Source: Cellulomonas triticagri | GTDB lineage: Bacteria; Actinomycetota; Actinomycetes; Actinomycetales; Cellulomonadaceae | NCBI RefSeq assembly: GCF_003696205.1 | Contig: NZ_RFFI01000031.1 | Location: 1-36,564 of the forward strand | Reading direction: 5' to 3' | Length of the DNA: 36,564 nucleotides | Shown: in pieces, positions 1-36,564 of the stretch | Layout of the letters: each line of letters opens with the position of its first letter | Numbering within the stretch: the stretch's first letter is position 1 | Translations under genes and position numbers: made by a program | Notes under the pieces: generated by a model | What the model saw: the letters and a program-made list of their open reading frames with translations, nothing else | Told to the model about the DNA's origin: nothing | Database searches by the model: none

Positions 1-2
1 GG

Positions 3-407
3 CCCGCCGCCCCCGCCCCCGCGCCCGCCGCCCCCGCGCCCGCCGCGCCCGGGGCCTCGGCCGCCGACGCACCGGACGCGGACGAGGAGGTCCCGGTCCC
101 GCAGTGGCAGTCGCTGCTCAAGGCCATGGCCCCGGCGCCCCTGCCGGAGTCCGAGGCGGAGCAGACCGACCCCACGGGCCGCCTGCTCGCGGGCGTCGAC
201 GCCGACGAGGAGATCGACGCGCTGGAGCAGCCGGAGCGGCTGCGTCGTCCGCTGCCGTTCACCTGGTTGCAGTGGATCGTCCTGGCGGTCGTGGCGTTCG
301 TCCTCGGCTTCCTCATCATCTTCGTCGCCAACACGGCGACGGGCGCCGCGGGGCCGGACGTGCCCGCGGTCGCGTCCGCGGCGCTGTCCGCCGTACCCGC
401 ACCCTGA
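3..407 (+). CDS. C-terminal part of a membrane protein (5' end outside window)
   Basis: The reading frame is open from the first bases, so this is the 3' part of a longer gene. The visible protein begins with a Pro/Ala low-complexity stretch of about 20 residues, continues through an acidic segment (DADEE), and has one strong hydrophobic segment at about 245-320 nt (WLQWIVLAVVAFVLGFLIIF) near the C-terminus. It looks like a single-pass membrane protein with a long disordered cytoplasmic region. In related actinobacteria a protein of this type often lies between nadD and rsfS, and rsfS follows here 65 bp downstream. No enzymatic motif is visible and the function is unknown. An internal ATG at 126 would give a 93-aa protein, but the frame upstream has the same codon bias, so the longer reading is preferred. 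Confidence 0.7.
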   Translation, partial: PAAPAPAPAAPAPAAPGASAADAPDADEEVPVPQWQSLLKAMAPAPLPESEAEQTDPTGRLLAGVDADEEIDALEQPERLRRPLPFTWLQWIVLAVVAFVLGFLIIFVANTATGAAGPDVPAVASAALSAVPAP

Positions 408-472
408 CCCCGGTGCCCGGGCTGCCGCGTGCGGCCGGGGCCCGTCCCACCCCAGAGACCCCGAGGAGACCC

Positions 473-868
473 GTGTCGGCTACCGACCGCGCCGTCGAGC
501 TCACCGTGGCGGCCGCCCGTGCCGCCGCCGACCTCAAGGCCCAGGAGATCATCGCCCTCGACGTGAGCGAGCAGCTCGTCCTCACGGACGCGTTCCTCAT
601 CGTGTCGGGCACCAACGAGCGCCAGGTCGGCGCGATCGTGGACGCCGTCGAGGAGGCGCTGCACAAGCTCGGCTCGAAGCCGCTGCGCCGCGAGGGCAAG
701 TCCGAGGGCCGCTGGGTGCTCGTCGACTTCGGCGACGTCGTCGTCCACGTGCAGCACGACGAGGACCGGCAGTACTACGCCCTTGAGCGCCTGTGGAAGG
801 ACTGCCCGGTCATCGAGCTCCCGGCCGACGTGCACGGCGCCGTCGAGGACGCCGGGGCGGGGGAGTGA
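473..868 (+). CDS. rsfS: Ribosome silencing factor RsfS
   Basis: RsfS (RsfA/Iojap/DUF143 family) binds ribosomal protein uL14 on the 50S subunit and blocks subunit joining when nutrients are short. The 131-residue protein has the family's usual length and hallmarks: an N-terminal helix followed by KAQEIIALDVSEQLVLTDAFLI, the conserved V-SGTNERQVGAIVDAVEE segment, and the GRWVLVDFGDVVVHVQHDEDRQYYALERLW block near the C-terminus. The GTG start at 473 is preceded by GAGGAG (463-468) at good spacing and begins exactly where homology begins. The next gene starts within its stop codon (GTGA overlap), so the two are translationally coupled. Confidence 0.95.
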   Translation: MSATDRAVELTVAAARAAADLKAQEIIALDVSEQLVLTDAFLIVSGTNERQVGAIVDAVEEALHKLGSKPLRREGKSEGRWVLVDFGDVVVHVQHDEDRQYYALERLWKDCPVIELPADVHGAVEDAGAGE

Positions 869-1560
869 CCGCCGGGCGCGTCGTCCTGTGGCGGCACGGT
901 CGCACCGCGCACAACGCGGCGGCGCGCCTGCAGGGCCAGTCGGACATCCCGCTCGACGAGGTCGGCGTGTGGCAGGCGGAGACCGCCGCGGCGGCGCTGG
1001 CCAGCCGGTACCGGCCGACCGTCGTGGTGTCGTCCGACCTGGGGCGCGCGCGGGCGACCGCGCAGGCGCTCGGTGACCGCACCGGCCTGCCGGTGACGAC
1101 GGACGTCCGGGTGCGGGAGCGGTCGTTCGGCGACTGGGAGGGGCTGACGTCGGCGGAGATCGCCGAGCGGTGGCCCGAGCAGCACGCCGCCTGGGTCGCG
1201 GGTCACGAGCCGGAGCGCGTGGGCGCCGAGACGCGTGCGCAGGTGCTCGACCGCATGGTCGCGGGCGTCACGGACCTCGCCGCCGCGCTCGGGTCCGAGG
1301 ACACGCTGGTCGTCACGTCGCACGGCGCGGCGATCACGCTCGGGATCACCGGTCTGCTCGGCCTGCCGGCCGAGTGGAAGGGCGTCTCGGGAATGTCGAA
1401 CGCCCACTGGGCGGAGCTCCGTCCGGGGCGCCCGGGCTCGGGTCTGGCCTGGCGCCTGGAGGCGTTGAACGTCGGTCCGGTGCACGCGTCGTCGGACTGG
1501 AACGCGGGCCCGGACCGCCCCGACGAGGGCATGGACGACGAGGTGCGGGACCCGGCCTGA
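865..1560 (+). CDS. Histidine phosphatase family protein (phosphoglycerate-mutase-like)
   Basis: This is a 231-residue branch-1 histidine phosphatase. The phosphorylated-histidine motif RHG lies at residues 10-12, a second Arg in SSDLGRA near 61, a Glu in RERSFGDWEG at about 85, and the second catalytic His in TSHGAAI at 153. These residues form the phosphate pocket of the family. In actinobacteria the gene following rsfS is regularly of this type and is variously annotated as phosphoglycerate mutase or as a broad phosphatase such as a glucosyl-3-phosphoglycerate phosphatase. The substrate cannot be read from the sequence. The GTG start overlaps the rsfS stop by 4 bp. Confidence 0.9.
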   Translation: MTAGRVVLWRHGRTAHNAAARLQGQSDIPLDEVGVWQAETAAAALASRYRPTVVVSSDLGRARATAQALGDRTGLPVTTDVRVRERSFGDWEGLTSAEIAERWPEQHAAWVAGHEPERVGAETRAQVLDRMVAGVTDLAAALGSEDTLVVTSHGAAITLGITGLLGLPAEWKGVSGMSNAHWAELRPGRPGSGLAWRLEALNVGPVHASSDWNAGPDRPDEGMDDEVRDPA

Positions 1561-1568
1561 CCAGCCGA

Positions 1569-1598
1569 TTCGCTTCCACGGCGAGGTTTGGGTAGAGT
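1569..1598 (+). promoter_or_regulatory. Possible promoter of the tRNA-Ala gene
   Basis: A TAGAGT hexamer at 1593-1598 fits an actinobacterial -10 (TAnnnT). A weak TTCGCT at 1569-1574 lies 18 bp upstream as a possible -35. Transcription would start near 1605, about 40 nt before the tRNA. A short inverted repeat (CCCGCT/AGCGGG, 1607-1619) lies in the leader that would be processed off. Confidence 0.35.
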
Positions 1599-1646
1599 TC
1601 ACGACGCCCGCTCAGCGGGAAGTGATCCGGTCCTGGACCTGGTCGC

Positions 1647-1719
1647 GGGGCTGTGGCGCAGCTGGTAGCGCACCTGCATGGCATGCAGGGGGTCAGGGGT
1701 TCGAGTCCCCTCAGCTCCA
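1647..1719 (+). tRNA. tRNA-Ala (anticodon GGC)
   Basis: The 73 nt fold into a full cloverleaf. The acceptor stem is GGGGCTG/CAGCTCC and includes the G3:U70 wobble pair that marks alanine tRNAs. The D arm is GCGC/GCGC, the anticodon stem CCTGC/GCAGG, and the loop ATGGCAT places anticodon GGC at 1680-1682. The T arm is AGGGG/CCCCT with loop TTCGAGT, and the discriminator base is A. The CCA end is not encoded. A strong inverted repeat follows immediately. Confidence 0.97.
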
Positions 1720-1724
1720 CATCG

Positions 1725-1758
1725 GAAGCGGCCGAGAGCACATGCTCTCGGCCGCTTC
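1725..1758 (+). terminator. Hairpin terminator after tRNA-Ala
   Basis: This is a perfect 34-nt palindrome with 16-nt arms (left arm GAAGCGGCCGAGAGCA, 1725-1740; right arm 1743-1758) and only CA between them. In RNA it would form a stem of about 14 bp with a 6-nt loop. There is no U-tract, as is usual for actinobacterial terminators. Its position 5 nt after the tRNA supports termination. The rest of 1759-1974 holds no recognisable gene. Confidence 0.75.
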
Positions 1759-1957
1759 GTCGTTCACCGGGGCACACGTCGCGGGGAGCCTGCGCCCGGC
1801 TCGTCGCCGCGCGGGACGCGATCCGCGTGGCGGCGAGCGGAGCGGGCTCCGAGCGGGGCGGACTCGGTCGGGTGCGGGCCGCTGCTCGTCCGCGACCTGG
1901 CGAGGCCGCGGGTGCGCCCGTTCCCGGCAGGGGCGAGGAGGGTCTGCCTCGACATGA

Positions 1958-1971
1958 CCCCCGGTAGGGGG
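1958..1971 (-). terminator. Short GC hairpin after the XRE gene
   Basis: CCCCC-GGTA-GGGGG lies 3 nt beyond the stop codon of the minus-strand XRE gene. It is a small but perfect hairpin that could end that transcript. It is only 5 bp long and lacks a U-tract, so this is a weak call. Confidence 0.3.
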
Positions 1972-1974
1972 CCC

Positions 1975-2247
1975 TCAGGAGGCGAGGCGTTCGCCCGACC
2001 CGGCCGGCCTGCTGACCTCGGCCCACACGGCGTCCAGCGACAGCCCGAGGACGTCCGCGATGGCGGCGATGGTGGGGAACGCGGGCGTGGCGACGCGGCC
2101 GGACTCGATCTTGCGCAGCGTCTCGGGGGAGACGCCCGCGTCGAGGGCGGTGGTGAGCATCGAGCGGTCGCCGCGGGCGCGGCGGAGCAGGGCGCCGAGG
2201 CGCTGCCCGCGCTCGACCTCGTCGGGGGTGAGGGGCAGCCGGACCAT
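1975..2247 (-). CDS. Small XRE-family helix-turn-helix regulator
   Basis: This 90-residue protein is almost entirely one Cro/C1-type HTH domain. A helix carries the motif LGALLRRARGD, followed by MLTTALDAGVSPETLRKIESGRVATPAFPTIAAIADVLGLSLDAVWAE, the classic XRE recognition pattern including the KIESGR turn. It has no effector or sensor domain. The gene is divergent from a methionine aminopeptidase gene, with three 14-bp phased repeats between them, so it probably regulates itself and the neighbour. A TAGTAT -10 (positions 2260 to 2255 on the minus strand) sits about 7 nt before the ATG at 2247, which implies a leaderless or nearly leaderless mRNA. Confidence 0.88.
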   Translation of the reverse strand: MVRLPLTPDEVERGQRLGALLRRARGDRSMLTTALDAGVSPETLRKIESGRVATPAFPTIAAIADVLGLSLDAVWAEVSRPAGSGERLAS

Positions 2248-2253
2248 GCGTCC

Positions 2254-2295
2254 GATACTAATACCGGGATACTATGGCCGGGATAGTTATTGGCA
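2254..2295. promoter_or_regulatory. Three 14-bp phased direct repeats in the divergent XRE/map control region
   Basis: GATA-starting units begin at 2254, 2268 and 2282, exactly 14 bp apart: GATACTAATACCGG, GATACTATGGCCGG and GATAGTTATTGGCA. The repeats are AT-rich in a very GC-rich context. The first contains the TAGTAT -10 of the XRE gene on the minus strand, and the third contains TAGTTA, a possible -10 for the aminopeptidase gene. They are good candidates for operators bound by the XRE protein. Confidence 0.6.
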
Positions 2296-2313
2296 CGACG
2301 AGCGAGGCCCCTG

Positions 2314-3084
2314 ATGATCGAGATCCTGAACCCCACCGAGCTGCGGCGCGCGGAGGACTGCGGCGCCCTGGTCGGCACGATCCTGCACACCCTGAAGGGC
2401 CGCGCCGCCGCCGGGACGAACCTCCTGGAGATCGACGGGTGGGCCAAGGCGATGATCCTCGACGCGGGCGCCGAGTCCTGCTACGTCGACTACGCGCCGT
2501 CGTTCGGTCGCGGGCCGTTCGGGCACTACATCTGCACCTCGGTCAACGACGCCGTGCTGCACGGGCGCCCGCGCGACCAGGTGCTCGCCGACGGCGACCT
2601 GCTGACCCTGGACCTCGCGATCTCGCTCGGCGGGGTCGTGACGGACTCCGCGATCAGCTTCGTCGTGGGCGGCGCGGGGACCGCCGAGGACCGCGCGATG
2701 ATCGAGTCCACCGAGCGCGCGCTGGCCGCCGGGATCGAGCAGGCGCGTCCCGGCGCGCGGATCGGGGACATCTCGCACGCCGTGGGCACCGTGCTCACGG
2801 GGGACGGGTACCGGGTGAACACCGAGTTCGGCGGCCACGGCGTCGGCTCGACCATGCACCAGGACCCGCACATCGCGAACTCCGGCCGGCCGGGTCGCGG
2901 GTACACGCTCCGTCCCGGGCTGCTGCTGGCGATCGAGCCGTGGGTGATGGCCGACACCGACGAGCTCGTGACGGACGCCGACGGCTGGACCCTGCGCAGC
3001 GCGACCGGTGCCCGGACGGCCCACAGCGAGCACACGGTGGCGATCACCCCGGACGGGCCGAAGATCCTCACGCTCCCGGCCTGA
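2314..3084 (+). CDS. map: Type I methionine aminopeptidase (M24A)
   Basis: MetAP removes the initiator methionine from nascent proteins with a dinuclear metal centre. All ligands are visible in the 256-residue protein: Asp100 (LTLDLAI), Asp111 (TDSAISF), His175 (FGGHGVGS), Glu208 (LAIEPW) and Glu239 (SEHTVAI). His83 of the substrate pocket is in VLHGRP, where most MetAPs have HGIP or HGVP. The protein lacks the N-terminal extension or SH3-binding zinc motif of some actinobacterial MetAPs. An in-frame TTG at 2290 would start inside the third operator repeat, so the ATG at 2314, preceded by GAGCGAGG, is chosen. Genomes of this group usually carry another housekeeping map next to adk/infA, so this is probably an accessory copy under local XRE control (inference). 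Confidence 0.9.
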   Translation: MIEILNPTELRRAEDCGALVGTILHTLKGRAAAGTNLLEIDGWAKAMILDAGAESCYVDYAPSFGRGPFGHYICTSVNDAVLHGRPRDQVLADGDLLTLDLAISLGGVVTDSAISFVVGGAGTAEDRAMIESTERALAAGIEQARPGARIGDISHAVGTVLTGDGYRVNTEFGGHGVGSTMHQDPHIANSGRPGRGYTLRPGLLLAIEPWVMADTDELVTDADGWTLRSATGARTAHSEHTVAITPDGPKILTLPA

Positions 3085-3121
3085 CCCGTCGGACCTGCGG
3101 TCGATCGCGGAGCAAGCGGGC

Positions 3122-3127
3122 TACGCT
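3122..3127 (+). promoter_or_regulatory. Possible -10 box of the ROK repressor gene
   Basis: TACGCT at 3122-3127 matches the -10 form seen before other genes in this window. A start near 3134 would leave a 36-nt leader. No convincing -35 is visible. Confidence 0.3.
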
Positions 3128-3169
3128 TCCTGCGATTCTGTGCCACCGAGCCGGACGCGAGGTCCCTGC

Positions 3170-4381
3170 ATGAGCGAGCCCCTCGGCCTCGAGCCGCTCC
3201 CGCTGCCGCCGCTGCCCACGCCCGGCGCGCTGTTCCACCTGGTCCGGTCCGGCCTGGCCGCCTCCCGCGCCGACCTCGCCCGGCTCACCGGGCTGTCCGC
3301 GTCGACCGTCGCGGGCCGGGTCGAGGACCTGGTCGCGGCCGGGCTGCTGGAGGAGAGCGGGCAGGGCGAGTCCCGGGGCGGGCGCCGTCCCCGGCGGCTG
3401 CGGGTGCGCAGCGGCGACCGGGTGCTCGTCGGCGTCGACCTGGGGGAGCGGCACGCGTCGTACGCCGTGCTCGACCGGCAGGGCGCCGTGGTGGCCGACG
3501 GGCTCGACGCCGTCTCGCTCGCGGACGGGCCGGAGGCCGTGGTCCGCGCCGTGGTGGCGCGCAGCCGCGAGCTCGTGGCGGGGGTCGGGGACGGCTCGCT
3601 CGTCCTCGGCGGGATCGCGATGGGCCTGCCCGGGCCGGTGGACTCCCGCACCGGGCGGCTGGTCTCGCCGTCGCGGATGCCCGGCTGGAACGGCGTGGCC
3701 GTCCGGGGGCTGCTGGAGGAGCGCAGCGGCCTGCCCGCGCGGGTCGAGAACGACGCCAACGCCATGGCCCTGGGGGAGTTCGCGCACCGGGGCGGTCAGG
3801 TCCGCGAGCTCGTCTACGTGAAGGCGGGCACCGGGATCGGCTGCGGCGTCGTGCTGGACGGCCGGTTGTACCGGGGGTTCCGCGGGGTCGCGGGGGACAT
3901 CAGCCACACCGCCGTCGCGGGGGCGCCGCCCGTGCCGTGCTCGTGCGGGCGCGCGGGCTGCCTGGACGTCGTCGCCAGCGGGTCTGCCGTGCTGGACGCC
4001 CTGCGGGCGGACGGCGTGCACGTCGCCGACATGCCCGGGCTGCTCGCCATCGCCTCGGACGCGCACCCCCGGGCCACCCGGCTGCTGCGGGAGGCGGGCA
4101 CCCGCACCGGCGAGGTGCTGGCCGCGATCGTCAACGTGCTGAACCCGCAGGCGCTCGTGCTCGGCGGCGCGCTGTCGCGGTCGGAGGCGTTCGTCGCGGG
4201 CGTGCGGCAGGCGATCTACGCGCAGTGCCTGCCGATGGCGACCGACCTGCTGGACCTGTCGGTGAGCGAGGCGGGCTGGCTGGCCGGGGCGACCGGCGTC
4301 GGGCGCTCGCTGCTGGACGACCTGCTGCATCCCGCGCTGGTCGACGCGGCGCTGCGGGACGGCGTCCCGGTCTCGATCTGA
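3170..4381 (+). CDS. ROK-family transcriptional repressor (NagC/Mlc/XylR type)
   Basis: This 403-residue protein combines an N-terminal winged helix (about residues 18-62: ALFHLVRSGLAASRADLARLTGLSASTVAGRVEDLVAAGLL) with a ROK sugar-sensing domain. The ROK part has ENDANAMALGE around 193-203, KAGTGIGCG around 218, His246, and the zinc motif CSCGRAGC with Cys257, Cys259 and Cys264. The kinase phosphate-binding loop is degenerate (DLGERHASY instead of DxGGTxxR/K), so it is a sensor rather than a kinase. It lies 150 bp upstream of, and in the same direction as, the sugar-uptake operon and is its most likely local regulator. The inducer could be GlcNAc, fucose or a glycan fragment; nothing in the sequence decides which. 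The ATG at 3170 begins at the domain; upstream in-frame sequence is the tail region of map. Confidence 0.9.
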   Translation: MSEPLGLEPLPLPPLPTPGALFHLVRSGLAASRADLARLTGLSASTVAGRVEDLVAAGLLEESGQGESRGGRRPRRLRVRSGDRVLVGVDLGERHASYAVLDRQGAVVADGLDAVSLADGPEAVVRAVVARSRELVAGVGDGSLVLGGIAMGLPGPVDSRTGRLVSPSRMPGWNGVAVRGLLEERSGLPARVENDANAMALGEFAHRGGQVRELVYVKAGTGIGCGVVLDGRLYRGFRGVAGDISHTAVAGAPPVPCSCGRAGCLDVVASGSAVLDALRADGVHVADMPGLLAIASDAHPRATRLLREAGTRTGEVLAAIVNVLNPQALVLGGALSRSEAFVAGVRQAIYAQCLPMATDLLDLSVSEAGWLAGATGVGRSLLDDLLHPALVDAALRDGVPVSI

Positions 4382-4386
4382 GCAGC

Positions 4387-4412
4387 AACTTGCGTCGTGA
4401 TCGAAGTAAGAT
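4387..4412 (+). promoter_or_regulatory. Possible promoter/operator of glycan operon A
   Basis: TAAGAT at 4407-4412 fits a -10 box. A short inverted repeat ACTT-N12-AAGT (4388-4407) overlaps the upstream side of this box and could be a repressor site. The -35 is weak: TTGCGT at 4390 is too close. The 150-bp gap 4382-4531 holds no gene. Confidence 0.3.
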
Positions 4413-4531
4413 GCCCGAGATGAGCCGCTGTGCGTAACAAGGCGGTTAACTTCCTCTGATTCCTCTCCCATCGTGCCCCCGGGCGCTGCCAGCATGTGCG
4501 GCACCACCCGGAGATGAGGAAGGGACACGTC

Positions 4532-5806
4532 ATGAGGATCAGTCGGGCAGTGGGCGCCACGATCGTCGGGGCGTTCGCGCTGAGCGCGGCGGCCTGCGGC
4601 AGCAGCGACAGCGGCAGCGGGTCGGGCTCGGGCTCGGACGGTGCCGTCACCATCACCTGGAGCATGTGGGCCGGTGACACCGCCGCGGAGGAGAAGCTCC
4701 GCGAGCAGATGGCCGCCGCGCAGGAGGTCGTCGGCGACGACATCGTCATCGAGCTCGCCACCGCCCCCTGGGCGGACTACTTCACGAAGCTCAACGCGAC
4801 GCTCTCCACCGGCGACGCCGCCTGCGTCACCGCGATGAACGGGCAGCGCATGGCCGGGTACCACCAGGCGTTCCTGCCCCTCGGCCCCGACGAGCTCGCC
4901 ACCGCGGGCATCGCCGAGGACGACTACAACGCCGGGGCGCTCGGCGTCATGGGCTACGACGGCACGCTCTACGGCCTGCCGTACGACACCGCCACGATGG
5001 TCCTGTACTACAACGCGGACCTGTTCGAGCAGGCGGGCGTGGCGCTGCCGACCAACGAGTGGACGCTCGACGAGTTCCGCTCCGCCGCCGAGACCATCAC
5101 CGAGAAGACCGGGGTCAAGGGCTTCGCGGTCTCCCTCGACGAGTTCCAGTGGCTGTCCCTGCCGATGGCGTACAGCGGGTTGCAGCCCGTGAACGAGGAC
5201 ATGGAGCTCGACCTCACCGACCCCGACTTCGTCGAGGCCGCCACCTGGTACGCGGACCTGGTCACCGAGGCCGGGGCCTCCGACGCGCCGCCGTCGGCCT
5301 CCGAGGTCTCCTGGGACGCCAACCAGTTCACGTCCGGCTCCGCCGCCATGGCGATCGACGGCACCTGGAACGCCACGACCTACACCAGCGGCAACGAGGC
5401 CTTCACCGGCGGCGTCGTCCGCATCCCCGCCGGGGACTCCGGTCCCTACGGCGTCGCGCTCGGCTCCGGCTACGGCGTGGCCGCGACCTGCGAGCACCCC
5501 GAGGAGGCGCTGCAGGTGCTCGGTGCGCTCTCCGGGCCCGAGGTGCAGGCCGTCGTCGCCGAGCAGGGCGGCTACCCGGCGCAGCTGGACAGCCAGCACC
5601 TGTACGCCGAGGCGCTGCCCGCCGAGTACGCCGACGGCATCACGGAGGCGTTCGACGCCGCGTTCGAGGGCGCCGACAGCCAGCGCGTCGTCGACGCCTG
5701 GACCCAGGTGAGCGAGGCGTTCCCCACCGAGATCATCACGGTCTACACCGGGCAGTCGACCATGGCCGACATGCTCGACAAGCTCCAGCAGCGCTTCGGC
5801 GACTGA
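4532..5806 (+). CDS. Sugar ABC transporter substrate-binding lipoprotein (operon A)
   Basis: This is a family 1 extracellular solute-binding protein of 424 residues. It starts with a lipoprotein signal (MRISRAV then a hydrophobic stretch) ending in the lipobox LSAAAC, with Cys22 as the lipid-anchored residue, followed by a Ser/Gly/Asp linker. The mature part has the usual fold signature, beginning VTITWSMWAG and including YGLPYDTATMVLYYNADLFEQAG near the middle. It captures an oligosaccharide or glycoconjugate outside the membrane and hands it to the two permeases encoded downstream. GAGGAAGG at 4516-4523 is a strong ribosome site for the ATG at 4532; the in-frame start further upstream would add residues ahead of the signal peptide. 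The position next to GH29 suggests a fucosylated ligand (inference). Confidence 0.92.
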   Translation: MRISRAVGATIVGAFALSAAACGSSDSGSGSGSGSDGAVTITWSMWAGDTAAEEKLREQMAAAQEVVGDDIVIELATAPWADYFTKLNATLSTGDAACVTAMNGQRMAGYHQAFLPLGPDELATAGIAEDDYNAGALGVMGYDGTLYGLPYDTATMVLYYNADLFEQAGVALPTNEWTLDEFRSAAETITEKTGVKGFAVSLDEFQWLSLPMAYSGLQPVNEDMELDLTDPDFVEAATWYADLVTEAGASDAPPSASEVSWDANQFTSGSAAMAIDGTWNATTYTSGNEAFTGGVVRIPAGDSGPYGVALGSGYGVAATCEHPEEALQVLGALSGPEVQAVVAEQGGYPAQLDSQHLYAEALPAEYADGITEAFDAAFEGADSQRVVDAWTQVSEAFPTEIITVYTGQSTMADMLDKLQQRFGD

Positions 5807-5840
5807 GCCGGACGAGCCGCACGAACGAGGGAGCAGCGCC

Positions 5841-7148
5841 GTGACCGCACCCGCCGCCGGACGACCCGACCTCGCGTGGTTCACCCACGCCCGGCTGGGC
5901 CTGTTCCTCCACTTCGGGCTCTACTCCGTGGCCGCCCGCCACGAGTGGGTCATGAACTACGAGCGGACCGACCCGCAGGAGTACCGCGCGCGGTACGCCC
6001 CGGTGTTCGACCCCGACCTGTTCGACGGCCCCGCGCTCGCGCGGACCGCGAAGGCGGCGGGTGCCCGGTACGTGGTCCTGACGGCCAAGCACCACGAGGG
6101 GTTCTGCCTCTGGGACTCGGCGCTCACCGACCACACCAGCGTCGCCGTCGCCGGGCGGGACCTGGTGCGCGAGCTGGTCGACGCGCTGCGGGCCGAGGGG
6201 CTGGGGGTCGGGATCTACTACTCCCTGCTCGACTGGGACCACCCCGACTACACGATCGACCGGCACCACCCGCTGCGCGGCGCACCCGACGCCGCGCAGC
6301 GGGACGCCGGCAAGGACATGGCCCGGTACCGCGCGTACCTGCACGGCCAGGTCCGCGAGCTGCTCACCGGGTACGGGCCCGTCGACTACCTGTTCTTCGA
6401 CTTCACCGAGCCGGCGGTCGACCCGGACAGCGGCCTGCCCGGCAAGGGCCCCGACGACTGGGACGCCGCCGCGCTGCTCGCGATGGTCCGCGAGATCTCG
6501 CCCGGCACGGTCGTCAACGACCGGCTCGGCATCCCCGCCGACCTCGTCACCCCCGAGCAGTACCAGCCCGACCGGCCGCTCGAGCACGACGGGGTCCCGC
6601 AGGCGTGGGAGGCGTGCCAGACCATCAACGGGTCCTGGGGCTACCACCGGGACAACCACGACGCGAAGAGCCCGGACCTGCTGGTGCGGATGCTGGTCGA
6701 GTCCGTGGCCCTCGGCGGCAACATGCTGCTCAACGTCGGACCCACCGGCCGGGGCGAGATCGCCCCGCGCGACCGGGCCCTGCTCGCCGAGGTCGGGCAG
6801 TGGGTGGACCGGCACGAGCGGTCGGTGCGCGGGGCCGGCGCGGCGCCGTTCACGCCGCCCGCCGACGCCCGGTACACGCTGCGCGGCGACCGGCTCTACC
6901 TGCACCTGTTCGCGTGGCCGTTCGGGCAGGTGCACCTGCCCGGCCTCGCCGGCCGCGTGCGGTTCGCACGGCTGCTGCACGACGGGTCCGAGGTGGCGAC
7001 CACCGTCATCGAGCCCGGCACCGCCGCGCTGACCATGCAGCCCGCCGGGCAGCCCGCGGGCACCCTCACGCTGCGGCTGCCCACCACCCGGCCCGACGTG
7101 CTCGTCCCCGTCGTCGAGCTGCTGCTGGACGAGGAGGTCGGACGATGA
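5841..7148 (+). CDS. GH29 alpha-L-fucosidase, cytoplasmic
   Basis: This is a 435-residue retaining alpha-L-fucosidase. Family blocks occur in order: RLGLFLHFGLYSVAARHEW (18-36), YVVLTAKHHEGFCLWDS (77-93), GVGIYYSLLDWDHPDY (122-137), the nucleophile strand VDYLFFDFTEP with Asp187 as probable nucleophile, and NGSWGY followed by LLVRMLVESVALGGNMLLNVGPTGRGE. A small C-terminal beta domain follows. There is no signal peptide, so it acts on imported sugars. It lies between the binding-protein and permease genes and overlaps the next start by ATGA. The GTG start at 5841 follows GAGGGAG. In an N-glycan locus the natural target is alpha-1,6 core fucose, but linkage preference cannot be read from motifs alone. 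Confidence 0.88.
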   Translation: MTAPAAGRPDLAWFTHARLGLFLHFGLYSVAARHEWVMNYERTDPQEYRARYAPVFDPDLFDGPALARTAKAAGARYVVLTAKHHEGFCLWDSALTDHTSVAVAGRDLVRELVDALRAEGLGVGIYYSLLDWDHPDYTIDRHHPLRGAPDAAQRDAGKDMARYRAYLHGQVRELLTGYGPVDYLFFDFTEPAVDPDSGLPGKGPDDWDAAALLAMVREISPGTVVNDRLGIPADLVTPEQYQPDRPLEHDGVPQAWEACQTINGSWGYHRDNHDAKSPDLLVRMLVESVALGGNMLLNVGPTGRGEIAPRDRALLAEVGQWVDRHERSVRGAGAAPFTPPADARYTLRGDRLYLHLFAWPFGQVHLPGLAGRVRFARLLHDGSEVATTVIEPGTAALTMQPAGQPAGTLTLRLPTTRPDVLVPVVELLLDEEVGR

Positions 7149-8101
7149 CGCTGCTCGCCCCCCGCCGGGGGACCGCCACGGAGCCGGGCGGAGCCGCACC
7201 CGCCGCACCCCGGCGGCGCGGTGCGCTCGCCCGGGCCGAGCGCCACCAGGCCCTCGGGTTCGTCACCCCGGCGCTCGCGGGGCTCACCGTGTTCACCATC
7301 GCGCCCGTCGTGCTCTCCGTCGTGATGAGCCTGCACGACTGGCCCATCTTCGGGGAGCGGACCTTCACCGGCCTCGCCAACTACGGGCGGCTGCTCACCG
7401 AGGACCCCGACTTCTGGCCGGCGCTGCGCAACTCCGTCGTGTTCACGGTGCTGTACGTCCCGGTGAACATCGTCATCGCGCTCGCCCTGGCCCTCGGCAT
7501 CGGTCCGCGCATCCGCGGGCGCGGCGCGTTCCGGGTGCTGTTCTTCATCCCGGTCGTCACGCCCGTCGTCGCGAACGTCCTGGTCTGGAAGATGCTGCTC
7601 CAGCCGCAGGGTCTGGTGAACGGGCTGTCGACCTCGCTGTTCGGCATCGAGATGCCGCGGTTCCTGTCCGACCAGAACTGGGCGATGATCTCCGTCGTCG
7701 TGATGTCCGTCTGGGCGGGCATGGGCTACAACATGCTCATCCTGTCCGCCGCGCTGGAGCAGGTCCCCGCCTCCGTGACCGAGGCCGCGCGCATCGACGG
7801 CGCGCACGGGCTGCGGATGCTGGTCAGCATCACGCTGCCGATGATCTCGCCCTCGGTGTTCTTCGCCGCGGTCATGACCGTCATCTCGTCGCTGCAGGTG
7901 TTCGCGCAGCCCCAGCTGCTCACCGGCGGCGGCCCCGGCAACGCGACCCTGCCGCTGGTCATGTTCATCTACCAGACCGGCTTCACGTTCCAGGACCTCG
8001 GGCTCGCCGCCGCGGGAGCCTGGATCCTGTTCGTCCTCATCATCGGCGTCACGGCCGTGCAGTTCCGCGCGCAGAAGAGGTGGGTCCACTATGAGCACTG
8101 A
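7145..8101 (+). CDS. Sugar ABC transporter permease, MalF/UgpA type (operon A)
   Basis: This 318-residue inner-membrane protein has a cytoplasmic Arg-rich N-terminus of about 35 residues and six hydrophobic segments, the first at 38-62. The cytoplasmic EAA loop that docks the ATPase reads EAARIDGAHGLRMLVSITLP at about 213-232, with the invariant Gly. It forms a heterodimer channel with the next gene product. The ATG overlaps the GH29 stop by 4 bp. No ATPase gene is present in this operon. Confidence 0.92.
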   Translation: MTLLAPRRGTATEPGGAAPAAPRRRGALARAERHQALGFVTPALAGLTVFTIAPVVLSVVMSLHDWPIFGERTFTGLANYGRLLTEDPDFWPALRNSVVFTVLYVPVNIVIALALALGIGPRIRGRGAFRVLFFIPVVTPVVANVLVWKMLLQPQGLVNGLSTSLFGIEMPRFLSDQNWAMISVVVMSVWAGMGYNMLILSAALEQVPASVTEAARIDGAHGLRMLVSITLPMISPSVFFAAVMTVISSLQVFAQPQLLTGGGPGNATLPLVMFIYQTGFTFQDLGLAAAGAWILFVLIIGVTAVQFRAQKRWVHYEH

Positions 8102-8966
8102 CGTCGCGCCGCCGCGTGCCGGCCGCACCGGGGCGGGTCGGGGGTGGGACTGGCGGCTCGCCCTCGGGCACGTCGGCCTCGTCGTCGCCGCCCTCGTCTT
8201 CGTCGCCCCGCTCGTCTACGCGTTCTTCTCCGCGCTCAAGCCGGACAACGAGATCCTCAAGATGCCGCCGACCCTCATCGGCTCGCAGATCCGGTGGAGC
8301 AACTTCGCCGACGTCTTCGCGTACGGGCCGTTCGTCACCTACATCAGCAACTCGTTCTTCGTCGCCGTGGCCGGGACCCTCGTCGTCCTCGCCGTCTCCG
8401 CCACCGCCGGGTACGCCTTCGGGCGGCTGCGCTGGCCCGGCCGGGACGCCGTGTTCGTGCTGTTCCTCGGGACGCTGATGGTGCCGCAGGAGGTCCTCGT
8501 CATCCCGATGTTCGTGGTCATGCAGTGGTTCGGCTGGGTCAACACCTACGAGTCGCTGATCTTCCCGTGGGCGTTCACCGCGTTCGGCACGTTCCTCATG
8601 CGGCAGTTCTTCCGCGGCATCCCGTTCGAGCTCGAGGAGGCCGCCCGCGTCGACGGCGCCGGACCCGTGCGGACCTTCGCGCGGATCATCCTGCCGCTCG
8701 CCGGGTCGGCGCTCGCGGTGCTCGCCGTGTTCACGTTCATGAACTACTGGAACAGCTACCTGTGGCCGCTCATCACCATCAGCGACTACACCGAGCTCGG
8801 CACCCTGCCCATCGGCCTGTCCACGTTCTCCACCCAGAACGGCACCCGGTGGGACCTGCAGATGGCCGCGTCGATCATCTCGATGATCCCCACGACCGTC
8901 CTCGTGATCGCCCTGCAGAAGCACCTCGTGCGCGGCATCTCGACGTCCGGGCTGGGCGGCCGGTGA
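8091..8966 (+). CDS. Sugar ABC transporter permease, MalG/UgpE type (operon A)
   Basis: This is the 291-residue partner permease. The first membrane segment is at about 26-47, the second follows the periplasmic SNSFF stretch, and the EAA loop EEAARVDGAGPVRTFARIILP lies at about 182-202. The MalG-type sequence NYWNSYLWPL comes just after. The start overlaps the previous gene by 11 bp, which indicates translational coupling and equal synthesis of both subunits. It needs an ATPase encoded outside the window. Confidence 0.92.
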   Translation: MSTDVAPPRAGRTGAGRGWDWRLALGHVGLVVAALVFVAPLVYAFFSALKPDNEILKMPPTLIGSQIRWSNFADVFAYGPFVTYISNSFFVAVAGTLVVLAVSATAGYAFGRLRWPGRDAVFVLFLGTLMVPQEVLVIPMFVVMQWFGWVNTYESLIFPWAFTAFGTFLMRQFFRGIPFELEEAARVDGAGPVRTFARIILPLAGSALAVLAVFTFMNYWNSYLWPLITISDYTELGTLPIGLSTFSTQNGTRWDLQMAASIISMIPTTVLVIALQKHLVRGISTSGLGGR

Positions 8967-9004
8967 CCGCCGCGCCCCCGCCCGCACCCCGACCCGGAGC
9001 GACC

Positions 9005-10495
9005 ATGAGCCCCACCCCGCCCGTCCGCCGTCCCCGCATCGCGATCGCCGGCATCGCGATCGAGTCCAGCACCTTCTCCCCGCACCGCGCCGGGCTGCGG
9101 GACTTCCACGTCGTCACCGGCGACGACCTGCTCGCCCGGTACGACGCGCTCGCCCCCGGCGGCGCCCTCGCCGACCGGGCCGACTGGCTGCCCGTGGTCT
9201 ACGCGCGGTCCATCCCCGGCGGCCCGGTGCTGCCCGAGGTGTACGCCGACCTGCGGCAGCGGATCCTCGACGGCCTCGCCGCGCTCGTCGCCGACGGCCC
9301 GCTGGACGGCGTCTTCCTCGACATCCACGGCGCCATGAGCGTCGTCGGGGCGGACGACGCCGAGGGCGACCTCGTCACCGCCGTGCGGGAGGTCGTCGGC
9401 GACACGCCCGTGCTGTCCGCCGCCATGGACCTGCACGGCAACGTGTCGCGCACCCTCATCACCCGCACCGACCTGCTCACCTGCTTCCGGATGGCCCCGC
9501 ACGAGGACGCCTGGGACACCCGCGAGCGGGCGATGCGGAACCTCGTCACCGTGCTCGCCCGCGGCGAGCGTCCCCTGCAGGCGTGGGTGCGCGTCCCGAT
9601 CCTCCTGCCGGGGGAGAAGACCAGCACCCGCGTCGAGCCCGCCCGCGGCCTGTACGGCCGGCTGCCCGAGGTCGAGGCCCGGCCCGGGGTCCTCGACGCC
9701 GCGATCTGGGTCGGGTACGCCTGGGCCGACGAGCCGCGCTGCCACGCCACGGTCGTGGTCAGCGGCTGGGACCGGGACGAGATCACCGCCCAGGCGCGGT
9801 CGTTGGCCGAGCACCTGTGGGACGTGCGCGACGACTTCACCTTCGTCGGACCGCCCGGCACCCTCGACGAGGCCGTGGACGCCGCGCTCGCCGCCACCGA
9901 GCGTCCGTACCTGATCTCCGACTCCGGGGACAACCCCGGGGCGGGCGGCACCGGCGACGTCACCTGGACGCTCGCCCGGCTGCTCGACCGGCCCGAGCTC
10001 ACCGGCCCCGACGCCCCGACGACGCTGTGCGCGTCGGTCTTCGACGCCGAGGCGCTGACCGTCCTCGCCGCGCACCAGGTCGGCGACACCGTCACCGTCA
10101 CCGCCGGCGCCCGTGTCGACTCCGGACCGCACGGGCCCGTCACCCTCACCGGGCGCCTGGTGCACCTGTCCGAGGGGGACCCCGACGCGGGACGGGTCGC
10201 CGTCGTCGCCGTCGGCGGGCTGCACGTCGTCCTCACCCAGCACCGGCAGGCGTACCACACGGTCACCGCCTTCGAGCGGGCCGGGCTCGACCCCCGCACC
10301 GCCGACATCGTCGTCACCAAGATCGGCTACCTCGAGCCCGAGCTCTACGCCATCGCCCGCGGCTGGACGCTCGCCCTCACCCCCGGCGGCGTCGACCAGG
10401 ACCTCGCCCGGCTCGGGCACCACCGCATCGACCGACCCATGTACCCCTTCGACACCTTCGACACCGCACCCGACCTCACCCCGGTCGTCCTGTGA
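9005..10495 (+). CDS. M81 family metallopeptidase (MlrC-like)
   Basis: This 496-residue protein has the MlrC N-terminal domain, opening RIAIAGIAIESSTFSPHRAG, with conserved DIHGAM (His108), MDLHGN (Asp142, His144) and the PHED segment at about 165. These are the likely zinc-binding residues. The MlrC C-terminal domain follows, with DSGDNPGAGGTGDVTWTLARLL and TKIGYLEPELYAIA. The family is named after MlrC, which hydrolyses the linear microcystin peptide; most members have no known substrate. Here it is sandwiched between sugar permeases and a sugar kinase, downstream of a fucosidase. A role in breaking an amide or peptide bond of an imported glycoconjugate, such as GlcNAc-Asn or a GlcNAc-peptide, is an inference from context. 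The ATG at 9005 follows GGAG; an in-frame GTG at 8963 overlapping the permease stop is an alternative that adds 14 Pro/Ala-rich residues. Confidence 0.88.
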   Translation: MSPTPPVRRPRIAIAGIAIESSTFSPHRAGLRDFHVVTGDDLLARYDALAPGGALADRADWLPVVYARSIPGGPVLPEVYADLRQRILDGLAALVADGPLDGVFLDIHGAMSVVGADDAEGDLVTAVREVVGDTPVLSAAMDLHGNVSRTLITRTDLLTCFRMAPHEDAWDTRERAMRNLVTVLARGERPLQAWVRVPILLPGEKTSTRVEPARGLYGRLPEVEARPGVLDAAIWVGYAWADEPRCHATVVVSGWDRDEITAQARSLAEHLWDVRDDFTFVGPPGTLDEAVDAALAATERPYLISDSGDNPGAGGTGDVTWTLARLLDRPELTGPDAPTTLCASVFDAEALTVLAAHQVGDTVTVTAGARVDSGPHGPVTLTGRLVHLSEGDPDAGRVAVVAVGGLHVVLTQHRQAYHTVTAFERAGLDPRTADIVVTKIGYLEPELYAIARGWTLALTPGGVDQDLARLGHHRIDRPMYPFDTFDTAPDLTPVVL

Positions 10496-11382
10496 CGGTC
10501 CTGCTCGGCGTCGACCTCGGCGGGTCCAGCACCAAGGTCGTGCTCCAGCACGGCAGCACCGTCCGCGACCAGCGCGTCCTGCCCGGCCGGCTCTCCGCCG
10601 ACGGGCTCCCCGGACTCGCCGCCGCGCTGCGGGACGCGGCCGGCGGGGACGAGATCGCCGGGGTCGGCGTCACCGTCCCCGGCATCCTCGACGAGACCAC
10701 CGGCGTCGTCCGGCGCAGCGTCAACCTGCCCTGGCTCGACGGCCGCGACGTCGCCGCCGAGGTGTCCGCCCTCGTCGGCGCCCCCGCCGTCGCGATGCAC
10801 GACGGCCGCGCCGCCGCGCTCGCCGAAGCGGTCCTCGGGGCAGGGCGGGGAACGCGCGACGTCTACGTCCTCACCCTCGGCACCGGCGTCGCCGGTGCGC
10901 ACGTCGTGGACGGCAGCGCCCGCCCCGGAGCCCACGGCGCCGCGGGCGAGATCGGCCACGTCAGCCTCGACCCCGAGGGCCTGCCCTGCGGGTGCGGGCA
11001 GCGCGGGTGCCTCGAGACCGTCGTCGGCGCGCCCTCCCTGCTGCGGCGCTGGCAGCAGCGGACCGGGCGCACCGGCGGTGCCGTGAGCGCGATCTCCGAC
11101 GCCGCCGACGCCGGCGATCCCGACGCCCGGGCCGTGCTGGACGAGGCCGGGGCCGCGCTCGCGACCGCGTTGCTCGGGCTCGTCGCCGTGCTCGACCCCG
11201 GCCTGGTCGTGCTCGGCGGCGGGGTGGGCGAGTCCGGGGTGCTGCGCGCCCGCGTCGAGGCCGGGCTGCGGGCGCGGGCGACGTTCCACGTCGTGCCGCC
11301 GGTCGTGCCAGCCGGGCTCGGGCGATGGGCCGGGGCGCGGGGGGCGGCGCTCGCGGCGGGGCGGGTGGCCGTGGCGGGGTGA
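10492..11382 (+). CDS. ROK-family sugar kinase
   Basis: This 296-residue ROK protein has no DNA-binding domain and an intact phosphate loop, GVDLGGSSTKVVL at 6-18, so it is a kinase. The catalytic Asp is in AMHDGRAAALAEA (about 104); a His replaces the more common Asn before it. The second phosphate region is LTLGTGVAGAHV, and the zinc site is made by His156 (EIGHVS) and CGCGQRGC (Cys166, Cys168, Cys173). It would phosphorylate the hexose released by the upstream enzymes; GlcNAc, glucose or mannose are all possible for this family. The GTG start overlaps the M81 stop (GTGA). It is the last gene of operon A. Confidence 0.9.
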   Translation: MTVLLGVDLGGSSTKVVLQHGSTVRDQRVLPGRLSADGLPGLAAALRDAAGGDEIAGVGVTVPGILDETTGVVRRSVNLPWLDGRDVAAEVSALVGAPAVAMHDGRAAALAEAVLGAGRGTRDVYVLTLGTGVAGAHVVDGSARPGAHGAAGEIGHVSLDPEGLPCGCGQRGCLETVVGAPSLLRRWQQRTGRTGGAVSAISDAADAGDPDARAVLDEAGAALATALLGLVAVLDPGLVVLGGGVGESGVLRARVEAGLRARATFHVVPPVVPAGLGRWAGARGAALAAGRVAVAG

Positions 11383-11385
11383 GGG

Positions 11386-11419
11386 TGTTCGGTGTTCGGT
11401 CTTGACCGAACACCGAACA
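11386..11419. promoter_or_regulatory. Perfect 34-bp palindrome: operator/promoter of the AbiE-like pair, possibly also a terminator of operon A
   Basis: Two 16-nt arms (11386-11401 and 11404-11419) are perfectly complementary around a TT centre. Each arm is itself a doubled 7-mer, GTTCGGT repeated, mirrored by ACCGAAC repeated. TTGACC at 11402-11407 makes a good -35 inside the palindrome, and CACGCT at 11426-11431 (18-bp spacer) fits a -10 box directly before the start codon. AbiEi-type antitoxins are known to repress their own promoter through inverted repeats, and this layout fits. The same hairpin, 3 nt after the ROK kinase stop, could also end operon A. Confidence 0.7.
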
Positions 11420-11432
11420 GTGGGCCACGCTG

Positions 11433-12458
11433 ATGACCATGAACGCAGCCCGGGCCGAGGACGTCGCCGCGGAGGCCCTCCGCGGCCTCGGTATGCCCGT
11501 CGACCAGCGCGTCGACGGCGCCGACGCGGGCTACGACCTGCTGCTCGGGCCCGGCGCCACGCCCGTCGAGGTCGCCTTCCGCGCGCTCGTCGACGAGCAG
11601 ATCGCGAGCCGCCTCGTGGAGCGGCGCAGGTGGCCCGGTGCGACGCTGCTCGTCGTCGCCGACCGGGTCACCAGCGACGCACGGCGGCTGCTCCTGGACC
11701 GCCGGGCCGGCTACTACGACCTGCGGGGGCACGTCGCCCTCCGCGCCGAGGCGGTCTTCGTCGACGCCGACGTGGAGCCGCTGACCGGGCGGATCGCGCG
11801 CAAGGACCCGGTGGCCGGGCGCGCCGGGCTCGAGATCGCCACCGCGCTGCTCCTGGCGCCGGAGGGCGGCACCGCGGTCCGGGCGCTCGCGAGGACGCTG
11901 GACAGGTCCCCGGGGACGGTGTCCGAGGTGCTCGCGGCGCTGACCCGGGACGGACTCGTCGACGAGCGGCGCCGCGTGATCGGTACCGGGCTGTTCTGGC
12001 GCGTCGCCGAGCGGTGGTCGACGCCACCCACCCACCTCGCGACGGAGCCGCCCCCCGGCGACGCCTCGCGCGTGACGGGTCCGTTGCGGCTGGGCCTCGG
12101 CGACGTGGAGCACGAGGTGGGCTGGGCGCTCGCCGGATCCGTCGCCGCGCTCGCCTACGGAGCGCCGGTCGCGATCCGCGCGGACCAGCCGAAGGAGCTC
12201 TACGTCCCGGACGAGCTGGTCGTGCGACGGGCCGAGCGGCTCCTCGGGGTGGCCCAGCCGGGAGACGCCGCCTGCACCGTCCGGGTCGCACCCGTGCCGG
12301 CGGTCTGCGCCCAGCGCGTGGACCTGCCGGGCGCCGAGCCCGTCTGGCCGCTGGCGCACCCGCTGTTCGTGGCGCTGGACCTGGCACAGGACGCGGGGCG
12401 CGGCCGGGAGATCCTCGACGCGTGGCACCCTCCGGGGCGCTGGTCCCGTGCCTGGTGA
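11433..12458 (+). CDS. AbiEi-like antitoxin / winged-helix regulator (type IV TA)
   Basis: This is a 341-residue protein. The first 120 residues have an alpha/beta pattern (YDLLLGPGATPVEVAFRAL ... GATLLVVADRVTSDARRLLLDRRAGYYDLRGHVAL) reminiscent of a nuclease-like fold. A clear winged helix follows at about 128-195: GTAVRALARTLDRSPGTVSEVLAALTRDGLVDERR. The C-terminal half is a separate domain of the kind seen in AbiEi-family antitoxins. The assignment rests mainly on its partner: the next gene overlaps it by 11 bp and is an AbiEii-type nucleotidyltransferase. It probably represses the operon and neutralises the toxin without direct binding, as in described AbiE systems. A second ATG at 11439 fits leaderless initiation from the predicted promoter better than 11433. 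Confidence 0.7.
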   Translation: MTMNAARAEDVAAEALRGLGMPVDQRVDGADAGYDLLLGPGATPVEVAFRALVDEQIASRLVERRRWPGATLLVVADRVTSDARRLLLDRRAGYYDLRGHVALRAEAVFVDADVEPLTGRIARKDPVAGRAGLEIATALLLAPEGGTAVRALARTLDRSPGTVSEVLAALTRDGLVDERRRVIGTGLFWRVAERWSTPPTHLATEPPPGDASRVTGPLRLGLGDVEHEVGWALAGSVAALAYGAPVAIRADQPKELYVPDELVVRRAERLLGVAQPGDAACTVRVAPVPAVCAQRVDLPGAEPVWPLAHPLFVALDLAQDAGRGREILDAWHPPGRWSRAW

Positions 12459-13200
12459 TGTCGTCACCCTCCGGGGTGACGCGATGGCCGCGGTCGTGCA
12501 GGCGGTGGTCGAGGTCCGGCGCGTGCTGGGCGTGCCGCCGGTCGTCGTCGGGGGCCTCGCGGTGCTCTGCCGGCTGACCGACCCGTACCGGGCGACCACG
12601 GACCTCGACCTCGTGGACCGGCGTCGCGGACCGGTGCCCCACCTCCGGGTGCTGCGGGCGGTCGACGGTGCCGAGGAGGCCGTGCCTGCTGCTGTGCTGC
12701 TTCCGACCCGCTTCGGGCCGGTCCGGGTGGATGTCCTCGAGGTCCGTCAGACCGAGATCGACCGGCCGAGCAGCGATCCCGGCGACCGGCTGCACGCGAC
12801 CGCGCACGCCTGGGCCGACGCCAGCGCGACCTCCGTCGGGCTGCGGGCCGTCCCCAGGACCGGCGACGAGGTCCGCACCACCGCGCTCGTGGCGGAGCCC
12901 GGCCCGCTCGTCGCGATGAAGCTGCAGGCGGTGATGGACCGGTCGTCCGCGAAACGGGGCACCGACCTGCAGGACGTGGTCCGGCTGCTGCTCGACGGGT
13001 CGACCCGGGACCGCGCGCTCGACCAGATCGGCACCTGCGAGGCGACGACCGCGGCAGACATCGCGCTGCACGTCGAGCACTGGCTCGTGCGCGAGCGTGC
13101 CGACGCGCTGCGGTGGATCCGGGCGTCCGCGGGGTCGGACATCGAGATGGACGACGTCGACCTCGTCGCCGAGCTGCTGCTCGCGGCCTGCGCGCGGTGA
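12448..13200 (+). CDS. AbiEii-like nucleotidyltransferase toxin (type IV TA)
   Basis: This 250-residue protein has the minimal nucleotidyltransferase signature VVVGGLAVLCRL followed by TTDLDLV: Gly35-Gly36 and the metal-binding pair Asp52/Asp54. The second AbiEii block, AMKLQAVMDRSSAKRGTDLQDVVRLLL (about 156-182), corresponds to the KL-A-x-R-x-K-D-x-x-D region with Lys158. AbiEii-type toxins are GTP-binding or tRNA-modifying NTases that stop growth, protecting populations from phage. The GTG at 12448 overlaps the antitoxin stop; ATG 12484, 12 codons in, is an alternative. All key residues are intact, so the toxin looks functional. Confidence 0.78.
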   Translation: MPGDVVTLRGDAMAAVVQAVVEVRRVLGVPPVVVGGLAVLCRLTDPYRATTDLDLVDRRRGPVPHLRVLRAVDGAEEAVPAAVLLPTRFGPVRVDVLEVRQTEIDRPSSDPGDRLHATAHAWADASATSVGLRAVPRTGDEVRTTALVAEPGPLVAMKLQAVMDRSSAKRGTDLQDVVRLLLDGSTRDRALDQIGTCEATTAADIALHVEHWLVRERADALRWIRASAGSDIEMDDVDLVAELLLAACAR

Positions 13201-13264
13201 GGTGTCCCGACCGCTCGTCCCGCGGCGACGGCCGCCAGGTCCGGACGACGACGGGGTGGGGGCG

Positions 13265-15010
13265 TCAGCCGCGAGGCAGCGTCGCGGCGAGCAGACGGCG
13301 CAGCTCGGGATCGCACGCGTAGACGAAGGTGCCGCGCATCCCCCGCGTCATGAGCACCCCGTAGACGTTGCAGACCAGCTCGAGGATCTCGTCGTCGCTG
13401 TACGTGATCCCGCGGAGGCGGTTGTTCTGCTTGCCCCGTCGGTCGGCGTAGTGCGCACGGTCGAGCACCAGGCGCCGTCTGCTCGGGTCGTACCGCAGCT
13501 CCGGGCCGATGATCACGCCGGTGTAGTTGAGGTCGTACCCCTGGACGGTGTGGATCGACCCCACCTCGTGGGCGGCGCCGGGCGAGGCGATCCAGTCCTT
13601 GTCGGTGCTGTTCCAGCGCAGCTCGACGCCGTCGATCTCGAAGTCGACCGCGGTCTTGTCCCGGCGCGAGCGCCATCTCCACGCGAAGCCCGCGACGAGG
13701 CGTGCGAGCCCGTGCTCGCGCTCGGCGGCGTCGAGCGCGGTGCGCATCGCGGCCATGTCCTCGAAGTGGCGGAGGTCGTAGCCGGGGAAGGCGCGCCTGG
13801 CGAGCTCGGGCCGGTGGACCGGCGCCAGCAGGTCGCGGATGTACGCGACGTAGTCGGCACCCGCCGCCACGCGCAGCTGTGAGCTCAGCCGGTAGTACCG
13901 GCCGTCGGCGTCGGCGTCCGACACGAGGCGGTCCAGGACCCGGGTCGGGAGGTCGGCGGGCCGGACGCGCTGGCCCGAGTCGACGAGGAAGACGCGGTGC
14001 CGGCTCTTGGCCACGATCCAGTCGAGCTGGGTGCGCGCGAGGTCGTCCGCGCCGAACAGCTCGCGGTTGATGCTCGCGAACTTCGCGTTGAGGACACCCG
14101 TCGCCTGGCTGGCCCGGTGGTTCAGGCGGTGCGTCTCGTCGACCAGCAGCAGGTCGAACGTGCCCGCTGCCGCGCCCACCTCGAACGGCGTGAGCACCTC
14201 GACCCGTTCCAGGCCGGGCGTCCTCGCGAACACCCGGCTGATGGACGCCCGCAGCGACAGCTGGGGCACGACCATCCCGATCCGCGCCCCACGCAGCACG
14301 TCGCGGTTGTCGGCCGTGAAGTGCTCGGCGAACACCGAGTCCGGGACGACGTCCGCGTCGAGGTCGGCCAACGCGATGTCGCTCAACATCTTCAGCAGGT
14401 AGATCGCGACGATCGTCTTGCCCGTCCCGGGGTCGCCCTGCACCACCGTGGTGCTCGGGGCGCCGGAGGCGAGGTCCCCGAAGAGGGCGTCGAGGATCGA
14501 CTCGATCACGATCGCCTGGTCGTCGGTCAGCGCCTTGAACGGGGACAGCTTGAACAGGTCGCTGTTCTCGATCTCGGGCACGGTGTGCTCGAACAGGCCG
14601 AGGGTGCGCAGCTCCTCGACGATCGCCGCGAACGACGCCCGGTACCGGGCCCGCTCGTAGTAGTCGGCGTCCGTGACGCCCTCGTTCCTGTTCAGGACGC
14701 GGTACTTGCCGTCTCCCGCGAACAGGCGGATCAGGTACGACTCGAGGTCCAGGCATGCGGACTTGTTGAACGTGTCGTCCACGACGACCCGCGCCGTCCC
14801 GAGGCCGTCCTTGGCGCCGTCGTCCCGGTGCTGGCGCATCCGCGCGACGACGTTCAGGGACTCACCGACGTACACCTCGTCGGTGCCGTTGAGCGTGTAC
14901 ACGACCGGCCAGTCGGAGAAGCGACGGTCGAGCGGTGCCCCCACGTCGTCCCGGAAGGGGAACGGGTGGACGCGGGCGGCCGGCGCTGCGGTCCCGCGCT
15001 CACCAGGCAT
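13265..15010 (-). CDS. GIY-YIG nuclease fused to DUF2075/superfamily 1 helicase-like ATPase
   Basis: This 581-residue protein begins with a GIY-YIG nuclease module: VVYTLNG and VYVGESLNVVARMRQH at 36-61, and the catalytic Glu in LDLESYLIRLF at about 90. After a linker comes a helicase-like motor with Walker A GDPGTGKT (192-199), Walker B LLLVDETH (287-294), and later motifs including GQRVRP (about 346), SIHTVQGYDLNYTGVIIG and NVYGVLMTRGMRGTFVYACD near the end. This is the DUF2075 family. Such GIY-YIG/DUF2075 fusions are frequent in phage-defence and mobile regions, and here it faces an AbiE-like pair across 64 bp. A role in DNA restriction is plausible but inferred. It starts 4 nt after the out-of-frame tail of an rbsD pseudogene. 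Confidence 0.82.
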   Translation of the reverse strand: MPGERGTAAPAARVHPFPFRDDVGAPLDRRFSDWPVVYTLNGTDEVYVGESLNVVARMRQHRDDGAKDGLGTARVVVDDTFNKSACLDLESYLIRLFAGDGKYRVLNRNEGVTDADYYERARYRASFAAIVEELRTLGLFEHTVPEIENSDLFKLSPFKALTDDQAIVIESILDALFGDLASGAPSTTVVQGDPGTGKTIVAIYLLKMLSDIALADLDADVVPDSVFAEHFTADNRDVLRGARIGMVVPQLSLRASISRVFARTPGLERVEVLTPFEVGAAAGTFDLLLVDETHRLNHRASQATGVLNAKFASINRELFGADDLARTQLDWIVAKSRHRVFLVDSGQRVRPADLPTRVLDRLVSDADADGRYYRLSSQLRVAAGADYVAYIRDLLAPVHRPELARRAFPGYDLRHFEDMAAMRTALDAAEREHGLARLVAGFAWRWRSRRDKTAVDFEIDGVELRWNSTDKDWIASPGAAHEVGSIHTVQGYDLNYTGVIIGPELRYDPSRRRLVLDRAHYADRRGKQNNRLRGITYSDDEILELVCNVYGVLMTRGMRGTFVYACDPELRRLLAATLPRG

Positions 15011-15085
15011 GCCGTCACCCTAGGGGCACGACCGTCGCCCGACGGGGTCGGAGGTCCTGGTCGTGCGCGCCGTCCCGCACAGTCG

Positions 15086-15221
15086 TCAGAACCCCACCCC
15101 GCACCGCAGCGCGACGTTCGCCCACGGGGGTCCCGCAATCGACGACGAGCACGAGGTGCCCGTGCCCGAGCCGGGCGAGCCTGGCGGCGAGCGCCGGATC
15201 GAGGACACCGCTGCGCCTCAC
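15086..15221 (-). pseudogene. rbsD: rbsD (D-ribose pyranase) remnant with large internal deletion
   Basis: Starting at a GTG that overlaps the ribokinase stop, the first 33 codons encode a typical RbsD N-terminus, SGVLDPALAARLARLGHG and then VVDCG, with the active-site His and Asp. The sequence then jumps, in another frame, to the RbsD C-terminus PWANVALRCGVGF followed by TGA at 15088-15086. About 80-90 codons of a normal gene of about 130 codons are missing, and the two ends are out of frame. Read straight through, the frame continues to a TGA at 15015 and gives a 68-residue product with a non-RbsD tail. RbsD normally converts beta-pyranose to beta-furanose ribose, so this organism may depend on spontaneous conversion or another copy. 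Confidence 0.8.
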
Positions 15222-16174
15222 GGGTGCTCCTCCGCGTCCGGGGGCAGGGGGTCGTCGAGGCCGGGGTAGGAGGGTTGCGCTCCGTCTCGCCCCACGGCGA
15301 ACGTCCCGACCCGCACGGCGACGTGCGCGGCAGCGACGAGATCGTCGCCCGCGGCGAGCCCGGCGGCGAGCGCGCCGACGAACGCGTCTCCTGCCCCGGT
15401 GGTGTCGACGACGCGGACGCGCGGTGCGGTGATCCGCACCGGCGCGTGGCCGGCCCTCGCGACGAGCGCGCCCCGGGCGCCGAGCGTCAGCACCACGGAC
15501 GGCACCCCGTGCGCGAGCAGCCGGGACGCGACGCGGTCCTCGTCCGCGGGGCTGCGCAGGGTGGTCGGCGCGCCGCCGTCCAGCGAGGTGAGCACGAGCG
15601 CGGCCTCGTGCTCGTTCACGACCAGCGGGTCCGCGGCGCGCAGCACGGCGGGGTCCACGGGGACGACCGGTGCGAGGTTGACGAGCAGCCGACCGCGGGT
15701 GAGCGCGGCGGCACGCTCGGTCCCGGAGCGGGGGATCTCGCCCTGCACGACGACCACCGCCGCTCCGGCCACCCGCTCGTCGTACGCCGTGACGGCGGTC
15801 GCGTCGAGCCGGGCGTTCGCCCCCGGGACGACGACGATCGTGTTCTCGCCGTCGGCTGCGACGGTGACGACGGCGATCCCCGTCGGACCGTCGTGCACAA
15901 CCACGGCCCCCAGGTCGACCCCGGCTGCTCGCAGCCCGACGAGGGCGGGTTCGGCGAACGCGTCGGAGCCGACCGCGCCCACCATCGCCGTCGGGGCGCC
16001 GCGCCGTGCGGCGGCGACCGCCTGGTTGGCGCCCTTGCCGCCCGGCAGCACGACCATGCTGGTCCCGAGCAGCGTCTCGCCGGGCGCGGGGTGGCGCTCG
16101 ACGCGCGCGACGAGGTCGGCGTTCACGGACCCCACGACGACGACGCCGGTGAGCGGGGCGGGCTGCTCGGTCAC
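15218..16174 (-). CDS. rbsK: Ribokinase (PfkB family)
   Basis: This 318-residue kinase phosphorylates D-ribose at O-5. The PfkB signature 1 GGKGANQA lies at 45-52, after the opening VVVVGSVNADLV that holds the substrate-binding Asp. Signature 2, DTTGAGDAFVGALAAG, is at about 257-272 with Asp263 as catalytic base. NEHEA around 187 is the PfkB phosphate/Mg region. The GTG start overlaps the stop of the upstream APH-fold kinase gene (GTGA), and its stop overlaps the start of the rbsD remnant. No ribose transporter is present in the window; the partner could be a nucleoside hydrolase or importer elsewhere. All catalytic residues look intact. Confidence 0.9.
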   Translation of the reverse strand: MTEQPAPLTGVVVVGSVNADLVARVERHPAPGETLLGTSMVVLPGGKGANQAVAAARRGAPTAMVGAVGSDAFAEPALVGLRAAGVDLGAVVVHDGPTGIAVVTVAADGENTIVVVPGANARLDATAVTAYDERVAGAAVVVVQGEIPRSGTERAAALTRGRLLVNLAPVVPVDPAVLRAADPLVVNEHEAALVLTSLDGGAPTTLRSPADEDRVASRLLAHGVPSVVLTLGARGALVARAGHAPVRITAPRVRVVDTTGAGDAFVGALAAGLAAGDDLVAAAHVAVRVGTFAVGRDGAQPSYPGLDDPLPPDAEEHP

Positions 16175-17217
16175 AGGTGCTCCTCCACTGTGGTGGCGGC
16201 CACCGTCTCGACCGCGACGGGGACCTCGGCGTCCACGGTGCCACCGTCGAGCACCGCGGAGGCGCCGAGCGCCTCCAGCGCCCGCCCCAGCGCGGCCCGC
16301 GCGCCCTCCTCGTACTCCGCGACCCAGTCGCCCTCGTACCCGCGCAGCGTCACCTCCGTGGTCATGACCAGCGCGAGCCACACCCGGCCCAGCAGCAGGC
16401 GGGTGCGCGCACCGGGCGACGTCGTGTCGAACCCGGCCGTCACCACGTCCGGAAGCCCCGCGTCCGCCGGGTCGGCGCCGACCAGCTCCAGCAGGGGATC
16501 GCCCCACAGCGCCCGTTCCGGGTCGATCACCCCGGTCAGCGCCCCGGTGCCCGGGTCCACGAACAGGTTCCCCGGCCACAGGTCGGTGTGCACCAGCCGG
16601 GGCACGGTGACCTCGTCCAGCGCGGCGCCGTGCGCGGCGAGGGCGGCGCGGACCCGGTCGGCGGGGACGTCGGCGCCGCACCGCTCCGCGTCGGCGAGCA
16701 CCGCCGTCACGATCGCGGTGAACGCGCCGCGCCACGTCGGGGCCTGCAGCGCGGGCTGCTGCGGGTAGCCGAACACCGCTCCGGTGACGGTGCCGAACCG
16801 GGGGAGCAGGGCGCCGAGGTCCGCCCGCGCCCGGGCCGTGCGCGGGGCGCCGTCCTCCAGACCCGCTACGGTCCACGGCACGCCGTCGAGGAACGCCGCC
16901 ACGACGACGTCCCCCGGCGCGACCGCGCGCGTGAGGTCGGTGTGCAGCAGCCGCGGCATCAGCAGCTCCGGGCGCGTGGCGCCCAGGCCGTAGACCATCG
17001 CCTCCGTCCGCACCGGGTCGTGCTCCGAGGTGAACAGCGTGCCGCTCGCGGGCGGCGCGGTCTTCACCACCACCCGCCGACCGTCCGCCAGCGTCACCCG
17101 GTACGTGGTCGCGAACGACCCGCCCTCGAGCCGGGCGGCGTCGACCAGCACCCCCAGGGGAGCGACGAGACGGGTCAGCGTGTCGAGCGACAGGGTCCGG
17201 TGCGCGGCGTCGGGCAT
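16171..17217 (-). CDS. APH-fold phosphotransferase (aminoglycoside phosphotransferase/fructosamine kinase superfamily)
   Basis: This 348-residue protein has a protein-kinase-like fold with small-molecule specificity. The ATP lysine is in VVVKTAPP (Lys52), Glu72 is the likely partner, the catalytic Brenner motif HTDLWPGN lies at 210-217 (Asp212, Asn217), and the metal-binding Asp232 is in VIDPERALWGD. This pattern is closest to fructosamine kinases and other sugar/amine kinases rather than to known resistance enzymes. Coupling to ribokinase suggests a role in sugar or glycated-compound salvage (inference). TACGCT at 17229-17224 sits exactly at -12 to -7 relative to the ATG, so the mRNA is probably leaderless. 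Confidence 0.85.
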   Translation of the reverse strand: MPDAAHRTLSLDTLTRLVAPLGVLVDAARLEGGSFATTYRVTLADGRRVVVKTAPPASGTLFTSEHDPVRTEAMVYGLGATRPELLMPRLLHTDLTRAVAPGDVVVAAFLDGVPWTVAGLEDGAPRTARARADLGALLPRFGTVTGAVFGYPQQPALQAPTWRGAFTAIVTAVLADAERCGADVPADRVRAALAAHGAALDEVTVPRLVHTDLWPGNLFVDPGTGALTGVIDPERALWGDPLLELVGADPADAGLPDVVTAGFDTTSPGARTRLLLGRVWLALVMTTEVTLRGYEGDWVAEYEEGARAALGRALEALGASAVLDGGTVDAEVPVAVETVAATTVEEHL

Positions 17218-17223
17218 GGCGGC

Positions 17224-17229
17224 AGCGTA
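17224..17229 (-). promoter_or_regulatory. -10 box for a leaderless transcript of the APH-fold kinase operon
   Basis: TACGCT on the minus strand lies at -12 to -7 if transcription starts on the A of the ATG at 17217. No ribosome-binding site precedes that ATG. A -35 is not clear. Confidence 0.45.
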
Positions 17230-17270
17230 GGAGCGGGCGGGACGCGGCAGGGCACGAACCGGGGGTCGCC

Positions 17271-17750
17271 TCAGGTCCCGGCGACCAGCGCCCGACCCCA
17301 GGCCGCCGCGCGCGCCTCCTCACCAGGGACCAGAGGTCCCTCCCGGCCGGACACCAGGAAGTCCTCGCCCCTCGTCGCGCGCGCACCGCGGTGCACGAGA
17401 CGCTTCGCGGCGGCCTTGCCCGCCGACCCGGAGAACATGCCCGCGACCTTGGTGGAGAACGTGTGCACCGGGGCGTCCACGGCCGCGCGCTCGATCCACT
17501 CCCGGACCCCCGACGACGCGGCCGTGCCGCCGTGCTGCGCGGCCTGCGTGCGGGACGCGGCGGTCGGCATCCCCGCGTTGTGGGTGGGTGCGCCCACCAG
17601 GACCAGGTCCGCGACCGGGGACGCCGGGGCGGCGTCGGCCGCGACGACCTCGACGGCGGCACCCGCGTCGCGCAGACCCTCCGCGAGGGCGGCGGCCACC
17701 CGGCCGGTGTTGCCGAAGCAGGACTCGACGACGATCACGACGTGCGGCAC
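17271..17750 (-). CDS. Flavodoxin-like protein
   Basis: This 159-residue protein has the FMN phosphate loop of flavodoxins (ESCFGNTGRVAAALAEGL, residues 9-26) and the second flavin-contact strand ADLVLVGAPTHNAGMPT. The length is that of a single-domain flavodoxin. The C-terminal half (SGVREWIERAAV ... FSTKVAGMFSGSAGKAAAKRLVHRGA) matches the flavodoxin/nitric-oxide-synthase-type family seen widely in actinobacteria. It is likely an electron carrier; the partner is unknown. GTG at 17750 is chosen because it starts the first beta strand and is preceded by GAGGAG. Its own promoter probably uses TACGCT at 17818-17813. Confidence 0.8.
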   Translation of the reverse strand: MPHVVIVVESCFGNTGRVAAALAEGLRDAGAAVEVVAADAAPASPVADLVLVGAPTHNAGMPTAASRTQAAQHGGTAASSGVREWIERAAVDAPVHTFSTKVAGMFSGSAGKAAAKRLVHRGARATRGEDFLVSGREGPLVPGEEARAAAWGRALVAGT

Positions 17751-17812
17751 GGGGCGCTCCTCGGGTGGGGTGCGCCGGATCGCCCCCGGCGTGGTGGACC
17801 ACGGCGCGACCC

Positions 17813-17840
17813 AGCGTAGGGGTGGGCGGCGCCGGTTGTC
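17813..17840 (-). promoter_or_regulatory. Possible promoter of the flavodoxin-like gene
   Basis: On the minus strand TACGCT (17818-17813) follows a GGACAA/GACAAC element about 16 bp upstream. The flavodoxin-like gene starts about 60 nt further downstream. This is the only convincing -10 in the 121-bp gap 17751-17871. Confidence 0.35.
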
Positions 17841-17871
17841 CGGCCCTCTCGGCGGTCGACAGCGAGCGTTG

Positions 17872-18420
17872 TCAGTCGGTCGACGACACCGCGCGGACCC
17901 ACGAGGTGACGCGACGGCGGTGCGGGGCGCTGACGTCGGGGGTGTCCGCGAGGCGTTCGAGGACGAGGGCCGGATCGAGCAGGCGGGCTCGGATGAGCGC
18001 GGCGACGAACTCGAGGTCCTTCTCCCGGAACGCCGCGAGCTTGGCGACGGCGAGGTCGTGCCGTTCCAGGCAGTGCGCCCGGCCCGGGGCGGACAAGTGC
18101 GAGCGCCAGACGACGACGCGGTCACGCCACCCGGCGGGCAGTGCCACGAGGCCGTCGATCTCGACGCCCTGCGCGTCGTAGCCGTACATCTGGTGGAACC
18201 CGGAGCCCTCGCAGATCGCGCCGTCGACCAGATCGGCCTTCTCCGCCGCGCCGGCCCCGAAGAACGCGACGTCGGCCTCGATGGAGCCGACCGCGGCCTC
18301 GGGGAGGTCGTCCTCGTCGTACGTACCGAGGATCGACTGCGAGCCGACGAGCAGGATGTCGGGGTCGTCGGCGACGGTGGAAGCCGCCCTGAGCAGGTGC
18401 GCGAGCTCGGGCCGCCTCAC
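17872..18420 (-). CDS. Nucleotidyltransferase-fold protein, DUF6036-like (probable TA toxin)
   Basis: This 182-residue protein has a nucleotidyltransferase-like active site: ILLVGSQSILGT (Gly26-Ser27) then SIEADVAFF, with Glu48/Asp50 as the expected metal ligands. The C-terminal part (RAHCLERHDLAVAKLAAFREKDLEFVAALI) resembles the K-x-x-x-x-R-x-K-D region of AbiEii-type NTases. It lies directly behind an HTH gene and overlaps its stop by GTGA, the arrangement of a toxin-antitoxin operon with the antitoxin first. The DUF6036 assignment is from memory of the motif pattern. The target, if it is a toxin, is unknown. Confidence 0.72.
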   Translation of the reverse strand: MRRPELAHLLRAASTVADDPDILLVGSQSILGTYDEDDLPEAAVGSIEADVAFFGAGAAEKADLVDGAICEGSGFHQMYGYDAQGVEIDGLVALPAGWRDRVVVWRSHLSAPGRAHCLERHDLAVAKLAAFREKDLEFVAALIRARLLDPALVLERLADTPDVSAPHRRRVTSWVRAVSSTD

Positions 18421-18926
18421 CGGGCCTCCCGCAGGACGGCCGCCCGCTCGTCCTCCGTGAGGACGCCGGCGAACGGCGAGTTCTGCCGGAGCTCGCGGGA
18501 GCGCTGGCTCGGGGACGTCAGGGCGTCGAGCAGGTCGTCCACGGGGCCGTCGAGGAGGTCCTGCCACTGCGCCAGCCAGACGGCCGGACGCCCGCGTGCG
18601 TGCCGGGCCCGCAACGCGGTGAGGTTCTGCTGCGCCTGGCGACGTACGCCGTCCGGGTCCTGCGCGATCTTCCCGGCGACGGCGTAGGCGAGCCGGAGCG
18701 CGCGCCGCTGGTCGGCGGAGACCCGGCTCGTGGAGAAGCGCACGCGCTCGAGGTCGCGGCGGCGGACGCGTCGGTGCGTACCGACGGTCTCGTACGGCAG
18801 GTCGCCCCGCGCGGTCAGGTCGACGACGTGCTGGCGAGACACACCGAGCAGACGAGCGGCCTCGCCGGTGGTGAGGAGGTCCTCGCCGTCCCGCCGGAGG
18901 GCGTCGTCGATCGTCGCGGTGCGCAC
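18417..18926 (-). CDS. Excisionase-type HTH protein (probable antitoxin/autoregulator)
   Basis: This 169-residue protein has an N-terminal MerR/excisionase-like winged helix (DLLTTGEAARLLGVSRQHVVDLTARGDLPYETVGTHRRVRRRDLERV, about 17-62) and a helical C-terminal region. It is paired with a downstream NTase-fold gene. The start is chosen at GTG 18926. An ATG at 18998, overlapping the lacI stop by 4 bp, is in frame, but the extra 24 codons are AT-rich, include the very rare TTA codon, and coincide with a long inverted repeat that looks like an operator. The protein probably binds that repeat to repress its own operon. Confidence 0.72.
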   Translation of the reverse strand: MRTATIDDALRRDGEDLLTTGEAARLLGVSRQHVVDLTARGDLPYETVGTHRRVRRRDLERVRFSTSRVSADQRRALRLAYAVAGKIAQDPDGVRRQAQQNLTALRARHARGRPAVWLAQWQDLLDGPVDDLLDALTSPSQRSRELRQNSPFAGVLTEDERAAVLREAR

Positions 18927-18945
18927 GAGATCAGTCGGGCACAAC

Positions 18946-18987
18946 CCCAATAAACACAACAGAGCGGGTTGAGTTGCGTTTGTTGGG
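18946..18987. promoter_or_regulatory. Imperfect inverted repeat: operator of the HTH/NTase pair
   Basis: Arm CCCAATAAACACAAC (18946-18960) pairs with GTTGCGTTTGTTGGG (18973-18987): 13 of 15 positions match, with a 12-nt spacer. It is strikingly AT-rich for this genome and lies 20-60 bp upstream of the HTH gene's GTG start, where its promoter must be. This fits an autoregulatory operator. Confidence 0.6.
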
Positions 18988-18994
18988 TCTGGAC

Positions 18995-20062
18995 TCATCC
19001 TGCGGCGGGCGGCGCCGTGCTGCCGCGGACGACCAGCTCCGGCGTCGCGACCTGCACCTGCCGGGGCGGCCCGCCCTCCGCGACGACGCGCAGCAGCTCG
19101 GTCGCGGTCGCCGCCCCGAGGTCGTCGGTGTCGCGGGACAGCGCCGTCACGGAGGGGTGGGTCATCGCGGTGAGGGTGGAGTCGTCGAACGACAGCACCG
19201 ACAGGTCGCCGGGCACGGCGACCCCCATCTCGGCGGCGACGGCGAGCCCGGCGACCGCCATGACGTCGGAGTCGAAGACGATCGCGGTGGGACGGGGTCG
19301 GGTCATCAGGAGGCGGCGGGTGGCGGCGGCGCCCTGGGCGTCGGTGAAGTCGGTCGGCAGCGACCGGACCTCCACCCCGAGGTCGGCGCTGCGCTCGGCG
19401 ACGGCGTCGAGGCGGCGGCGGGTGTGCTGGAACTCGGCGACGCCGCTGACGTGCCCGATGCGGGTGTGGCCGAGCGCGGCGAGGTACTCCAGGACGTGCG
19501 CCATGGCGGCGTGGTCGTCGACCCAGACCGACGAGACGGGGGCGTCCGCTCCGTGCCCGCCGAGCATGACGGCGGGGATGCCCAGGTCGGCGACGACGGC
19601 GGGGCGGGGGTCGTCGACGACGAGGTCGAGCAGCACGAGGCCGTCGACGCGGTGCTCGGCCGCCCAGCGGCGGTAGGTGGCGACCTCGGCGGCGGTGTCC
19701 TCGACGATGAGCAGCTGCAGGGCGATGCCCTCGGGGGACAGCCGGGACTGCAGACCGGACAGGATGTGCGCGAAGAACGGCTCCACGCCGAGGGTGCGCG
19801 CCGGTCGGGCGATGACGAGGCCGATGGCGTCGTTGGCGGCGCCCTTGAGCGCCCGAGCGGCACGCAGCGGGCGCCAGTTGAGCTCGGCTGCGGCGTCGAG
19901 GATCCGCTGACGCGTGGCCTCGCCGATGCCGGGGCGGTTGTTGAACGCGAGCGACACCGCGGACACGGAGACCCCGGCGATCCGGGCGACGTCGGCGCTG
20001 GTCACGCGCGTGGGGGCAGGCTCGCGCCCGCCGGTCGGGTCGTCGTCGGTCCGCTCGGTCAT
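18995..20062 (-). CDS. LacI-family repressor of the N-glycan operon
   Basis: This 355-residue regulator has an N-terminal LacI headpiece (VTSADVARIAGVSVSAVSLAFNNRPGIGEATRQRILDAAAELNW, about 20-63, with the hinge helix at NWRPLRAARALKG) and a periplasmic-binding-protein sugar sensor. It retains the family landmarks GLVIARPA, HVSGVAEFQHTRRRLDA, and FDSDVMAVAGLAVAAEMGVAVPGDLSVLSFDDS. It is divergent from the GH38 operon. A LacI-type palindrome covers the -10 of that operon and a second, weaker copy lies by its own promoter, which suggests control of both. The likely inducer is a mannose- or GlcNAc-containing fragment of the glycan (inference). GAGGAG precedes the ATG at 20062. Confidence 0.93.
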   Translation of the reverse strand: MTERTDDDPTGGREPAPTRVTSADVARIAGVSVSAVSLAFNNRPGIGEATRQRILDAAAELNWRPLRAARALKGAANDAIGLVIARPARTLGVEPFFAHILSGLQSRLSPEGIALQLLIVEDTAAEVATYRRWAAEHRVDGLVLLDLVVDDPRPAVVADLGIPAVMLGGHGADAPVSSVWVDDHAAMAHVLEYLAALGHTRIGHVSGVAEFQHTRRRLDAVAERSADLGVEVRSLPTDFTDAQGAAATRRLLMTRPRPTAIVFDSDVMAVAGLAVAAEMGVAVPGDLSVLSFDDSTLTAMTHPSVTALSRDTDDLGAATATELLRVVAEGGPPRQVQVATPELVVRGSTAPPAAG

Positions 20063-20103
20063 GCCTGCTCCTCGGCGTCGCCGGTCCGCGGACGGACGGG
20101 CAT

Positions 20104-20121
20104 CCCTGCATCGTGTGAGTG
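20104..20121 (-). promoter_or_regulatory. Second LacI-type operator, near the lacI promoter
   Basis: On the minus strand CACTCACACGATGCAGGG matches the main operator at 14 of 18 positions. The best half is CACTCAxACGAT. It lies just downstream of a TACGCT -10 (20140-20135) for the regulator gene, so it could mediate autorepression. Confidence 0.5.
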
Positions 20122-20201
20122 ACGCGTCGCGGGCAGCGTACCGCCCGCTCGTGAGCGGTGTCCTCGGTTCCGCGCTCGTCCCCACCGTAGGGCACGACCC
20201 C

Positions 20202-20232
20202 TTGACACGATCGCCACTCAAACGATTGAGTG
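20202..20232 (+). promoter_or_regulatory. Promoter and LacI operator of the N-glycan operon
   Basis: A consensus -35 TTGACA lies at 20202-20207. The expected -10 (about 20225-20231) falls inside the palindrome CACTCAAACGATTGAGTG (20215-20232), which has the central CG and near-perfect symmetry (one mismatched pair) of LacI-family sites. A bound repressor would block polymerase directly. The GH38 start is 38 bp further on. Confidence 0.75.
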
Positions 20233-20269
20233 CGGGTGATCCGAACACGTCGACGTGGGAAGAGAGCCG

Positions 20270-23200
20270 ATGCACGACCACTTCGCATCCACCCCGGAGC
20301 GCCTGGAGCGCGTCCAGCGCGAGCGGGTGCTGCCCCGGGTGCACACGACCCTGGCGCCGCTGGCCGTCGAGGCCTGGCGGGTCGGCGAGGACGGGGAGCC
20401 CGTCTCGGTCGCCCACGCCCTCGGTCTGGGGTCCGACGCGGGCCGCGCGGCACCGCGCTACGAGCCGTTCGCGGTCGGCTCCCCGTGGGGGCCGGCGTGG
20501 TCGACCACGTGGTTCCGGGTGCGTGGCACGGTCCCGGCGGACGCCCCCGAGGTGGTGGAGCTCGTGCTGGACCTCGGCTGGTTCCCGCACTCGGTGGGCG
20601 GTCACTGCGAGGCGATGGTCGTGACGCCGGCCGGCGAGGTGGTCAAGGCGCTGCACCCCCGCAACACCTGGGTGCGGCTGCGCGGGCCCGGCGCGCTCCC
20701 GGGCCTGGTCGCCGCCGACGGGTCGGTGGACCTGTACGTCGAGGCCGCCGCCAACCCGCTGCTGCTGGGCCTCCCGCCGTTCGTCGTCACGGAGCACGGC
20801 GAGGTCGGCGCGGACGAGCCGTTCGACGAGTTCGTGCTCCGGCGCGCGGACGTCTGCGGGTTCGACCCCGAGGTCTGGGACCTGTCGCTCGACCTGGAGG
20901 TCGCGGGCGGCCTCGCCGCCGAGACGTCCCCGGACGACCCCCGGCACTGGCGGCTGCTGCGCGCGGTCGAGCGGGCGCTCGACGCGTACGACGGCACCGA
21001 CCCCCGCACGGCGGCGGCCGCCCGCGCCCTGCTGGCGCCGGAGCTCGCGCTGCCGGCCCGCGCCGGGGCGCACCAGGTCACGGCGGTCGGACACGCGCAC
21101 ATCGACTCGGCGTGGCTGTGGCCGCTGCGCGAGACCCGCCGCAAGCTCGGCCGGACGGTGTCCAACGCGCTCGCGGTGCTCGACACCGTGCCGGACGCGG
21201 TCTACACGATGACGTCCGCGCAGCACTTCCGGTGGCTGGAGGAGCGGTTCCCGGGGCTGTTCGCCCGGGTCCGCGAGCACGCCGCGCAGGGCCGGTTCGT
21301 GCCGGTCGGCGGCATGTGGGTCGAGGCCGACGGCGTGCTGCCGACGGGGGAGTCCCTGGTCCGCCAGATGGTGCTCGGCAAGCGGTACTTCGCGGAGACG
21401 TTCGGGCACGACGCGCAGGAGGTGTGGCTGCCGGACTCCTTCGGGTACTCGGGCGCGCTGCCGCAGCTCGCCCGGCGCGCGGGGTTCCGGTGGTTCTTCA
21501 CGCAGAAGATCTCGTGGAACGACACCACGACGTTCCCGCACCACACGTTCTGGTGGGAGGGGATCGACGGCACCCGCGTCCTGACGCACTTCCCCCCGTC
21601 CGACACCTACGCCGCCGAGGTGACCGCCGCCGAGCTCACGAGGTCCGTCGCGGGGTTCCGCGACAAGGCCATCGCGTCGCACTCGCTCATGGCCTACGGG
21701 TACGGCGACGGCGGCGGCGGACCCACCCGGGAGATGACGGCCCGCGCCCAGCGGTTCGCCGACCTCGACGGGGCACCGCGCGTGCGGATGCGCACGCCCA
21801 CGGAGTTCTTCGTCGACGCGGAGGCCGACCTGGAGCGCGTCACCGCCGAGGACCCGCGCCTCGCCCCGTCCTGGCACGGCGAGCTCTACCTCGAGCTGCA
21901 CCGCGGGACGCTGACGACGCAGGTCGCGATGAAGCAGCGGAACCGGCGCAGCGAGGGCCTGCTGCGGACCGCCGAGTACCTGAGCACCGCCGCGACGCTC
22001 GCGACCGGCGCCGCCTACCCGGCCGAGGCGCTCGCGGAGGCGTGGCAGGAGGTGCTGCTCCTGCAGTTCCACGACATCCTGCCCGGCACCTCCATCTCCT
22101 GGGTGCACCGCGAGGCCCGGGAGTCCTACGACCGGGTGGAGGCGCTGCTCGCCGACCTCGTGGCGAAGGCCGGGGCCGCGCTCGCGGGCGCCGGTGCCGC
22201 CACGGTGGCGTCCGGTCGGCTGGTCGCGGACCCCGGGTCGGCGGCGACACCGGTGCTGCCCGCTCCGCACGGTGCCTCGCCCACCGGGACCGCGACGCAG
22301 GAGGCCGACGGGTCGGTCGTCCTCGCGGACGAGCACCTGCGGCTGCGCACCGACCCGGCGGGCCAGGTCGTGTCGCTGGTGGACCTCGCCACGGGCCGCG
22401 AGATCGCCGTGCCCGGGGAGCCGATCGGGGCGCTGCACCTGTTCCGCGACGAGCCGGTGCGCTGGGACGCGTGGGACGTCGACCGGCACGCCCTGCGGCA
22501 CCCGGTGCCGCTCACCGACGTCCGCGACCTGCGTCTGCTCGACGGGCCGCAGCCGGGCTTCGTGGTCGAGCGCGCGTTCGGCGACTCGTCGGTGCGGCTC
22601 ACCACGACGCTGCGGGACGGCCGGGTCGACGTCGCCTGCGAGGTCGACTGGCAGGAGTCCGAGCACCTGCTGAAGGTCGCGCTGCCGGTCGCGGTGCGCG
22701 CCCCGGAGCTGCGGTGCGAGACGCAGTACGGCTGGGTCGGGCGGCCCGTGCACCCCAACACCGCCGGGGACGACGCGATGTTCGAGGCCGCGATGCACCG
22801 TTACGTCCACGTCGCGGACACCGGCTACGGCGTCGGCGTGGTCAACGACGCGATGTCGGGCGTGGACGCGCGGACGACCACCGGCGGCACGGCGGTGCGG
22901 CTGTCGCTGCTGCGCGCCCCCCGGTTCCCCGACCCGCGGGCCGACCGCGGGCAGCACGTGTTCCGCTGGTCGGTGCTGCCCGGCGCGGACCTCGCCGCCA
23001 CCGTGCGCGCCGCCGCGGCGCTGACCGCTCCGGTGCTGCCGGACCTGCCGGTCGTCGACCCGCTGGTGGCCTTGGAGCCCGTCGCGGGGACGGCCGTCGT
23101 CGACTGGGTCAAGGTCGCCGACGACGGCTCGGGCGACGTCGTCGTCCGGGTCTACGAGCCCGTGGGCGGGCGCGCGACAGCGGTGCTGCGGCCCGGCCCG

Positions 23201-23437
23201 CTGCTCGCCTCCGACGCCCGCGTGCGCGAGACCGATCTGCTGGAGCGCGACCTCGCCCCCGACGACCCGATGCCGCGCGGCCTCGTGCTGCCCGACCCCG
23301 CCGCCGACCCCGGTGCGGCGCAGCCCGCCGCGGGCGCGCGCCTCGACCTCGGGCCGTTCCAGGTCCTCACCCTGCGACTCACCCCGGGGCGCCCCGCCCC
23401 GGTGGACCGACGCACCACTCAGGAGGAAGTTCGATGA
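20270..23437 (+). CDS. GH38 alpha-mannosidase, cytoplasmic
   Basis: This 1055-residue retaining, zinc-dependent alpha-mannosidase is close to the usual bacterial length. The catalytic domain begins about residue 265 after an N-terminal beta domain. GHAHIDSAWLWP (274-285) supplies zinc ligands His277 and Asp279. WLPDSFGYSGALP contains the nucleophile and third zinc ligand Asp389. YGYGDGGGGPTREM is the conserved substrate loop, and LQFHDILPGTSI closes the helical part. The C-terminal beta-sandwich follows. There is no signal peptide, so it trims alpha-mannose from imported high-mannose glycans. AGAGAG precedes the ATG at 20270. It is the first gene of operon B; its stop overlaps the next start (ATGA). 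Confidence 0.94.
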   Translation: MHDHFASTPERLERVQRERVLPRVHTTLAPLAVEAWRVGEDGEPVSVAHALGLGSDAGRAAPRYEPFAVGSPWGPAWSTTWFRVRGTVPADAPEVVELVLDLGWFPHSVGGHCEAMVVTPAGEVVKALHPRNTWVRLRGPGALPGLVAADGSVDLYVEAAANPLLLGLPPFVVTEHGEVGADEPFDEFVLRRADVCGFDPEVWDLSLDLEVAGGLAAETSPDDPRHWRLLRAVERALDAYDGTDPRTAAAARALLAPELALPARAGAHQVTAVGHAHIDSAWLWPLRETRRKLGRTVSNALAVLDTVPDAVYTMTSAQHFRWLEERFPGLFARVREHAAQGRFVPVGGMWVEADGVLPTGESLVRQMVLGKRYFAETFGHDAQEVWLPDSFGYSGALPQLARRAGFRWFFTQKISWNDTTTFPHHTFWWEGIDGTRVLTHFPPSDTYAAEVTAAELTRSVAGFRDKAIASHSLMAYGYGDGGGGPTREMTARAQRFADLDGAPRVRMRTPTEFFVDAEADLERVTAEDPRLAPSWHGELYLELHRGTLTTQVAMKQRNRRSEGLLRTAEYLSTAATLATGAAYPAEALAEAWQEVLLLQFHDILPGTSISWVHREARESYDRVEALLADLVAKAGAALAGAGAATVASGRLVADPGSAATPVLPAPHGASPTGTATQEADGSVVLADEHLRLRTDPAGQVVSLVDLATGREIAVPGEPIGALHLFRDEPVRWDAWDVDRHALRHPVPLTDVRDLRLLDGPQPGFVVERAFGDSSVRLTTTLRDGRVDVACEVDWQESEHLLKVALPVAVRAPELRCETQYGWVGRPVHPNTAGDDAMFEAAMHRYVHVADTGYGVGVVNDAMSGVDARTTTGGTAVRLSLLRAPRFPDPRADRGQHVFRWSVLPGADLAATVRAAAALTAPVLPDLPVVDPLVALEPVAGTAVVDWVKVADDGSGDVVVRVYEPVGGRATAVLRPGPLLASDARVRETDLLERDLAPDDPMPRGLVLPDPAADPGAAQPAAGARLDLGPFQVLTLRLTPGRPAPVDRRTTQEEVR

Positions 23438-24750
23438 CGAAGCACCTCAGGGCGCCACGGCGCCGGGCCCTCGGCGCCGTGGCCACGATCGCGGCGGGCG
23501 CCCTCGTGCTCGCGGCGTGCGGTGGCTCCGACGACGCCGCCGACTCGGGCGGCGGGTCCGGCGACGGCCTGTCCGGCGAGATCACGTTCCAGACCTGGAA
23601 CCTCAAGAACGACAAGTTCACGCCCTACTTCGAGGGTCTGATCGCGGACTACGAGGACGCGAACCCTGGCACCTCGATCCGCTGGGTCGACCAGCCCGCC
23701 GAGGGCTACCAGGACAAGCTGTCCGCCGACGCCGCGGCGGGCTCGCTCCCCGACGTGGTCGACATGGGTCCCGAGGCGGCGTACACGCTGGCGCAGGCCG
23801 GGGTGCTCCTCGACGTCGCCGAGGCCGACCCCGGTGCCGAGGACCTGTACCTCGACAAGGCGTGGGAGTCGATGACCTTCGAGGGCCTGGGCGGCGGGAC
23901 GTACGGCTACCCCTGGTACCTCAACACCGGGCCGTCGTTCTTCAACACGGCGATCTTCGCCGAGTGCGGGCTGGACACCGAGGCCCTGCCGGAGACGTAC
24001 GACGAGCTGTTCGACGCCGCCGAGGCGCTGGCGGAGGCGTGTCCGGACAAGTCGATGCTCGCCCGCATGCCCGCCATCGAGAACTTCGGCGAGTACGGCG
24101 TGCCGCTGATGGACGACGACGCCACCGAGTTCACGTACGACGACGCGACCGGCGTCGAGTTCGTCGAGCGGTTCCGCGACCTCTACCAGTCGCAGGGCCT
24201 GACGGAGGAGGCGCTGAACAACCTGCAGACCGCCGAGGTCGAGGAGTTCAAGGCCGGGAACCTCGCGTACCTGCCGGGCTCCTCGTACACGCTCGGCGAC
24301 CTGCGGGACACCGCGCCGGACATCTACGAGAACCTCGGCATCGGCCCGCGGATCAGCAACGCCGCGCCGAACATGTACATCGAGTCGCTGGTCGTCAACG
24401 CGACCACCAGCAACCCGGACCTCGCCAACGACTTCGCGCAGTTCGTGACCAACGCCGAGAACCAGATGGCGTTCGCGAAGGCCGCCAACGTGTTCCCGTC
24501 GTCCGCGGGCTCGCTCGACGACCCGTGGTTCACGGAGGAGGACGGCGAGCAGGAGACGCAGGTCCGCGTCGAGAGCGCGAACCAGGTCCGCGAGGCCGTC
24601 GTGTGGTGGCCGCCGGCGTTCTCGTCCTCGACCGACGCGAACACCCTGCGCGAGCAGATCGCCCAGGCGATCCTCGGGGACAAGTCCGTCGAGGACGCGC
24701 TCCAGTCCTCCGTCGAGTACTCCAACGAGCGCCTGGCGGCGAGCCGCTGA
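23434..24750 (+). CDS. Oligosaccharide ABC transporter substrate-binding lipoprotein (operon B)
   Basis: This 438-residue family 1 binding protein has a basic N-terminus (MTKHLRAPRRR), a hydrophobic core and the lipobox LVLAAC with Cys29, followed by a Gly/Ser/Asp linker. The mature domain opens GEITFQTWNLKND and has the expected YPWYLNTGPSFFNTAIFAECGL hinge strand. A very strong ribosome site, AGGAGGAAG (23421-23429), precedes the ATG, consistent with the need for an excess of binding protein over permease. In this operon the ligand is expected to be the oligosaccharide freed by the wall-anchored GH85 enzyme (inference). Confidence 0.93.
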   Translation: MTKHLRAPRRRALGAVATIAAGALVLAACGGSDDAADSGGGSGDGLSGEITFQTWNLKNDKFTPYFEGLIADYEDANPGTSIRWVDQPAEGYQDKLSADAAAGSLPDVVDMGPEAAYTLAQAGVLLDVAEADPGAEDLYLDKAWESMTFEGLGGGTYGYPWYLNTGPSFFNTAIFAECGLDTEALPETYDELFDAAEALAEACPDKSMLARMPAIENFGEYGVPLMDDDATEFTYDDATGVEFVERFRDLYQSQGLTEEALNNLQTAEVEEFKAGNLAYLPGSSYTLGDLRDTAPDIYENLGIGPRISNAAPNMYIESLVVNATTSNPDLANDFAQFVTNAENQMAFAKAANVFPSSAGSLDDPWFTEEDGEQETQVRVESANQVREAVVWWPPAFSSSTDANTLREQIAQAILGDKSVEDALQSSVEYSNERLAASR

Positions 24751-25706
24751 TGTCCTCATCGACCGACCTCGCCGTCCGGGAGCGCGCGGCCGCGCCGCGT
24801 CGCCCCCGGGCGGCGGGGGCCCGCGCCACCCACCGCTGGCGGTTCGTGCCCTGGCTGATGCTGCTGCCCGGGCTGGCCGTCGTGATCACGTTCATCGTGC
24901 TGCCGTTCGGCAACACGCTGCGCCTGGCGTTCACCGACGCGACCCTGCTGCGCCCCGGCCGGTGGGTGGGCCTGGAGAACTTCGAGCGGCTGCTCGGCGA
25001 CGACCGGTTCCTCACCGCGCTGCTCAACTCGAGCCTGTACGTGGTGTGCGTCGTGCCGTTCATGATGCTGCTGCCGCTGGTCCTCGCGACGCTCGTCAGC
25101 CGCCCCGGCCGCCTCATGGGGTTCTTCCGCACCAGCATTTACATGCCGGTCGTCATGAGCTCCGTGGTCGTCGGCCTGATCTGGACCAGCATGCTCGACC
25201 GCCGCGGCCTCGTGAACGAGACGCTGGCGACGTTCGGCGCGATCGCGGAGCCGGTCCCGTTCCTCACCGACCGGTGGCTGCTGCTGTTCAGCGCCATGTT
25301 CGTGACGGTCTGGATGGGCCTCGGCTACTACATGGTCATCTACCTCGCCGCGCTCGCGAACATCGACGGGACGCTCTACGACGCGGCCGCGATGGACGGC
25401 GCGGGCGTGGTCCGCACCTTCCTCAGCGTCACGATGCCCGGCGTGCGCTCGACCATGGCGCTGATCGGCGTGCTGTCGTCGGTCGCCGCGTTCCGGGTGT
25501 TCGGCGAGGTCTACGTCCTCACCGGCGGGACGGGTGGGGTCGGCGGCCGGAACCTCACGATGACCATGCTCATCCAGCGCGAGGGCACCGGGCTGCAGGC
25601 GCAGACCGGGTACGCGGGGGCGATCAGCCTCGTCATGTTCGTCGTGCTCGGCGCGCTGCTCGTGGTCCAGCTGTGGCTGCAGCAGCGCGAGGGGAGGACC
25701 CGATGA
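24750..25706 (+). CDS. Sugar ABC transporter permease, MalF/UgpA type (operon B)
   Basis: This 318-residue protein has an Arg/Ala-rich cytoplasmic N-terminus and six membrane segments, the first at 32-55. The ATPase-docking loop is the variant YDAAAMDGAGVVRTFLSVTMP at about 210-230, with Ala replacing the usual Glu-Ala start but the Gly retained. It starts one base inside the stop of the binding-protein gene (TGATG). It pairs with the next permease. Confidence 0.92.
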   Translation: MSSSTDLAVRERAAAPRRPRAAGARATHRWRFVPWLMLLPGLAVVITFIVLPFGNTLRLAFTDATLLRPGRWVGLENFERLLGDDRFLTALLNSSLYVVCVVPFMMLLPLVLATLVSRPGRLMGFFRTSIYMPVVMSSVVVGLIWTSMLDRRGLVNETLATFGAIAEPVPFLTDRWLLLFSAMFVTVWMGLGYYMVIYLAALANIDGTLYDAAAMDGAGVVRTFLSVTMPGVRSTMALIGVLSSVAAFRVFGEVYVLTGGTGGVGGRNLTMTMLIQREGTGLQAQTGYAGAISLVMFVVLGALLVVQLWLQQREGRTR

Positions 25707-26608
25707 CCGTCGCCACCTCCGACCGCGCGCCCGCCCCGGCCGCTCCCGACGGCGCGAGCCGTCCCACGCCCCGCGCTCCGCGCCGTCGCCCGCGACGCGG
25801 CACGGTCGCCCGGTACGCGGTGCTGTGCCTCATGGTCGTGCTGCTCGCCGGTCCGCTGCTGTGGCAGCTGTCGCTGTCGCTCAAGGGCGCGGGAGACACC
25901 CTCTACGAGCGTCCGCCCCGGCTGATCCCGACGGACCCGACGCTGACCAACTTCACCGACGTGCTCGACCGGGTCCCGGTGCTGCGCTACGTCGGCAACT
26001 CGGCGCTGGTCGCGCTGATGGCCGTGGTCGGCAACATCGTCGGCGCGACCCTCGCCGGGTACGCGCTCGCCCGGCTGCGGTTCCGCGGACGCGGCATCGC
26101 CACCGGGGTGTTCGTCGCCGCGCTGCTCGTGCCGATCGAGACCGTGATCGTGTCGCAGTTCCTCGTCGTCCGGTCCCTGGGCCTCACCGACACCCTGCTC
26201 GGGGTGGTGCTGCCCGGTGCGGTCGCCGCGCTGAACGTGCTGCTCATGCGCAACGCGTTCGCCGGGCTCCCCGACGAGCTCGAGGAGGCCGCCGTCATCG
26301 ACGGCGCGAACGCCTGGCAGCGGTTCCTGCGGATCTGCGTGCCCCAGGTCACCGGGGTCATCACCGTCGTCGCGATCTTCGCGTTCGTCGGCGCCTGGAA
26401 CGACTTCCTGTGGCCGCTCATCGTCCTGTCCAGCGAGGAGTCGTACACCCTCACCGTCGGCCTCAACCGGCTGCGCGGCACGTTCTACGACGACCCGCGG
26501 CTCATCGCGGCGGGCACCGTGATCGCGCTGATCCCGATCATCACGTTCTTCGTGCTGCTGCAGCGGTTCTTCTTCCGCGGGCTGGAGTCCGGGGGGATCA
26601 AGGGATGA
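25703..26608 (+). CDS. Sugar ABC transporter permease, MalG/UgpE type (operon B)
   Basis: This is a 301-residue permease with the first membrane segment at about 37-58, the conserved YVGNSALVALMAVVGN stretch, EAA loop LEEAAVIDGANAWQRFLRICVP at about 193-214, and the MalG-type GAWNDFLWPLIVL following. It overlaps both neighbours by ATGA. As in operon A no ATPase gene follows, so the importer must borrow one. Confidence 0.92.
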   Translation: MTVATSDRAPAPAAPDGASRPTPRAPRRRPRRGTVARYAVLCLMVVLLAGPLLWQLSLSLKGAGDTLYERPPRLIPTDPTLTNFTDVLDRVPVLRYVGNSALVALMAVVGNIVGATLAGYALARLRFRGRGIATGVFVAALLVPIETVIVSQFLVVRSLGLTDTLLGVVLPGAVAALNVLLMRNAFAGLPDELEEAAVIDGANAWQRFLRICVPQVTGVITVVAIFAFVGAWNDFLWPLIVLSSEESYTLTVGLNRLRGTFYDDPRLIAAGTVIALIPIITFFVLLQRFFFRGLESGGIKG

Positions 26609-28182
26609 CGCTGCCCGCGTGGGCGGCGCTCCCGCAACCGGGGCGCGTCCTGCTGACCGGTGGTGCCCCGTGGCGGCCGGCGCCGGGGAACCGCGTGGTC
26701 GCCGAGGACGCCTCGCTGCACCGGGAGGCGGGTCGCCTCGCGGACGAGCTCCGCGCCGGCGGCCACCTCGGCCCGGGTGCGTCCGCGGCGGTCGTCGTCG
26801 CGGGGGAGCGGGACCCGGCTGCGCCGGGCGATGTCGTGCTGCGCGTCGGCGACCCGGGCCCACCGGGCGCGGGCGGGGGAGCCGAGGCGTACCGGGTGGA
26901 CGTCGGCGGCGAGGACGCCGGGGTCGTCGTCACCGGACGCGGCCCGGCGGGCGTGCACCGCGGCACCCGGCAGGTGCTGCACAACCTCGCGGCGCGGGGT
27001 GCGGTCCCGGCGGGCACCGTGTCCGGCGCCCCGGCCGTCGCCGAGCGGGTCGTGCACCTCGACGCCGCGCGGGTGCCGTTCGAGGCCGCGTGGATCGAGG
27101 ACCTGCTGCGCGAGGCCGCCTGGTCCGGGCTGACCGCCGTGCAGCTGCACCTGTCCGAGGACCAGGGGTTCCGCGTCGCGAGCGTCCGGCACCCCGAGGT
27201 GGTGTCGCCGGGCGCCCTCACCCACGACGAGGTGCGGCACCTGCTCGCCGTCGCGGACGACCTGCACCTGACCGTCATCCCGTCGCTGGTCGCACCCGGG
27301 CACCTGGGGCACGTGCTGGCCGCGCACCCGCACCTCGCCCTGCGGGGCGCGGACGGCACGCCGGTCCGTGACCCCGGCGGCGACCCGCGCTCGCGCGCGC
27401 TGGACGTCACCGACCCGGACGCGGTCGCCCTCGTGCTCGACCTGGTGGACGAGGTCGCGACCCTGTTCGCCGCCGGGCGCGCGCCCGACCACGGCACGCC
27501 GTGGAACATCGGCGCCGACGAGTTCGTGGACCTCGCCGACCTCGCCGCGCAGCCCGTGCTCGCCGCGGAGGCCGCGCGCCGGTTCGGGCCGGGCGCCACC
27601 GGGTTCGACGTGCTGGTGGACGTCGTGCACCGCATCGCCGAGCGCGTCCGGGCGCACGGCTTCCGGCCGCAGGTCTGGAACGACGGCATGTTCCGTGCCG
27701 AGCGCGTCGCGCTGGAGCCGGACGTGCGGGTCGCGTGGTGGACAGGGTGGAGCCCGCGCATGGCGCCGCTGTCCGCCGCGCTCGACGCCGGCCACGACCT
27801 GCTGAACGCCTACGACTCCCTCCTGTACTACGTGCTGGGGGAGCACGCCGGGTACCGCTACCCGACGGCCGCGCGGCTGTGGGAGACCGGCTGGCACCCG
27901 GGGGTGTTCGCCGACCGCCGGGACGAGGCGGGCGCGCACATGCAGGTGCTCGCCCCGCCGTACCCCGCCGCGCTGCGCGGCACCATGCTCGCGATCTGGG
28001 GCGACGTCCCCGACGCGCAGACCCCCGAGCAGGTCGCCGCCGGTGTGCGCGGCCCGCTGCGGGGGATGTCCGAGCGCGCCTGGAACGCCGGGTCGCGCCT
28101 CGACCTGTCCGAGATGACGGCGCTCGACCACGCGGTCGGGCGTGCCCCCGCGGCGGCGCCGCCGACGGGGACGAAGGGATGA
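26605..28182 (+). CDS. GH20 beta-N-acetylhexosaminidase, cytoplasmic
   Basis: This 525-residue enzyme has an N-terminal alpha/beta GH20b-like domain (1-145) and a catalytic barrel. LHLSEDQGFRV (181-191) corresponds to the family's HLTDDQG strand, LVAPGHLGHVLAAHP (228-242) carries the conserved His, and WNIGADEF (300-307) holds the catalytic pair Asp305-Glu306. The Asp orients the N-acetyl group and the Glu is the general acid. QVWNDGMF and VAWWTGW are the substrate-pocket aromatics. There is no signal peptide. It should remove terminal beta-GlcNAc or GalNAc from imported glycans; complex-type antennae or the reducing-end GlcNAc disaccharide are candidates. It overlaps the neighbouring genes by ATGA. 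Confidence 0.9.
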   Translation: MTLPAWAALPQPGRVLLTGGAPWRPAPGNRVVAEDASLHREAGRLADELRAGGHLGPGASAAVVVAGERDPAAPGDVVLRVGDPGPPGAGGGAEAYRVDVGGEDAGVVVTGRGPAGVHRGTRQVLHNLAARGAVPAGTVSGAPAVAERVVHLDAARVPFEAAWIEDLLREAAWSGLTAVQLHLSEDQGFRVASVRHPEVVSPGALTHDEVRHLLAVADDLHLTVIPSLVAPGHLGHVLAAHPHLALRGADGTPVRDPGGDPRSRALDVTDPDAVALVLDLVDEVATLFAAGRAPDHGTPWNIGADEFVDLADLAAQPVLAAEAARRFGPGATGFDVLVDVVHRIAERVRAHGFRPQVWNDGMFRAERVALEPDVRVAWWTGWSPRMAPLSAALDAGHDLLNAYDSLLYYVLGEHAGYRYPTAARLWETGWHPGVFADRRDEAGAHMQVLAPPYPAALRGTMLAIWGDVPDAQTPEQVAAGVRGPLRGMSERAWNAGSRLDLSEMTALDHAVGRAPAAAPPTGTKG

Positions 28183-29480
28183 CGATGCTGAGATCCGGGG
28201 TCAACTACACCCCGTCCGCCGGGTGGTTCTACTCCTGGTACGAGCCCGACTTCGACGTCGTGCGCCGGGACCTGGAGGCCGTCGCCGCCCTCGGGCTCGA
28301 CCACGTGCGGGTGCTCCCGCTGTGGCCGGTGCTCCAGCCGAACCGGACGCTCATCCGCGAGCGCGCGCTGGACGACGTGCGGACGACCGTCGAGATCGCC
28401 GCGGCCAGCGGGCTCGACGCGAGCGTGGACGTGCTGCAGGGCCACCTGTCGTCCTTCGACTTCGTGCCGAGCTGGCTGACCACCTGGCACGCCCGGAACC
28501 TGTTCACCGACCCCGAGGTCGTCGAGGCGCAGGTGCGGCTGGTCGACGCGCTGGACGAGCGGCTGCACGACGTCCCCGGGTTCCTCGGGCTGACGCTCGG
28601 CAACGAGCTCAACCAGTTCGCCGCCGCCACGCACCCGTCGCCGATGCCCGCCACGCCCGCGCAGGTCACCTCGTGGTTGGAGGCCCTGCTCGCGGCGCCG
28701 CGCCGCGATCCCCGGCAGCACCGCGTGCACGCGCCCTACGACGCCGTCTGGTACGCCGACGGCCACCCGTTCCAGCCCGCGCACGTCGCGCGGCACGGGG
28801 ACCTCAGCATCATCCACTCGTGGGTGTTCAACGGCACCGCGCAGGGCTACGGCGCGACCGGTCCGCACGGCACCGGGCACGCCGCCTACCTGGTGGAGCT
28901 CGCGCGGGCGTTCGCCGAGGACCCCGACCGGCCGGTCTGGCTCCAGGAGGTCGGGGCGCCGACCCCGCACGTGCCCGCGGAGGCGGCCGCCGACTTCTGC
29001 GAGGACACCGTGCGGGCCGCCGCCGACAGCCCCGCGCTGTGGGGCGTGACCTGGTGGTGCTCGCACGACGTGCCGCGCGCGCTCGGCGACTTCCCCGACC
29101 TGGAGCACAGCCTCGGGCTGTTCGACGAGGGCGGCGTGGTCAAGGAGCTCGGGCTGCGGTTCGGGCGGGTGATGGCGGAGCTGCGGGAGGCGCCCGTGCC
29201 CGCACCGCGGCGGACCGCCGTCGTGGTGCCGGTGGACGACGAGGACGTCCCGCTCTCGCGGGCGGAGCTCGGCCCCGGGGGCGGCGTGTTCGAGACCTGG
29301 GCGGACCTCGCGGCGTCGGGGGAGCGGCCCACGCTCGTCACCTCCCGCACCGCCGCCGACCCCGCGGCGCTCGCGCGCCGGGACGTCGACCGCGTCGTGG
29401 CGGCACCGGTGACCGGGCGCAGCCACTACTCCTCGGTCAGCGACGCCGAGATGTTCCCCGCCGGGGTGGGCGATGGCTGA
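28179..29480 (+). CDS. GH5-type glycosidase, probable beta-mannosidase (resembles GH5_18)
   Basis: This 433-residue cytoplasmic protein has a TIM-barrel glycosidase pattern. It opens RSGVNYTPSAGWFYSWYEPDFD. The acid/base is in LTLGNELNQF (Asn142-Glu143) and the nucleophile in VWLQEVGAP (Glu257). These are the GH-A clan residues. The overall sequence resembles subfamily GH5_18, members of which in bifidobacteria cleave Man-beta-1,4-GlcNAc from the N-glycan core; the subfamily is from recognition of the pattern, not a search. That activity fits the operon exactly: after GH38 removes alpha-mannose, Man-beta-1,4-GlcNAc remains. A C-terminal tail of about 80 residues follows the barrel. It overlaps the GH3 start by 8 bp. 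Confidence 0.8.
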   Translation: MTMLRSGVNYTPSAGWFYSWYEPDFDVVRRDLEAVAALGLDHVRVLPLWPVLQPNRTLIRERALDDVRTTVEIAAASGLDASVDVLQGHLSSFDFVPSWLTTWHARNLFTDPEVVEAQVRLVDALDERLHDVPGFLGLTLGNELNQFAAATHPSPMPATPAQVTSWLEALLAAPRRDPRQHRVHAPYDAVWYADGHPFQPAHVARHGDLSIIHSWVFNGTAQGYGATGPHGTGHAAYLVELARAFAEDPDRPVWLQEVGAPTPHVPAEAAADFCEDTVRAAADSPALWGVTWWCSHDVPRALGDFPDLEHSLGLFDEGGVVKELGLRFGRVMAELREAPVPAPRRTAVVVPVDDEDVPLSRAELGPGGGVFETWADLAASGERPTLVTSRTAADPAALARRDVDRVVAAPVTGRSHYSSVSDAEMFPAGVGDG

Positions 29481-31674
29481 CGACGCCGTCGAGCGGGCGC
29501 TCGCCGCGATGGACCTGCGCGAGCGGGTCGGGCAGCTCAACCAGCGGCTCTACGGCTGGCAGGCCGTCGAGCGGGTGCGCGGCGGGTTCCGGGCGACCGA
29601 CCTGCTGCACGCCGAGGTCGAGCGCTGGTCCGGCCTCGGCGCGCTGTACGGGCTGTTCCGGGCCGACGCCTGGTCCGGGCGCACCTGGGCGGACGGCATC
29701 CGGCCGCAGGAGCGCCCCGAGGTCGCCGCGCTCGTGTCCGACGTGGTCGCGGCCGCGAGCCCCGGCGGGGTGCGTCCCCTGCTGGTCGAGGAGGCCCCGC
29801 ACGGGCACCAGGCGCTCGGCGGGGCGCTGCTGCCCACCAACCTCGCCGTCGCCGCCGCGTGGGACCCCGACCTGCTGGAGGAGGCCGCCGAGCACGTCGC
29901 CGCGGGGCTCGCGGCCTCCGGGGTGCACGTGGCGCTGGTCTCCGCCCTCGACGTGCTGCGCGACCCGCGCTGGGGCCGGTGCGAGGAGACGTTCGGGGAG
30001 TCCGGGCACCTCGCCGCCGAGCACGCCGCGGCGCTCGTCCGGGGCATGCAGGGCGCGGACCGGGCCCGCGTCGGCTCCGGCGGCGTGGCCGTGGTGCTCA
30101 AGCACCTGGCCGGGCAGGGCGAGGCCGTCGGCGGGCGCAACGGCCAGTCCGCGGTGATCGGCGCGCGCGACCTGCGCGAGGTGCACCTGCCGCCCGTGCG
30201 CGGGGGCCTGGCCGCCGGGGCGCTCGGCGTCATGGCCGCGTACACCGACGTGGACGGCGTGCCCTGCTGCGCCGACCCCGACCTGCTGACCCGGTACCTG
30301 CGCGACGACCTCCGCTTCGACGGCGTCGTCATGGCCGACGGGCTCGCCGTCGACCGGCTCACCGTCATGACCGGCGACGTCGCCGGCGCCGGACGGGCCG
30401 CGCTGCTTGCGGGCGTCGACCTGTCGCTGTGGGACGAGGGGTTCACCACGCTCGTCGCGTCCGCCGAGACCGACCCGCGGGTGGCGGCGGCCGTCGAGCG
30501 GTCCTGCCGGCGGGTGCTCGCGCTGAAGCACCGGTTCGGGCTGCTCGGCGGTCGGGACGTCGCGCCCGAGCGCGCGCCGGACGCCCGCGAGCGCATCGAG
30601 GTCGCCACCGCCCGCACTGGCGAGGTCTCCCGGCGGCTCGCCGACGCCGCGCTCGTGCTGCTGCACGACCCGGCCCGCACGCTGCCGCTCGACGCCCGCG
30701 CGCTGCGTCGGGTCGTGGTCGCGGGACCGTTCGCCGACGACGTGACCGCGCTGCTCGGGGACTACGTGCCGCCGCTGCCCGCCCCCGCGCCGCCCGGCGT
30801 GGGCGGGGCGCTCGCGGCGGCGCTCCCGGACGCCGAGGTGGTCGTGCTGCCGGGCGCGGTGCCCGACGCGGCCGACCTGGCGGGGGCCGACGCGGTCGTG
30901 CTCGTGCTCGGCGGCACCAGCCACCGCGCCGTCACGGACGCGTTCGACGCCAACGGCGCCGTCGTCGTCGGGGCGGGCGGGTCCGCGTCCGCGACCTGCG
31001 GCGAGGGCGTGGACCGCGCCGACGTGTCCCTGCCGCACGGCCAGGACGCGCTGGTCGCGGCCGTGCGCGCCGCCGCGCCCTGCCCGGTCGTCGCGGTCGT
31101 CGTCGCCGGGCGGCCGCACGTGCTCACCGACGTGCTCGCCGCGACCGACGCCGTGCTGTGGGCCGGGTACCCCGGGCCCTCGGGCGGTGCGGCCGTCGCG
31201 GACGCCCTGATCGGCCGCACCGAGCCGGTCGGGCGGCTGCCGATGACGCTGCCCCGGCACGCCGCCGCGGTGCCCGTGCGGCACGACGACCGGCACGCCG
31301 CCACGGGGGTCTACCAGGACGCCCCCGACCCGGTGCTGCTGCCGCTCGGGCACGGGCTGCGGTACCGGGACGTCCGCGCCACCGACCTGCGCGCCGTCAC
31401 CGAGCCCGACGGCGTGGTCGTCGAGGTCGACGTCGTCAACGCGGACGACACCCCCGGGGAGGTCGTGCTGCCGCTGCTCGCGCACCGCACCGGCGGGGTG
31501 GTCGTGCCGCGCCGCCGTGAGGTGCTGGCCACCCGGCGCGTCACCGCACCGCCGCGCACGACGACCACCGTGCGCTGGGTGCTGCCCCCGGACGCCTGCT
31601 TCGCCGAGGGGGCGGGCCCCGGCGCCGTCACCCACCTGCACCTGGACGACCTGACGACCGCGATCCGGTCCTGA
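29473..31674 (+). CDS. GH3 family glycosidase, cytoplasmic
   Basis: This 733-residue protein has a GH3 N-terminal barrel with DPRWGRCEETFGESGHL (164-180), KHLAGQGEAVGGRN (210-223) and the nucleophile Asp289 in GVVMADGLAVD. A GH3 C-terminal alpha/beta sandwich follows, then a beta-rich end domain (about 640-733). It lacks the NagZ-type KHFPGHG and Asp-His dyad signature, so it is not a classical beta-N-acetylglucosaminidase of that branch. Candidates are a beta-glucosidase-like or beta-xylosidase-like member, or one adapted to an N-glycan substituent; the substrate is open. The nucleophile context MADG instead of the usual SDWG is unusual. Confidence 0.85.
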   Translation: MADDAVERALAAMDLRERVGQLNQRLYGWQAVERVRGGFRATDLLHAEVERWSGLGALYGLFRADAWSGRTWADGIRPQERPEVAALVSDVVAAASPGGVRPLLVEEAPHGHQALGGALLPTNLAVAAAWDPDLLEEAAEHVAAGLAASGVHVALVSALDVLRDPRWGRCEETFGESGHLAAEHAAALVRGMQGADRARVGSGGVAVVLKHLAGQGEAVGGRNGQSAVIGARDLREVHLPPVRGGLAAGALGVMAAYTDVDGVPCCADPDLLTRYLRDDLRFDGVVMADGLAVDRLTVMTGDVAGAGRAALLAGVDLSLWDEGFTTLVASAETDPRVAAAVERSCRRVLALKHRFGLLGGRDVAPERAPDARERIEVATARTGEVSRRLADAALVLLHDPARTLPLDARALRRVVVAGPFADDVTALLGDYVPPLPAPAPPGVGGALAAALPDAEVVVLPGAVPDAADLAGADAVVLVLGGTSHRAVTDAFDANGAVVVGAGGSASATCGEGVDRADVSLPHGQDALVAAVRAAAPCPVVAVVVAGRPHVLTDVLAATDAVLWAGYPGPSGGAAVADALIGRTEPVGRLPMTLPRHAAAVPVRHDDRHAATGVYQDAPDPVLLPLGHGLRYRDVRATDLRAVTEPDGVVVEVDVVNADDTPGEVVLPLLAHRTGGVVVPRRREVLATRRVTAPPRTTTTVRWVLPPDACFAEGAGPGAVTHLHLDDLTTAIRS

Positions 31675-31724
31675 TCCGACGCGAGAGATCCACGCGTGAC
31701 CGCTCTGAGCCGAGAGGAAGCACC

Positions 31725-34700
31725 GTGACACCAGCAGCACCCGACCGAACCGCCAGCCCTGCCAGCCCCGACCGAGGCCCGCGGCCGTCCCGGCACCGGA
31801 CCCGTGCGCGCACCGTCGCCGCCGGGTCGGCGCTCGCGCTCGCGACCGGGCTCGTGGCCCTGCCCGGCGCGCAGGCCAGCGACACCCTGCCGTGGACGGG
31901 GGACAGCGCCGTCGGCCCGCACCAGCCCTACCAGCACGGGTACTCCGCGGCGGGCCTGCTGCGCTGGGACCCGGCGGCAGACACCGACGCCGACCTGCTG
32001 CGCGCCCGCGTCCCGCTCCAGGAGCGCATCGCCCCGGACCCGACGACGCAGCGCGACCCCGCCCTGCCGGCCGAGACCCAGCTGCACACGCTGGCGGGGG
32101 ACTACGGCAACGCGTTCTTCGAGTCGCACCACGACACGAACGAGTTCAGCCAGTACCTGTTCTCGTACTGGCAGTACGCCGACCTGTACGGGACCTGGCA
32201 CGGGATGCCCACCGAGGGGATCGACCCCGACTGGTACGACCCCGACCTGGAGTGGACGCAGCGCTGGTTCGAGTTCGGGATGCTCAACCTGCCGAACCCC
32301 GCGTACACCAACGCCGCGCACGTCAACGGCGTCCGGTCGCTCGCCACGATCTTCTTCTCCGACAACGACCGCGGCGAGCAGACGTTCACCGACCTGCTCG
32401 TCCGGGGCGGCGACGGCCGGTTCCCGGTGGCGGACAAGCTCACCGAGGTCGCGCGGTACTTCGGGTTCGACGGGTACTTCGTCAACCAGGAGGAGACCAG
32501 CGTCGTCATGGACGACGCGCAGATGGCCGCGTACCGGGCGTTCCTGCAGCAGCTGCGCGCCAACGGCCTGTACGTGCAGTGGTACGACTCCGTGACCGCG
32601 ACCGGGGGGATCCGCTACCAGAACGAGTTCAACGCCGCGAACAGTCCGTGGGTCCAGCACCCCGAGGACGGCACCGTCGCGGACTCGATCTTCCTCAACT
32701 ACTGGTGGGACCCCCAGCGGCTCACCGCCTCCCGGGACCACGCGGTGTCGCTCGGGCTCGACCCCCGGTCCACCGTGATGGCGGGGGTCGAGGGCGGCAT
32801 GTACCAGTTCGAGCAGCCCTACGACCTGCGGGACAACCTCGGCGAGGACGGCCTGCCGATGAACGGCATCGCCACCCTCGGCGCGGACTTCGTGCACGCC
32901 GACCACCCGGACAAGACGAACGACGACGTGCAGTGGGAGACGTCCGACCGCGAGCGCCGCTGGTGGACCGGGTCCTCCACCGGCGTCGACGCGCCCGACG
33001 GGGACTGGCCGGGTATCGCGTCGCAGATCGCCGAGCGGTCCGTGGTCGGGGGCGACGTGTTCGCCACGACCTTCGACACCGGGCACGGGCTGGAGCACCG
33101 CACCGCCGGGGAGGTCACCAGCACCCGGGAGTGGGGGAACATCAACGTCCAGGACGTCCCCGTGACGTGGCAGTGGTGGCTGGAGGCCGACGGGAGCCCG
33201 CTCGGCGTCGACCACGACCACGGCCCGGACTACGTCTCCGCCCCGCGGTTCGCCTACGAGCCCGTCGGCGCGTACGAGGGCGGTGCCTCGCTGGTCCTGT
33301 CCGGGCGACTCGCGTCCGACAACGTGCTGCGGCTGTACAAGTCCGACCTCGCGGTGCACGACGGCACCCGGGTCGACCTGACCTGGCACAAGGGCAGCAC
33401 CGACGACTCCGAGCTCCGGGTCGCCGCGGTGCTCGCGTCCGACCCCGGCACCGTGGTCGAGGTCCCGCTGGCCGGGTCGGGGGAGGCCACCGACGGCTGG
33501 CGCACCGGATCCGCCGACCTGTCCGCCTACGCGGGTGACCGGGTGGTGACGCTCGGCCTCGTCGTCGGCGCGGGGTCAGCCCCCGTCGAGGACTACCAGG
33601 TCAACATCGGGGCGCTGCGGTACACCGACGGCACCGACCGCATTCCGGCCGCGCCCACCGGGCTGCGCGTCGACCGGCTGCTCACCGACACCGACGAGGC
33701 CGTCGTGTCCTGGGACCTCGCCGACTACGCCGACGTCGTGGAGTACCAGCTCTTCCTCGACGGCGAGTACCTCGGCGGCCGCTACGACGAGACCCTGTAC
33801 GTCAAGCACCTCCCGGACCGGGCCGGTCGGCTCGAGCTGCGCGCAGTCGGCCCCGACGGTTCCGTCAGCCCGGCCGCGACGCTCGACCTCGACCGGGCGA
33901 CCTCGCCCTCGGGCATCGAGGTCAGCACCGAGCGGGACGGGACCGGCTCCGTCTCCTGGACCCCCGCGACCGCGGCGCCCGCCGACGCCGCGACCACCGT
34001 CCGGGTCGAGTCCCACGCCAGCGACCGGTACGCGGGCGCGCCGTACGTGGTCGAGCGCACCGCCCCCGCCGGGACCACGAGCGTGGACCTCACCGGGCTG
34101 CCGCTCGACGGCTCCGGGTACGTGGTGACCCTCCGGACCGGGGACGGCACCGCCGTCGCCGCCCAGGGTGCCTTCACCGACGCCACCCTGGAGCGGTACC
34201 CCGTGTGCGACGTGGTGTGGCACGACGACGGCTCCGTGACCCTCCCGCGTCCCGACGGCATCGCGGACTGGCGGTACCTGCGCGTCGTGGAGCAGTGGAC
34301 GGAGGACGGCGAGGAGCGCAGCGTCCGGAAGACGTTCCGGTACACGTACAGCCAGCCCGCGGGGGACGTCGCGATCCGCGGTCGGACCACCCGGCAGTCG
34401 TACACGATCACGCCCCTGCACCCCGGCAGCACCCTGCGGGTGGCGCTGGAGGACTACGCCGGGAACACGACGGCGGACGACGTCGCGGGCTGGACGGTCG
34501 TCCCCGGTCCCGGGGAGGACTGCGCGGCCGAGGCCACCGGGCCCGACCTCGGGGCGGACGGGCGCTCGACGCTCACCGCCGAGGGCGGGACCGCACCCGC
34601 CGACGGGGAGACGGCGCTCGCGGTGACCGTCGCCGTCCGCGACGCCTGGGGCAACCCCGGCACCGGCACGGACGTCGTGCTCGACCTGCCCGCCGGGCTG

Positions 34701-35342
34701 GCGGTCGCGCCCGCAGCAGGGGCGGACGCGGCCCGTGCGGACGTCACGTCCGCACGTGCGGACGCCGCCACCACCCTCGTCGCCCACGCCGTGCCCGCTG
34801 ACGCCGTGCCCGCTGACGCCGTGCCTGCCGACGGTGTGCGCGTCGACGGTGTGCCGACCGACGGCCTGCTCGCCGGGGTCCTGCCGGCGGGTGCCGCGCG
34901 TGCGGCTGCCGGCGCGGGCTCGACGACGGTGACCGTGTCCACGGGGACGTCGGGCGACGCGACCCTGCGGGTCGTCGCCGGCGAGCCCGGGACGTACCGG
35001 GTGAGCGCCGCCGTCGGCGGCGAGGCCGTCGGTGACGGGTCGGGCGTCGCGCTGACGTTCACGGCGCCGGCGGAGATCCCGGGCGAGGTCCCGGGCGGGA
35101 CTCCGGGCGGGACTCCTGGTGAGGTCCCGGGCGCCCTGCCCCCCGGTGGCGGTCCGGGCGGGGCGGCGTCCGACGTGTTCGCGGCCGCCGACCCTGCCGA
35201 CGGCGTCGGCGGCACCGGCCTCCTCGCCCGGACCGGCGCCACCGTGGGTGGGTGGCTCGCTGCCGCGGTGGCCGCGCTGCTGGTCGGGGCCGGGCTCCGC
35301 CGGGCCGCGGCGCGGCACGGGTCGGCCGGCGACCCGGTCTGA
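31725..35342 (+). CDS. GH85 endo-beta-N-acetylglucosaminidase, sortase-anchored (LARTG)
   Basis: This 1205-residue secreted enzyme cuts between the two GlcNAc residues of the N-glycan core. Residues 25-51 form a signal peptide with cleavage near GAQAS. The GH85 barrel runs about 55-480, with the catalytic strand FDGYFVNQEET: Asn254 (oxazoline-stabilising) and Glu256 (acid/base). FFESHHDTNEFSQYLFSYWQYAD precedes it. Beta-sandwich modules follow (about 480-640, then FN3-like), an Ig-like Big_1 segment (TLTAEGGTAPADGETALAVTVAVRDAWGNP) interrupted by VPADA repeats, a Pro/Gly linker, and the anchor LARTG (1167-1171), hydrophobic segment and Arg-rich tail. LAxTG is the class E sortase signal of actinobacteria. 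The GTG start follows GAGAGGAAG. It lies 50 bp after GH3 with no terminator, so it probably belongs to operon B. Confidence 0.92.
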   Translation: MTPAAPDRTASPASPDRGPRPSRHRTRARTVAAGSALALATGLVALPGAQASDTLPWTGDSAVGPHQPYQHGYSAAGLLRWDPAADTDADLLRARVPLQERIAPDPTTQRDPALPAETQLHTLAGDYGNAFFESHHDTNEFSQYLFSYWQYADLYGTWHGMPTEGIDPDWYDPDLEWTQRWFEFGMLNLPNPAYTNAAHVNGVRSLATIFFSDNDRGEQTFTDLLVRGGDGRFPVADKLTEVARYFGFDGYFVNQEETSVVMDDAQMAAYRAFLQQLRANGLYVQWYDSVTATGGIRYQNEFNAANSPWVQHPEDGTVADSIFLNYWWDPQRLTASRDHAVSLGLDPRSTVMAGVEGGMYQFEQPYDLRDNLGEDGLPMNGIATLGADFVHADHPDKTNDDVQWETSDRERRWWTGSSTGVDAPDGDWPGIASQIAERSVVGGDVFATTFDTGHGLEHRTAGEVTSTREWGNINVQDVPVTWQWWLEADGSPLGVDHDHGPDYVSAPRFAYEPVGAYEGGASLVLSGRLASDNVLRLYKSDLAVHDGTRVDLTWHKGSTDDSELRVAAVLASDPGTVVEVPLAGSGEATDGWRTGSADLSAYAGDRVVTLGLVVGAGSAPVEDYQVNIGALRYTDGTDRIPAAPTGLRVDRLLTDTDEAVVSWDLADYADVVEYQLFLDGEYLGGRYDETLYVKHLPDRAGRLELRAVGPDGSVSPAATLDLDRATSPSGIEVSTERDGTGSVSWTPATAAPADAATTVRVESHASDRYAGAPYVVERTAPAGTTSVDLTGLPLDGSGYVVTLRTGDGTAVAAQGAFTDATLERYPVCDVVWHDDGSVTLPRPDGIADWRYLRVVEQWTEDGEERSVRKTFRYTYSQPAGDVAIRGRTTRQSYTITPLHPGSTLRVALEDYAGNTTADDVAGWTVVPGPGEDCAAEATGPDLGADGRSTLTAEGGTAPADGETALAVTVAVRDAWGNPGTGTDVVLDLPAGLAVAPAAGADAARADVTSARADAATTLVAHAVPADAVPADAVPADGVRVDGVPTDGLLAGVLPAGAARAAAGAGSTTVTVSTGTSGDATLRVVAGEPGTYRVSAAVGGEAVGDGSGVALTFTAPAEIPGEVPGGTPGGTPGEVPGALPPGGGPGGAASDVFAAADPADGVGGTGLLARTGATVGGWLAAAVAALLVGAGLRRAAARHGSAGDPV
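34788..34862 (+). repeat. Five 15-bp tandem repeats encoding V-P-A-D-A units in the GH85 protein
   Basis: Units start at 34788, 34803, 34818, 34833 and 34848. The first two are identical (GCCGTGCCCGCTGAC) and the later three diverge. They encode AVPAD three times, then GVRVD and GVPTD. They stretch a loop within the Ig-like region and may vary in number between strains. Confidence 0.8.
35078..35132 (+). repeat. Pro/Gly wall-spanning linker repeats in the GH85 protein
   Basis: Degenerate PGEVPG and GGTPG units precede the LARTG anchor. Such Pro/Gly spacers are typical of proteins that must cross the peptidoglycan before sortase attachment. Confidence 0.6.
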
Positions 35343-35353
35343 CCTGCACGGAC

Positions 35354-35395
35354 GTCCCCGGGCGGGTGGGGCTGGGAGGCCTCCCGCCCGGGGAC
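35354..35395 (+). terminator. Terminator hairpin after the N-glycan operon
   Basis: GTCCCCGGGCGGG (35354-35366) pairs perfectly with CCCGCCCGGGGAC (35383-35395), a 13-bp stem with a 16-nt loop that contains its own small palindrome. It lies 11 nt after the GH85 stop and has no U-tract. It is a good candidate for the end of operon B. Confidence 0.65.
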
Positions 35396-35502
35396 CCGCG
35401 GGTGAACCGCGCGGGGCGGCGACGTGCGGGGATCACCCGTCGGGCGTCCGATCGGGTGGGGGATTGGGCCGACCGTGCACAGGTCCGGCACAGTGGACCT
35501 TG

Positions 35503-36345
35503 ATGGATCAGGAGCCGGAGTACCACCGCGACCTGCGGGCCGTGGGCGGCTCGGCGCCGTTCGTGTACTGGTCCGTCGTGGTCGTGAGCGCGCTGGTGGC
35601 GCTGTGGCTGCTCGCCCTGGCGACCCACCTGATCCCCGAGCCGGTCCCGCGGCACGAGCTGTCGGCGCCCGGATCGGTCGCCGCCGCGGTCGGTGGCGTG
35701 CTGTGGGGCGTGGTCACGGTGACGTTCTACGTCAACTACCTCCGGCGCCCGCGGGTCGACCCGGACCGGGTGGCCGTGCAGGACGTGGACGGCGGCCCCG
35801 CGCTGGTGCTGACCTGGCGGACCACGTTCCACCGACAGCCGATCTTCGTCGCGGGCGTCGTGGCGGTGCTGGCCGTGCAGCTCGCGGTCGTGCTGTCCCT
35901 CTCCGACACCCCGGCGTGGTGGGCCCCGCTGGTGGTGGTCGGCCCCGGGCTGCTCGTCGCCCCCGCCAAGATCATCGAGCTGCGCCGCCCGGTGCGGGTC
36001 CTGCTCACGCCGCGCGGTGTGGGCGTGACCGGCTTCGACGCGGAGACCTGGCTGGACTGGTCGGACGTCCGTGAGATCGCCGTCGAGCACGTGAACCAGT
36101 GGCCGGTCGTGGTGCTCGCCGGCAAGACCGCCGCGGCGTCGTGGCGATACGAGCGCCGGCCGGGGCCGGGGGCGCTGCGGGCACCGCTGCACCCGCGGGT
36201 CGACGTGCCGGGTCCGGCGCTGCCGGTGGACGCGCGGGTCTTCATGGCCGCCCTGAGCCGGTACCGGGACGAGCCCGCGACGCGCGCGGAGATCGGGACC
36301 CCGGCGTCTCGCGCCCGGCTGCTGGAGGAGCACACAGCTCGGTAG
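35503..36345 (+). CDS. Membrane protein with a PH-like cytoplasmic domain, function unknown
   Basis: This is a 280-residue protein. Hydrophobic segments lie at about 19-43 (PFVYWSVVVVSALVALWLLALATHL) and 57-77, with another pair at about 111-150. The region RPVRVLLTPRGVGVTGFDAETWLDWSDVREIAVEHVNQWPVVVLAG looks like a bacterial PH domain (the pattern of a strand, 'L-T-x-x-G-V', then 'W-x-D-V-x-x-I'). No enzymatic motif is visible. It lies outside operon B, behind a terminator. A CACAGT box at 35489-35494 about 8 nt before the ATG suggests a leaderless or very short-leader transcript. It is not obviously linked to glycan use. Confidence 0.75.
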   Translation: MDQEPEYHRDLRAVGGSAPFVYWSVVVVSALVALWLLALATHLIPEPVPRHELSAPGSVAAAVGGVLWGVVTVTFYVNYLRRPRVDPDRVAVQDVDGGPALVLTWRTTFHRQPIFVAGVVAVLAVQLAVVLSLSDTPAWWAPLVVVGPGLLVAPAKIIELRRPVRVLLTPRGVGVTGFDAETWLDWSDVREIAVEHVNQWPVVVLAGKTAAASWRYERRPGPGALRAPLHPRVDVPGPALPVDARVFMAALSRYRDEPATRAEIGTPASRARLLEEHTAR

Positions 36346-36368
36346 GGGACTACCCCATTTGGGTGGAA
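36343..36368. promoter_or_regulatory. Overlapping short palindromes downstream of the PH-like membrane protein gene
   Basis: GGGG-ACTA-CCCC (36345-36356) overlaps ACCC-CATTT-GGGT (36352-36364). The region is more AT-rich than its surroundings and lies about 65-85 bp before a possible gene start at 36429. It could be an operator for that gene. The first arm begins within the stop codon region of the upstream gene. Confidence 0.35.
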
Positions 36369-36428
36369 ATGTCCGATTCGGCGTGCGGGGTGCGCCCGGC
36401 TCGCGTAGCCCCACGGCACACTGCCGCC

Positions 36429-36564
36429 GTGCGACCCTCCGAGCCCCGACCGCTCCGACCAGGGACGACGCGCCCGCAGGGCGGTCGGGCCCGCCCCGCG
36501 CCAGGCGCGCCTCGCTCCCGCGCCCGCCGGAGCCCGGGCGCACCCGCCCCGCGTCGGACGGCGC
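36429..36564 (+). CDS. Possible start of a gene truncated by the window end
   Basis: A frame from GTG 36429 stays open to the window end. It is Arg/Pro-rich with high GC at third positions and no recognisable domain yet. CACACT at 36417-36422 sits exactly at -12 to -7 for a leaderless start at this GTG. Low-complexity composition makes chance openness likely, so this is tentative. Confidence 0.25.
   Translation, partial: MRPSEPRPLRPGTTRPQGGRARPAPGAPRSRARRSPGAPAPRRTA

Follow-up and report, generated by a model that had tools for sequence, protein, structure and literature searches.

N-terminal methionine removal is usually regarded as constitutive and essential. Two kinds of well-known systems provide a frame for the locus described here: the OR regions of lambda and 434, where several operators lie over two divergent, overlapping promoters, and the controller (C) proteins of restriction-modification systems, which are small stand-alone XRE proteins encoded beside an enzyme gene. 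On the side of the enzyme, the second methionyl aminopeptidase (MetAP) of Bacillus subtilis, YflG, is described as weakly expressed and, when assayed with test peptides, roughly two orders of magnitude more active, with YvoA as a slight repressor of its gene (PMC1266368). One MetAP gene of Collimonas is reported among the most induced in nutrient-depleted medium (log2 of 4.5 to 4.8), in a table that also holds zinc ABC transporter genes (PMC12542777). In the gene map of the sace_3599 region of Saccharopolyspora erythraea, one 10.5-kb fragment carries both an XRE regulator gene and a methionine aminopeptidase gene; hence, an XRE-MetAP pair has probably already been drawn in print, as annotation and, in the available portion of that paper, without comment (PMC7435583). 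A search of the open-licence literature returned no study of such a pair, which is not proof of its absence from print. The initial annotation of our locus called a dedicated regulator for a MetAP unusual; this fits the literature found, although a literature search cannot prove it.

The xre-map locus and its 14-bp units

The window, i.e., the whole stretch of DNA that was analyzed, has 36,564 bases (74.9% GC) and is one (C206) of the 280 contigs that make up a 4.39-Mb genome. It includes two divergent genes, xre and map, with start codons 66 bases apart and, between them, three 14-bp units at 2252 to 2293 with a GC content of 47.6%. The features of the locus are:

1975-2247, minus strand: xre (P0001), encoding a 90-aa XRE/Cro-type helix-turn-helix protein (Pfam HTH_31, 37.4 bits with a cut-off of 27; HTH_3, 33.6 bits with a cut-off of 23)
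2252-2265, minus strand: putative operator unit 1, CCGATACTAATACC, which reads GGTATTAGTATCGG on the minus strand; contains the predicted xre -10 box
2255-2260, minus strand: TAGTAT as the predicted -10 hexamer of xre, 7 nt from the start codon (ATG at 2247), making xre a putative leaderless gene
2266-2279, no strand: putative operator unit 2, GGGATACTATGGCC; missing or multiplied in some relatives
2270-2275, plus strand: alternative map -10 box TACTAT, in unit 2 (pattern TAnTAT)
2280-2293, plus strand: putative operator unit 3, GGGATAGTTATTGG, the best conserved unit; contains the likely map -10 box
2282-2287, plus strand: likely map -10 box GATAGT, in unit 3; TATAGT in many relatives
2304-2307, plus strand: likely map ribosome-binding site GAGG, read from the sequence, with purine-rich columns there in 93 homologues
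2314-3084, plus strand: map (P0002), encoding a 256-aa type I methionyl aminopeptidase, an accessory paralogue (TIGR00500, 210.8 bits with a cut-off of 171.35)

The repeats had been placed at 2254-2295 by the initial annotation. The array is indeed there, 2 bp away from that position, since the in-register units span 2252-2293, and unit 1 fits better as an inverted unit than as a direct one. Taken alone, the window's sequence says little about periodicity. With both strands counted, the window as a whole contains three copies of the motif GATANT (at 2254, 2268, and 2282), where shuffled sequences lead one to expect 3.34; hence, it is the clustering and the phase of the motif that are odd, not its number. 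When the first 48 bases of the intergenic region were shuffled by mononucleotides, 826 of 20,000 shuffles reached the observed lag-14 match at some lag between 6 and 24. When three successive 14-mers are scored, GC-rich places elsewhere reach 26, against 23 for the array in register and 25 for the best position just beside it. The 14-bp periodicity thus barely stands out in the window, where it is weak and mildly unusual.

Homologues also bear on the promoters. A TAnnnT motif ends 7 nt before the xre ATG in 70 of 101 homologues and 6 nt before it in a further 28, and a -10 box at such a distance is typical of leaderless genes in actinobacteria. Hence, xre is predicted to have a leaderless promoter with its -10 box in unit 1. 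For map, several two-unit loci (L042 and L044 among them) have TATAGT at 7 nt from the ATG, and the leader is longer in L048 and L059. The claim that the units hold the likely -10 boxes in both directions consequently stood for xre (98/101); for map, the box in unit 3 is likely, with an alternative in unit 2. A scan with the sigma-70 consensus found no -35/-10 pair for the -10 boxes of either gene. We infer that the two promoters overlap and could hardly be used simultaneously.

Conservation of the array in relatives

We pooled the 109 intergenic regions of 30 loci from the family and 79 loci from named genomes, leaving out the 24 loci of the phylum sample, and obtained 101 distinct regions. 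In the 98 that are long enough, the lag-14 match is 0.404, against 0.251 (SD, 0.006) in shuffled sequences, and is the highest of lags 1 to 30; the corresponding z of 24.8 is not a probability because the sequences are related. We regard the periodicity as real, since the homologues decide the matter where the window alone is weak. The three phased 14-bp units proposed between the divergent genes are therefore borne out, their phase being conserved in homologous intergenic regions. Lack of conserved spacing in orthologous loci was the result that had been named in advance as decisive against the array; the spacing turned out to be conserved, with 14 as the strongest lag.

The same comparison delimits the edges of the array. 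We aligned 93 of the 101 regions, selected by the presence of CCGG at both joints 14 bp apart (which omits eight regions and makes the eight CCGG joint columns invariant by construction). The information per column falls at either edge of the 42 bp, from 1.61 to 0.20 bits on the side of map and from 1.12 to 0.10 bits on that of xre. Moderate conservation outside the 42 bp is limited to one column by the xre start (0.78) and a purine-rich stretch before map (at most 0.81). The consensus of the array is CCGATTCTAGTACC GGGATAATATGGCC GGGATAGTTATTGG.

The array is legible in each of the 30 loci of the family, and 92 of the 101 regions have the three-unit form when steps between unit joints are counted. 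The step is the joint-to-joint distance, i.e., the length of the middle unit or units, and was judged by eye in regions with an additional joint due to a chance CCGG-like word. A number of units other than three was found in seven of the 101 regions: two units in L115, L129, and L136; four in L118, L152, and L025; and five in L026. The two middle units of L152 are identical. Since L136 has two units and the other Kribbella loci (L125 and L140) have three, and since L152 has four and the other Microbacterium loci (L135 and L151) have three, the number of units has changed more than once. Exceptions to the strict 14-bp rule are a 15-bp step in L013, a 13-bp step (one base short) in L025, and a degenerate middle unit in L113; in addition, unit 1 is 2 to 3 bp shorter in L022, L148, and L150.

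More distant arrangements were also found. Several relatives of family f6 (e.g., L042, L044, L045, and L051) have the two outer units only, back to back. Seven relatives of family f7 have 14-bp dyads with the arms GGTAT and ATACC, e.g., GGTATTTAAATACC, whose length suggests one dimer per unit. These loci (L052-L058) represent a third type of XRE-map pair, with dyads of the form GGTATnnnnATACC, two per intergenic region in five of the seven. The f7 dyads may possibly be a simpler, ancestral operator.

The putative regulator, its partner enzyme, and their distribution

Comparison across genomes also ties the XRE gene to the array and to map. XRE was detected at an E value of 1e-8 in 23 of the 396 genomes of an even phylum sample, the genome of the window included, and a divergent map adjoins xre in 21 of the 24 other loci of that sample. 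A divergent map adjoins xre in all 30 loci of the family (again with the window's) and, at a distance of 32 to 113 bp, in 79 of 80 loci from named genomes, which are the best 80 of 570 by score, a set in which XRE identity across orders is inflated. The MetAP lineage of P0002 is present in 60 of the 121 genomes of the family, 46 of which also have XRE (48 XRE-positive genomes minus two weak matches, which are other helix-turn-helix proteins without an adjoining MetAP); XRE without a MetAP of this lineage was found in none of the 121. Where the XRE is present, so are the units: the match to the unit is at least 11/14 in 122 of 130 XRE-linked loci, the eight exceptions being L040 and the seven f7 dyad loci (the 130 loci, like the 133 XRE proteins used below, include at least eight loci sampled twice). 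In the 14 loci of the family that have the MetAP without XRE, the best match within 150 bp is 7 to 10 of 14. Because these 14 genomes keep the MetAP without XRE or array, control by them appears dispensable. The two genes have separated in Micromonospora sp. ATCC 39149, with some 2 Mb between xre and map (L098 and L162); a full three-unit array is found at each, and these two arrays hold the only unmismatched unit sites of the genome. The xre gene of this strain now adjoins Fur- and peroxidase-family genes.

The genome of the window has one unmismatched unit site, at the xre-map locus, one site with two mismatches, and two with three. The initial proposal that the small XRE protein is tied to the adjoining map thus gained from both the conservation of the pair and the uniqueness of this site. 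We rejected the two-mismatch site, on contig C35, as a member of a regulon: it lies near an HPr gene, has no second unit by eye, and the reversed control pattern also gives two matches in this genome. In 10 other genomes, all 11 sites with zero or one mismatch sit at xre or map, and two mismatches occur at 16 further sites, with the reversed control giving 9. Since near-perfect unit sites lie at xre or map in the genomes scanned, the XRE looks like the regulator of a single switch, with weak extra sites being possible. Two XRE genes of the f6 type (L043 and L049) have no adjoining map; L049 retains about half of the array, and its map may therefore have been lost. A related XRE (49% identity; L060, 1498-1797) also lacks map; the gene divergent from it is DNA-methylase-like, and the space between the two holds a separate inverted repeat, GGGTGTAAC...TTACACCC.

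Both its helix-turn-helix domain, which scores above the cut-off, and its fold place the protein in the XRE/Cro-CI family. The AlphaFold model has five helices (mean pLDDT of 88.4) and no metal-binding or ligand domain, and residues 1 to 7 are extended, without secondary structure. C.BclI and C.AhdI are among its structural matches, as are the folds of the lambda and P22 repressors. An identification as a HipB-type antitoxin (TIGR03070) was discarded, given a score of 21.7 bits where 71.65 are required and a partner that is a MetAP and not a toxin. The arm has the form Met-Val-Arg-x-Pro. Val2, Arg3, and Pro5 are the same in all 53 proteins retrieved by whole-protein similarity and in all 80 further XRE proteins, the latter being weaker proof of invariance because they were found partly with the pattern MVRxPL itself. 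In the plain reading, this arm would contact DNA. Valine is a MetAP-permissive second residue. The closest structure is PDB 2OFY (TM of 0.80), a putative XRE-family regulator from Rhodococcus sp. that aligns over residues 1 to 79 (E value of 9.3e-30) and also begins with MVR. We found no function or operator for 2OFY in the literature; in the portion available of the one paper that uses it, it serves only in simulations, as a homodimer (PMC9861041).

The product of map is, by model score and intact predicted catalytic residues, a type I MetAP. Residues H83, D100, D111, H175, H182, E208, and E239, which we take to be the metal ligands and catalytic histidines, are identical in all 147 aligned relatives, 146 of which also retain a cysteine near the S1 pocket. 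Relative to the solved MetAP 3TB5, P0002 has a six-residue insertion (61-66) before the pocket cysteine. A PSF-type loop (PQF in L041) precedes this cysteine in the 19 accessory sequences compared (7 more were not extracted) and is absent from P0004, a separate MetAP of the same genome (contig C68) with the pocket sequence YRGFPKSLC. The initial annotation took map for a constitutive housekeeping gene, and this premise does not hold. A housekeeping MetAP should be present in every genome and evolve with the species, and P0002 does neither: it belongs to an accessory lineage (at least 71% identity to P0002) found in about half of the genomes of the family, next to P0004. The XRE-linked MetAPs of f6 and f7 (three each on the tree, f6 with a long-branch warning) lie outside the P0002 clade; hence, the XRE accompanies more than one MetAP lineage. 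A further accessory MetAP, P0003 (contig C1; L075/L166), starts 9 bp behind a TetR-type gene (TetR_C_33) on the same strand, and dedicated regulators of accessory MetAPs may therefore not be limited to XRE proteins. Another paralogue, in G104 (L077/L165), is divergent from a LacI-type regulator gene, and the same arrangement was seen by eye in G024 (L076).

The distribution of the pair differs from that of a vertically inherited gene. Identity of MetAPs to P0002 is 73 to 83% in six congeners and 72 to 80% in 13 genomes of other NCBI orders. The corresponding values for P0004 are 80 to 93% in six congeners and 65 to 74% in 10 genomes of other orders (23 genomes searched, three of which, including two of other orders, had no match at an E value of 1e-60). 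P0004 behaves like a vertical gene, because its identity falls with distance; that of P0002 stays flat. On the MetAP tree, the order labels change 24 times, for a minimum of 8 and a shuffled mean of 46.7, i.e., they are clustered, yet far from vertical on this poorly resolved tree, in which 16 of 91 inner branches are starred and one row (L156, a Rhodococcus bin mislabeled with a cyanobacterial order) adds one group. The XRE was found in 9 of 72,556 plasmid records, and all five plasmid loci that were read have a divergent map and the array; on L181 (NZ_CP108736.1), a linear, mobilizable Streptomyces plasmid of 255 kb, the pair is flanked by the gene of an IS3 transposase on one side and by a cluster of arsenic-resistance genes on the other. 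Horizontal transfer and loss are, from these comparisons, the most likely and most economical reading of the distribution.

We found no larger conserved cluster. An all-against-all comparison of open frames of at least 90 aa in the 80 named loci returned mainly xre, map, and antisense shadows; the widest other recurrence is an ABC-transporter-like frame in seven loci (in a count over 76 loci, which omits four of the 80 because of a shifted offset), one further frame is common to L115, L125, L129, and L140, and congeners share flanks. No inhibitor-related or biosynthetic, metal-transport, or restriction-modification gene recurs beside the pair in the named loci. The pair is thus probably a two-gene, horizontally moving cassette with one shared switch. 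Other vehicles and roles were considered and set aside. A tRNA-Ala (GGC) gene lies at 1647-1720 of the window, 250 bp from the 3' end of xre; insertion linked to tRNA genes was rejected, as a scan of 60 of the 80 named loci found a tRNA gene in just one, at a distance of over 3 kb. Phage cargo was rejected since the phage collection holds no relative of the XRE at an E value of 1e-8, and membership in a known antiphage defense was rejected since neither protein matches PADLOC-DB at an E value of 0.001.

A probable shared switch and its relation to known systems

Judging from its conservation and position, the array most likely serves as the operator for control of both map and the leaderless xre gene by the XRE. 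The explanation that we favor, and consider quite probable, is that the XRE represses both xre and a reserve MetAP through the 42-bp array; binding, the sign of control, the dimers, their cooperativity, the transfer, and the role of the enzyme are the parts of it that we infer. The XRE, probably as a dimer, would bind each 14-bp unit, such that three dimers would lie side by side, cover the -10 boxes of the two overlapping divergent promoters, and repress both genes. The 14-bp step would correspond to 1 1/3 helical turns and the three units to four turns (assuming 10.5 bp per turn), so abutting dimers could sit on different faces. The XRE would in this way set its own low level and keep the accessory MetAP off. 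Upon its release, the MetAP would be made as a reserve for conditions in which the usual removal of N-terminal methionine falls short; candidate triggers are a shortage of metal and a natural MetAP inhibitor. A bold extension, which we regard as improbable, is that the XRE directly senses the capacity for methionine removal through its own Met-Val-Arg N terminus. The arm would then grip DNA only once Met1 has been removed. Loss of MetAP activity would leave the methionine on newly made XRE, both promoters would be released, and the reserve enzyme would be produced; its activity would shut the switch again, in a closed loop where an enzyme processes its own repressor.

What the reserve is for could be understood more sharply. 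The accessory MetAP could be insensitive to a natural inhibitor and allow an inducible bypass of the inhibited target, the pair being a mobile resistance cassette, a sharper form of the favored explanation that we hold as a tentative possibility. It would account for the patchy distribution of the MetAP and for the XRE on nine plasmid records, once by ars genes, as well as for the six-residue insertion and the PSF/PQF-type loop before the pocket cysteine, a loop that P0004 lacks. The myxobacterial bengamide cluster, which carries a MetAP gene, offers a parallel, since its MetAPs have been proposed to be insensitive in the portions available of the two reports (PMC6163206, PMC9228497). Yet no biosynthetic neighbor recurs, and the model of the XRE has no ligand domain with which to sense a drug. 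The lack of a recurrent inhibitor gene cluster beside the pair and the unchanged S1-pocket cysteine are points against the favored explanation itself. Alternatively, the enzyme could use another metal or act on other proteins, with the XRE answering a starvation cue. The induced MetAP gene of Collimonas (PMC12542777) and the second MetAP of B. subtilis (PMC1266368) speak for such a role, although either may belong to another lineage than that of P0002. We find this reading doubtful, as metal-transport genes do not recur by the cassette and the lack of a metal-binding or ligand domain in the XRE model tells against it too.

Two further readings concern the switch itself. The XRE could repress itself and activate map, in a one-protein version of lambda PRM/PR. 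Activation is conceivable because no -35/-10 pair was found, map lacking a recognizable -35 box, and units 1 and 2 do lie upstream of the likely map -10 box in unit 3. It is nonetheless unlikely: the unit over that -10 box is the best conserved one, the sole upstream unit in two-unit arrays is that over the xre -10 box, and map is kept in 14 loci without XRE. The repeat could also be no operator but two AT-rich -10 regions face to face, with an XRE that does not bind 14-bp units. The presence of -10 boxes in the units and the weak periodicity of the window would be expected if this were so. We consider it very improbable, because conservation extends to the sequence between the -10 boxes, the number of units changes by 14-bp steps (with one 13-bp exception), and the array is kept at both of the separated loci and gone where xre is gone. 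Repression of both genes by the XRE thus remains our preferred reading.

An individually regulated MetAP across many actinobacterial orders would imply that cells meet conditions where methionine removal fails. A reporter built on the 42 bp could be a handle for finding the inhibitor or stress, and an array whose unit number varies by 14-bp steps could be a compact natural series for studies of abutting repressor sites. How, then, does the locus compare with described systems? It resembles lambda and 434 OR in having several units over two divergent promoters (here by sequence only) and a helix-turn-helix protein of the same fold class. It differs from them in having one regulator, units abutting at 14 bp, and an enzyme gene under control; a second, antagonistic repressor as in lambda OR was not found, since the 5-kb surroundings of the named loci show no other recurrent helix-turn-helix gene. 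The C proteins C.BclI and C.AhdI are likewise small XRE proteins of similar fold encoded by an enzyme gene, but no restriction-modification gene recurs by xre-map. In B. subtilis, map and yflG provide the same combination of a housekeeping MetAP and a weakly expressed second one with a possible weak repressor (PMC1266368). There, however, the regulator YvoA is of the GntR type and came to light through a site shared with nagAB, and the available part of that paper describes neither a tandem operator nor a two-gene cassette. The Collimonas MetAP is, as far as the source was available, an earlier example of an inducible MetAP, from another phylum (PMC12542777), and the bengamide cluster is, in the parts available, a known case of a MetAP tied to the production of an inhibitor (PMC6163206, PMC9228497). 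Second MetAPs and autoregulated XRE proteins with tandem operators are thus both known, and what appears to be new here is the attachment of such a switch to an unexpected enzyme.
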